NCBI GenBank assembly: GCA_023664385.1
Contig: JAMPFU010000025.1
Span: forward strand, 1-43,855
DNA length: 43,855 nt
Reading direction: 5' to 3'
Source: Clostridium sp.
Lineage (GTDB): Bacteria > Bacillota > Clostridia > Lachnospirales > Lachnospiraceae
The notes below the pieces were generated by a model. It did no database searches and was not told the origin of the DNA. It worked only from the letters and a program-made list of their open reading frames with translations. Position 1 is the first letter of the stretch; every line of letters starts with the position of its first letter. Below, in pieces: positions 1-43,855 of this stretch. A program made the position numbers and the translations under genes.

Positions 1-2
1 TA

Positions 3-428
3 AGTCCCAACTGGATGTTGGGTACTGAAACCCTGCACTTATATATTAGGAGGAGGAAAGAATTTAAGCTTTCGCCTATACACACAAAGTATAATCAAAC
101 TATGGACATCAATTCTGCTGTAACGTATGCTGTCAATATGTGTATTAAAGAAAATATCCTTGCTGATTTTTTGAGAAAAAATAAGAGGGAGGTTATTGCC
201 ATGAGTTTATTTGAATATAATGCCGAACTCCATGAAAAAACATTACATGAAATAGGATACGAGAAAGGACACGCTGATGGACGTAGCGAAGGGCGCATGG
301 ACGCAATTACCACTACTGTATCTTTTCTGAAAGAAAACGGATTCTCAAACAAGCAAATAATTGATGCCCTTATTAATAAATTCAAGCTGACCTCTGTGGA
401 GGCTGAAAAATACAATTCAGATATTTAG
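3..428 (+). CDS. Rpn/PD-(D/E)XK transposase-like nuclease, C-terminal part (5' truncated by window edge)
   Basis: The reading frame is open from the first bases, so the true start lies outside the window. The visible 141 residues match the C-terminal half of Rpn-family (recombination-promoting nuclease) proteins common in Lachnospiraceae. They contain a helix with KENILADFLRKNKREV, then MSLFEYNAELHEK, then a glycine-rich repeat region with EKG and RSEGR, then a final helix. In this family the nuclease core is N-terminal and is therefore not visible. The family acts on DNA and is associated with recombination and mobile-element-like gene copies. Whether the gene is complete or a remnant cannot be decided here. 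An AT inverted repeat (arms at 434-442 and 465-473) follows the stop and faces the convergent gene at 452. Family assignment is by pattern recognition only. Confidence 0.6.
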   Translation, partial: SPNWMLGTETLHLYIRRRKEFKLSPIHTKYNQTMDINSAVTYAVNMCIKENILADFLRKNKREVIAMSLFEYNAELHEKTLHEIGYEKGHADGRSEGRMDAITTTVSFLKENGFSNKQIIDALINKFKLTSVEAEKYNSDI

Positions 429-451
429 ATTTAATCAATATTTTTATCTCT

Positions 452-1033
452 CTACGCTTCTTTTAATATTGATATGTACTCATCTATCGTTTTATCTACT
501 AACTCTTTAGACTCCCACAATTTTGGAAATAGTCCTGTATAAGTAAGTCCTATCAAGTGGGTTAATGCCAAAATCCTATAACTATTTGCATATGTTTTTG
601 ACGTTTCATTTAAAATCTTATCCTGTTTTGCCGCATATTCATAAGTAAACCGATTTCTCCTATCAATTTCTTCCTGTTCTGATAACGGAGAAGATTTCCA
701 ATAGCTGTCCATAATTCTAATTCTGTCTTCCGCCTCATCTTTTCTTCCATTTTTCTTTAATATATAAACCTCCAAGCCCCACACAAGTAAAAGATAATCC
801 CAAACATTAAATTTTCCTTTTCCCGGAAATTCAACATCGTGCGTGATTTCACATAGGGCAATCACTTCATCTTCATAGCCATAGACATATAGCCAATATG
901 CTAAATTACAAAGATTTCTAGCACATTCCCCACTGTTAAAGGAGCATTTTTTAAGCAATTTCTTACTAAATGAAATAATATTTTTTTCTTTATGATGATT
1001 TAATATTTCTTCCAGCAATTCTTGAATACTCAT
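452..1033 (-). CDS. hypothetical alpha-helical protein (193 aa)
   Basis: I do not recognise this gene. The ATG at 1033 is preferred over the GTG nine bases upstream, because GGAGGG (1043-1048) sits nine bases before the ATG and the GTG lies almost inside that site. The protein looks wholly alpha-helical and soluble, with no signal peptide or membrane segment. It is aromatic-rich in the middle (LAYWLYVYGYEDE) and charged in KKNGRKDEAEDRIR, which loosely resembles TPR-like helical hairpins. It lies 40 bp downstream of another unknown gene in the same orientation, and the two may be co-transcribed. An immunity-type or regulatory role is possible from the accessory setting but is not shown by the sequence. 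Confidence 0.6.
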   Translation of the reverse strand: MSIQELLEEILNHHKEKNIISFSKKLLKKCSFNSGECARNLCNLAYWLYVYGYEDEVIALCEITHDVEFPGKGKFNVWDYLLLVWGLEVYILKKNGRKDEAEDRIRIMDSYWKSSPLSEQEEIDRRNRFTYEYAAKQDKILNETSKTYANSYRILALTHLIGLTYTGLFPKLWESKELVDKTIDEYISILKEA

Positions 1034-1073
1034 ATTTAACACCCTCCAAAAAATTATCTTCCGATTTTCTTGA

Positions 1074-1841
1074 CTATTTGCCTGCCTCTATTTTTGCCTG
1101 TTCTATCCAAGCCTCATTCTCCCATTGAATCGGGGTCTGAAATTGAACTTCCTTTCCATCTATATTAAATTTCTTTCCAGCTATTGCGTTACGTATTTCT
1201 TCCTGAAACTTCAAATATTCATTATAATCATTCCATGAACTCCAGCTATCTTTATTATTCTTTGTAAATGTAAAATCAACACCTAAAAAATATGGATTTT
1301 CTTCACAGGTACACGCAGCACTAATAATATAATTATCAATTGGAATATGTAAATATTTCTCTTTGCCGTCTTTAATTAATCCAAGTAACCACATATTTTT
1401 AAGTGCCATATTCAACCACTTTTGAGCCTGACCATGTGTTAAGCTTTTCTTATTCTTGATAACCTTATATTTATTAAAAATAACTATTATTTCACCACAT
1501 GCTTCCTCATGCCATTTCCCATCAATATCTGAAGTTTTATCAATATTTATCATTTTATCATCTATAAATTTATCTGCAATTACAGCAATATATTCATTTA
1601 CATCATTTTTTGCTTTGCCTTTCCGTTCTTGATATGCGTCCTTTTTTTCCTTATCCAAATCTTTTAATCCAGTTGAGGAATATTCGAACTCAATAGTTCT
1701 AGCCATGTCACGATAAGCTCGTTCACTACAGCTTTTCTTTATTCTCATATACCCCTCATCTCCATAACGCTCTTTTATATCTACTCCAAAATATGAATAC
1801 AACAAAAATCTAAGTCTAGTAACCTCATTTATATACTCCAT
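1074..1841 (-). CDS. hypothetical protein (255 aa), accessory region
   Basis: I do not recognise a named family. The start was set at ATG 1841, nine bases after GGAGGG; the longer reading frame to 1895 lacks a ribosome site. The protein is soluble, lysine-rich in its first half (KEKKDAYQERKGKAKND) and more structured in its second half. The second half contains SLTHGQAQKWLNMALKNMW followed by LHIPIDNYII, a pairing I associate with uncharacterised accessory-genome proteins, though I cannot name them. Trp/Asp-rich WSSWNDYNEY lies near the C-terminus. It is followed by the 193-aa unknown gene, and the 162 bp upstream separate it from the DUF2779 nuclease. The G+C content looks lower than in the housekeeping genes of this window, consistent with acquired DNA. 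Confidence 0.6.
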   Translation of the reverse strand: MEYINEVTRLRFLLYSYFGVDIKERYGDEGYMRIKKSCSERAYRDMARTIEFEYSSTGLKDLDKEKKDAYQERKGKAKNDVNEYIAVIADKFIDDKMINIDKTSDIDGKWHEEACGEIIVIFNKYKVIKNKKSLTHGQAQKWLNMALKNMWLLGLIKDGKEKYLHIPIDNYIISAACTCEENPYFLGVDFTFTKNNKDSWSSWNDYNEYLKFQEEIRNAIAGKKFNIDGKEVQFQTPIQWENEAWIEQAKIEAGK

Positions 1842-2003
1842 ACATTTTCTCCCTCCGCTATATGCATTTGCATTACATTCTAATAATTTCATCAAGCAAA
1901 TTCTCTTAATGTTTCAATCACTCCTTCATCTGATACTTCCTTAGTTTAACATCTTAACCCATACCAAATTCCTGTACTACTATTGTAATTACCCGTTCAA
2001 TGA

Positions 2004-3500
2004 TTACTTTTCATCTTTATCGACCGCCTCCCTCAGCTTCTCTAACACCTTTACCATCGCAAAGGTATCCAATCCACAATATTTCAGCAAATTCTCTCTA
2101 ATACTTACAATCTCTTTTGGTGTATGATTTGGCAAATCTGCAAATGCTGCCGATGCCTCATCACCTTTATGTATTCCCTCCAGATTATGATAATCCAGCG
2201 ATGGTTCATCCGGCCAAAGTGCAGGCAATACATATTTGATTGAATAAGAGCCCTGCATAGCTTCCGTATAATAATACTGCTTCTGAAACGGAATCATAAG
2301 GTCCTGAATGCTCTCCCGAATATTCATAAGCGGCTGCGCCAAATCAGGAAATTGCCCTGCTAACCTCTTAATCACGCCTCTTTCAAATGTCATATTATAT
2401 GCCAAAACACACACATCCATCGGTATATCTCCAATAAGACTTTCTGCCAATTTTCTTCTCGGATCTGTACCTTCCTTTGCCAAAAACTCCCTATGTTCCA
2501 AGTGTCCATCTTCATATTCAATATGAAGTGAATATTGAAATGGAATCTGCTCATAAGGGCTAGTTCCATCAAATTCCGGTATTGCCAACTGATACGTTTC
2601 AAAATCAAGATGGTACAACGGATATGAAAGCGTATTTAGAAATTCTTTTATTTTACCTTTGTCAACAACATCAGACTTATGATAAAATGCTGTTTCCACC
2701 TGATTTAATTGGCTTTGAGAAAGCTTAGGTTTCTTAAAGATAACATCCTCATATGAAATGATACCATCGTGATAGTAAGCATACTTTGTCTTTTTACTCA
2801 GCCTGCGAATATCAAATACAGATTGCTCTGGCAGATGCCTACTACAAAATTCACGATATGCACACTCATATGGTTCCTCACAACATACATCAATATCCTT
2901 TCCCGGCTCACTATCTGACTGGATATACGCAAGAATAGATTTAACATTTGCTTCTACTTTGTTCAATCTATTCTTTGCCTCATCAGTGCAATCTTCAAGT
3001 ATAAATAATTCCTGCAAATCTATTGCTCCACGTTTTACATAGTGATTATTTATGTACATTATGTATGCACGATTAATCTGAATTCCAGCTTTTGTTAAAA
3101 CATAATATTGAAAAGCAATATCATCTATGTATATTGAGGATATTTGTGTAGAGCTTTTTACCTCCACAATATCATAACCAATCGGCATTTTTCTAAGAAT
3201 ATCAACATTGCAAAATAAACCATCTGTCAGAAAGCTTGCTTCTGCAATAATACCACATCCCTGTTTCAAATACTCTTTTGTCTGTTCAACCATGACATCC
3301 TTACTAAAATCATATTCTACCAATGTGCACTTCCCAAAAAATTCTCTTGCTAGTTCACCGACTTTTGTACCGTTCAACAAAACATTCTCGGGAAGATTTT
3401 GACTTGCTTTCTCTGGCATATTCATATCCATCCACAAAATTTTCGGACACTGCAACCCCTTACAAAACTTAGACTTTGTAAGTATGTATTTTTCATTCAT
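2004..3500 (-). CDS. two-domain nuclease: Cas4-like PD-(D/E)XK plus DEDDy exonuclease (DUF2779 type)
   Basis: The 498-residue protein joins two nuclease folds. The N-terminal half has the PD-(D/E)XK signature: E87, D100 and the triad E113-V-K115 (DIVEVKSST). It also has cysteines C13 and C18 at the start and C213 and C219 after the core, plus C206/C207. This is the arrangement that holds an iron-sulphur cluster in Cas4 and AddB. The C-terminal half has RNase H-like exonuclease motifs: D299 and E301 (YHLDFET), the second motif around AYNMTFE (368-373), and Y474-x3-D478 (YCGLD), which is the DEDDy type. Members are annotated DUF2779, and their biological role is not established. Start at 3500 is chosen because AAGGAG is seven bases upstream; the in-frame ATG at 3506 is too close. 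It lies 82 bp downstream of another PD-(D/E)XK gene. Confidence 0.8.
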   Translation of the reverse strand: MNEKYILTKSKFCKGLQCPKILWMDMNMPEKASQNLPENVLLNGTKVGELAREFFGKCTLVEYDFSKDVMVEQTKEYLKQGCGIIAEASFLTDGLFCNVDILRKMPIGYDIVEVKSSTQISSIYIDDIAFQYYVLTKAGIQINRAYIMYINNHYVKRGAIDLQELFILEDCTDEAKNRLNKVEANVKSILAYIQSDSEPGKDIDVCCEEPYECAYREFCSRHLPEQSVFDIRRLSKKTKYAYYHDGIISYEDVIFKKPKLSQSQLNQVETAFYHKSDVVDKGKIKEFLNTLSYPLYHLDFETYQLAIPEFDGTSPYEQIPFQYSLHIEYEDGHLEHREFLAKEGTDPRRKLAESLIGDIPMDVCVLAYNMTFERGVIKRLAGQFPDLAQPLMNIRESIQDLMIPFQKQYYYTEAMQGSYSIKYVLPALWPDEPSLDYHNLEGIHKGDEASAAFADLPNHTPKEIVSIRENLLKYCGLDTFAMVKVLEKLREAVDKDEK

Positions 3501-3582
3501 AGGCATTCTCCTTTAAATGAATTTTGTTCATCATTGAGTTTTCTTAACATTCTACAAGTATTTTTTATTAAATGTTATATCG

Positions 3583-4341
3583 CTATTTTACTTCAGTTAT
3601 AATGTAATACAATTCGCTTTCAGGATTTTTTATCGTAGTTTTTTTCCACTTCATTTCTATATCAAATTTAATATCTAATTTGCGATACTTACCATCAACC
3701 TTTCCAATAGCAGTTCCTATATTTATGTTAAAAGTTTTGTCTTTCTCGTGCCCAATCCAAAAAGCGGAATAGGATTTTTCGTTTTCTAATTCGCTCAGGT
3801 ATCTGCCATCATTCGTCAAAATAATCGCATAGCCTGTGCCAAAATTTCCTTTATAATTTTCTTCTATTTTTTCTTTAAATTCATTAATTCTACAAACATC
3901 TCTCAAATATCCATAACTACCGGCATCATATGCTCCATGATTTTTAAGGTCAATTTCTTCAATATACTTATTTGTTATTTTTGCTTTCTTAGTTCTATAT
4001 TTTAATTCAATTGGATAAAATTTCCCTAACTTTTTGTCTACCACCATAATATCTATGTATGCTAAACAATTTTTCTTTAAAAATTCCTCTCCAGTTCCTT
4101 GCCCCTTCTTCTCAAATTCCTCTTTGGATAATGCATTATATTCAACACTCGATGTACAAGGATATTCACAAATCACTTCAATACAATCCTCCGCCAATTT
4201 CTCTTTCAGGTGCATTGCCAACGCAATTTGAAAATCCTTCTCCGAAACAAAAAGTTCATCCAAATTTTTCATATATCCCTTCAAACACTTATTCAATTTT
4301 TCCTTAAATTGTTCATCACTCATAATTCCTATTTCTCTCAT
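3583..4341 (-). CDS. PD-(D/E)XK nuclease-like protein coupled to WYL regulator
   Basis: The 252-aa soluble protein carries a restriction-endonuclease-like core: E34 in the helix SEKDFQIAL, D97 in YIDIMVVD, and E112-L-K114 in FYPIELKYRTKK. This is the expected E...D...ExK order and spacing of PD-(D/E)XK enzymes. The remainder has a conserved-looking GYAIILTND strand and no DNA-binding domain that I can name. Its ATG overlaps the stop of the WYL regulator by four bases (ATGA), which indicates translational coupling, and GAGGG lies upstream. An internal Met at residue 7 with AGGA is an alternative start. The specific substrate is unknown. Restriction- or defence-type nuclease action is inferred from the fold and from pairing with a WYL protein. 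Confidence 0.7.
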   Translation of the reverse strand: MREIGIMSDEQFKEKLNKCLKGYMKNLDELFVSEKDFQIALAMHLKEKLAEDCIEVICEYPCTSSVEYNALSKEEFEKKGQGTGEEFLKKNCLAYIDIMVVDKKLGKFYPIELKYRTKKAKITNKYIEEIDLKNHGAYDAGSYGYLRDVCRINEFKEKIEENYKGNFGTGYAIILTNDGRYLSELENEKSYSAFWIGHEKDKTFNINIGTAIGKVDGKYRKLDIKFDIEMKWKKTTIKNPESELYYIITEVK

Positions 4342-5393
4342 TCGTATGCCCTCAATCCTTTTGCCAGTTCTGTTTTTATCTTATCCCTCAGTTCCACCGG
4401 CTCCAGCACCTCAATATCGGGAGCATAATTCTTTGCAAATTGTAGCATAGCCTGTTCATTTATGCTTGCAGATACACATACACTATCTGTTGTTTCATTG
4501 TAAAATCTGACATCCGTTCCAAGCATATCTACAATATCGCTAATCATAGGCTTCACAATACGAAATTTTGCCGTCACATCCGGGCTTGCATACATATAAA
4601 TATGCTGATTCATATATTGCTTCAAATCAAGACGTTTACCCTCAGACCACTCCAAATCCTTAAATGGCTTTGCTTTTTCCTCTAGCAGCTTTATATCGGT
4701 AATTCTGTCCAATCGATAATTTGACACGTCATCGTACTTGTCATAATTACAAATCAAATAATATTTTCCCTCTCTTGCAGCCATCTGGTACGGACTGACA
4801 ACATATACCCGTTCGCTACCGTCCTCCCGACATTTTATATGCTGTTTCTTATCTGTTCCATATTCCAAATATTTAAAAGATACCTTGCAATTTTTGGCAA
4901 TTGCCTCATCTAACACATCTATGTTGTAAAATAACTGCTTATTATCCGTCTTATCTGTCGGCATAGTATGTATGTGTGACATCCTCGATTGAAAATATTT
5001 GTTTGACATTTTTTCCAGCTTTTCAACCAATTCTCTGCATTGACTATAGGGAATATGCCTTGAGAACAGCAAGCCATCTATCAATAAACGCAACTCTGCA
5101 TCCGTAATGTCACGCACAAGGTAAAAGTCCGACATAATATTACTTTCTTCAGCCTCACCTGTTTTACTATTTTTAACCATCCTTATTGTTTCACTATACT
5201 CAATGTCATAGCCAAAATCAATGAGCTCCATAAGGTTTCTTTTAATCGTCTTTCGATCTATAGACATTTGATAATTTTTTATCAATAGCTCCGATATATC
5301 TTTTTGACTCAGACGGTGGTTTTCATCTGTATAGGTTTTAAGAATATCCAAAATATTTAACATGATCCATTTTTTCGAGGAATTTTCGTACAT
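4338..5393 (-). CDS. WYL-domain transcriptional regulator
   Basis: This 351-aa protein has an N-terminal winged-helix region (about residues 12-65, with LSQKDISELLI and SIDRKTIKRNLMEL). It also has a WYL sensor domain, with the core VSPYQMAAREGKYYLICNY at 199-217 and the basic YRLDRI at 226-231. The C-terminal part (about 250-351) fits the WCX extension. WYL regulators bind nucleic acid or nucleotide ligands through the WYL domain and often control defence genes (BrxR and CapW are known examples). It has an AAGGAGAT ribosome site six bases before ATG 5393. The nuclease gene downstream overlaps it by four bases, so it probably controls, or works with, that nuclease. Confidence 0.85.
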   Translation of the reverse strand: MYENSSKKWIMLNILDILKTYTDENHRLSQKDISELLIKNYQMSIDRKTIKRNLMELIDFGYDIEYSETIRMVKNSKTGEAEESNIMSDFYLVRDITDAELRLLIDGLLFSRHIPYSQCRELVEKLEKMSNKYFQSRMSHIHTMPTDKTDNKQLFYNIDVLDEAIAKNCKVSFKYLEYGTDKKQHIKCREDGSERVYVVSPYQMAAREGKYYLICNYDKYDDVSNYRLDRITDIKLLEEKAKPFKDLEWSEGKRLDLKQYMNQHIYMYASPDVTAKFRIVKPMISDIVDMLGTDVRFYNETTDSVCVSASINEQAMLQFAKNYAPDIEVLEPVELRDKIKTELAKGLRAYE

Positions 5394-5555
5394 TTAACTA
5401 TCTCCTTTTCGCAGCGTAAATTCTGAATATTATTATAGTCTACATTCAAGATAATTTGAAGTACATCCTTACCTTTCTTTCTGCGGCTTCCAATTAATAA
5501 ACTTTCTCGCCTTTTAAGAATCATGCTAAGGGCAATCTTTCCATCTGTTGTCTCC

Positions 5556-6062
5556 TTAAAATAATTCATCTATAGTGTTATCAAATTTGAATTTCTTACA
5601 GCCAATTTTATGCCTTACACAGTAATCTCTAATCCAATCAGCTTCTTCCTTCGTACAATCTACATTGAATCTGTGATATGCCTGCATTAATTCATTATCA
5701 AATATTTCCATTGTTATAAATGGTTTGTTCACATCATCCTCTTTTCTCACAAATAAAATTGTCGTATCTCCGTGTATAAAAGCAGTTACATATGTAAGAA
5801 GACAATTTCTCATATAAATTGCTTCCCGGCAGAAATCATTTATCGTCTGCGGATATCTGACAACATATCCCTTTCCCCGCTCCTGCCACTCAGCAGTCCT
5901 CTTTCTGTTAGACCTTTTTATATCCTTATCATATTCCTCACGTTTAAGAAGAAGATACGTCTTTAACTCTGTAATTCGATAATCATTCAATCCCTGCTCC
6001 ATCTCAAAAACAATTGGAAGATTTTTCTCATAAATGCTATCTATCTGACCGAGTTCCTTCAT
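5556..6062 (-). pseudogene. PcfJ-like protein, C-terminal part (separated by in-frame TAA)
   Basis: The 168 residues match the conserved core of PcfJ-like proteins of conjugative elements: YVVRYPQTINDFCREA, MRNCLLTYV, TTILFVRK and LMQAYHRFN. It lies in exactly the same reading frame as the gene at 6093-6878. Only one TAA codon (6093-6095) separates them, and the ten codons between that TAA and ATG 6062 are open and charged (EKNREKAIET). No Shine-Dalgarno sequence precedes ATG 6062. The simplest reading is one PcfJ-like gene broken by a nonsense mutation, with this half made only by readthrough or reinitiation. The function of PcfJ proteins is poorly defined. Confidence 0.7.
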
Positions 6063-6092
6063 TGTCTCAATCGCTTTTTCTCTATTTTTCTC

Positions 6093-6878
6093 TTACCGAA
6101 GAAACATCTCGTATTGTTCATCATTCCAAAGCATCATCAAATGCACTTTCCTTGCTTTAAACAATCTGCCAGCTTCTCCAACAGCAAGCTCTTCAGTTAT
6201 CAAATAATTCAGATAATTACACTGTGCATCATTCATTCTTTCCTTGAATATTTCAGGAAACTTCATTTGAAGCTTCTTAATAAACTCTCTGTTATATTTC
6301 CGACTAAGAAGGGATGCTCCAGCTTTACAATTAAGCGTCCTTAGGGTTCTCATTGATATACCTTCATATATTTCTGACGGTTTTGAAGCCATCAGATTAA
6401 TCTCATCCATTTCTTCAATGCCGGCTGCAAGTTCATCCAAACCTGCCTTATATAGCATTTCCTTTGCCGTACCTTTTCGCATGCAATGATACAAATGATC
6501 AAGTAATCGAAATGGCTTTGTATAATAACGGCTAAGCTTCCAATCAGGATATTTTTCTGAGTAATACTTGTATATTTCTTCTATGCACGCATATTTGCAT
6601 CCACATCTTGAATTATTAAGGCATCTATCAATATAAATTTGTTCATCCTCATAATCCCAGACATAATTCTCCTTAAACACGAACCGTTTGCTATACATCG
6701 GGTTTTCAGATACATAATTATCATAATGAACATATAATGCATCAATATAAGGCTTTGTCTGTAATATAACTAAATAGTCATCATAATCATCGGGTACCTC
6801 CTCATAATATTTATTCAGAGCATCTTCAGCTATTTGGGGTGGATTCCATGTATTTTTAATTTGAAAAAAATTTAACAT
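6093..6878 (-). pseudogene. PcfJ-like protein, N-terminal part (ends at premature in-frame TAA)
   Basis: 261 residues starting at ATG 6878 behind a strong AAGGAGGT site. The sequence is Tyr/Cys-rich. It contains CLNNSRCGCKYAC and a C-terminal stretch, MNDAQCNYLNYLITEEL then GRLFKARK, that in intact homologues runs directly into the PcfJ domain now found at 5556-6062. The stop TAA at 6093-6095 is in phase with the downstream half, so one codon change would restore a protein of about 440 residues. PcfJ-like proteins are usually carried by integrative or conjugative elements, so this is probably the remnant of such an element. It could still give a stable truncated product, because the ribosome site and N-terminal frame are intact. 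Confidence 0.65.
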
Positions 6879-6880
6879 CG

Positions 6881-6961
6881 CTACCTCCTTGGACTGTCAG
6901 TCCCATCCCTCTCCCCTATATCAATCATGTTAAAATTCTCATCAGGAACATCCTTAAGCAT
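6881..6961 (-). other. 26-codon open frame, probable tail of a lost gene or leader peptide
   Basis: A small frame runs from ATG 6961 to TAG 6881, two bases before the PcfJ-like ATG. It encodes MLKDVPDENFNMID then IGERDGTDSPRR. The composition looks coding, but no ribosome site precedes it and a stop lies directly upstream. The tight join to the PcfJ-like gene suggests it was the end of an upstream gene now deleted, marking the edge of the accessory region. A short perfect palindrome, GGACTGTCAGTCC (6891-6903), overlaps its end and the next ribosome site. Confidence 0.3.
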
Positions 6962-7020
6962 ATACTATCAAACAGAATGGGGAAAAATTTACGCACAAAA
7001 CCATTTGAATACATCAGCAC

Positions 7021-7072
7021 TAAAATTGCCGGTCTAAGATATCCTTACTTGGATTACCTTAAACCGGCAATT
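7021..7072 (-). terminator. long imperfect hairpin, probable terminator of the fru-pts operon
   Basis: Arms AATTGCCGGT (7024-7033) and ACCGGCAATT (7063-7072) are perfect complements. The inner part continues pairing with two mismatches around a short loop. On the minus strand the hairpin is followed by TTTTA. It sits 80 bp after the ptsI stop. The U-tract is short, so termination efficiency is uncertain. Confidence 0.5.
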
Positions 7073-7152
7073 TCTAGTACCGATACGTCCTTAACCGAAC
7101 GCAAGTGGTTTTTTATATTATTGCAGGCATACCCACAGTTCGAGTACCACCA

Positions 7153-8787
7153 CTATTTTGACAAATCCGTATTCCTCACCTGATTTCTCACCTTAAGCAC
7201 AAAGCCTGGTGATACGGAAAGTTCATCAATTCCCATTCGTAGGAATCGCTCTGTCAGCGTTGTATCTGCCGCAAGCTCACCACAAATTCCAATCCATGCA
7301 CCATGTTTATGGGCATTATCTGCTGCCATCTGAATTAATCTAAGTATCGCGTCGTGATGTGTATCACAAAAGCTTTCAATATTCGGATTTTGTCTGTCAC
7401 ATGCAAGCGTATACTGTGTCAGGTCATTTGTGCCTACGCTGAAGAAATCTACCATAGGTGCAAGCAAATCACTTATGACGGCCGCGGCAGGCGTCTCTAT
7501 CATAATGCCAAGCTCAACATTTTCCGAGTATTCAAGACCTTCCTCCTTAAGCTCCGCCTTTACCTCGTCACATACAGCCTTTATTTTTTCAACCTCCGAA
7601 ACGCTGGTAATCATAGGAAACATGATGCCAAGATTACCATAAACCGATGCCCGATAAAGTGCCCGAAGCTGCGTTTTAAAAATCTCAGGTCTTGTCAGGC
7701 AGATCCTGATTGCCCGATAACCAAGTGCAGGATTTTCCTCCTTGTCAAGGTTAAAATAATCCACCTGTTTATCTGCACCAATGTCAAGGGTCCTTATGAT
7801 GACCTTTTTCCCTGCCATGCTCTCAAGAACCTTTCTGTATGCAATCAGCTGCTGCTCCTCCGTAGGATAATCGCTGTTTTCAAGATATAGGAACTCGCTT
7901 CGGAACAGTCCGATGCCACCGGCATCATTTTGCAGCACTGCTCCTATATTGGAAACCCCGCCTATATTGGCAAACACATTTATTTTTGTTCCATCAAGCG
8001 TTACATTTTCCTTGCCCTTAAGCTCCTGAAGAAGTTGTTTTTTTTCGTTGTCTTCCCTTTGCTTTTTCTCCATCATGGCAAGGGTGTCGTCATCAGGATT
8101 TACATACACCTCACCCTTAAAGCCATCCACTATGGCAAGATCTCCGTCCTTGATTTCTTTAAGGAATTCCTCTCCCACACCTATAATGGCAGGAATGTTC
8201 ATATTTCTGGCAAGTATTGCCGTGTGGGAATTTGATGAGCCCTTTGCCGTTACAAATGCCAAAACATTATCCTTATCCAGAGACACCGTCTCACTTGGGG
8301 CAAGGTCATCGGCACAAACTATCATTTTGCCTGTAACTGTACTCTCCTTGTCACTGTCCACAGATAAATTTTTGATAATGCGGTTTGATATGTCCTTTAC
8401 GTCCGCAGACCTTGCCTGCATATAAGCATCATCCATGGAGGCAAACATTTCCGCAAAGTTATCTGATGTCACTGCCACGGCATATTCGGCATTTACCATC
8501 TGGGTTTCTATAATGTTTTCAATCGATTCATTATAGTCCTCATCCTCAAGCATCATCATATGAATTTCAAATATCTGTGCATTGGTCTCTCCAACCTCCT
8601 TTAAAGCTTTCTCATATATCTCTGAGAGCTGTTTGTTGGAAAGCTCCTTCGCCTTTGCAACCCTTTCCTTTTCAGCCGCAGCATCCTGTATGCGGACACG
8701 CTTTACCGATGCCTCCTGCCTTTTGTAAACAGATATTTTACCTATCGCAATTGCACTATATACGCCTTTCCCTGTATATTTGTTCAT
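7153..8787 (-). CDS. ptsI: PTS Enzyme I (phosphoenolpyruvate-protein phosphotransferase)
   Basis: Cytoplasmic Enzyme I takes phosphate from phosphoenolpyruvate and passes it to HPr. The 544-aa product has the phospho-histidine segment GSSNSHTAILAR (H188), matching His189 of the E. coli enzyme. It also has a PEP-binding TIM barrel with VELGIMIETPAAA and FFSVGTNDLTQYTLACDRQN, which are hallmark motifs. Length is close to the family norm of about 570. Start ATG 8787 was chosen because GGAG is seven bases upstream and the protein then begins at the usual point; the open frame to 8826 adds 13 residues with no ribosome site. It is the last gene of the fruR-fruK-fruA-ptsH-ptsI operon, 39 bp after ptsH. 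Confidence 0.96.
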   Translation of the reverse strand: MNKYTGKGVYSAIAIGKISVYKRQEASVKRVRIQDAAAEKERVAKAKELSNKQLSEIYEKALKEVGETNAQIFEIHMMMLEDEDYNESIENIIETQMVNAEYAVAVTSDNFAEMFASMDDAYMQARSADVKDISNRIIKNLSVDSDKESTVTGKMIVCADDLAPSETVSLDKDNVLAFVTAKGSSNSHTAILARNMNIPAIIGVGEEFLKEIKDGDLAIVDGFKGEVYVNPDDDTLAMMEKKQREDNEKKQLLQELKGKENVTLDGTKINVFANIGGVSNIGAVLQNDAGGIGLFRSEFLYLENSDYPTEEQQLIAYRKVLESMAGKKVIIRTLDIGADKQVDYFNLDKEENPALGYRAIRICLTRPEIFKTQLRALYRASVYGNLGIMFPMITSVSEVEKIKAVCDEVKAELKEEGLEYSENVELGIMIETPAAAVISDLLAPMVDFFSVGTNDLTQYTLACDRQNPNIESFCDTHHDAILRLIQMAADNAHKHGAWIGICGELAADTTLTERFLRMGIDELSVSPGFVLKVRNQVRNTDLSK

Positions 8788-8826
8788 AAGCAAACTCCTC
8801 TTCCATTGGACATAAGCCCATTCCAA

Positions 8827-9093
8827 TTACTCTCCGAAACCTGTCTCAAAAAGCTCAACCGCCTTATCAAGGGCAGCCTGCTCATTTTCACCCTCAGCCG
8901 TTATCTCCACCTCGGAACCGCATTTAATTCCCGATGCCATAATCTGCATAACAGCAGTTGCCTTTGCTGTTTTATCCCCACATTTAAGCGTTACATTACA
9001 ATTTGGAAACTTCTTCATTTCCGCAACCAACATTCCTGCCGGTCTCATGTGAATCCCCTGTTCATTTACAACCTTAATCGTTTTTGTTACCAT
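8827..9093 (-). CDS. ptsH: HPr phosphocarrier with His15 but no Ser46
   Basis: 88-aa HPr, the small shuttle between Enzyme I and the sugar-specific EII. The catalytic site is intact: H15 in GIHMRPAG. The regulatory site is not. Aligning backwards from the conserved SGI (54-56), the Ser46 position is occupied by Ala47 within KATAVMQIM, with Thr46 just before it. HPr kinase normally phosphorylates this serine in low-GC Gram-positives to drive catabolite repression. This HPr should therefore be dedicated to transport, unless Thr46 substitutes. Start ATG 9093 has GGAG eight bases upstream. It sits between fruA and ptsI in the fructose operon. A second HPr-like gene at 16597 has the complementary pattern. 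Confidence 0.95.
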   Translation of the reverse strand: MVTKTIKVVNEQGIHMRPAGMLVAEMKKFPNCNVTLKCGDKTAKATAVMQIMASGIKCGSEVEITAEGENEQAALDKAVELFETGFGE

Positions 9094-9124
9094 AATCTTT
9101 TCTCCTTTCAACTGCAATATATTT

Positions 9125-11047
9125 TTATTCAGTTACCTTTTTCTTTAACAGTGCCAAAAGCAGCATGCCGACCAAAGAACCAATTACAAGTGATACAATA
9201 TACATAGGCCAGTTGCTTACTACCGCAAATACAAACACACCACCATGCGGAGCCATAAGCGTACAGTCAAATGCCATGGAAAGACCGCCTGCCACGGCTG
9301 CACCAACAAGACAGGAAGGGATAACCCTGAGCGGGTCTGCTGCCGCATAAGGAATTGCACCCTCCGTAATGAAGCTTAACCCCATGACATAATTTACAGG
9401 TCCATTCTTTCTCTCCTCGTCTGTCCATCTGTTTTTAAAGAATGTTGTGGAAAGTGCGATTGCGATTGGAGGCACCATGCCGCCTATCATAACTGCCGCC
9501 ATAATATCATAGCTGCCTGCAGCAATTGCCGTTATGCCAAACGTATATGCCGCCTTGTTAAATGGTCCGCCCATGTCAATTGACATCATGCCGCCCAGTA
9601 TGCAGCCAAGCACAATCTTACTGCTGTCACCCATATTGTTGAGGAAGTTTGAAAGCCCCGTATTTATCATTCCCATAAACGGATTAACTGCACACATAAT
9701 TATCGCTATAAGCCCAAGCCCCGCAAGGGGATAAATAAGCACAGGCTTAATACCGTTAAGCGCCTTAGGCATATGGTCGCACAGCTTTTCAATTCCAAGC
9801 ATAAGATAACCGCCTATAAAGCCTGCAAACAGCGCTCCCAAAAATCCTGAAGGGATGTCGCCGCCCACGCTTGCAAAGGTGGAACCTGTCGTTGCAAGAT
9901 AGCCGCCTACAAGACCTACAAGAAATCCCGGTCTGTCAGCAATGCTCATGCCGATATACGCTGCAAGTATAGGCACCATAAAGTTAAATGCATATCCTCC
10001 AATGGTCTTTAAAAATTCTGCTGCCGCCGTATGTGTTCCAAAGTTCGCATCCTGCGGTGCACCTGCTATGGTATCAATCAGGAAAGCCAACGCAATAAAT
10101 ATACCACCCGCTACTACAAAAGGCAGCATATTCGATACACCGTTCATAAGCTGCTTGTATATTTTTCTTCCAAATGTCTCATCGTCACCATCACTGCCTG
10201 ACACAGCTTCACCACTATGATGATAAACAGGTGCGTCTCCTGCCTCAATTTTATTTATCAGCTCCTCAGGTATTTTTATTCCGTCAGAAACCTTTGTCTT
10301 GTAAACCTTTTTTCCGTCAAAACGGGACATTTCCACTGCCTTATCAGCGGCAACTATTATTCCGTCGCAGGCGGCAATTTCCTCCTTGGTAAGGATATTC
10401 TTAGCTCCACCGGAGCCGTTTGTTTCTACCTTAATTGAAACACCCATTTTCTTTCCTGCTTTTTCAAGAGCCTCTGCCGCCATATAGGTATGCGCTATAC
10501 CTGTCGGGCAGGCCGTAACTGCAAGCACCTTGTAAGCGGCATCTGACGCACTTTTTTCTTCATTTGTCTCACTCTTTGGCTCATCAGGATACTTTTCCTT
10601 TTCCATATCATCAATAATTTTAATAAATTCGACCTTATCCTTTGCACCAAGCAGCTTTGCCCTGAAGTCCTCATCCATGAGTATTGTCATAAGCCTTGAC
10701 AATACCTCCAAATGAACGTCCCCATCGTTTGGAGCAGCAATCATAAACAAAAGATTTGAAGGCTCATCATCTAAGGCTTCATAATCAACACCCTCAGGCA
10801 CTGTCATTGCCGCAAGCGAAGGACCCTTTACAGCCTCACTTTTTGCATGGGGAATGGCAATTCCTTCTCCAACGGCAGTGGAGCCCTGCTCCTCCCTTGC
10901 AAGAATTCCCTTTTTGTATGCATCCTTGTCAGCTATGTTTCCACCCTTAACCTGAAGCTCCACAAGGGTGTCAATGGCTTCTGCCTTATTTTTTGGCGTC
11001 CCGCCAAGAAGAATACTGTCCTTACTAAGCAAGTCTACAATTCTCAT
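9125..11047 (-). CDS. fruA: PTS fructose transporter EIIABC
   Basis: 640-aa fused fructose permease that imports fructose as fructose-1-phosphate. Domain order is IIA (1-150, phospho-His67 in GIAIPHAKS), a charged linker (151-170), IIB (about 172-270, phospho-Cys180 in VTACPTGIAHTY) and membrane IIC (about 295-638). The IIC has repeated glycine-rich helices such as MLPFVVAGGIFIALAF and the conserved ITEGAIPYAAADP loop. It has an AAGGAGGAG ribosome site and starts at ATG 11047. Its place between fruK, which uses its product, and ptsH/ptsI makes a self-sufficient fructose uptake operon. Length and domain order are typical for Gram-positive FruA. Confidence 0.95.
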   Translation of the reverse strand: MRIVDLLSKDSILLGGTPKNKAEAIDTLVELQVKGGNIADKDAYKKGILAREEQGSTAVGEGIAIPHAKSEAVKGPSLAAMTVPEGVDYEALDDEPSNLLFMIAAPNDGDVHLEVLSRLMTILMDEDFRAKLLGAKDKVEFIKIIDDMEKEKYPDEPKSETNEEKSASDAAYKVLAVTACPTGIAHTYMAAEALEKAGKKMGVSIKVETNGSGGAKNILTKEEIAACDGIIVAADKAVEMSRFDGKKVYKTKVSDGIKIPEELINKIEAGDAPVYHHSGEAVSGSDGDDETFGRKIYKQLMNGVSNMLPFVVAGGIFIALAFLIDTIAGAPQDANFGTHTAAAEFLKTIGGYAFNFMVPILAAYIGMSIADRPGFLVGLVGGYLATTGSTFASVGGDIPSGFLGALFAGFIGGYLMLGIEKLCDHMPKALNGIKPVLIYPLAGLGLIAIIMCAVNPFMGMINTGLSNFLNNMGDSSKIVLGCILGGMMSIDMGGPFNKAAYTFGITAIAAGSYDIMAAVMIGGMVPPIAIALSTTFFKNRWTDEERKNGPVNYVMGLSFITEGAIPYAAADPLRVIPSCLVGAAVAGGLSMAFDCTLMAPHGGVFVFAVVSNWPMYIVSLVIGSLVGMLLLALLKKKVTE

Positions 11048-11068
11048 AAAAAAACTCCTCCTTTTCCA

Positions 11069-11968
11069 TTACAATTGTTTTAGCAGCTCATATACAAGCT
11101 CCTTGTTTGCAAGTCCGTCTGAAAATGCAGTTGCACCTCCCGCAGCAGTTCCAAGCTTCAGGGCATATTCGTAATCTCCTGCCTCACAGCCCGCCAAAAA
11201 GCCTGCCACCATGGAATCCCCCGCACCAACGGAGTTTTTTACACTGCCCTTACATACCCCGCACTTGTGAACCTTTCCGTTTTCATCAAGCAGTATGGCG
11301 CCATCTCCTGCCATGGAAACAAGTACATTTACCGCACCCATATCCTGGAGCTTTCCCGCATAGGCAACTATCTCATCATCCGTTTTCAGTTCTGTTTTAA
11401 ACATTTCACCAAGCTCAAAATTATTAGGCTTAATCAGAAACGGCTTATATTTCAGAACATTCATAAGCAGCTCCTTTGTTGCGTCCACAACCGCCCTTAC
11501 TTTTTTTGCCGCAAGCCGTTCCAAAATCCTCTCATATATATCAGAGGGAAGCGACCCTGGAATACTTCCCGCAAGGACAATTGTATCTCCGTCACCTATC
11601 TCATCAAGCTTTCCAAAAAGCTTATCAAGATCCTCCTGCAAAATGTCAGGTCCCTGACCGTTAAGCTCCGTTTCATCCTTCGCTTTAATCTTAACGTTAA
11701 TTCGAGAAAAGCCCTTGTCAAGCTTTACAAAATCTGAGCAAACTCCTTTATCGGCAATTCCCTTTTCAATGGCATCCCCTGTAAAGCCCGCCACGAAACC
11801 AAGCGCCTTTGACTTAATTCCAAGTTCTCCGAGAACCATTGATACGTTAATGCCCTTGCCTCCAAAGTAAATCTCCTCTTTTTTGGAACGGTTGACAGCG
11901 CCTACTGTCAGCTCATCAGAATGAACGACATAATCAACTGCCGGATTAAAAGTTACGGTATAAATCAT
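11069..11968 (-). CDS. fruK: 1-phosphofructokinase
   Basis: 299-aa PfkB-family sugar kinase converting fructose-1-phosphate to fructose-1,6-bisphosphate. The N-terminal substrate motif GGKGINVSMVLGELG and the C-terminal ATP/anion-hole signature NSVGAGDSMVAGFLAG, with the catalytic Asp in GAGD, are both present. Start ATG 11968 follows AGGAGG by ten bases, and the protein then begins MIYTVTFNPAVDY as in other FruK proteins; the open frame to 11995 is rejected. It lies seven bases after the regulator stop and 21 bp before fruA, clearly one operon. Confidence 0.95.
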   Translation of the reverse strand: MIYTVTFNPAVDYVVHSDELTVGAVNRSKKEEIYFGGKGINVSMVLGELGIKSKALGFVAGFTGDAIEKGIADKGVCSDFVKLDKGFSRINVKIKAKDETELNGQGPDILQEDLDKLFGKLDEIGDGDTIVLAGSIPGSLPSDIYERILERLAAKKVRAVVDATKELLMNVLKYKPFLIKPNNFELGEMFKTELKTDDEIVAYAGKLQDMGAVNVLVSMAGDGAILLDENGKVHKCGVCKGSVKNSVGAGDSMVAGFLAGCEAGDYEYALKLGTAAGGATAFSDGLANKELVYELLKQL

Positions 11969-11975
11969 ATCTTCA

Positions 11976-12728
11976 TCACCTCCTTTGAACAACATTAACC
12001 TTCGTCGCCTCGTTGTACTTTTTATCAGCCTCCTTATCCGTTATAATTTCCGCATCCCCAATATTTGCAAATGTTACTGAATACTTTTGGGAAAATTTTG
12101 AATGGTCAGCCAAAATGTAGTTCTTAATACTATTTTCTATCACAATGCGTTTCACAATAGCTTCACCTTCATCAGGCGTGGAATAACCACCCGATACCGA
12201 TATTCCATTAACACCCATAAAAGCCTTTGTAAAATTATAGCTTTTTAAATCAAGTACACATTTCGCTCCGACAATTGCCTCTGTAGATATTTTAATCTCT
12301 CCGCCCGGAATATATACCTTATATCCTTTCGCTGCCAGCTTTTTTGCATTTATAAATGCATTTGTGACAAAAACAACATCCTTTGCAGTAATATAGTCCG
12401 CAAGCTTCTCCGTGGTAGTTCCTGCATCAACAAATATAAAGTCACCGTCATTTATAAGCGATGCGGCATATTTTGATATGGCATTTTTTTCCTCCGTATA
12501 TAATACCTGTTTCTCCTCTACATTATGTTCAATAAATGAAAAATTATCATTATTTGCAACAGCTCCACCATGAACCTTGACTAATTTACCCATATGATGA
12601 AGTGCATTAAGATCACGTCTAACCGTGGAAACAGACGCATCAAGTATACCGCAAAGCTCTGTAAGCTTTACGCTTTTTTTATCATTCACAAGCTCTAATA
12701 TCTTCGAATATCTTTCTTCCGTAAGCAT
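11976..12728 (-). CDS. fruR: DeoR-family regulator of the fructose operon
   Basis: 250-aa DeoR-type repressor. The N-terminal helix-turn-helix (about 5-55) has the family motif VSTVRRDLNALHHMGKLVKV and HGGA. The C-terminal sugar-phosphate sensor domain has FVDAGTTTEKLADYI, VVFVTNAF and ILADHSKF, which belong to the effector site of this family. It heads the operon and is preceded by AAGGAGTGATGAT. The likely inducer is fructose-1-phosphate or a related sugar phosphate, by analogy with FruR of lactic acid bacteria. Likely autoregulated through the 10-bp repeats between its promoter and start (12751-12780). Confidence 0.9.
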   Translation of the reverse strand: MLTEERYSKILELVNDKKSVKLTELCGILDASVSTVRRDLNALHHMGKLVKVHGGAVANNDNFSFIEHNVEEKQVLYTEEKNAISKYAASLINDGDFIFVDAGTTTEKLADYITAKDVVFVTNAFINAKKLAAKGYKVYIPGGEIKISTEAIVGAKCVLDLKSYNFTKAFMGVNGISVSGGYSTPDEGEAIVKRIVIENSIKNYILADHSKFSQKYSVTFANIGDAEIITDKEADKKYNEATKVNVVQRR

Positions 12729-12750
12729 ATCATCACTCCTTCAAAAGATC

Positions 12751-12780
12751 TTGACGTTTTTTGAATGTTTTTGAATTTTA
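12751..12780. promoter_or_regulatory. three 10-bp direct repeats, probable FruR operator
   Basis: Three copies of TTGAnnTTTT-like sequence lie head to tail at exactly 10-bp spacing: TTGACGTTTT, TTGAATGTTT, TTGAATTTTA. They fall just after the predicted start point of the fru promoter, where a repressor would block transcription. One copy in the opposite orientation, AAAAGTTCAA (12831-12840), lies upstream of the -35. One helical turn per repeat places all sites on one DNA face. Confidence 0.55.
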
Positions 12781-12787
12781 TAAGGAG

Positions 12788-12816
12788 ATATTACCATAAA
12801 ATTCCATGTAGCGCAA
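12788..12816 (-). promoter_or_regulatory. fru operon promoter (TTGCGC-17-TAATAT)
   Basis: On the minus strand the -35 TTGCGC (12816-12811) and -10 TAATAT (12793-12788) are separated by 17 bp. The predicted start near 12781 leaves a leader of about 50 bases that contains the 10-bp repeats. Confidence 0.6.
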
Positions 12817-12880
12817 TAGTTTTATGCAAAAAAAGTTCAATTTGTTTCAAAATAAATCATTTTCATTCATTTTATATCTT

Positions 12881-12948
12881 AGAACAAAGTGCCTTCAGCA
12901 CTCTTTATGCTACCATAACTTTAATGGCACTTTGGACGAATCCTAGCA
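12881..12948. repeat. 68-bp dispersed repeat, copy A
   Basis: This 68-bp sequence matches 25388-25455 at equal length with seven differences by eye, all transitions and no gaps. It contains long inverted arms CAAAGTGCC (12885-12893) and GGCACTTTG (12926-12934), and ends with TCCTAGCA directly against the terminator of the zinc-ribbon gene. No reading frame is evident. Confidence 0.75.
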
Positions 12949-12979
12949 AAAAAGCAGGCTACCATAACCGATAGCCTGC
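12948..12979 (-). terminator. terminator of the zinc-ribbon membrane protein gene
   Basis: Arms GCAGGCTA (12954-12961) and TAGCCTGC (12972-12979) are perfect complements. On the minus strand the hairpin is followed by TTTTTT (12953-12948). It lies 21 bp after the stop at 13000. Confidence 0.8.
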
Positions 12980-12999
12980 CATTATTTTTTATTTATCTA

Positions 13000-13824
13000 T
13001 TACCTGTAATTAAAATCAACATTGTCATATGTATCCATGTGAATAAAGTAATATTCACCGATTCCCTTTTTCAGCTTTACAAGCTGTATATCAAACTCAG
13101 TATTAACAGTCACGCTGCTTCCGCCTCTGTCCGCCGTTCCTGACATCCTGACAGTAACAAGGGTTGCCCCCTTTATGTTAGCCGTTTTACCAGTCTGATA
13201 TTTTATGGAATCCTGAAGCTGCTCCATTTCACTTTGCGAAAGCTCCACCGCTCTTACAATCTCGCAGGTATTGATATGCGCACCCTTCATATCATCAATC
13301 AGCTTTTGTGCTTCTGTCTGCTCATCTAAATATGCCGGCATAATGCTTGCCATCTTATCCACATCACCATCATTTACAGCCTCAACATAAATATCCATAA
13401 GCGAATCAGGCGTATCAGCACCCTTTTTCTGTTTCAAATATCCTGAAATAAGAACAAACACAAAAATACAAAGTGCAATAACAATGATTGCTCTCGCAAT
13501 GAGCTTTTTTTGTTTTTGTTTCAGCCTTTTTTCCTTATATTCTGCATCATCGTCTATTACATTTTGTGCATATGCAAGAGGAATGGAACCACCGCCAAGG
13601 TCATCCTCAACCTCAACATCCTCGTCCTCAGCCCGGAGCAAATCCGTAAGTCCAGAACCCGTGCTTACCGTCATTCCCATTGGATTAGATGACTTCTTTT
13701 TCTTCTGAGGCTCCTGCGGCTTTAAAGCAAATCCTCCCGTGCTTCCCACAACGGTAGCACCACAATCAGGACAAATAAGCTCCTTGTCATCAACCTGTGC
13801 CCCACACACATGACATGTTTTCAT
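13000..13824 (-). CDS. zinc-ribbon, single-pass membrane protein
   Basis: 274 aa. The N-terminal zinc ribbon has Cys4, Cys7, Cys18 and Cys21 (CHVCG, CPDCG). A low-complexity linker with KKKKSS and acidic DEDVEVEDD follows, then a basic stretch, then one membrane helix at about 109-129 (RAIIVIALCIFVFVLIS). An extracytoplasmic domain of about 140 residues begins DSLMDIYVEAVNDGDVDKMA, which resembles NTF2-like/DUF4878-type lipocalin-sized domains. The architecture is that of Gram-positive zinc-ribbon membrane proteins (TcaA/YvbJ-like), mostly of unknown function. The ATG follows GGAGG by 11 bases. The gene lies 22 bp after a PH-domain protein gene, so the two are probably co-expressed. Confidence 0.75.
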   Translation of the reverse strand: MKTCHVCGAQVDDKELICPDCGATVVGSTGGFALKPQEPQKKKKSSNPMGMTVSTGSGLTDLLRAEDEDVEVEDDLGGGSIPLAYAQNVIDDDAEYKEKRLKQKQKKLIARAIIVIALCIFVFVLISGYLKQKKGADTPDSLMDIYVEAVNDGDVDKMASIMPAYLDEQTEAQKLIDDMKGAHINTCEIVRAVELSQSEMEQLQDSIKYQTGKTANIKGATLVTVRMSGTADRGGSSVTVNTEFDIQLVKLKKGIGEYYFIHMDTYDNVDFNYR

Positions 13825-13846
13825 AAGCTAAATTCCCTCCCTTATA

Positions 13847-14233
13847 TTATAATTCATCAACACCATCATCTTCGTCAGAAACATCATCCATAATGAACTC
13901 TTTACTTGTTACCTTCTTACGTGAACGTTCCTCCTCCACATAAGAGGAGATAAGCTCCTTTACCTCACTTGGCTTTTTTATATTGTGGATTTTAAATACA
14001 CCCATGGACTTATCCGAGGAATGACATGTAATTGTCCCAAGTCCAAACATACGCTGCCACAGCTTACGCTCCAATGAGACATCCATAATACGGTACAGTC
14101 TGACTTCATTTTCAGTCAGATTAAAAAAACCTGTCTCAATAAAAATTCTGTCCTCCGATAAACCATACCTCGTGAAGGTCCAAGGAAGCCCGAAGATTAT
14201 TCTTTTTCTGTCCTTCCATACTACATCTACCAT
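13847..14233 (-). CDS. PH-domain (YdbT/DUF304-like) protein
   Basis: 128-aa protein with a bacterial pleckstrin-homology fold pattern: LPWTFTRYGLSEDRIFIETG, then NEVRLYRIMDVSLERKLWQRMFGLGTI, then a strand with VFKIHNIKKPSEVKELIS. The VRLYRIMDV...GLGTI succession is typical of DUF304/bPH2 domains. No membrane segment is seen. The acidic tail DDVSDEDDGVDEL is unusual. Start ATG 14233 was chosen because GGAGGG is four bases upstream; the open frame to 14293 begins without a ribosome site. It precedes the zinc-ribbon membrane protein gene by 22 bp. Role unknown, possibly at the membrane with that neighbour. Confidence 0.75.
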   Translation of the reverse strand: MVDVVWKDRKRIIFGLPWTFTRYGLSEDRIFIETGFFNLTENEVRLYRIMDVSLERKLWQRMFGLGTITCHSSDKSMGVFKIHNIKKPSEVKELISSYVEEERSRKKVTSKEFIMDDVSDEDDGVDEL

Positions 14234-14438
14234 ATTACCCTCCAAAGCTCCTCCATAACAGTATTTATGCACTAAAAAATATACATAGAACATTTATATT
14301 ATACAATATTGTATATTGCATTTCAATATAAAAATACCATTTTTAGTGTTTTTTCGATAATATAACACAAAATATAGTGTTTCACCTATGTATTATAAAT
14401 CCCGATACAATAAATATCATACTTTTTCAAAAAAAGTC

Positions 14439-14467
14439 TTGCATTTATGATAAACCTTTGTTATACT
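14439..14467 (+). promoter_or_regulatory. promoter of tRNA-Glu (TTGCAT-17-TATACT)
   Basis: The -35 TTGCAT (14439-14444) and -10 TATACT (14462-14467) are 17 bp apart. The -10 ends 17 bp before the mature 5' end of the tRNA. Confidence 0.7.
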
Positions 14468-14484
14468 TACAAAGGTTTAAAAAT

Positions 14485-14556
14485 GGTCTGTTGGTCAAGC
14501 GGCTAAGACGTCGCCCTCTCACGGCGAAAACAGGGGTTCGATTCCCCTACAGACTG
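14485..14556 (+). tRNA. tRNA-Glu (anticodon CTC)
   Basis: 72-nt cloverleaf. Acceptor GGTCTGT pairs with ACAGACT (14549-14555), and the discriminator base is G14556. The anticodon stem TCGCC/GGCGA closes the loop CTCTCAC, giving anticodon CTC for GAG codons. The T arm is CAGGGGTTCGATTCCCCT-like with the canonical TTCGA. The 3' CCA is not encoded (CTA follows), so tRNA nucleotidyltransferase must add it. It is a lone tRNA gene with its own promoter and terminator. Confidence 0.95.
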
Positions 14557-14585
14557 CTAAAATACAAGCTATATAATCACGGAAG

Positions 14586-14624
14586 TCTGCAAGCCTTAAA
14601 TACAAGGTATTGCGGATTTTTTAT
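14586..14624 (+). terminator. terminator of tRNA-Glu
   Basis: Arms TCTGCAA (14586-14592) and TTGCGGA (14610-14616) pair with one G-T wobble, and inner CCTT/AAGG extends the stem. TTTTTT follows at 14617-14622. Confidence 0.7.
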
Positions 14625-14661
14625 TTTGTTCTATCAAAACGCAGTATTATGTTACAAACAC

Positions 14662-14859
14662 TTACTTTTTAAATTCTATTATATCATTCGGGGTACATTC
14701 TAAAATATCACACAACGTCTCTATCGTGGCAGTAGATATATTTTTTTCATGTTTTAGATTATATATTGTTTTAGATTGTATATTATGCTTTTTGATAAGG
14801 GCATATGTTGTTATGCCTTTTTGTTCCATCGTATTCCAAAGAGGAGCATAGGAAACCAT
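14662..14859 (-). CDS. XRE-family HTH repressor (65 aa)
   Basis: A minimal Cro/CI-type protein. The five-helix HTH spans almost the whole chain: GITTYALIKKHNIQSKTIYN covers the recognition region, then ISTATIETLCDILECTPNDIIEF as in YozG-like repressors. There is no effector domain, so it is likely a simple DNA-binding switch. It is transcribed away from a small membrane protein gene. The intervening region holds a sigma-A promoter for that gene, overlapped by a 22-bp perfect dyad (14912-14933). This is the probable binding site for this protein and probably also mediates its autoregulation. Confidence 0.85.
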   Translation of the reverse strand: MVSYAPLWNTMEQKGITTYALIKKHNIQSKTIYNLKHEKNISTATIETLCDILECTPNDIIEFKK

Positions 14860-14906
14860 ATATACACCGCCTTTCCTTATATTTAAGTTACCTACATAAA
14901 AGCGGT

Positions 14907-14935
14907 TTGACTATACCGATTATTTTCGGTATAAT
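14907..14935 (+). promoter_or_regulatory. promoter of small membrane protein with overlapping operator
   Basis: The -35 TTGACT (14907-14912) and consensus -10 TATAAT (14930-14935) have a 17-bp spacer. A perfect dyad with 8-bp arms TATACCGA (14912-14919) and TCGGTATA (14926-14933), six bases apart, fills the spacer and touches both hexamers. A repressor bound there would exclude RNA polymerase. Confidence 0.75.
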
Positions 14936-15005
14936 AAAATAACTATGTATATATTTAAATGTTTCACACAATATTATGCTTTTACAAAAGGAGAGTTTAT
15001 ATACG

Positions 15006-15194
15006 ATGAGAATAAATGCTTACCTATACATATTAATAATATTAACAGAATTTATGGCAGCAATCCTAATCACGGGTATTACGACGGGACTTATTTATTT
15101 TATAATCAAAGCAATAAAAAGGCACATCCAATATAAGAATGAGGAGCTTCAGTTAAAAAAGGACCTACTTACGGAATTGAAACATAGCAAATGA
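15006..15194 (+). CDS. small single-pass membrane protein (62 aa)
   Basis: I do not recognise a family. ATG 15006 follows AAGGAG by 12 bases. The protein begins MRINAYLYILIILTEF, runs through one long hydrophobic helix (about residues 5-32, with AAILITGITTGLIYFIIKA), and then has a basic amphipathic tail (KRHIQYKNEELQLKKDLLTE) facing the cytoplasm by the positive-inside rule. It is divergent from the XRE repressor gene and driven by a near-consensus promoter under that dyad. The pairing of a one-helix membrane peptide with a tightly placed small repressor fits regulated small membrane proteins or toxin-like peptides, but toxicity is only a hypothesis. Confidence 0.6.
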   Translation: MRINAYLYILIILTEFMAAILITGITTGLIYFIIKAIKRHIQYKNEELQLKKDLLTELKHSK

Positions 15195-15206
15195 AAAAAC
15201 ATTATA

Positions 15207-16496
15207 TCAATACACTGTCTCCACAAGCTCATTGATATAGTTTGCGCCATCTGCCCCCTCAGGCTTCATTTTAATCAGAATGTAGCGTTCTGTATGACCC
15301 TTTATATATTGTGCTCCGTTTTCCAAAACACATTCCTCCACAAGAACAAGCTGCCTTGTCCCCTTAAATAAAGCCTCATATTCTTCCTTCTGCTTCTTTG
15401 TAAGCGCAAGAAGGGTATTGCTCCTTCTCACCTTTTCCCCATCACTTACCTGATTTGGCATTGAAGCCGCAGCAGTCCCTTTTCTCCTTGAATATTGAAA
15501 GACATGTATCTCATATAATGCAAGCTCACACAAATTTTTTACCGTAATATCAAATTCTTCCTCCGTCTCACCTGGAAATCCCACGATAACATCCGTCGTA
15601 ATTGCCGGCTTATCGTAGTATTTTCTTATAAGCTTACATTTTTCCTTATACTCCTCAATTGTATATTTCCTGTTCATTCGCTTTAAGGTATCATTGCATG
15701 CACTTTGTAGCGACAGATGAAAATGAGGGCAAATCTTGTGCTCCTTACTTATCACATCCAAAAGCTCCTCAGTAATAATTCTAGGCTCTAAGGAGCCCAT
15801 TCTTATCCGCTCTATGCCCTCCACATCGTTTACTGCCAAAAGCAAATCAAGAAGTCCCATTCCACAGTCGTCATAGGAGGAAAGATTAATGCCTGTCAAA
15901 ACGACCTCCTTTATACCGGAAGCTGCAAGTCTTTTTATCTCCTCAATTACCTCTGCAATACTTCTGCTTCTTATACGTCCTCTTGTATACGGAATAATAC
16001 AATAGGAGCAGAAATTATTACACCCATCCTGCACCTTCACATAAGCCCTTGTATGCTCATTTGGTTTTACAAGCGTCATGGATTCGTATTCACAGGTTTT
16101 ATTTATATCTATGAAATTATCTGAAACCTTATGCGCACTGATATATTCATCAATAATCCTTACTATGTCTTTCTTTCTGTTGTTGCCTACTATGATATCT
16201 ACATACCCATCATGAATGAGGCTATCCTTATCAGCCTGAACATAGCAGCCTGCTGCAACAATAACCGCATCCTTGTTATTTTTCTTTGCCCTATGTATCA
16301 TCTGCCTGGATTTCCTATCGGCAATATTTGTCACAGAGCATGTGTTTATGATACACACATCAGCAGGCTCAGAAAAAGGCACAATAACAGCGCCTTCCGA
16401 CGCAAGCATATCAGCCATGCTGTCTGATTCATACTGATTGACTTTACAACCCAATGTATAAATTGATACTTTTATGTTATTAATATTTACAAACAT
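15207..16496 (-). CDS. mtaB: tRNA t6A37 methylthiotransferase MtaB
   Basis: 429-aa radical SAM enzyme converting t6A37 to ms2t6A37 in tRNAs reading ANN codons. The N-terminal UPF0004 domain has C17, C53 and C84 (TLGCKVNQYES, NTCSVTNIAD, AAGCYVQ) for one Fe-S cluster. The radical SAM core has C159-x3-C163-x2-C166 (DGCNNFCSYCIIPYTRG). A C-terminal TRAM-like region follows. The CSVTN and YTRGRIRSR motifs favour MtaB over MiaB/RimO. Start is taken at ATG 16496 behind GGGAG; an upstream ATG at 16517 has no ribosome site. It ends 12 bp from the convergent small membrane gene without a clear terminator. Confidence 0.93.
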   Translation of the reverse strand: MFVNINNIKVSIYTLGCKVNQYESDSMADMLASEGAVIVPFSEPADVCIINTCSVTNIADRKSRQMIHRAKKNNKDAVIVAAGCYVQADKDSLIHDGYVDIIVGNNRKKDIVRIIDEYISAHKVSDNFIDINKTCEYESMTLVKPNEHTRAYVKVQDGCNNFCSYCIIPYTRGRIRSRSIAEVIEEIKRLAASGIKEVVLTGINLSSYDDCGMGLLDLLLAVNDVEGIERIRMGSLEPRIITEELLDVISKEHKICPHFHLSLQSACNDTLKRMNRKYTIEEYKEKCKLIRKYYDKPAITTDVIVGFPGETEEEFDITVKNLCELALYEIHVFQYSRRKGTAAASMPNQVSDGEKVRRSNTLLALTKKQKEEYEALFKGTRQLVLVEECVLENGAQYIKGHTERYILIKMKPEGADGANYINELVETVY

Positions 16497-16522
16497 TTTA
16501 CTAAAAAACTCCCACATGATTA

Positions 16523-16551
16523 TTGACTTTTATATTCTTAGCTTATATTAT
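16523..16551 (+). promoter_or_regulatory. promoter of the HPr-like gene (TTGACT-17-TATTAT)
   Basis: The -35 TTGACT (16523-16528) and -10 TATTAT (16546-16551) have a 17-bp spacer. The start point would lie about 40 bases before ATG 16597. Confidence 0.7.
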
Positions 16552-16596
16552 AGTAACATACATATTTAATTAATGTAAACAAGGAGGTTATCTACA

Positions 16597-16830
16597 ATGA
16601 TAGCAGTTCATGTATCGCTTAATTCTATTGAAAAGGTTAAAAGCTTTGTAAACGATATCAGCACATTTAATGCTGAGTTTGACTTAGTTTCAGGAAGATA
16701 TGTCATAGATGCAAAGTCTATCATGGGCATTTTCAGTTTGGATATATCAAAGCCAATTGAGCTTAACATTCACACGGAAGAAAATGACGAGGATATAATG
16801 GCAGCAATCAAACCATATCTTGCAGAGTAA
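16597..16830 (+). CDS. HPr-like protein with Ser46 motif but no His15 (Crh-like)
   Basis: 77-aa HPr-fold protein. The C-terminal half is unmistakably HPr: the regulatory helix DAKSIMGIFSLD carries Ser41 at the Ser46 position and matches B. subtilis HPr/Crh (AKSIMGLMSL). The N-terminal half (HVSLNSIEKVKSFVND) is shortened and has no GxHxRPA loop, so it cannot accept phosphate from Enzyme I. In Bacillus, Crh likewise lacks His15 and acts as a CcpA co-effector after phosphorylation by HPr kinase. A similar regulatory-only role is inferred here. It has a strong AAGGAGG site, its own promoter and terminator, and is monocistronic. Confidence 0.85.
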   Translation: MIAVHVSLNSIEKVKSFVNDISTFNAEFDLVSGRYVIDAKSIMGIFSLDISKPIELNIHTEENDEDIMAAIKPYLAE

Positions 16831-16839
16831 AAGCTTAAT

Positions 16840-16890
16840 AATGGGCTGACGCAGTTAAAATTTTTCATAAACTGTAGCAGCCCATTTTTT
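16840..16890 (+). terminator. terminator of the HPr-like gene
   Basis: Arms AATGGGCTG (16840-16848) and CAGCCCATT (16878-16886), with an inner CAGTT/AACTG stem, followed by TTTTTT. It may also serve the convergent GNAT gene ending at 16900, though the opposite-strand T-tract is poor. Confidence 0.8.
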
Positions 16891-16899
16891 ATTTAATCA

Positions 16900-17319
16900 T
16901 TAAATTATGTATTGTATCATTCCTGGTCCTAAGCCTTCTGTAGGTCTTGCAACAAAGCCATGCTTTATGTAAAACGGCTCCCGTCCCTTTGCACACATAA
17001 GACAGAGCATCATCTCACTTCCACCCTCACACAGAGATTTTACATATGCAATCAATCTTTCAATAATAAGGGAACCAATCCCCCTTCCCTGAGCCTCAGG
17101 AATAACAATAAGGTCCTGTATATAGGATATGACTGCGCCGTCCCCCACGATTCTGCCCATGCCTAAAATGGTTCCGTTTTCGTCCACTGCTTTGACATTA
17201 AACAGACAATTGGAAAGGGCAAGCTGTGCCTGCCTGTCAGTCAGATGCTTCCAGTTTACCTTATTTCTTAAATAAAAATACTCCTCCACACTAATGTCAT
17301 TTTCAACTAAATCTATCAT
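16900..17319 (-). CDS. GNAT family N-acetyltransferase
   Basis: 139-aa GNAT-fold protein. The acetyl-CoA loop is visible as IQDLIVIPEAQGRGIGSLII, with motif A Q/RxxGxG/A being QGRGIG, and the C-terminal FYIKHGFVARP fits the closing strand of small-molecule acetyltransferases. The substrate cannot be told. It has GGAG five bases before ATG. It is 15 bp after hisF and ends the acidic-protein-hisH-hisF-GNAT operon. A link to histidine synthesis is unlikely beyond co-transcription. Confidence 0.85.
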   Translation of the reverse strand: MIDLVENDISVEEYFYLRNKVNWKHLTDRQAQLALSNCLFNVKAVDENGTILGMGRIVGDGAVISYIQDLIVIPEAQGRGIGSLIIERLIAYVKSLCEGGSEMMLCLMCAKGREPFYIKHGFVARPTEGLGPGMIQYII

Positions 17320-17334
17320 AAAAACTCCAATCCG

Positions 17335-18096
17335 CTAAACTCTTACGGAAAGCCCTCTATCTGCCAAATATGCTTTTAAATCCATTATTTCAAGCTCCTT
17401 GTAGTGAAATAATGATGCAGCAAGTGCAGCATCTGCCTTTCCCTCCGTAAGCGCCTCATAAAAATGCTCCTTCGTTCCTGCTCCCCCTGAGGCGATAACC
17501 GGAACAGAAACATTTTCAGATATCATTCTTGTAAGCTCTATATCATAGCCTGCCTTTGTGCCGTCGCAATCCATACTCGTAAGCAATAGTTCACCTGCCC
17601 CAAGCCTATCAGCCTTAATTGCCCATTCTACGGCATCAAGCCCCGTATCCACACGTCCTCCATGCTTATATATATTCCAGCCCGTACCGTCCCCACGCCG
17701 TCTTGCATCTATGGCAACAACAACGCACTGGCTTCCAAATTTGTCGGCGGCATCACTTATCAACGTCGGATTATCTATGGCGGCTGAATTAACCGAAATC
17801 TTGTCGGCGCCTTCCCTAAGTATCGCTCTGAAATCTTCTACGGTTCTGATGCCTCCTCCCACCGTAAATGGAATAAAGACCGTCTCAGCAACCCTTCTTA
17901 CCATGTCAACAACGATGCTTCTTGCATCGGAGGATGCCGTTATATCCAAAAAAACAAGCTCGTCTGCACCTGCCTTATCATATGCAGCCCCAACGCTTAC
18001 CGGATCACCCGCATCCTTAAGATTAACAAAATTGATACCTTTAACAACCCTGCCGTTTTTTACATCAAGACACGGTATAATTCTTTTTGTATGCAT
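17335..18096 (-). CDS. hisF: imidazole glycerol phosphate synthase, cyclase subunit
   Basis: 253-aa (beta/alpha)8 barrel that uses ammonia from HisH to turn PRFAR into IGP and AICAR in histidine (and indirectly purine) metabolism. It has catalytic D11 in [15 protein letters not shown] and the second Asp in [16 protein letters not shown]. It also has phosphate-binding loops [12 protein letters not shown] and [12 protein letters not shown]. It is of full family length, with a GAGGTGATG site before ATG 18096. It follows hisH by 46 bp, and both IGPS subunits are present. The remaining his genes are not in this window. Confidence 0.97.
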
Positions 18097-18142
18097 GTAT
18101 TCATCACCTCAAAGCCAAAAATTGAAAAAAACGATACATCTG

Positions 18143-18745
18143 TTACAAGCTCAAAAAATTTTTCAAAATGGATAGTCCAACCTCACCGCTTTTTTCCGGA
18201 TGAAACTGGCATGCAAAAATATTTCCTTTTTCAACCGATGCATGTATCTCTACGGAATAATTTGTTCTTGCGGCAACCTCAGAAGCTTCCCGCGCCTTCA
18301 GGTAATATGAATGGACAAAATATACATAGGGATTATTCGGAAGTCCCTTAAAAAGCTTTGCCCCCTCGGTTATATCAAGACAGTTCCAGCCAATCTGCGG
18401 AACCTTAAGTCCCCTGTCAGGTATCTTTACTATTTCTCCGTCCAAAATTCCAAGTCCCGAAACGCCGCTGCTTTCCTCACTGGTTTTGTACAAAAGCTGA
18501 AGTCCAAGACAGATTCCCAAAAAAGGCTTTCCCGAGTCACACACGTCATAAATAACATTGACAAGTCCATAGCCCCTTAACTTATTCATGGCATCTCCAA
18601 AGCTTCCCACACCGGGAAGTATGACCTTATCACTGCCTAATATAACATCTCTGTCTCTTGTAACTACTGCTTCTTCCCCCAAAAAGCTAACTGCCTTTTC
18701 CACACTTCGTATATTGCCGGCATCGTAATCTATAACACTTACCAT
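18143..18745 (-). CDS. hisH: imidazole glycerol phosphate synthase, glutaminase subunit
   Basis: 200-aa class I glutamine amidotransferase. The catalytic triad is intact: C79 in [12 protein letters not shown]182 and E184 in [12 protein letters not shown]. The oxyanion region [11 protein letters not shown] and the FVHSYY strand are typical of HisH. It delivers ammonia through the HisF barrel. Start ATG 18745 is preferred (GGAG six bases upstream) over ATG 18757. It lies 27 bp after the acidic membrane protein gene. Confidence 0.96.
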
Positions 18746-18772
18746 ACTGTTCTCCATTCAATTGCAGTTTGA

Positions 18773-20302
18773 TTATTCATTCACTATACCAGAGGAAATC
18801 TCCGTAAGCCTTGTTGAGTATTCCTGCCCCTTCAAGGCAATAATGCCGTATGCCTCCTCCTCTGAAATACCGTAAGTATTCCAAAGCGCTGTTACAATTT
18901 TAGCCTTACAGCCGTCTATATCCTCAGCAATTCCAAGCTCTACCGCTTCGGCATAGTGGACATCATGCTTCTCTAAGCCCCGAAGTAACGCATCAAGCGC
19001 CTTGTCAGGACGGTTAAGCGATAAATTATTTTCATATGATTCGTACAACCGCTCAACATACATAACAGTATATATCCTGTCCTTAAGCTCCTGGTCATCC
19101 TCTTTTACATCAACGCCCGATACCTCATCGTATGCCAGCCTATATCTCTGCCGCTCAAAATAATCAGTAGCCTTCTTGATAACCTGAGAATAGTTAAATG
19201 TATTTGAACCAAGCACAATCAAAACGCCAAGTGCAATAAAAATTGCAAAAACAATTGCAACGGCAGGAGTTGAAAGCTTCTTTTCATCCTTTTCCGCTTC
19301 AAGCTCCGCATTTAACTCTGCAAGCTTCTCCTTTTTCTTTTGCTCCTTTTCTTTTTTCTTGTCCTGACCCTGCTTTTTCTTTAAAGCCTTTTTCTCAGCA
19401 CTCTTAGTCTTCTTCTCAGCCTTAATAACATCCTTTTCAGATTTCTTTTCTTCTTTTTCAGCCTTTTTTGCCTGAAGGCGGCGTTCCTCCTCCTCATCAT
19501 CCTCATCAGGTTCTCCGAACAAAATGACAGAAAGGGATTTTTTTCCTCCATTTTCTTTTTTTCCCTTTGCGCCCTTTTCTCCAATTTCCTCTATATCATC
19601 AATGTCGCCATGCTCTAAATCCAATTCTGTAGCATTGTCAAACATGCTGTCAAGCTGATCCTGATTGGCAGTATAATCGTCCTCGTCTGAGGCATTCTCA
19701 TCATCTATGCCAAGAGCAGAAAACAAATCGTCAAGATTCATATTTTCCACGTCACCAGGTACATCCATATCTGCACCCATGGCATTTTCTGTCTCATCCA
19801 TGGACATCCCAAAGAGCTCCTCGTCCATACGCTGTTCCGATTCTGCTTCACTAAACACCTCATCTTCAAAGGAAAGGCTTTGCTCCCCCATCGGCTCAGG
19901 CTCCGGCTCCGGTACATTTTCAAATTGAAGTGCCTGCGCCTCGGCTTCACTCTCCATGAAGATATCCTCCCCAGTAGAAGAATCGGGAGCCTCCTGTACC
20001 TCCGCCGTCTCAGCAATGAGTGATTCCATATCAAAATCCACATCATTTGCATTATTGCCAGCATCTGGTTTTTCACTGCTGAGCTTTGTAACATCAATGT
20101 CGTCAAAATCTATGTCATCTAACTCCAATGAAGATAAATCTATATCATCAAGTGCATCTAATTCATCCAATGAGATATCCTCCACATCGGAAAAATCTAT
20201 ATCAATGCCGGAGTCTTCTGACATACTTTTATCAAAGCTGTTTTGTTGTCCGTTATTTCCTGATAACTCACCTAATAAATCGTCAAGATAATTTTCGTCC
20301 AT
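18773..20302 (-). CDS. acidic/basic low-complexity membrane protein (509 aa), unknown
   Basis: I do not recognise a named family. Four zones are visible. Residues 1-235 are extremely acidic with repeats such as DIDLSSLELDDIDFDDID. Residues 240-260 have a short conserved-looking patch, KKSLSVILFGEPDEDDEE. Residues 270-342 are a lysine/glutamate coiled coil. One membrane helix lies at about 345-367 (TPAVAIVFAIFIALGVLIVL). The extracytoplasmic C-terminal domain is helical (FERQRYRLAYDEVSG, DKALDALLRGLEKHD), possibly TPR-like. The charged N-terminus would be cytoplasmic, as in proteins that scaffold or sense at the membrane. It heads the hisHF operon behind GAGGAG. The promoter is TTGTTA-17-TATTAT (20386-20358). 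Confidence 0.6.
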   Translation of the reverse strand: MDENYLDDLLGELSGNNGQQNSFDKSMSEDSGIDIDFSDVEDISLDELDALDDIDLSSLELDDIDFDDIDVTKLSSEKPDAGNNANDVDFDMESLIAETAEVQEAPDSSTGEDIFMESEAEAQALQFENVPEPEPEPMGEQSLSFEDEVFSEAESEQRMDEELFGMSMDETENAMGADMDVPGDVENMNLDDLFSALGIDDENASDEDDYTANQDQLDSMFDNATELDLEHGDIDDIEEIGEKGAKGKKENGGKKSLSVILFGEPDEDDEEEERRLQAKKAEKEEKKSEKDVIKAEKKTKSAEKKALKKKQGQDKKKEKEQKKKEKLAELNAELEAEKDEKKLSTPAVAIVFAIFIALGVLIVLGSNTFNYSQVIKKATDYFERQRYRLAYDEVSGVDVKEDDQELKDRIYTVMYVERLYESYENNLSLNRPDKALDALLRGLEKHDVHYAEAVELGIAEDIDGCKAKIVTALWNTYGISEEEAYGIIALKGQEYSTRLTEISSGIVNE

Positions 20303-20357
20303 TCTGCACTCCTCATATTTATAGTAATTTTTTTAACTTTGTTACATAATTATAGTA

Positions 20358-20386
20358 ATAATACCACATACAAATTTAATTAACAA
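20358..20386 (-). promoter_or_regulatory. promoter of the acidic protein-hisHF operon
   Basis: On the minus strand, -35 TTGTTA (20386-20381) and -10 TATTAT (20363-20358) with a 17-bp spacer. A 0A-box-like TTCGACA (20402-20408) lies 15 bp upstream of the -35, shared with the divergent DUF6465 promoter. Confidence 0.55.
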
Positions 20387-20400
20387 GATTTTTGCATTCA

Positions 20401-20411
20401 TTTCGACAAAA
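20401..20411. promoter_or_regulatory. 0A-box-like site between divergent promoters
   Basis: TTTCGACAAAA is the reverse complement of TTTTGTCGAAA and matches the extended Spo0A box TTTTGTCGAAAAA over its 11 bases. It lies between the promoters of the acidic protein gene and the DUF6465 gene. A 7-bp core is expected several times by chance in a window this size, so the position is the main support. Confidence 0.4.
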
Positions 20412-20419
20412 GCTTATTA

Positions 20420-20448
20420 TTGATTTTTTTATTGTAATGTTATATGAT
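20420..20448 (+). promoter_or_regulatory. promoter of the DUF6465 gene (TTGATT-17-TATGAT)
   Basis: The -35 TTGATT (20420-20425) and -10 TATGAT (20443-20448) with a 17-bp spacer, about 60 bases upstream of ATG 20512. Confidence 0.55.
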
Positions 20449-20511
20449 AAGGAATGTATTAATATACAAATCTGATTTTCATTTGGGAAAAATACATAAG
20501 GGGGTGTTTTT

Positions 20512-20712
20512 ATGAAATCAGCATTTTTCGTAGAATATTACGGAAAACAGGTGGAGGAAGCAGCGCTTATCAAGGCAGCAAAGGAAATATGGACAAAAAG
20601 CGGCAAGAAGGCGGCTGATTTAAAATCTTTAAATTTATACGTAAAGCCGGAAGAAAATGCAGTTTACTATGTTTTCAATGATGACGAATCCGGAAGCTTT
20701 ACAATTGATTAA
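20512..20712 (+). CDS. DUF6465-type small protein (66 aa)
   Basis: Starts MKSAFFVEYYGKQVEEAAL and ends with LNLYVKPEENAVYYVFNDDE. The arrangement of VEYYGKQV, a helix EIWTKSGKKAADLKSL, then LYVKPEENxxYYV is what I know from DUF6465 proteins of Lachnospiraceae and relatives, which are small and of unknown function. It is soluble, mixed alpha/beta. GGGGGTG lies before the ATG. It is monocistronic with its own promoter and a bidirectional terminator. Confidence 0.75.
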   Translation: MKSAFFVEYYGKQVEEAALIKAAKEIWTKSGKKAADLKSLNLYVKPEENAVYYVFNDDESGSFTID

Positions 20713-20717
20713 AAACA

Positions 20718-20750
20718 AAAAAGACCGAAAGCAATCGGTCTTTTTTGTTT
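20718..20750. terminator. bidirectional terminator
   Basis: Arms GACCGA (20723-20728) and TCGGTC (20735-20740), flanked by a run of A on the left and TTTTTTGTTTT on the right. It serves both the DUF6465 gene and the convergent basic protein gene ending at 20765. Confidence 0.85.
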
Positions 20751-20764
20751 TGTGAGAAAACTGC

Positions 20765-21178
20765 CTACACATCAAAATAATCGTCATAATCTCCATTGGC
20801 ATAGGAGCGTGTATAATTGACATTATTTGCCCGTTTTACCTTAGGCTGTGGTCTGCTGCTTTCTCTTTTTTTGTTCTGCTTCTTTTTTATGGATTTTTGT
20901 TCCTTCTCTAAACGAAGCATTGTTTTATTTTTATCAGGTATTGACACTGACGATTTATTATCCTTTGGACGGGACGGCCTATTTCTTCTTCCGTTTTCGT
21001 CCTCCTCATCATCCTTATCCCTTGGTGAATATCTTGGGGTATAGCTTTTATTGCCATATCCACCGCTCTTTTCACCTTTTTTTTGGTATTTCGGTCCATT
21101 TGCAGCACCTGGTTTTGTATAATCCCTTCTTGGTTTGTTTTTTCCAGAACCGGCATCATTTGTTCCTTGCGTTGCCAC
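20765..21178 (-). CDS. basic, disordered protein (137 aa), unknown
   Basis: I do not recognise a family. Start is taken as GTG 21178 behind GGGAGGAG; the longer frame from 21214 would begin in the untranslated leader. The protein is almost entirely low complexity. It starts with glycine/lysine-rich GSGKNKPRRDYTKPG, continues with YQKKGEKSGGYGNKSY, has a mixed DKDDEEDENGRR patch, then a lysine coil EKEQKSIKKKQNKKR. It ends with an aromatic acidic tag (GDYDDYFDV). Such RGG/KG-like content suggests RNA or nucleoid contact, but this is composition only. It is next to the Spo0A-like genes, though separated from them. Confidence 0.6.
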   Translation of the reverse strand: MATQGTNDAGSGKNKPRRDYTKPGAANGPKYQKKGEKSGGYGNKSYTPRYSPRDKDDEEDENGRRNRPSRPKDNKSSVSIPDKNKTMLRLEKEQKSIKKKQNKKRESSRPQPKVKRANNVNYTRSYANGDYDDYFDV

Positions 21179-21294
21179 TTTTGTATCTCCTCCCAAAATA
21201 ATAGAATAAATCATATATTATATTACTTTAGATAATTCTTACTCGTCAACATATATTTGTAAAAAATATACAAAAATTGTATTTATATGTCACG

Positions 21295-22083
21295 TTATGC
21301 GTGCATTTTATATTCAATTCTAAGCTTATCTGCAATCAGGGCAATAAATTCAGAATTTGTCGGCTTCCCCTTTCCGGCACTTACCGTATATCCAAACATT
21401 TCCTCAATCACTTCTATTTTTCCCCTGCTCCATGCCACCTCAATTGCATGTCGTATCGCCCGCTCAACACTGCTTGATGTTGTCTTATATTTTTTCGCTA
21501 TGCTAGGATATAAAAGCTTTGTAATAAAATTCAGCATATTCATATCATTGATTGCCATAATAATTCCTTCACGAATATACTGATAGCCCTTTATATGCGC
21601 AGGTATTCCAATCTCACGTATAATCTCCGTAACATCATTTTCAATGGAGGATGCCTGCCTCACATTTGCCTTTGCATCAAGCTCCACAAGCTCATCCTCC
21701 TTTGATAAGCCTGCAATCTGTATAATTCTCTTTGCCAATATTTCAGGGTTGCACGGCTTCATAATATAATAATCCGCCCCAAGATTAAATGCCATGCTTA
21801 TGATACGTGGTGAACCCACATTTGTAATAAAAATAATGCTTGTCCCTGAAAATTCTTCATTTGCACGTAACTGCTCAACAACCTCCAGTCCGTCAACATT
21901 TGCAATAAATACATCAATCAGAAGAACATCCGGTCTGTATTCCAAAACAATGTCATACACAGCCGCTCCATCATCTGTTGTACTTACAATATCAATAGTA
22001 TCTCCACTTTGAACCTGTAATTGCTTTGATAGGATTTCATAGCCTGCATCTGCAATTACAACCCGAACTTTTTGTTCAGTCAT
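21295..22083 (-). CDS. spo0A: Spo0A-family response regulator (receiver mostly intact)
   Basis: 262 aa. The receiver keeps the phospho-acceptor D57 (VLLIDVFI), T87 (FITNVG) and K109 (YIMKPCN). The first acidic pair is IADAG, so one of the two usual Asp is Ala13. The C-terminal Spo0A DNA-binding domain is complete: [37 protein letters not shown] and [12 protein letters not shown], then [13 protein letters not shown]. Start ATG 22083 has GGGGAG upstream. It is preceded by a sigma-A promoter (TTGACA-17-TATTAT) with two 0A-box-like sites. It is not next to spoIVB/recN as is common. A closely similar paralogue lies directly upstream. Which of the two is the orthologue of spo0A is judged from receiver integrity only. 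Confidence 0.85.
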
Positions 22084-22105
22084 AACAATCTCCCCTTTAG
22101 CTATT

Positions 22106-22134
22106 CTCCATATCAATCATATAACCATATGGAG
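22106..22134. promoter_or_regulatory. inverted repeat over the -10/start region of the spo0A promoter
   Basis: Arms CTCCATAT (22106-22113) and ATATGGAG (22127-22134) are perfect complements with a 13-base spacer. They cover the predicted transcription start, next to the -10. This could be an operator or a leader hairpin. Confidence 0.4.
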
Positions 22135-22163
22135 ATAATATAATTTCATTTTTTCATTGTCAA
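22135..22163 (-). promoter_or_regulatory. spo0A promoter (TTGACA-17-TATTAT)
   Basis: On the minus strand, consensus -35 TTGACA (22163-22158) and -10 TATTAT (22140-22135) are 17 bp apart. GGTCGAA (22164-22170) abuts the -35, and TGTCGAA on the minus strand (22200-22194) lies further upstream. Confidence 0.7.
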
Positions 22164-22200
22164 GGTCGAATTTGCTTATTTTACCAATAATAATTCGACA
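22164..22200. promoter_or_regulatory. two 0A-box-like sites upstream of spo0A
   Basis: 22194-22200 (TTCGACA) is an exact reverse complement of the Spo0A core TGTCGAA. 22164-22170 (GGTCGAA) matches six of seven and touches the -35. Paired boxes directly upstream of a Spo0A-type gene fit autoregulation. Confidence 0.5.
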
Positions 22201-22209
22201 TATTGTGAC

Positions 22210-22998
22210 CTATGCGCTTTTCATTTTACTATCAAGTCTTATCTTATCAGCAATCAGCGCTATAAACTCTGAATTTGTAGGCTTTAATTTGCCCTGATTC
22301 ATTGTATAACCAAACAATTCATAAATCGTATCTGTTTTTCCTCTCCCCCATGCAACCTCAATTGCATGCCTGATTGCACGCTCAACTCTTGATGAGGTTG
22401 TCCCGTACTCTTTCGCAATTGAGGGATATAGCTGCTTTGTTATAGAATTTAAAACATCCATGTCACGTACCGCCATGATAATTGAGCTTCTCAAATACTG
22501 ATAGCCCTTTATATGTGCCGGAACACCTATCTCATGTATTATCTCGGTAACCTTCCGTTCCAGATTACTCTCATAAATTTCATCTGAGCTCTCACATATA
22601 TGAATGCCTTTTTGTTTTGATTTGGACGTATTGATTATTTCCTGAAATAAATCAATCCCATCTGCCGCTTCGTCAATTATGTTTATGTATATATGATTTA
22701 ATTTTCCCTTGTATATTTTTTCCAAAAATTTTATTTGGCTCATATTTGCCTTTACAAGAAACTTAAACGGAAGGTCCTCCTTTTTATCTATCTCATCCAT
22801 TATGGCAATCCCATCTAAATTAGGCAGCAATAAATCGATAATTACAATATCAGGATTATATTTTAAAATTCCGTCCATTCCTTCCTGTCCATCCGTAAAA
22901 CACCCGCAAACATAAAAGTCTTTCTTTGTCTCAAGCATGACCCTTAATTCGTTAGCACTTCTTAAATCATGCTTGATAACAAGTACCTTTATTCTCAT
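22210..22998 (-). CDS. Spo0A paralogue with degenerate receiver
   Basis: 262 aa, with the same Spo0A effector domain as its neighbour: [63 protein letters not shown]. The receiver keeps D55 ([13 protein letters not shown]), but the acidic pair is replaced by K9-H10 (VIKHDL), the switch Thr region reads FLVKANMS, and the conserved Lys is gone (IYINIIDE). It may therefore respond to something other than phosphorylation, or be constitutively on or off. Promoter TTGTTA-17-TATAAT (23062-23034). A perfect 15-bp palindrome lies ten bases upstream of the -35. It ends 126 bp before the start of the intact-receiver paralogue, which has its own promoter. Confidence 0.85.
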
Positions 22999-23033
22999 AA
23001 CATTTTCCCTCTTTTCATTTTGTTTTCACTGTC

Positions 23034-23062
23034 ATTATAGCTTTGGAAAATATTGGTAACAA
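23034..23062 (-). promoter_or_regulatory. promoter of the second Spo0A-like gene
   Basis: On the minus strand, -35 TTGTTA (23062-23057) and consensus -10 TATAAT (23039-23034), 17-bp spacer. Confidence 0.6.
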
Positions 23063-23072
23063 GACCAAAGAG

Positions 23073-23087
23073 GTCGCAAGTTGCGAC
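23073..23087. promoter_or_regulatory. perfect 15-bp palindrome upstream of the Spo0A-like promoter
   Basis: GTCGCAAGTTGCGAC: 7-bp arms around one base, ending ten bases upstream of the -35. The position suits an activator or autoregulator. It resembles, but does not match, the Spo0A box (extra C). Confidence 0.45.
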
Positions 23088-23113
23088 ACTAGGATTTGAC
23101 AACATTTTCAGTC

Positions 23114-23160
23114 AAAAAAATAAGGGATGCCACACAGGTAAAACCTTGTGCGACAGCCCC
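23114..23160 (-). terminator. terminator of xerD
   Basis: An imperfect stem between 23144-23160 (CCTTGTGCGACAGCCCC on plus) and 23124-23138, followed on the minus strand by TTATTTTTTT. It starts three bases after the xerD stop. Confidence 0.75.
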
Positions 23161-23162
23161 TT

Positions 23163-24053
23163 TTATGTATTCATCCTTGCCCTAGGATGTGCCTTATCGT
23201 ATTCCTCTTTTATTTTACTCCTTCTGCTTCGTAAATATATTTGTGTTGTTGAAATATCAGAGTGACCTAACATTTCCTGCACTGCCTTTAAATCGGCTCC
23301 ATTATTTACAAGATGTGATGCAAATGAATGTCTTATCATATGCGGTGTAATCTCCTTGTCAATTCCCGCCTTTTTTGCATAAGATTTTATAAGCTTCCAA
23401 AATCCCTGCCTTGTCATCTGCGCACCCTTTAAATTTGTAAACAGATATTCGCTTCCCTCACACATGCTTTCCCTTGCATTGTTTATATAATTTTCGAGCG
23501 CCAGTCTCGCTGCATTTTCTATCGGGATAACACGCTCCTTATTTGAGTCCTTGCATAAAATGTAACTCATGGACAAATTTACATCCTCTAGCTTGAGCGA
23601 AATAAGCTCCGATACTCTCATGCCTGTGGCATATAAAAGCTCAAGCATAGCCTTATCCCTTATCTCCTTCGGTGTCTGCTTTGCTGGCTGCTCAAGCAGT
23701 AAATTTATCTCCTCAATATTAAGAACCTCAGGTATCTTCTTTTCTATCTTGGGCGGCTTAATCTGCTCTGTTGGATCAGACGCTATAATGTCTTTTTTCA
23801 GCAGATACATAAAAAAAGATTTTACACTTGCAATATTTCTTGATATTGTGGCGGATGACATTCCCTGTTTTTCAAGCGACAGTATATAGGAAGAAAGCTC
23901 TGTAGGACCGATTGCCGTTATAGAGGCAATATCCTTATCCTCAAGATAAACACAAAGCTTGAGCAAGTCTCTTTTGTAAGAAGCCATTGTGTTATTGCTG
24001 GAATGTTTCACTTTATTTAAATAATCAATGTAATCATCTACATATTCTCTCAT
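23163..24053 (-). CDS. xerD: tyrosine recombinase XerD-like
   Basis: 296-aa site-specific recombinase. The N-terminal SAM-like core-binding domain (about 1-90) is followed by the catalytic domain with the full active set: R146 (ATGMRVSELI), H238 and R241 (TPHMIRHSFASHL), H264 (MLGHSDISTTQ) and nucleophile Y273. The length is that of chromosomal dimer-resolution XerC/XerD. Neighbours nudF and a SpoIIM-like gene recall the Bacillus/Clostridium xerD neighbourhood, so XerD is favoured over an integrase. It has GAGGGG before the ATG. TTCGACA at 24154-24160, a 0A-box core, lies about 100 bp upstream. Confidence 0.9.
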   Translation of the reverse strand: MREYVDDYIDYLNKVKHSSNNTMASYKRDLLKLCVYLEDKDIASITAIGPTELSSYILSLEKQGMSSATISRNIASVKSFFMYLLKKDIIASDPTEQIKPPKIEKKIPEVLNIEEINLLLEQPAKQTPKEIRDKAMLELLYATGMRVSELISLKLEDVNLSMSYILCKDSNKERVIPIENAARLALENYINNARESMCEGSEYLFTNLKGAQMTRQGFWKLIKSYAKKAGIDKEITPHMIRHSFASHLVNNGADLKAVQEMLGHSDISTTQIYLRSRRSKIKEEYDKAHPRARMNT

Positions 24054-24186
24054 GAGTAACCCCTCTTAGTCCTAACGCACAAGAACATTATAAAGGTTAA
24101 TTTACATAAAATCAAACACAATTTTCTGCGAAAAATGACGATTTCAAGCCATTTTCGACACATAATACAATATAGCCGATTTTAAA

Positions 24187-24732
24187 TTATCCAAGTACCA
24201 TATATTGATAGTATTTAAATAAAAAAAATCTCGAAAAAAATCCCTCACACATGACCCCAATGGAAAATAATATGGCGAAAAGTATCAAAATTTTTGTTTT
24301 TTCGTATCCACTGCCTCCATAATAATCATACAACAATTTTATAATTAAAATATAAACAATGTAATGTGGCAGTAAAAAAGCAAGAAGCATCAGCATGCCG
24401 TTCATACCCAAATAATAGCTTTGGACAGTTGCCATAATTCCAAACATTCCACTCATGATTACAAGCAGGGTATTATAAACGTATTCCGTCCTTAGCACCT
24501 TCATCAGCATCCATATAATGGCGAGCTGCTTCCCCCGCTTAAATATAATATAGATGATAGACGGCGCCAACCTTGAGGAAAGCACATCTCTCATATCATA
24601 AGCTGACAGTGTAAGATATTCAAAGCTAAGTCCCCTCCTTATAAAAAGATTTATCAAAAAGCTTGATAAAAATATTGTGACAAGAAGTATTACCCTTCTT
24701 CCACCCCTGTAAATATAACTGCTCGTTTCCAC
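24187..24732 (-). CDS. SpoIIM-like membrane protein
   Basis: 181-aa integral membrane protein with about five helices: 14-32, near 65-80, 88-108, 111-135 and 147-168. The stretch GMNGMLMLLAFLLPHYIVYI fits the G-x-N-G...LPHG-like motif of SpoIIM, the sporulation septum peptidoglycan-dissolution protein. Gene order (nudF, this gene, xerD) is also that of spoIIM in Firmicutes. Similarity outside that motif is weak, so the call is tentative. The start is a GTG only two bases after GGGAGG, an unusually short gap. A strong terminator hairpin (24746-24777) ends just before the ribosome site, so transcription must read through it or start inside it. Confidence 0.55.
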   Translation of the reverse strand: METSSYIYRGGRRVILLVTIFLSSFLINLFIRRGLSFEYLTLSAYDMRDVLSSRLAPSIIYIIFKRGKQLAIIWMLMKVLRTEYVYNTLLVIMSGMFGIMATVQSYYLGMNGMLMLLAFLLPHYIVYILIIKLLYDYYGGSGYEKTKILILFAILFSIGVMCEGFFSRFFLFKYYQYMVLG

Positions 24733-24745
24733 CGCCTCCCAAACA

Positions 24746-24777
24746 AAAATAGAGAGTAAAAATACTCTCTATTTTTT
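24746..24777. terminator. terminator between nudF and the SpoIIM-like gene
   Basis: Arms ATAGAGAGTA (24749-24758) and TACTCTCTAT (24763-24772). On the minus strand TTTTTGTTT follows, and on the plus strand TTTTTTA. It is five bases after the nudF stop and immediately before the next ribosome site. Confidence 0.8.
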
Positions 24778-24781
24778 ATGA

Positions 24782-25342
24782 TTATATGCTCTTTATTATT
24801 CCACTATTTCGCATGTGTTTGTAAGCAAAAAGTGCTAAAATAGTTTTGCTGTCCACAATCGTCCCGTCAAACACAAGTCCTAATGCTTCATCTACGGATA
24901 GCCTAACCACGTCAATAAATTCATCCGGATCAAGCTTTATAGTTCCACGTTTCAGTTCTGTCCCTATATATATATCCGTTTTCTCGTCGAATGTTCCTAT
25001 GGCTGACACAGCATTGGTAACATGAAACAGCTTTGTGGGAACAAATCCGGTTTCCTCCTCCGCCTCCCGAACCGCGCAAGCATCTCCCGGCTCTCCCGTG
25101 TAGGAATATCCGCCTGCCGGAATTTCCATATCAACGGCATTTATGGAATTTCTGTACTGCTTTACCAAATAAGTATTTTCCTCACCGTCAACCAAAAGCA
25201 CCCCTGCGCCTCCACAGGATTTGTGCTTTATAAAATCATAGCACACTGTTTTTCCGTCAGGAGTTTCAAGATAATCCTTATAAAGTGCAACTATTTTTGC
25301 ATCACATGCAAGCTCTAATTTTTTTCTTTTAAATTCTACCAT
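24782..25342 (-). CDS. nudF: NUDIX hydrolase, ADP-ribose pyrophosphatase type
   Basis: 186 aa with a perfect Nudix box: G78-x5-E84-x7-R92-E93-A-E95-E96-E97-T-G99-F100. The surrounding LVKQYRNSINAVDMEIPAGG is the signature of NudF-type ADP-ribose pyrophosphatases, where the Arg before the box contacts the substrate. It hydrolyses ADP-ribose to AMP and ribose-5-phosphate. It has AGAGG before ATG 25342 and a strong terminator directly after its stop. The second half is ordinary for the family. Confidence 0.88.
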   Translation of the reverse strand: MVEFKRKKLELACDAKIVALYKDYLETPDGKTVCYDFIKHKSCGGAGVLLVDGEENTYLVKQYRNSINAVDMEIPAGGYSYTGEPGDACAVREAEEETGFVPTKLFHVTNAVSAIGTFDEKTDIYIGTELKRGTIKLDPDEFIDVVRLSVDEALGLVFDGTIVDSKTILALFAYKHMRNSGIIKSI

Positions 25343-25387
25343 AACAACCTCTTACATAACAAAGCATCTCAACTGCTATACTTAAAA

Positions 25388-25455
25388 AGAACAAAGCGCC
25401 TTCGGCACTCTTTATGCTGCCACAACCTTAATGGCACTTTAGGCGAATCCTAGCA
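25388..25455. repeat. 68-bp dispersed repeat, copy B
   Basis: Second copy of the element at 12881-12948, equal length with seven transitions. Here the outer arms are CAAAGCGCC and GGCACTTTA. The change leaves a G-U pair in RNA read from the minus strand but a mismatch in plus-strand RNA. The copy is followed by two further hairpins: CAGGAT/ATCCTG (25454-25470) and TATAGGAAA/TTTCCTATA (25473-25501). It lies just past the rny terminator, as copy A lies just past the terminator of its neighbour. Confidence 0.75.
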
Positions 25456-25500
25456 GGATTTTTAATCCTGCCTATAGGAAACTCAGAGGTATTTCCTATA

Positions 25501-25531
25501 ATAAGAAAAGGGTGTGGAAACATCCACACCC
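25501..25531 (-). terminator. terminator of rny
   Basis: Arms GGGTGTGG (25510-25517) and CCACACCC (25524-25531). On the minus strand TTTTCTTAT follows. It is six bases after the stop at 25538. Confidence 0.8.
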
Positions 25532-25537
25532 CAAAAC

Positions 25538-27079
25538 TTATTTTGCATAATCCGTAACACGCGATTCTCTGATAAGATTTACCTTTATCTGACCCGGATA
25601 TTCAAGCTCATCTTCAATCTGCTTTGAAATATCTCTTGCCAAAAGTACCATGTCGGCATCACTTATCTGCTCTGGAACTACCATAACCCGAATCTCTCTA
25701 CCTGCCTGAATAGCAAAAGTCTTATCAACACCCTTAAATCCATTTGCAATATCCTCAAGTGATTTAAGACGTGTGGTGTAAGTCTCCAACGTCTCACGTC
25801 TCGCTCCCGGTCTTGCAGCCGAAATCGTATCTGCCGCCTGAACGATACATGCGATTAAACTTTGTGGTTCAACATCTCCATGGTGTGATTCAACTGCATT
25901 TACAACAGTTGCCGATTCCTTATACTTTCTGCATAAGTCAACGCCAATGGATACATGGGAACCTTCCATTTCATGATCAATTGATTTTCCAATATCGTGC
26001 AACAAGCCTGCACGTTTAGCCAAACGAACATCAAGTCCAAGTTCGCCGGCAAGAAGCCCCGAAAGCTGGGCAACCTCAATAGAATGTTTTAAAGCATTCT
26101 GTCCATAGCTTGTCCTGAATTTCATCTTTCCTAACAAACGAACCAACTCTGGATGAATACCGTGCACTCCTACCTCAAGAGTGGCAGCCTCACCCTCCTC
26201 TTTCATCATGGTTTCGACCTCTTTTTGAGCCTTCTCAACCATTTCTTCAATCCTTGCCGGATGAATTCTTCCATCGATAATAAGCTTCTCAAGGGCTATC
26301 CTTGCAACCTCTCTCCTTACAGGGTCAAAGCTTGATAGGATAACTGCCTCCGGAGTATCATCTATAATAAGATCAACACCTGTCATAGTTTCAAGGGTTC
26401 TGATATTTCTACCCTCCCTGCCTATGATTCTTCCTTTCATCTCATCATTCGGCAACTGCACCAGGGATATAGTTGTCTCAGAAACATGGTCTGCCGCACA
26501 TTTTTGTATGGCGGTCACAACATAATCCTTAGCCTTCTTGTCTGCTTCTTCCTTTGCTCGTGTTTCTAATTCTTTGATCATGACTGCAGCTTCGTGTTTA
26601 ACTTCGTCTTCAACAGTCTTTAATAAGTATTCCTTTGCTTGTTCAGAGGTAAGTCCGGAGATTCTCTCCAGTTCCTGAGTTCTTTTTGCTTCCAAATCAG
26701 CAATCTCACTTTTGATGGCATTAAGCTCATTTTCACGCTTATTAAGAGCAGCTTCTTTCTTTTCTACAGCCTCGCTCTTACGGTCAAGATTTTCCTCCCT
26801 TGAAAGGACTCTCTTTTCCAAGCGCTGAAGTTCATTACGACGATCCTTGACCTCTTTATCGATTTCATTTTTCGTCTTAAGAGACTCCTCTTTCGCCTCA
26901 AGAAGTATCTCGCGTTTTTTTGCCTCAGCACTTTTCAGTGCTTCATCTATAATCTCTCTAGCCTTGTCCTCAGCCTTACCCACTTTTGCTTCAGCAATAT
27001 TCTTGCGATATGCAACAGCAATAAACCAAGTGGCAACTACAGCAACAACCAGAGCTATTCCAAAGATTACATATGGCAT
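25538..27079 (-). CDS. rny: ribonuclease Y
   Basis: 513-aa membrane-anchored endoribonuclease that starts mRNA decay in Firmicutes. It has an N-terminal helix (3-24, [20 protein letters not shown]), then a long coiled coil (about 30-190). A KH domain contains [31 protein letters not shown]-type sequence, and the HD domain has [10 protein letters not shown] and [12 protein letters not shown]. Length matches the family (about 520). Start ATG 27079 follows AAGGAGG by about 11 bases. It has its own promoter (27161-27133) although recX-recA lie upstream on the same strand. Confidence 0.96.
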
Positions 27080-27132
27080 ACTCAGGAGCACCTCCTTATT
27101 TAATTTTTAATGTACAAGCGTACAACAGTTAA

Positions 27133-27161
27133 ATATTATACTTTTTTTATAGGTGTGTCAA
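27133..27161 (-). promoter_or_regulatory. rny promoter (TTGACA-17-TAATAT)
   Basis: On the minus strand, consensus -35 TTGACA (27161-27156) and -10 TAATAT (27138-27133), 17-bp spacer, 35 bp after the recX stop. Confidence 0.6.
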
Positions 27162-27196
27162 GAAATAATATTGTTTTTTATGCAAAAATAACAAAA

Positions 27197-27661
27197 CTAA
27201 AAAAATTCATCTTCCTTTACAAGTGAATTTATGGCATTTGCTATATCCTCATAGGCATATCCACGTCTTGCCATGTACCCCTGCGCCTTTCTTCTTGTAG
27301 TTAAATCGGATAAATCACTGTAGCGTGCCGAAAGCACTTTTTTAATATCAGAATATTCGTCAAAATCTGCCATATTGAGCTTACGCTCTATGATATCCCT
27401 TGATATTCCTTTTTGTGAGAGTTTAAGGGCGATAAGCCTTGCACCCATTTTCCCTTTTTTGCTCCTGATATAGGAAAGGGCATAGCCCTCATCATCAATG
27501 TAGCCATAACAGGCAAGCCTGTCTACGGCAGCATCAACCTCCTTTAAGCTATACCCCTTTTCAGACAGCTTATCCCTTAACTCTTTTTCTGTACGTGCCT
27601 TGTATGTAAGATAATAAACTGCCGTATCAAAAGCACTGTATCTTGCTTTTGCATTACTCAT
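27197..27661 (-). CDS. recX: recombination regulator RecX
   Basis: 154-aa RecX built from three-helix repeats: YYLTYKARTEKELRDKLSEKGY, AVDRLACYGYIDDEGYALSYIRSK, LKLSQKGISRDIIERKL, RRKAQGYMARRGYAYEDIANAI. It binds RecA and modulates its filament. Its ATG lies two bases after the recA stop with no independent ribosome site nearby, so it should be translationally coupled to recA. It is on the short side but complete. Confidence 0.92.
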   Translation of the reverse strand: MSNAKARYSAFDTAVYYLTYKARTEKELRDKLSEKGYSLKEVDAAVDRLACYGYIDDEGYALSYIRSKKGKMGARLIALKLSQKGISRDIIERKLNMADFDEYSDIKKVLSARYSDLSDLTTRRKAQGYMARRGYAYEDIANAINSLVKEDEFF

Positions 27662-27663
27662 AA

Positions 27664-28725
27664 TTACTGTTCGCCGTCTCCTGTTTTATCGTTATTCTTT
27701 TTACTATTTTTTTCACTGTCAGCCGTATCTTTGCCAAATCCGCACTTTTCCCTTACAAGAGCCTCAACCTCAGCCATAAATTCAGGATGCTCCGACATAT
27801 AAATCTTAGTATTCTCACGTCCCTGACCGATTTTCTCTCCATTGTATGAATACCATGCTCCTGATTTTACTACAACATCATATAATACTGCAAGGTCAAG
27901 AATATCACCCTCTCTTGAAATGCCCTTGCCGAACATAATATCAAATTCTGCTTCCTTGAACGGAGGCGCAACCTTATTCTTAACAACCTTTACCCTAGTC
28001 CTGTTGCCTACAACCTCGCCGCCGACCTTTAATGTCTCAATTCTTCTTACGTCAAGTCTGACTGAAGAATAGAATTTCAGTGCACGTCCTCCTGTCGTTG
28101 TCTCCGGATTACCGAACATAATTCCAACCTTCTCACGAAGCTGATTAATGAATATAACGACACAATTGGACTTGCTTATAACACCTGTAAGCTTTCTTAA
28201 CGCCTGCGACATGAGTCTTGCCTGAAGTCCCACATGGGAATCTCCCATCTCACCGTCTATCTCAGCCTTAGGAACAAGCGCTGCAACAGAGTCAACTATA
28301 ATAACGTCAACTGCACCAGAACGCACCATAGTCTCAGTTATCTCCAAAGCCTGTTCTCCGTTGTCAGGCTGTGAAATATAAAGGTTATCTATATCTACGC
28401 CTATATGTGATGCATACACAGGGTCAAGTGCATGCTCCGCATCAATAAAGCCTGCTATGCCCCCCATCTTCTGTATCTCTGCAACGACATGAAGCGCCAC
28501 TGTCGTCTTACCACTGGATTCAGGACCGTAAATCTCAACTACCCTTCCTCTCGGCATACCGCCCAGACCCAAAGCCAAATCAAGGCTTAATGAACCGGTA
28601 GGGACAACTTCTATATTCATATTGGCAGATTTGTCACCCAGCTTCATAACCGAGCCCTTGCCAAACTGCTTCTCTATTTGTGCCAAGGCAGCATCCAGTG
28701 CCTTTATCTTTTCTTCACTTGCCAT
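27664..28725 (-). CDS. recA: RecA recombinase
   Basis: 353-aa strand-exchange ATPase and SOS co-protease. Walker A GPESSGKT is at 67-74. [17 protein letters not shown] is the Walker B region, and the L2 loop region contains [21 protein letters not shown]. The C-terminal tail is basic then acidic ([12 protein letters not shown]). It has AGGAGG before ATG 28725. The promoter TTGACA-17-TATAGT is bracketed by two LexA-box-like palindromes, indicating SOS control. It is in an operon with recX. Confidence 0.99.
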
Positions 28726-28741
28726 ATAATACCTCCTAATT

Positions 28742-28815
28742 TGAACATACGTTTGTTTTTTATACTATAATACACGTAACTTCATTTGTCAATACATTTA
28801 TCGAATTTATGTTCG
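28742..28815 (-). promoter_or_regulatory. recA promoter with two LexA (SOS) boxes
   Basis: On the minus strand, -35 TTGACA (28792-28787) and -10 TATAGT (28769-28764) with a 17-bp spacer. TGAACATACGTTTG (28742-28755) matches 13 of 14 positions of the Bacillus-type LexA box CGAACRNRYGTTYG and lies just after the start point. CGAATTTATGTTCG (28802-28815) matches 12 of 14 and lies upstream of the -35. Confidence 0.75.
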
Positions 28816-29056
28816 ATTTTTTTAAAGCTATGTATTGGCGTTCGCAGCCGACATGCCGGCTTCCTGTCTTGGATTATTTGTATGCAGGATTATTTTAACC
28901 CATATGCCGTTTATATGTAAAGCGACATTTTGTACTCTTTCGTTGACAATTTGTATGATTTAGATTATGTTCATATTAATATCCGTTTTATTAAGACACT
29001 TTTGACAACGCACATGGGCTCACGATTTTTGATTCGGAGCAAATAAGGAGATTTGC
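28816..29056. other. intergenic region between divergent recA and tmcAL
   Basis: The full gap 28726-29056 holds the recA control region on its left and a promoter-like TTGACA-17-TATGTT (28943-28948, 28966-28971) for tmcAL on its right. The middle (28830-28940) contains CAGCCGACATGCCGGCTTCCTG, which has a short GCCG/CGGC pairing, but no convincing gene, RNA or terminator. A fourth TTGACA at about 29001 has no matching -10. Confidence 0.4.
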
Positions 29057-30313
29057 ATGAAAACAGTTGCCATTATTGCAGAGTACAACCCGTTTCATAA
29101 CGGACACAGCTATCAGCTTTCAGAAATCAGGGAACGCCTGAACCCCGATTACATCATTGCCCTTATGGGCGGAAATTTTCTCCAGCGTGGACATGCTGCC
29201 ATGTGGGACAAATACGAAAGGGCAAAAATTGCATGTGAAAACGGCATTGACGCCGTACTTGAGCTTCCATTTCCATATGCAACAGGAAGCGCACATGATT
29301 TTGCAATGGGTGCGGTCTCCATTCTCAACAAATTAGGCTGCATTGATTATCTTGCATTCGGAGCTGAAACCTTCGACATAACATTACTTTCCCATATCGC
29401 TGATATTTTGGGAAATGAGCCTGTGGAATTTAAGGCATTGTTCAAGAAGCTTCTTTCTGAGGGCATTTCATACCCTGCCGCAAGGCAAAAGGCACTTGCA
29501 CAGTACCTTATGGACGACACGATAACCAAGGTCATGTCACTGCCAAATAATATTTTGGCAATAGAATATCTAAGAGCGCTTAAAACTACAAATTCAAAAA
29601 TAACGCCTGTTTTAATAAAAAGAACGTGCGACAATTATCACGATGAAACCATAACCGGTGAAATAAGCTCTGCGACTGCAATCAGAAGGCTCATTAAACA
29701 GTCCGATTTTAACTATGATATGTACGATAAGCTTTCGGGAGATGTATCAGAGGTAACACTTGCTACGCTGAAAAAGCTTCATAATGTGGCTGCCCCTGTT
29801 TTTACATATGATTTGGCGCCTTTTATTCAGCAGTGTCTTCTCCTTGAAACGTCAAACGACAATATATGCGACCTTACTAAGGAAATGCTGAACAAGCTTA
29901 TAAAGCTGGACCCTGCCTCCTCATATGACGAGATCATCTGCTTCCTGAAATCAAAGGAAATTACCGCATCAAGAATCAGCAGAGTTCTTGTCCACATCCT
30001 TTTAAATTATACGGAAAACGACCGTGATACCTTTGCATCGGAGGAATATGGTTATTATGCCAATCTTTTGGCTTTTCGGGAAGCTTCCTCTGAGATTTTA
30101 AAATGTATGGCTACTGCGGGAGAAATACCAATCATTACAAAAAAAGCTGATTTTTACAGCAAGCTTTTAAAGCATCCCCACATTAACAGTATTGCAGCAA
30201 AACGGATGTGGGAGCTTGATACAAAGGCAACAAGACTTTATAATTGCATGGTGTTTAACAGATATGGAACAAGGCTTCCAAATGACTTTAACGTAAATCT
30301 GCCTATCGTCTGA
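29057..30313 (+). CDS. tmcAL: tRNA(Met) cytidine acetate ligase TmcAL
   Basis: 418 aa. TmcAL (formerly YlbM) uses acetate and ATP to make N4-acetylcytidine at the wobble base of elongator tRNA-Met. It has the nucleotidyltransferase fold with AEYNPFHNGHSYQL, where H14-N-G-H17 is the HxGH motif. The conserved MGGNFLQRGHAAMWDKYERA and ELPFPYATGSAHDFA segments match the family, and the length is typical. It has AAGGAG six to seven bases before the ATG. It is next to ylbJ, with coaD and rsmD nearby, as in the Bacillus ylb cluster. Confidence 0.93.
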   Translation: MKTVAIIAEYNPFHNGHSYQLSEIRERLNPDYIIALMGGNFLQRGHAAMWDKYERAKIACENGIDAVLELPFPYATGSAHDFAMGAVSILNKLGCIDYLAFGAETFDITLLSHIADILGNEPVEFKALFKKLLSEGISYPAARQKALAQYLMDDTITKVMSLPNNILAIEYLRALKTTNSKITPVLIKRTCDNYHDETITGEISSATAIRRLIKQSDFNYDMYDKLSGDVSEVTLATLKKLHNVAAPVFTYDLAPFIQQCLLLETSNDNICDLTKEMLNKLIKLDPASSYDEIICFLKSKEITASRISRVLVHILLNYTENDRDTFASEEYGYYANLLAFREASSEILKCMATAGEIPIITKKADFYSKLLKHPHINSIAAKRMWELDTKATRLYNCMVFNRYGTRLPNDFNVNLPIV

Positions 30314-30358
30314 CCTATCGCCTATTTCATATTAACAAGACACGCTTTCACTCATAAA

Positions 30359-30382
30359 ATACAATTGTTTTGTATATTTTTT
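30359..30382 (+). terminator. weak terminator after tmcAL
   Basis: Arms ATACAA (30359-30364) and TTGTAT (30370-30375) followed by ATTTTTT. The stem is short and AT-rich, so read-through into ylbJ is plausible. Confidence 0.4.
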
Positions 30383-30407
30383 CATGTTGTAAAATAAATA
30401 TATACAA

Positions 30408-31295
30408 ATGGAAATTTTTATTTACACATTTATGTCTGTTTTTGTATATATTATCATTCTTTGTTTATTAATCGCTGACAGTGAAACTGTTATAAGCGGC
30501 GCCTCCTACGGTCTTATGCTTTGGTATAAGAATGTTGTGCCTATTTTACTTCCCTTTATGCTTATATCCTCCCTTGTTGTGGAAAGGATTGCGTCAGGAA
30601 AAAGCAAGCGCTCTGCTCTTTTTTCCACAATTTTTCTAGGCGTGCTCTGTGGATATCCAATTGGTGCAAGAGTCACTGATGAATATGTCACATTAGGTAT
30701 GTATGAAAAGAGAATCGGCAATATCATTCTGCCCTTATGCAACAACTCCTCCCCCATGTTTATATCAGGATATATTGTAAGCTGTATTTTAAAAAATAAA
30801 ATCAGTTTTTTTACGGCAATGCTTATCATATATGCGCCTTATATTTTTGTCACGCTGATTTCTCTGTTGATAATCAAATCAAAGACAAAGACAATATCCG
30901 GCAATATAAAATCAAATTCACAGAATATGCGAAAAACAAATGATGCTATGTTAAGCAGCATCATTCAAATAACCTATGTGGGTATCTATATTATGATATG
31001 CTCGATTATCATGCAGTTTATTTTAAAAATTGATTTTATCCCACATGACCTAAAAATATATTTATCGTCTGCGGTAGAGCTTACAAGAGGGGCAGATATG
31101 GTGTACAAATATGCCCTTGTGCCTGAAAATATAAAAACAGCCCTGCTGCTTGCCCTTACGTCATTTGGCGGGGTATCGGCAATACTCCAGACAAACAAGG
31201 TAATTGCAAATGCAAGGCTGTCCATAATTCGTTATATATTTATGAAAGTACTATGTGCTGCAATGAGCTTTTTTTTGGGTGCTTTAATCATCTAA
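30408..31295 (+). CDS. ylbJ: YlbJ-like sporulation integral membrane protein
   Basis: 295-aa polytopic membrane protein with about eight hydrophobic helices. Family-like loops are LGVLCGYPIGARVTDEY, ILPLCNNSSPMFISGYI and SFGGVSAILQTNKV, matching YlbJ/nucleoside-transporter-gate-like proteins. In Bacillus YlbJ is a sporulation membrane protein under mother-cell control. No ribosome site precedes ATG 30408. A -10-like TAAAAT only about 14 bases upstream would give a nearly leaderless mRNA, or the true start may be ATG 30432. The last 12 bases overlap the end of the convergent gene. Confidence 0.78.
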   Translation: MEIFIYTFMSVFVYIIILCLLIADSETVISGASYGLMLWYKNVVPILLPFMLISSLVVERIASGKSKRSALFSTIFLGVLCGYPIGARVTDEYVTLGMYEKRIGNIILPLCNNSSPMFISGYIVSCILKNKISFFTAMLIIYAPYIFVTLISLLIIKSKTKTISGNIKSNSQNMRKTNDAMLSSIIQITYVGIYIMICSIIMQFILKIDFIPHDLKIYLSSAVELTRGADMVYKYALVPENIKTALLLALTSFGGVSAILQTNKVIANARLSIIRYIFMKVLCAAMSFFLGALII

Positions 31296-32045
31296 GAAAT
31301 CATCGTCGTCAACAAAATCCTCATCATCTTCATCCTCGCCGTACACATCAATGTCATCGTCGTAGTCATCCTCATCATCCTCTGCCACAGACTGGTTTCT
31401 TACAGTCTCCTGTGGTTTAGCAGCCGGTGACTCTGCAAATGCACTGTCAAGGTCATCATCCTGTGATGCATAGGTTTTATTTGTAGAAGCAGCAAGCAGA
31501 TTAATGTTTGCCTCCATCTCGCTTAGGTTTGTCTCAACAATATAGGTATCGTTTTCAAGGGACTCAATCAAGGTTCTGTAATTTTCCTTTTCAAGGTCAT
31601 GTATTTTATGGAAAATGTCACGCATTTCCGTAAGCTTATCCTTCGTGTAATACATAGCCCCAAGTCTGACCTCGTTTGCTTCCTCCGCTGCCTGATCGAC
31701 AATCTGCTGTGCCTGGTTTCTTGCCATTTCCAGTATTTCATTTGCCCTTACATTTGCAAGCTCAGTAATCTGATGCTGATCCACAAGACGGTTAGCCTCA
31801 TTGACCGATTCCGTTATGATTGCATCTGAACGAGTCCTCGCATCAGCAAGTATTGCTTCCTTGTTACGCATAATTTTTTTACATCTTTCAATTTCACTTG
31901 GAAGCTTAAGCTTAAGCTCATTAATCATAGACTCAAGCTCATCCTTATGGACAACAATCTTATTTTGTGAGAGCGGCTGATATTTACAGTTATCTATAAA
32001 TATCTCAATCTGCTCTATCATTTCTTCCACACCTTTTTTACCCAT
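31284..32045 (-). CDS. DivIVA-like/ATPase-subunit-like coiled-coil protein
   Basis: 253 aa. The N-terminal third contains IDNCKYQPLSQNKIVVHKDE, then a long uninterrupted coiled coil (about 45-200) with alanine-rich heptads (AEEANEVRLGAMYYTKDKL). It ends in a very acidic tail (DDDIDVYGEDEDDEDFVDDD). Similar proteins next to coaD in Clostridia are often annotated as vacuolar ATPase subunit-like or DivIVA-like. I see no catalytic motif, and a scaffold role in cell division or growth is inference. It has AGGAGG before ATG 32045. It follows coaD by 13 bp and overlaps the convergent ylbJ end by 12 bases. Confidence 0.65.
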   Translation of the reverse strand: MGKKGVEEMIEQIEIFIDNCKYQPLSQNKIVVHKDELESMINELKLKLPSEIERCKKIMRNKEAILADARTRSDAIITESVNEANRLVDQHQITELANVRANEILEMARNQAQQIVDQAAEEANEVRLGAMYYTKDKLTEMRDIFHKIHDLEKENYRTLIESLENDTYIVETNLSEMEANINLLAASTNKTYASQDDDLDSAFAESPAAKPQETVRNQSVAEDDEDDYDDDIDVYGEDEDDEDFVDDDDFLDD

Positions 32046-32058
32046 CTTATAGTTCCTC

Positions 32059-32541
32059 CTACAGTCCTTTCATCTTATCTATAAGCTTAGAAATCACACA
32101 ATCAGGTACAAAGTCACTGACGTCAACATCATATCTTGCATATTCCTTTACAACACTTGAGCTTAAGTAAGAATACTTTACACTAGTTGAAAGAAACACC
32201 GTATCCACATCAGGGGCAACCATTCGATTGCTTTGTGCCATCTGCATCTCGAGGTCGAAATCAGTCAACGCCCTTAGTCCCCTGATAATCACGTTAGTAT
32301 TTTTCTGTTTGACGAAATCAACAAGCAGACCTTCAAATGCCTCCACGGACACATTATCAAAACCTGATACTGCATCCTGCAACATTTTAACACGTTCTTC
32401 CAAAGAAAACAATGGTGTTTTTGAAGTATTATTTAAAACTCCTATAATTACATGGTCAAAAATAGCCGCTGACCTCTTTATTATATCAAAATGTCCAAGT
32501 GTAACCGGATCAAAGCTTCCGGGATAAATCGCCTTATTCAT
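32059..32541 (-). CDS. coaD: phosphopantetheine adenylyltransferase
   Basis: 160-aa enzyme that adenylates 4'-phosphopantetheine to dephospho-CoA. It has [18 protein letters not shown] with the T/HxGH motif (H17) and the family-specific [19 protein letters not shown] segment. The C-terminal [12 protein letters not shown] corresponds to the ISSSxVKE adenylate loop. Start ATG 32541 is within the rsmD end (eight-base overlap), with AAAGGG upstream. The open frame to 32568 is not used, since the protein then starts at the usual place. Confidence 0.97.
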
Positions 32542-33091
32542 GCTGCCCTTTCTTCCCAATAAACACATGCTTATTGGTTTTGTAAATTTTTTCCTTTATC
32601 ATATCATACCCCATGCTGTCAAGGTAATCAAAATCTTCATCCAGCCTTGCCTCAACAACGATAAGCGTATCGGTATCAAATGGTTTGCCTGAAAGTGCCG
32701 AAAGAACCGCTTTCTCCAAGCCCATACCATAAGGGGGATCCATAAAAATAATGTCATAGCTTACAATGGAAAGACCGTTTACAAAGCTTACTGCATCACG
32801 TCTTAAAACCGTTGCCCTATCGGAAAGTCTCGTAAATGCAAGGTTATCCTTTATACATGCTATGGCTTTTACATTCTGTTCAATAAACGTACAATCAGAT
32901 GCACCCCTGCTTAACGCCTCTATGCCGATACCGCCGCTTCCCGCAAACAAATCAAGAAAGCTGGCGCCGGGAACATCACTTGTAAGTATGTTAAAAAGGG
33001 TTTCCTTTATCCTGTCCGTTGTAGGTCTTGTGTCATTGCCCTCAATCGTTTTTAAATTTAACCTTCTTGCACTTCCGGCTATTACTCTCAT
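32534..33091 (-). CDS. rsmD: 16S rRNA (guanine966-N2)-methyltransferase
   Basis: 185-aa SAM-dependent enzyme that methylates G966 of 16S rRNA. The start [15 protein letters not shown] and the [16 protein letters not shown] segment are diagnostic. SAM motif I is [20 protein letters not shown], and the catalytic DPPYG is at 118-122. It overlaps coaD, forming the conserved rsmD-coaD pair. It has AAGGA before the ATG. It lies 25 bp after the GH5 gene on the same strand. Confidence 0.96.
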
Positions 33092-33116
33092 TATACACTG
33101 TCCTTCCGCACCGTAA

Positions 33117-34697
33117 TTACTTGCCGCTCATCTGCTTTTTCAGCCATGTTCCGGTTTCAGACAATTCATCATCACTCCATCCGCTTGTCTTTGAACAGGA
33201 GGACTTTATCAGTGATGAAGTCTCGTCCTTATTTGAAACATTCCATGCCGCATATGACAGATTGTACTCCTCTATCAAATCAAACCATAAATCTGCCTGA
33301 TTATAATCGATTGCACCGTTACCTGACGCATCACATATGCTAAACTCACTTACAAATATTGGCAGACCGCTTGAAAGTGCAGTTGTTGCCTTATTCCTTA
33401 TATTGTCAGTATGGGTTGCCGCATAAAAATGGATTGCATACATGACATTATCATAGTCAAGTGGATCCTGTGCTGCTATGTCAACGTCCTGCGACCAATT
33501 AGGCGTTCCGACTATGATAATCGCGTCAGGGTCATTTTTCCTTATAATAGGTATAATTTCCTCAGCATAGGATTTTACCTCTGCCCACGACGTACCACCA
33601 TTTGGCTCGTTGCATATCTCATATATGATATTGTCATAATCCTTATATTTTGTAGTTATTTCCTCAAAAAATGCCTTCGCTTCTTCCTTGTATACATTCG
33701 GGTTAAGATCCTGAAGCACATGCCAGTCTATGATTACATACATGCCAAGCTCCGTTGCAGACTGCACGCCTGTATCAATCAGTCCCTTCAGCTTATTCTT
33801 GTCTCCGTCTGTACAATATCCTCCGTTTTCATGGGTATACATTGCAAGCCTTACAAGATTTGCACCCCATTCATCTCTGAAGGTCAAAAAAGCATCCTTG
33901 TTTACATAATCTGGAAACCATGAAAGTCCATGTGTGCTGACACCCTTAAGCTGATATTTATTTCCATTCTTGTCTACTATATCCGTACCCTTTACGCTTA
34001 ACTTTCCATGATTGTCATATGGCGTGCCGGTTTCAGGCTCCACAACCTCCTGCGGCTTTGTTTCCTCCGCCTCCTCTGTCGTAGTGTCCTCCTTAACGGG
34101 TGCGGACGTTCCCGAATAAAGCGCTCCACCTATGTATAGCTGTCCGTTACCGAGAAGTGTATCAATATCTGACTTGTTTGATACGACTACGATAACTCCA
34201 ATATCACCAACCTTAGATGATGCAGCAATAACGCCGTTGTACTCCACAGGCTTGATTTTTATTACATCACCCTCCATTGTACAATTACCATTCCAAAAGC
34301 TGTCAATGGCTGTTCCCGACGGCGCACTTATCTGAATTTCCCAATCCTTTTTTTCACTGCCGCTGTCATTTACAATCTGTGCGTCAATCTGTGCATAATA
34401 TTTTCCGCTGCCCTCCCAGCTATTTGTGGATTTAAGGACAACATAGCAGTCAGCCTTCTGTTCCTCATTTGCTTCAGTCGTTTCCTCCGTATCAGAAACT
34501 GTATCAGTTTCCGAAGCCGTCTCCACGGCTTCTGTAGATGCACCCTCCTCTGTCTTTTCCTCCTTGTCCTTTTTGCCCCCTGCAAAAAGAATAATACCCA
34601 GCGCTATTATCGCCACAGATAAAACTGCAATAACAGCGATGAGAATTTTATTTGTCTTTTTGCCATTTTCCGTCTTGTTTCCTGCTTCCTCACTCAT
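33117..34697 (-). CDS. membrane-anchored GH5 endoglucanase with CBM2-like domain
   Basis: 526 aa. A signal-anchor helix lies at 17-40 (ILIAVIAVLSVAIIALGIIL). A Thr/Glu-rich linker (43-80) is followed by a CBM2-like beta domain (84-196, with VEYNGVIAASSKVGDIGVIV), a second TTTEEAEET linker, and a GH5 catalytic domain (230-524). The acid/base E364 is in YEICNEPNG, and the nucleophile E451 is in PIFVSEFSIC. NLVRLAMYTHENGG and VIIDWHV are typical of GH5_2-like cellulases. It should hydrolyse beta-1,4-glucans at the cell surface. No dockerin or LPxTG is seen. Start ATG 34697 has GGAG upstream and overlaps the preceding gene by eight bases. It sits between recG and rsmD, which are usually close together. 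Confidence 0.92.
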   Translation of the reverse strand: MSEEAGNKTENGKKTNKILIAVIAVLSVAIIALGIILFAGGKKDKEEKTEEGASTEAVETASETDTVSDTEETTEANEEQKADCYVVLKSTNSWEGSGKYYAQIDAQIVNDSGSEKKDWEIQISAPSGTAIDSFWNGNCTMEGDVIKIKPVEYNGVIAASSKVGDIGVIVVVSNKSDIDTLLGNGQLYIGGALYSGTSAPVKEDTTTEEAEETKPQEVVEPETGTPYDNHGKLSVKGTDIVDKNGNKYQLKGVSTHGLSWFPDYVNKDAFLTFRDEWGANLVRLAMYTHENGGYCTDGDKNKLKGLIDTGVQSATELGMYVIIDWHVLQDLNPNVYKEEAKAFFEEITTKYKDYDNIIYEICNEPNGGTSWAEVKSYAEEIIPIIRKNDPDAIIIVGTPNWSQDVDIAAQDPLDYDNVMYAIHFYAATHTDNIRNKATTALSSGLPIFVSEFSICDASGNGAIDYNQADLWFDLIEEYNLSYAAWNVSNKDETSSLIKSSCSKTSGWSDDELSETGTWLKKQMSGK

Positions 34698-35190
34698 TTG
34701 CCTTCTCCTTTCCTTTTGAAACATTTTCCTGTAAATACAGGTACAGCTTATATAAATCGACCTCGTCGTATTTTCTTCCCTTTGCCCTGTCTGATTCAAT
34801 GTAATACTTCTTTTTTCCCGTGTCAATAACAATATGAAACGCCAGCAGCGTCTTTTCATTTTGTCCGAAATACATCGGCTTTATATCAATGCTTTTTATG
34901 CTCTCCTGTTTAACGTCAAAGCTTCTCTTTTTATCCTTATAGGAAATTCGTTCTTCTGTTATTGCAAGCTCTCCTTGTCCCTCATATATGCCCTTTGGGT
35001 CTGCCACGATAAGAAGAACAAATGCAATGCCCGCAAGCAGTGCAAAAACACCAACAATATTTCTTATAAGCACTGTTTCCACATATGCCTGCATGATTGT
35101 ATTGGCAAGCCCAAAAAATATTATTGCGGCGACAAGGCTTAAAAATATCCCCCGCCGCCATGAGGTAATATAACCGACTTCTGCTTTCAT
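34690..35190 (-). CDS. two-helix membrane protein with PH-like domain (166 aa)
   Basis: I do not recognise a named family. Two membrane helices lie at about 12-36 (GIFLSLVAAIIFFGLANTIM) and 42-62 (NIVGVFALLAGIAFVLLIV). A cytoplasmic beta-rich domain follows (ELAITEERISYKDKKRSFDV, IKSIDIKPMYFG, TLLAFHIVIDTGKKKYYIES), reminiscent of the PH-like domain in YcxB/DUF304 proteins. It has a basic C-terminal tail. It has AGGAGG before ATG 35190. Its stop overlaps the start of the GH5 gene by eight bases, so the two are translationally linked. A role in assembly or sensing with the glucanase is possible but unproven. Confidence 0.65.
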   Translation of the reverse strand: MKAEVGYITSWRRGIFLSLVAAIIFFGLANTIMQAYVETVLIRNIVGVFALLAGIAFVLLIVADPKGIYEGQGELAITEERISYKDKKRSFDVKQESIKSIDIKPMYFGQNEKTLLAFHIVIDTGKKKYYIESDRAKGRKYDEVDLYKLYLYLQENVSKGKEKANE

Positions 35191-35199
35191 AAATGCCTC

Positions 35200-37263
35200 C
35201 TAAAGTACTGTGCTGTTATCCATAAAGTGTCCCGCCTCCTCGCCATCGAGAAGCGTTATTCCGTATTTACTCCATACCTCCTGTGCAAGCTTCAGCATAT
35301 CCGCATGGTTGTATATATCTGCAAGTGAAAAAAGCACATCACCACTCTGTCTTATGCCAAAGAAATCTCCCGGTCCCCGGAGCTTTAAATCCTCATTTGC
35401 AATAAAAAATCCATCATTTGAGTTTTCAAGAACCTTGAGCCTTTCCTGTGATTCCCTTGACTCTTTTCCATCAATAAAAATACAGTAGGACTGCTTTTTG
35501 CCCCTTCCGACACGTCCTCTAAGCTGATGAAGCTGTGCAAGTCCAAAACGCTCTGCATTTTCAACCATCATAACAGTTGCATTCGGATTGTTGATGCCAA
35601 CCTCAATAACGGTTGTAGATACAAGAACATCTATGTCCCCCTTGAGGAAGCGTTCCATAATGTCATTTTTTTCATCAGCCTTCATCTGTCCGTGGAGCAT
35701 TTCAACCCTGACACTGTTTCCAAGTGCCTGTTTTAGTGTATCAGTATAATCTGTTACATTTGTAACGTCAAGTGTTTCGCTTTCAGAAACCATAGGACAT
35801 ATCACATATGCCTGTCCTCCTTCTTTTACCTGCGAGGCAATAAATTTGTGTGCCGTCTGCCTATAGCCTGTACCCACAACACAGTTTTTAATTGGTTTTC
35901 TTCCCTTTGGGAGCTGGGAAATAACCGATATATCCAAATCTGCATACATGATAATTGCAAGCGTTCTTGGGATAGGTGTTGCACTCATAACAAGAACATG
36001 TGGAAATGTCCCCTTATTTGCTAACTTTCTCCTTTGTTCTACGCCAAATCTGTGCTGCTCATCCGTAATAACAAGCCCCAAATTATGAAATTCCACCTTA
36101 TCCTCAATCAGCGCATGTGTTCCAATGATAATATCTGTCAGTCCATGGCTTATATTTTCATATATTCGTCTTTTATCCTTTAAGGAGGTAGAGCCTACAA
36201 GACATTCCACCCTTATTCCATATTGCCGAAAGGTATTTGAAAGCTCCTCAAAGTGCTGCTTGGCAAGCACCTCTGTAGGCACCATCAATGTTCCCTGCCA
36301 GCCTGCCCTGACACATGCAAAAAGCGCTGCCTCGGCAACAACCGTCTTACCTGAACCGACATCTCCCTGAACGAGACGGTTCATGACATTTTCACTTCCC
36401 ATATCCTTTAGTATATCGTCTATTGCCTCTGCCTGTCCCTTTGTAAGCTGATACGGCAGTGCCTCCACAAACTCTGCAACTGATTTTCCCTGCACGATTT
36501 TGTGAAGGTTCTCCTGCTTTATATTCTCAATGCGAAGTCTTCCCATGTCTGCCAAAAACTTATAAAATTCATCAAAGGCAAGCCTCTTTATAGCATTTCT
36601 GAGAGCCTCCTCATTTTCAGGATAATGTACCGTCTCATAGGCTGTGGAAAGCTTTTCCAAATGATAGCTGCTCCTTATCTCATCAGGCATATAATCATGA
36701 ATTTGCCCTATAAGCCCCCTGACAGAGGCTATCGCCTTCATGACCGTTTTATTTGACAAACCCTGCGTCAGCGGATAAACGGGCTGCATAACCCTTCTCA
36801 TACCCTGATAGACCTCAGGTCTGTAATATTCAGGCATATCCATGACACGCATATTATTTTTTATTTTAATTGTACCGACAAAAACATATGTATCTCCCTT
36901 GTGCAGTACATTTTTTAAAAAAGGGGAATTGAACCATGTGATTTTTAAGGTGCCCGTAGAATCCTTTACGGTTATATTTGTAAGCTTCAGGCTTCTCACT
37001 GTCCTTGTGTCAACATAGGACGATATTACAGCCAATACGGCTGTCCTCTCACCCGGTTTGGTTTCTGCTATGTCAACAGTTTCATCATAGGTCAGATAAT
37101 TTCTCGGAAACGTATGTATAAGGTCATTTACCGTAGCAACCTTAATACGCTTAAAGGCTGCTGCGGTTTTGTCCCCTATTCCTTTTATGGTTGTAATATC
37201 ATCATTCAAATTCATGTTATTTACCATAGATACCACACCATGAATGATATGTGTATCACTCAT
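35200..37263 (-). CDS. recG: ATP-dependent DNA helicase RecG
   Basis: 687-aa branch-migration helicase that rescues stalled forks. The N-terminal wedge begins ITTIKGIGDKTAAAFKRI, with PRNYLTYDE after it. The helicase core has Walker A GDVGSGKT (about 299-306), the box DEQHRFGVEQR, motif III VMSATPIPRTLA and C-terminal motifs VSTTVIEVGINNPNA and QLRGRVGRGKKQSYC. The start is uncertain. ATG 37263 adds about 17 residues compared with usual RecG, and ATG 37227 or 37215 would give the family start, but none has a good ribosome site. Confidence 0.96.
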   Translation of the reverse strand: MSDTHIIHGVVSMVNNMNLNDDITTIKGIGDKTAAAFKRIKVATVNDLIHTFPRNYLTYDETVDIAETKPGERTAVLAVISSYVDTRTVRSLKLTNITVKDSTGTLKITWFNSPFLKNVLHKGDTYVFVGTIKIKNNMRVMDMPEYYRPEVYQGMRRVMQPVYPLTQGLSNKTVMKAIASVRGLIGQIHDYMPDEIRSSYHLEKLSTAYETVHYPENEEALRNAIKRLAFDEFYKFLADMGRLRIENIKQENLHKIVQGKSVAEFVEALPYQLTKGQAEAIDDILKDMGSENVMNRLVQGDVGSGKTVVAEAALFACVRAGWQGTLMVPTEVLAKQHFEELSNTFRQYGIRVECLVGSTSLKDKRRIYENISHGLTDIIIGTHALIEDKVEFHNLGLVITDEQHRFGVEQRRKLANKGTFPHVLVMSATPIPRTLAIIMYADLDISVISQLPKGRKPIKNCVVGTGYRQTAHKFIASQVKEGGQAYVICPMVSESETLDVTNVTDYTDTLKQALGNSVRVEMLHGQMKADEKNDIMERFLKGDIDVLVSTTVIEVGINNPNATVMMVENAERFGLAQLHQLRGRVGRGKKQSYCIFIDGKESRESQERLKVLENSNDGFFIANEDLKLRGPGDFFGIRQSGDVLFSLADIYNHADMLKLAQEVWSKYGITLLDGEEAGHFMDNSTVL

Positions 37264-37332
37264 AGTGTGCGTTTTCTCTACAATGAATATAATTTATAGT
37301 CCATGCCAGCCTGCGAATGGTATCATGATTGC

Positions 37333-39006
37333 CTACTCTACCGATATGATATAATAATATACCGGCTGGTCGCCTGCATGGAATTCCATCTCATAATCAG
37401 AAAATTCTTCCTCTAATGCCTTATGCATTTTTTCTGCATCCTCCGCCGTCACGTCGCTTCCGTAATATACGCTTAAAAGCTCTGCGTCTTCGTCAGACAT
37501 TTCCCGTATCAGTTCCTTTACAACCTCAGTAATGTCTGTTCCCACGGATTTGATGCCGTCGTCATCAATTCCCATATAGTCGCCGGTTTTTATTTCTTTT
37601 CCGTCAATTGACGTATCTCTCACTGCATAGGTTACCTGTCCTGAGCTGATTTCTGACATTGCTTCCTTCATGGCAGCCTCATTATCCGACACATCAGCCT
37701 CACTGTCAAAGCCAATCATTGCGCTGATACCCTGCGGTATGGTCTTAGATGGGATAACAACAATCTTCTTTTCCTTTTCAATGTCAGCCGCCTGATTTGC
37801 GGCAAGGATTATATTTTTGTTGTTCGGCATTACAAATACCGTGTCAGCATTTACCTTTGAAACCGCCTCAAGCACATCCTCCGTGCTTGGATTCATGGTT
37901 TGTCCGCCTTCTATTACATAGTCTACGCCCAAATCCTTGAATATCTGATTTAAGCCCTCGCCCACAGAAACAGCAACGAAACCATACGGCTTTTTCGGCT
38001 CATCCTTTCGCTCCTCAGCCTGCTCTCTCTGCTTTGCAATTTCCCTGTCCTGCTCCATGATGACCTTTTCACGATGCTCCTCACGCATGTTATCAATCTT
38101 CATGCTTGTAAGCTGTCCGTATTCAAGACCCTTTTCAAATGCAAGCCCCGGATGATTGGTATGCACATGTACCTTTACAATCTCATCATCGGAAACCACA
38201 ACAAGCGAATCACCTATGGAGGTAAGATATGCCTTAAACGCTTTTTCCGTATCCATATTAAACTCTTTTTCAAGAAGTATGATAAACTCGGTGCAATAAC
38301 CAAATTTAATGTGTGAGGTATCTATATCCTCAGAGCTTACGCTTGCAGCCTTCTTCACAGGTGCAGCAACCACCTCAGGAGCAGTTTCCTTGCCTATGAT
38401 TGCATTGTAAGCACCCTTTAAAAATTCCATAAGTCCCTGTCCGCCGGAATCTACAACGCCCGCCTCCTTAAGCACAGGAAGCAAGTCAGGGGTACCGGCA
38501 AGTACCTCATCGCCACATTCTATCACTTCCTCACAGAATTTTTCCATGCTTACCTTCTGCTCCGCAAGCTCACATGCCTTTCTTGCAACGCCCTTGGCAA
38601 CAGTAAGTATGGTTCCCTCCTTCGGCTTCATAACAGCCTTATATGCAGTGTCAACGCCACGTACAAAGCCATCAGCAAGAACCGTTATCGTAATCGTCTT
38701 TTTATCCTTTATCTCCTTGCAAAAGCCTCTTAAAAGCTGTGATAAAATAACACCTGAATTTCCTCTTGCACCACGGAGTGAACCGCTGGACATTACCTTT
38801 GAAAGCTCTTCTATGGTAGGATTTTCAAGAGCAGCAACCTCCTTTGCCGCCGCCATGATTGTAAGCGACATATTTGAGCCTGTATCGCCGTCTGGAACGG
38901 GAAATACATTAAGCTCGTTGATATAGTCCTTATTTTTTTCCAAATTGTATGCACCAGCTAAAAATGCTTTTTTGAGAAGCTGTGCATCCATAATCTCAAT
39001 TGCCAC
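37333..39006 (-). CDS. DAK2/DegV-type fatty acid kinase FakA-like protein
   Basis: 557 aa. The N-terminal DhaL (DAK2) kinase domain carries the metal/phosphate motif NVFPVPDGDTGSNMSLT (D39, D41) and SGSLRGARGNSGVILSQLLRG. The middle domain contains GYCTEFIILLEKEFNM and VVVSDDEIVKVHVHTNHPG. The C-terminal domain resembles DegV (VIEGGQTMNPSTEDVLEAV, VFVMPNNKNIILAA). This is the YloV/FakA architecture, which phosphorylates fatty acids held by FakB proteins. Start is GTG 39006 behind AGGAGG. It follows the Asp23 gene by 15 bp, in the rpmB-yloU-yloV-recG order known from Bacillus. Confidence 0.9.
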   Translation of the reverse strand: MAIEIMDAQLLKKAFLAGAYNLEKNKDYINELNVFPVPDGDTGSNMSLTIMAAAKEVAALENPTIEELSKVMSSGSLRGARGNSGVILSQLLRGFCKEIKDKKTITITVLADGFVRGVDTAYKAVMKPKEGTILTVAKGVARKACELAEQKVSMEKFCEEVIECGDEVLAGTPDLLPVLKEAGVVDSGGQGLMEFLKGAYNAIIGKETAPEVVAAPVKKAASVSSEDIDTSHIKFGYCTEFIILLEKEFNMDTEKAFKAYLTSIGDSLVVVSDDEIVKVHVHTNHPGLAFEKGLEYGQLTSMKIDNMREEHREKVIMEQDREIAKQREQAEERKDEPKKPYGFVAVSVGEGLNQIFKDLGVDYVIEGGQTMNPSTEDVLEAVSKVNADTVFVMPNNKNIILAANQAADIEKEKKIVVIPSKTIPQGISAMIGFDSEADVSDNEAAMKEAMSEISSGQVTYAVRDTSIDGKEIKTGDYMGIDDDGIKSVGTDITEVVKELIREMSDEDAELLSVYYGSDVTAEDAEKMHKALEEEFSDYEMEFHAGDQPVYYYIISVE

Positions 39007-39021
39007 TTTTTAATCCTCCTG

Positions 39022-39381
39022 TTAATCTATAACCCTTACACCCTCAACGAAGATGTTAATATTTTTCACCTTAAGACTTGTCATTTCCTCCACAGAATAT
39101 TTTACCGTATTGATAAGGTTATCACATACTGTAGAAATGCTTACACCATATGCCACTATAATATGGAAATTAATTGATAAATTGTTTTCCTCATCAACAA
39201 TTACATTTACGCCCTTGCTTACGCTGTCCCCCTTTAAAAGCTTTGCAATTCCATCCCTGACACTTATGGTAGCCATTCCGACGATTCCAAAGCAGCCAAG
39301 CGCCGCATGTCCCGCATATTGGGCAATTACTTCATTTTCTATAATAACATTTCCATACTCATTTGAAATACAGCCTTTCAT
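39022..39381 (-). CDS. Asp23/Gls24 family protein (YloU-like)
   Basis: 119-aa Asp23-fold protein: GNVIIENEVIAQYAGHAALG, then FGIVGMATISVRDGI, then the strand INFHIIVAYGVSISTVCDNL and VKNINIFVEGVRVID. YloU-type members stand beside FakA in many Firmicutes, and the function is linked to envelope homeostasis but is not defined. It has AAGGAGG before ATG 39381. Promoter TTGATA-17-TATAAT (39478-39450), divergent from rpmB. Confidence 0.9.
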   Translation of the reverse strand: MKGCISNEYGNVIIENEVIAQYAGHAALGCFGIVGMATISVRDGIAKLLKGDSVSKGVNVIVDEENNLSINFHIIVAYGVSISTVCDNLINTVKYSVEEMTSLKVKNINIFVEGVRVID

Positions 39382-39449
39382 AGATATTGCCTCCTTATTA
39401 TATAGTTTTTAGGGCAAATATAACCAAATCTGCCACAATATTATTACTA

Positions 39450-39478
39450 ATTATACCCATTTAGCTTATGTTTATCAA
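39450..39478 (-). promoter_or_regulatory. promoter of the Asp23-FakA-recG operon
   Basis: On the minus strand, -35 TTGATA (39478-39473) and consensus -10 TATAAT (39455-39450), 17-bp spacer. The rest of the gap 39480-39568 is T-rich homopolymer-like sequence with no other feature seen. Confidence 0.65.
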
Positions 39479-39568
39479 GACTTACTTGCAGTTGGTTTCC
39501 TATTTCTTTCCAAAAACCCATCATTGCATTAACAATTTTTTATTTTTTTTATTTTTTTTAAATTCTTC

Positions 39569-39597
39569 TTGCATATTGTAGCTTTTTTTGTTAGAAT
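39569..39597 (+). promoter_or_regulatory. rpmB promoter (TTGCAT-17-TAGAAT)
   Basis: The -35 TTGCAT (39569-39574) and -10 TAGAAT (39592-39597), 17-bp spacer. The T/A-rich tract just upstream (39530-39561) could act as an UP element. Confidence 0.6.
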
Positions 39598-39664
39598 ATG
39601 CGTGTTGCAAATTTGCGAGGGTATTTAAGGTCGCAGTTTAATAGGTATCAAGGAGGTGCTAACA

Positions 39665-39850
39665 GTGGCAAAGTGCAGTATTTGTGAAAAAAGTGTTCAT
39701 TTTGGAAACAATGTGAGCCATTCTCATAGAAGATCAAACAGAATTTGGAAGTCTAACATCAAGTCGGTTAAGGCTGTCGTTGACGGATCTCCAAAGAAGA
39801 TTTATGTTTGTACAAATTGCTTAAAGTCAGGAAAAGTTGTAAGAGCTTAA
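39665..39850 (+). CDS. rpmB: 50S ribosomal protein L28
   Basis: 61-aa zinc-ribbon L28. It has two CxxC pairs (CSICEKSVHFG and YVCTNCLKSGKV) with the conserved SHSHRRSNRIWKSNI between them. Start is GTG 39665 after AAGGAGG; the ATG at 39656 lies before the ribosome site spacing and is rejected. The zinc-binding form (C+ type) is seen here. It has its own promoter and terminator. Confidence 0.96.
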   Translation: MAKCSICEKSVHFGNNVSHSHRRSNRIWKSNIKSVKAVVDGSPKKIYVCTNCLKSGKVVRA

Positions 39851-39863
39851 TACTGATTTATTT

Positions 39864-39889
39864 TGGACTGTCGTGCGGCAGTCCTTTTT
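39864..39889 (+). terminator. terminator of rpmB
   Basis: Arms GGACTG (39864-39869) and CAGTCC (39878-39883), followed by TTTTTT. Confidence 0.8.
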
Positions 39890-39937
39890 TACGTTTTGCC
39901 AATTTTTAAATTTCAACTATCTATAGAGGAGTTTACC

Positions 39938-40429
39938 ATGAACATTTTAATAAGAGAATTTACTGCTTCTGATATAGAGGAAGCTGCGTCCATATGGAAT
40001 AATGTTGTTGCTGACGGCGTTGCATTCCCACAGCTTGATTTGTTAGATGAGGAAACGGGACTTGATTTTTTCATGCAGCAGTCCTTTACCGGTATTGCTT
40101 ATAACGAAGAAAATAATCAAATTATGGGGCTTTATATTTTACATCCAAATAATGTAGGAAGATGCGGACACATATGCAATGCAAGCTATGCTGTAGCAAA
40201 AAATATGCGTGGACATCACATTGGGGAAGCGCTTGTCAGACATTGCATGGCAAAAGCCCTTACGCTTGGATTTAAAATACTACAGTTTAACGCTGTCGTA
40301 AGTACAAATTCTGCAGCACTGTCCCTCTATGAAAAGCTTGGGTTTACTAAACTTGGCGTTATCCCCGGCGGTTTTCTTATGAAGGACGGGCACTATGAGG
40401 ACATTATTCCCCACTACATTGTTCTGTAA
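39938..40429 (+). CDS. GNAT family N-acetyltransferase
   Basis: 163-aa GNAT protein. It begins NILIREFTASDIEEAASIWN. The acetyl-CoA site shows in ASYAVAKNMRGHHIGEALV, and NSAALSLYEKLGFTKLG is the usual C-terminal helix-strand. The closing KDGHYEDIIPHYIVL recalls RimI/phosphinothricin-type members that act on small molecules. The substrate is unknown. AGAGGAG lies before ATG 39938; an earlier ATG at 39863 falls inside the rpmB terminator and is rejected. It precedes a riboswitch-controlled operon but has no part in it that I can see. Confidence 0.85.
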   Translation: MNILIREFTASDIEEAASIWNNVVADGVAFPQLDLLDEETGLDFFMQQSFTGIAYNEENNQIMGLYILHPNNVGRCGHICNASYAVAKNMRGHHIGEALVRHCMAKALTLGFKILQFNAVVSTNSAALSLYEKLGFTKLGVIPGGFLMKDGHYEDIIPHYIVL

Positions 40430-40480
40430 GATCGCTTATTGAGATATTTTATCATTAGGGGATAAATTGTAAATTTTTTC

Positions 40481-40510
40481 TTGACAATCCCCAAAAAGTC
40501 ATGTTAGTTT
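40481..40510 (+). promoter_or_regulatory. promoter of the riboswitch-ABC operon
   Basis: Consensus -35 TTGACA (40481-40486) and an extended -10, TG-T-TAGTTT (-10 at 40505-40510), 18-bp spacer. The -10 is weak. Transcription would start just before the aptamer. Confidence 0.5.
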
Positions 40511-40527
40511 AAGGGCACAACATAAAG

Positions 40528-40618
40528 TACCCGTGGGGGAGTAGTGGCGCAAATGTGCGTGGCAAATCAACATACCGACTTAAACGTCTGGTTTGCCTTA
40601 AACAACGAGACTCATGTA
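40528..40618 (+). ncRNA. yybP-ykoY (manganese) riboswitch aptamer
   Basis: The conserved elements occur in order. GGGGAGTAG (40536-40544) is the L1 core, CAACATAC (40568-40575) is the internal signature, and ACGAGAC (40605-40611) is the L3 core. P1 is formed by TAC-GTGGG (40528-40537) with CTCATGTA (40611-40618). GGCAAA/TTTGCC closes an inner helix with CCGAC/GTCTGG inside it. This class binds Mn2+ and turns on manganese-homeostasis genes. The consensus elements and spacing make the call strong even without a covariance search. Confidence 0.88.
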
Positions 40619-40689
40619 TTGCTTATTTGCCATACATGTAGTTTCTTTATTTTTTTCCGAGTATGGCATAGGCTGTATTCGGTTTTTTT
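40613..40689 (+). promoter_or_regulatory. riboswitch expression platform (terminator/antiterminator)
   Basis: Terminator arms CCGAGTA (40657-40663) and TATTCGG (40676-40682) are followed by TTTTTTT. GCCATAC (40629-40635) is a perfect complement of GTATGGC (40661-40667), forming an antiterminator. CATGTA (40613-40618), the 3' side of P1, can instead pair with TACATG (40633-40638) and hide GCCATAC. Ligand-stabilised P1 would free GCCATAC and prevent termination, which is an ON switch. Confidence 0.75.
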
Positions 40690-40715
40690 GTTGAAAAAGG
40701 AAAGGACGGATATTA

Positions 40716-41414
40716 ATGTTTATTGAAATCAAAGGAATTAAAAAAGGCTTTGGCGAGGGAGAAAGCCGTGTAGAGGTACTAAAAGGCATCGATGTGGAAA
40801 TTAAAAAGGGAGAATTTACCGTACTGCTTGGTCCCTCAGGCTCAGGTAAGTCAACCTTGCTTAACATTATCGGCGGCATTGACAATGCCGACAGCGGCTA
40901 CATATCAATTGATGGCGAAAAAACCGACAACATGAACGAAAAGGCGCTTTCCCTGTACCGCAGAAAGCATCTCGGCTATATTTTTCAAATGTACAACCTA
41001 ATCCCAAACCTTAACATAAAGGAAAATGTTGAGGTTGGCGCTTACCTTAGCGACAATCCCCTCGATGTTGACGAGCTTCTAAATACACTTGGACTTTACG
41101 AGCACCGTCACAAGCTTCCAAACCAGCTTTCGGGCGGGCAACAGCAAAGGACGGCAATCGGACGGGCAATCGTAAAGAATCCTGACATCCTTCTCTGCGA
41201 CGAGCCTACAGGTGCGCTTGACTTTAATACCTCCAAAGAAATACTCAGGCTGATTGAGGAGGTAAACCAAAAATACGGCAACACGGTTATCATGGTTACA
41301 CATAATGACGCAATAAAAAATATGGCTGACAGGGTCATCAAGCTTCGTGACGGCATTATAAAGAAAAACTACATGAATGATGTTAAGCTTACTGCCGACG
41401 AGCTTGACTGGTAG
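40716..41414 (+). CDS. ABC transporter ATP-binding protein (MacB/LolD type)
   Basis: 232-aa ATPase. Walker A GPSGSGKST is at 39-47, the Q-loop is in YIFQMYNLIPNLN, the signature LSGGQQQR is at 138-145, Walker B is DILLCDEPTGALD with E163, and the H-switch is VTHN. The LNIIGGID and PTGALD motifs place it in the MacB/LolD/YknY group that pairs with FtsX-type permeases. AAGGA lies nine bases before the ATG. It stands directly behind the yybP-ykoY riboswitch and 11 bp before its permease gene. Confidence 0.95.
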   Translation: MFIEIKGIKKGFGEGESRVEVLKGIDVEIKKGEFTVLLGPSGSGKSTLLNIIGGIDNADSGYISIDGEKTDNMNEKALSLYRRKHLGYIFQMYNLIPNLNIKENVEVGAYLSDNPLDVDELLNTLGLYEHRHKLPNQLSGGQQQRTAIGRAIVKNPDILLCDEPTGALDFNTSKEILRLIEEVNQKYGNTVIMVTHNDAIKNMADRVIKLRDGIIKKNYMNDVKLTADELDW

Positions 41415-41425
41415 GAGGTGTCACT

Positions 41426-43675
41426 ATGAAAAATCCTCTTAACAAAAGGTTCCCACGGGAGTTAAAATCCGACTTTGGAAAATACGTTGCCATATTTATA
41501 TTTGTAACCTTAATGACCGGCTTTGTCTCAGGCTTTCTCATTGCGGGGGACAGCATGAAAAAAAGCTACAACGAAAGCTATGAAAAATACAATATTGAAG
41601 ACGGAAATTTTGAGCTTACGGACAAAGCTGAAGGCGCTTTATTTGACGCAATGGCTGACGAAGACATAACGCTTTATGAAAACTTTTACATTGAGGAAAA
41701 AACTACTGAGCTTGACAGCACGCTCCGTATTTTTGCAAACCGTGACGAGGTAAATCTCATATGCCTCATGTCGGGTGAGCTTCCAAAAGCCACAGATGAA
41801 ATCGCCATTGACAGGGTTTATGCCAAAAACAACAATTTATCCATCGGCGACACAATAACGACAGGTAATCATGCACTTAAAATTACAGGCTTTGTTGCAC
41901 TCTCCGACTATTCCACGCTATTTCAAAGTCCATCAGACATGATGTTTGATACCGTAAAATTTGGTGTAGGAATTATGACGGCTGACGGCTTTAATAATAT
42001 GCCGCAAGCCCATATACATTATTCTTATTCATGGAAATATGACCATAAACCAGAGGATGACGCCGAGGCAAAGACTATGTCAGAGGACATGCTTCCAGTT
42101 CTCGCAGCCAATGCCTCCATAAAGGAATTTATACCTGCCTACATAAACCAGGCAATTATTTTTGCAATTGATGATATTGTCAGTGACGGTTCCATGATGC
42201 CTATTCTCTTATATATTATTCTTGTAATTATAGCCTTTATATTTGCAATTCTTACAAACAATACAATTTCAAGGGAGGCAAATGTAATCGGGACCTTACG
42301 GGCATCAGGCTACACCAGAGGCGAGCTGATACGGCATTATATCACAATGCCAATGCTTATCACATTGATTGCCGCCATTACAGGAAATATTTTAGGCTAC
42401 ACTGTATTTAAGAATATGTGTGCAGATATGTACTATGGCTCATACAGCCTGACAACATATGAAACAGTGTGGAATGCAGACGCATTTGTAAAAACCACCG
42501 TTATTCCGCTTATTATTATTTGCGTAATAAATTTGTGTATTCTCTGGGCAAAATTAAAGCTTTCACCGCTTAAATTTATAAGGCGTGATTTAAGCCGCAA
42601 GAAAAAGAAAAAGGCATTCCGTCTTAATACAAAAATTGGTATTATGACAAGATTCAGAATCCGTATTATTTTTCAGAATTTACCGAATTATGTCACAATA
42701 ATCATAGGCATGTTCCTTGCAAATGCAATTCTTTTATTCGGCATGGGACTTACGCCGATGATGGACCACTACCAACAGGAAATTATCGACAACATGATTG
42801 CCAGGCATCAGTACATACTTAAAATGCCTGTTGAAACGACAAGCACAGAAGCGGAAAAATATTGCTCAACCACACTGAAAACGGTTGACGACAATTTAAA
42901 GGCTGAGGATGCAACTATTTTCGGAATATCCACAGACAGCAGCCATGTTGATATCAGCTTTAAGAATGGCGTGTACATTTCCAACGCTTACGCTGAAAAA
43001 TATAAGCTTAAAGCAGGGGACACGGTTTCACTTTTTAACAGCTATGAAAACAAAACATACAGCTTTGCCATAGACGGAATATACGATTATCCCGCAGGCA
43101 TTACGGTTTTTATGGACATGGAGCAGTTCAATGACGCCTTTGATATGCAGGAGGGTTATTTCACCGGATATTTTTCAGATGAGGAAATAACGGATATTGA
43201 CGATACACTGATTGCCGCTGAAATTACTGAGGATGAGCTGACAAAGACCAGCAGGCAGCTTACGACAACCTTCAGAGAAATGGCAGGAATGGTTCAGGCT
43301 TTTGGAATTGTCTTTTTCATGCTTGTGATATATCTTCTCTCAAGGATTATCATTGAGAAAAATGCACAGTCCATCTCCATGACAAAAATACTCGGCTATT
43401 CCAATGCTGAAATAAACGGACTTTATATCGCCTCAACAGCAATAGTGGTCGTGCTTTCAATCATCGTTACGATACCTGTTGTAAACATAGCGATAGCAAA
43501 ACTAATTCCAATTGCAATGAAAGACTTTTCAGGATATTTCTTCTATTACGTTCCATTTGACATTTTTGTTAAAATGGCGTTGCTTGGATTTTTGTGCTAT
43601 GGCATTATTGCATGGTTTCAAACAAGGAAGGTTAAGAAAATTCCGCTTGACATTGCACTGAAAAATGTAGAGTAG
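41426..43675 (+). CDS. FtsX-family ABC permease (749 aa, 8 TM)
   Basis: Full-length two-repeat permease. It has one helix at 20-41, then a large extracytoplasmic domain (about 45-250), and three helices at about 257-277, 305-326 and 358-377. A loop with RKKKKKAF follows, then a helix at 420-442, a second extracytoplasmic domain (about 445-615) and three C-terminal helices (about 621-641, 665-693, 712-732). The motif REANVIGTLRASGYTRGELI and its repeat AQSISMTKILGYSNAEI are the coupling regions of FtsX-type MacB-like permeases. It partners the preceding ATPase. Such systems export peptides or lipids, or transmit force. Substrate unknown, and its control by a manganese riboswitch is unusual. 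Confidence 0.92.
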   Translation: MKNPLNKRFPRELKSDFGKYVAIFIFVTLMTGFVSGFLIAGDSMKKSYNESYEKYNIEDGNFELTDKAEGALFDAMADEDITLYENFYIEEKTTELDSTLRIFANRDEVNLICLMSGELPKATDEIAIDRVYAKNNNLSIGDTITTGNHALKITGFVALSDYSTLFQSPSDMMFDTVKFGVGIMTADGFNNMPQAHIHYSYSWKYDHKPEDDAEAKTMSEDMLPVLAANASIKEFIPAYINQAIIFAIDDIVSDGSMMPILLYIILVIIAFIFAILTNNTISREANVIGTLRASGYTRGELIRHYITMPMLITLIAAITGNILGYTVFKNMCADMYYGSYSLTTYETVWNADAFVKTTVIPLIIICVINLCILWAKLKLSPLKFIRRDLSRKKKKKAFRLNTKIGIMTRFRIRIIFQNLPNYVTIIIGMFLANAILLFGMGLTPMMDHYQQEIIDNMIARHQYILKMPVETTSTEAEKYCSTTLKTVDDNLKAEDATIFGISTDSSHVDISFKNGVYISNAYAEKYKLKAGDTVSLFNSYENKTYSFAIDGIYDYPAGITVFMDMEQFNDAFDMQEGYFTGYFSDEEITDIDDTLIAAEITEDELTKTSRQLTTTFREMAGMVQAFGIVFFMLVIYLLSRIIIEKNAQSISMTKILGYSNAEINGLYIASTAIVVVLSIIVTIPVVNIAIAKLIPIAMKDFSGYFFYYVPFDIFVKMALLGFLCYGIIAWFQTRKVKKIPLDIALKNVE

Positions 43676-43855
43676 CCTTTATTAGAGGGCTGTCGCACTT
43701 GCAGACAGCATAGACTGCTATATGCACGACCTCGTCTCAGTAACAGTGATGCTAAGAATTGCATGTACGGATAGATATACAGTAACAAAAAACCGTTTGA
43801 AGACGTCGGTACTTGAGTTGGTGCAGGGAATGTCTTATACAGGCAACCAAAACAC
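43676..43855 (+). other. unassigned structured sequence at the right edge
   Basis: No reading frame continues here. The segment begins with GGGCTGTCGCACTTGCAGACA, of which GGGCTGTCGCA also occurs in the xerD terminator. It then continues with several short complementary blocks (for example CTCAG/CTAAG, CGG/CCG) and unpaired A-runs (AACAAAAAACCG). The style resembles the 5' domain of a group II intron. The window ends before this can be confirmed. Confidence 0.25.

Follow-up and report, generated by a model that had tools for sequence, protein, structure and literature searches.

Architecture of the locus

The window, i.e. the whole 43,855-nt stretch of Clostridium sp. DNA that was analyzed, carries close to its end a structured leader followed by genes for an ABC ATPase and an FtsX-type permease (Table 1). 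PF02687 matches the permease in two stretches, and the structural model of the permease predicts eight long transmembrane (TM) helices and two outer domains (pLDDT 86.5). Having an FtsX permease with an outer domain between TM1 and TM2, as well as an ABC_tran ATPase, the operon displays the features of a type VII ABC transporter, the fold of the permease being a prediction. An earlier sequence-only reading had spoken of a MacB/FtsX type; the predicted fold is, however, closer to YbbP, its nearest match, and to BceB than to MacB.

Like the operon described here, the E. coli type VII system YbbAP combines a single-chain permease with internal duplication, two large outer domains and a separate ATPase, according to PMC12646458, from which the YbbP and BceB topologies are also taken. 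However, YbbP has 10 TM helices with a TM5-6 linker, while eight helices and no linker are predicted for the window permease; the two share only ~12% identity, and the window operon sits behind a manganese-type switch. BceAB also has a single-chain FtsX-type permease, and BceA is the solved sequence nearest to the window ATPase, yet BceB possesses one large outer domain and 10 TM helices, and no BceS/BceR-like genes were seen beside the operon in the window. MacB shares the FtsX domain and the outer domain between TM1 and TM2, but its ATPase is fused to the permease, whereas here the ATPase is a separate ORF and both permease halves form one chain. No MacA-like gene was seen beside the operon in the window, where the contig ends 180 bases past the operon. 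PF01794 had no match in the window's own genome, and a near-plasmid search likewise gave no match.

Table 1. Features of the leader and the ABC operon, in positions of the window.
Feature	Position	Strand	Basis or details
yybP-ykoY-like (Mn2+) riboswitch aptamer, three-helix form without P4	40530..40618	+	R1, R2 and RF00080 scores
P1 switch helix, 5' strand	40532..40537	+	partner 40611-40616; fold and covariation
L1 core GGGGAGTAG	40536..40544	+	sequence match
P2 hairpin (40547-40551 with 40556-40560)	40547..40560	+	fold only; absent from models R1 and R2
P3 (40561-40568 with 40590-40597) and P3b (40577-40579 with 40586-40588)	40561..40597	+	fold; covariation
L3 core CAACATAC	40568..40575	+	sequence match
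13-nt linker TTAAACAACGAGA at the place of P4	40598..40610	+	fold and leader alignments
Anti-P1 helix CATGTA/TACATG (40613-40618 with 40633-40638)	40613..40638	+	fold; excludes P1
Antiterminator GCCATAC/GTATGGC (40629-40635 with 40661-40667)	40629..40667	+	fold
Intrinsic terminator, 11-pair stem (40657-40682) and T-run	40657..40690	+	terminator search, fold
ABC ATPase, 232 aa	40716..41414	+	ABC_tran (PF00005); nearest solved sequences BceA, then MacB
FtsX-type (type VII) permease, 749 aa, two fused halves	41426..43675	+	PF02687, predicted model

The anti-P1 and antiterminator pairings had both been put forward from the sequence alone, and the fold bears them out; antiterminator and terminator are mutually exclusive. 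A terminator search of 40400-40760 returned one terminator with 0.2 expected. Among 36 ABC leaders, 31 end in a terminator (2.0 expected), while none was found in L215, L270, L211, L184 and L188; not counted here are L209 and L192 (near copies), L021 and L023 (cut-off matches) and the leaders from the class and the same genus, which were obtained later.

A leader of the yybP-ykoY type without P4

The three conserved cores claimed previously are all present, the third one, ACGAGAC, at 40605-40611. The L1 (GGGGAGUAG) and L3 (CAACAUAC) loops were both found in the window together with the invariant Mn-contacting adenosine; by our own alignment, A40572 in L3 would be the counterpart of the Mn-contacting A48 of the X. 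oryzae aptamer (numbering as in PMC6754395), around which the window's L3, AACAUAC, is identical. Eleven of 11 ABC leaders contain CAACA and 10 of the 11 GGGAGTAG, and the cores L1, L3 and GAGACT are common to ABC leaders and the commonest mntP leaders. Since the first two cores occur in order in 2 of 150 same-family genomes, against none of these 150 for the reversed pattern, the match goes beyond chance. Covariation supports the pairing of P1 and P3, with far lower values for slid controls, in alignments that had been fitted to the structure and of which one of two counts included a spurious row (L277, 13.3 bits, alignment A6).

With the yybP-ykoY family (RF00080) the leader has in common the L1 sequence GGGGAGUAG, the 3' GAGAC strand, the P1 switch helix and, as described in PMC6754395 and PMC11087558, the logic of transcription antitermination. 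It differs in P4, whose place between P3 and P1 is taken by a 13-nt linker (99 of 100 and 49 of 50 aligned leaders). The four-way junction with P4 seen in solved aptamers is therefore replaced by a three-way junction in the aligned leaders, and we call the element a variant of the yybP-ykoY class rather than a strict member.

RF00080 scores the window aptamer at 14.3 bits (E 0.045), below the gathering score of 45 bits. Taken literally, the threshold check that the sequence-only reading had set itself, a miss being declared a refutation, is not passed. We do not accept the miss as a refutation, because this test also misses mntP controls: the gathering score is reached by none of 20 mntP-linked same-family loci (20 of 100 found), nor by the E. 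coli mntP leader (41.6 bits). It is passed in none of 150 same-family genomes and exceeded in 2 of 14 named control genomes. The test is consequently weak, and we rejected the gathering score as sole judge.

Two covariance models were built from the leaders themselves, R1 from three clostridial leaders including the window's and R2 from 100 of the R1 matches; the window aptamer scores 110.7 and 89.6 bits, respectively, being a training sequence of both. R1 has matches in 193 of 397 same-family genomes at E<=1, nine of them weaker than E 0.001. The 150 same-family leaders are the best-scoring among the matches listed, the three training sequences being part of them; the many-genome searches used stricter filters, and the G004 leader, missed by the R1 scan, was later found in L026. 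R2 also finds the E. coli mntP leader (30.9 bits, identical cores), reported in PMC11647493 to be a translational switch, which differs in a P4-like hairpin of its own between P3 and GAGAC (single-sequence fold). The alx leader of E. coli, a second Mn-sensing switch according to PMC9603457, was not recovered by R2 at E<=10, so that at least one of the reported Mn switches is not covered by this model. RF00080 likewise gave no match for alx at E<=1.

Genes associated with the leader

The element lies upstream of the ABC operon in 24 of the 80 named relatives of the permease, 0.8-1.1 kb before the permease start, immediately 5' of the ATPase gene and in its orientation. This identical placement confirms the proposed pairing of switch and ABC operon as opposed to a neighbor's motif. 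Where at least 1 kb of upstream sequence was available (73 named loci), 49 loci have no switch, and the tree requires at least seven gains or losses; manganese control is therefore not inherent to the ABC family.

Behind 149 such leaders we found 100 MntP-like, 17 CaCA-type, 15 P-type ATPase and two GDT1-like genes, and in 11 cases an ABC ATPase of the window's kind (the tallies exclude L124, L322 and L328, for which no downstream gene was obtained). Mn/cation exporter genes stand behind most of the leaders across genomes, and with a partial survey of the class included, most of the non-ABC genes resemble cation transporters. At some ABC loci metal genes are neighbors: mntP lies directly upstream of the operon in L215 and L216, feoB-like genes flank it in L187 and adjoin it in L218, L278 and L281, and mgtC is near it in L183. 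Titles and the beginnings of abstracts revealed no published link between a yybP-type switch and an FtsX-type ABC transporter; ABC genes or P4-less members may have been mentioned earlier.

A putative envelope arm of the manganese response

The occurrence of a riboswitch before the ABC operon is confirmed, and the interpretation previously given to it is supported overall. Comparison shows the aptamer with its covariation, the anatomy of the switch and its repeated association with the operon; homology and gene company suggest Mn2+ as the ligand, and we infer a switch of the ON type and a role of the transporter in the envelope. We consider it probable that a Mn2+-sensing yybP-ykoY variant switches on a type VII ABC envelope extruder under manganese excess. 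At low Mn2+, the 3' strand of P1 would be held in the anti-P1 hairpin, and the terminator would form and stop transcription. At high Mn2+, docking of L1 and L3 would stabilize P1 and free GCCATAC to pair with GTATGGC within the 5' arm of the terminator, so that polymerase reads into the ABC genes. By analogy with YbbAP, the product would be a mechanotransmission-type complex of one duplicated single-chain permease and two ATPase subunits. Most likely, it would perform mechanical work on the outer side of the membrane, where it would extract or expel an amphipathic compound or power a process in the envelope, and thereby add a further arm to the response to manganese excess.

Several observations speak against this reading: the patchy distribution of the switch with its repeated gains or losses, the low RF00080 score together with the missing P4, and the failure of R2 on alx. 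Moreover, the OFF state is the unconstrained fold, the enforced ON state being weaker by 14.5 kcal/mol in a calculation without metal binding, and a shared fold does not show function. The mntP, feoB-like and mgtC genes beside some loci would fit a metal-handling ABC system as well. Between the two options of the sequence-only reading, an envelope exporter and such a system, we lean towards the former.

The ABC transporter might itself export Mn2+ or a Mn complex (chelate, metallophore or metal-lipid) and represent a new type of manganese exporter, which we regard as rather unlikely. The cation transporter-like genes behind most other leaders of the same kind and the neighboring metal genes would suit this proposal, as would the heme exporter HrtBA, of type VII fold, among the fold matches. 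Yet the fold class is known for mechanotransmission, and 49 of 73 orthologs lack the switch. In addition, the permease alignment yielded no metal-site signature that sets switch-bearing permeases apart (sought as a residue in >=80% of switch-bearing rows whose frequency in the remaining rows was 40 points lower; P710 was the single column to pass). An mntP gene is also present in 12 of 13 switch-ABC genomes searched, the exception being a 61% complete genome, so the ABC transporter is no replacement for mntP.

Improbable in our view is a yybP-type variant that senses another divalent metal, to which the ABC transporter would answer. Such variants are expected according to PMC7266159, and the unusual aptamer structure without P4 and the FeoB-like neighbors at some loci are compatible with one; on the other hand, 100 of the 149 genes tallied behind the same aptamer form are MntP-like, and the L1, L3 and GAGACT cores of the ABC leaders are those of the commonest mntP leaders. 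Removal of porphyrins or metalloporphyrins accumulating under Mn excess, as HrtBA does with heme, appears very improbable: although the fold matches include HrtB chains, one solved with Mn-protoporphyrin, the alignment to HrtB is confined to the second half of the permease, and the proposal is weakened because none of 14 switch-ABC genomes, among them that of the window, shows a ferrochelatase, as opposed to eight of 14 control genomes. A chance resemblance or a switch of another gene is scarcely credible despite the sub-threshold RF00080 score. Chance was rejected on core frequencies, covariation and the terminator excess in ABC leaders, and the comparative data already refute both options: the pairing covaries, a terminator separates the aptamer from the ATPase gene, and the site is the same in 24 of 80 relatives.

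To our knowledge, transporters of the type found in the window are not known to handle metals. In a wider sense, and here we see the chances as evenly balanced, type VII ABC transporters may constitute an unrecognized arm of Mn homeostasis, by Mn-complex export or envelope remodeling, under a three-helix, P4-less subclass of Mn2+ riboswitches overlooked by the family model. Given that P4-less leaders occur in 193 of 397 genomes (E<=1) and RF00080 passes its gathering score in none of 150, annotation probably misses part of the Mn regulons in gut Clostridia. Through a sensor whose chemistry is known, an uncharacterized transporter family acquires a physiological condition under which it can be studied, namely manganese excess. 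In many gut bacteria this switch stands before an ATP-driven envelope machine, suggesting that the envelope, and not ion pumps alone, takes part in clostridial Mn stress.

Conserved core and switching helices of the leader

The leader of the ABC operon had been read from the sequence as a manganese (yybP-ykoY) riboswitch. Its three conserved cores are indeed present at window positions 40536-40544, 40568-40575 and 40605-40611, and the mutually exclusive pairings proposed for it were recovered, by folding with enforced helices, as two exclusive states (see table). In a calculation that leaves out ligand energy, folding free of constraints settles in the OFF state at -54.1 kcal/mol, and the enforced ON state lies at -39.6; an OFF minimum is what a ligand-requiring ON switch would show. 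A simple scan of 40400-40760 found one terminator (0.2 expected), and the sole plus-strand promoter-like site in this interval, at 40439-40468, matches 9 of 12 positions. A possible extra helix, GTTTAAGG/CCTTAAAC (40507-40514 with 40596-40603), would compete with the base of P3; it was not found in relative L002 and is possibly due to chance.

Coordinates of switch elements and of switch-bearing loci
Feature	Position	Strand	Basis or content
P1 (ON state)	window 40532-40537 with 40611-40616	+	folding with enforced helices
Antiterminator (ON state)	window 40629-40635 with 40661-40667	+	folding with enforced helices
Anti-P1 (OFF state)	window 40613-40618 with 40633-40638	+	folding with enforced helices
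Terminator with T-run (OFF state)	window 40657-40682	+	folding with enforced helices
Second switch-like element	G000:C51:13265-13363 = L318:2266-2364	-	R2, 36.5 bits
L193	2999-7661		switch, then HlyD-type adaptor, then ABC genes
L194	2239-7587		switch, then 665-aa coiled protein, then ABC genes

The RF00080 threshold and a three-helix form

Run on the window leader, the Rfam model RF00080 gave 14.3 bits (E 0.045, 291-base search), below its gathering score of 45, so that the sequence-only reading would be refuted going by its own wording. The gathering score was exceeded in 2 of 14 control genomes, and was reached by none of 20 loci whose downstream gene is MntP-like (a subset of the 100 such loci found), none of 13 ABC loci and none of 150 genomes of the family Lachnospiraceae, four of which have a weak match; the E. 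coli mntP leader itself scores 41.6 bits (release 15), also under 45. Altogether, the mntP, ABC-locus, family-genome and E. coli controls show that the threshold itself is the problem.

We built two covariance models of our own, R1 from three clostridial leaders and R2 from 100 of the leaders that R1 matched, both trained with the window leader. R1 matches 193 of 397 family genomes at E<=1 (nine of the 193 more weakly than 0.001), and R2 matches 73 of 291 genomes drawn from the class at E<=1e-5. R2 does not find the E. coli alx leader; it does find that of E. coli mntP, and this connects the clostridial leaders with the riboswitch class already studied. In alignments made to fit the structure, with a bias in its favour, 98.2% of pair cells in 99 distinct leaders hold standard pairs, with a covariation score of 0.474 vs 0.234 for shuffled alignments (none of 500 scored as high) and 0.028 to 0.151 in slid registers, and the ABC-locus alignment (25 rows, one of them spurious) gives 0.314 vs 0.196.

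Published work describes a four-way junction for the aptamers of both X. oryzae and L. lactis. On folding, the E. coli mntP leader forms a hairpin between P3 and GAGAC. In clostridial leaders, the stretch from P3 to P1 is generally 13 nt long, mostly of the kind UUAAAnnnYGAGA. Among aligned clostridial rows, this length holds in 99 of 100, 49 of 50, 24 of 25 and 64 of 70; in a cruder, alignment-free count, 86 of 100 and 39 of 50 leaders have 9-10 nt ahead of GAGAC, and we read the longer stretches among those listed as a misplaced P3 end. Clostridial leaders so aligned have no room for P4, a form of which we know no earlier description. Because R1 and R2 were trained on P4-less leaders, their matches show this form to be common and do not imply that other forms are absent.

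Genes behind the leaders

The best 150 of the 193 R1 matches were fetched and re-scored. Clustered by sequence and named by our own reading (backed for MntP by PF02659 matches at L064, L140 and L162, and for ABC by the ABC_tran match of the window ATPase), their first downstream genes comprise 100 MntP-like proteins, 17 CaCA-type exchangers, 15 P-type ATPases, 11 ABC ATPases and two GDT1-like proteins, with single cases of an MgtE-like protein, a large coiled protein, an HlyD adaptor and PrmA (a doubtful case, as a distant ORF); one contig ends before any gene. For the class, 70 R2 matches were fetched, and the 68 with a gene, typed by BLAST against six reference proteins, gave 29 MntP, 24 P-type ATPases, five CaCA, two GDT1-like, three others and five ABC ATPases, the latter typed by the ATPase gene alone and three of them in one genus.

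An FtsX-type permease gene, whole or partial, lies 3' of the ATPase in all 11 ABC cases, and the HlyD and coiled-protein loci (L193, L194) have both ABC genes further downstream too. The coiled protein of L194 has no Pfam match over cut-off; others of similar look are encoded 3' of the permease gene in L249, L251 and L270, which suggests a third component in some systems.

That the switch precedes the ABC operon was borne out in some relatives. Among the best 80 of 505 loci from a permease-alignment scan of named genomes, which include near copies (L209 shares 99% identity with the window; L232, L236 and L240 are nearly identical), 24 carry an aptamer where the ATPase leader lies, always upstream of the permease and at >=55 bits (R1) or >=68 (R2); the other 56, of which 49 have 1 kb or more upstream (barely so in L263 and L283) and seven less, gave nothing above 13.3 bits with R1 or R2. 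Within the genus, six of nine kept loci are positive, one of the three negatives having just 175 bases upstream. A quick 96-permease tree requires 11 changes of the switch label vs 27.1 when the label is shuffled, at least seven of the 11 being forced by starred branches. The window's permease (row L209) falls in a group of 22 with 20 positives (support 94, not starred), and a separate group of four is wholly positive (support 100). Most members of the group that holds the window's permease thus share the link, which, as the changes indicate, has been gained or lost repeatedly within the family. A hairpin with T-run follows the aptamer in 31 of 36 ABC-linked leaders (2.0 expected). At L183, in genome G064, the switch-linked permease is divided between two ORFs of 429 and 273 aa, and mgtC is found two genes upstream.

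ABC leaders keep CAACA (11 of 11), GGGAGTAG (10 of 11) and GAGACT (11 of 11), as do the commonest mntP leaders, and nothing in these cores points to a different ligand; variants are expected within the class, according to section 13 of PMC7266159.

Role of the ABC operon

The window's genome has an mntP gene, with no detectable switch within 1.5 kb. It also has a second, weaker Mn-switch-like element, which R2 alone detects, in front of a gene for a CaCA-type cation exchanger; the L3 of this element, GUCAGUAC, is in our reading nearer the L. lactis form. Going by R2, the ABC operon and this exchanger would be the switch-controlled genes of the genome. Of 13 switch-ABC genomes searched, 12 have mntP. 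Elsewhere in the window, two adjacent genes (21295-22116 and 22210-22998) are alike at their C-terminal ends and presumably resemble Spo0A-type response regulators.

At L187 (304-9299), the switch-bearing ABC operon is flanked by feoB, assigned by Pfam, and by a gene judged feoB-like by sight, and an HMA-domain protein lies directly 3' of the permease.

The main rival reading is that the ABC system exports a metal complex, in line with the exporters that predominate behind leaders of this kind and with the metal genes that neighbour the operon in some loci (Pfam supports mntP in L215, mgtC in L183 and one feoB in L187; the rest are named by sight); against it, the fold class, the permease, in which no metal signature was found, and the orthologues without a switch all count for an envelope role. 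A link between Mn switch and envelope is, moreover, published: PMC10550928 places MeeY under switch control, with a role in protein secretion, and lists among the MeeF/MeeY partners YknW, which modulates the assembly of ABC transporters. For these reasons, we favour an envelope machine that has been recruited into the Mn-excess response.
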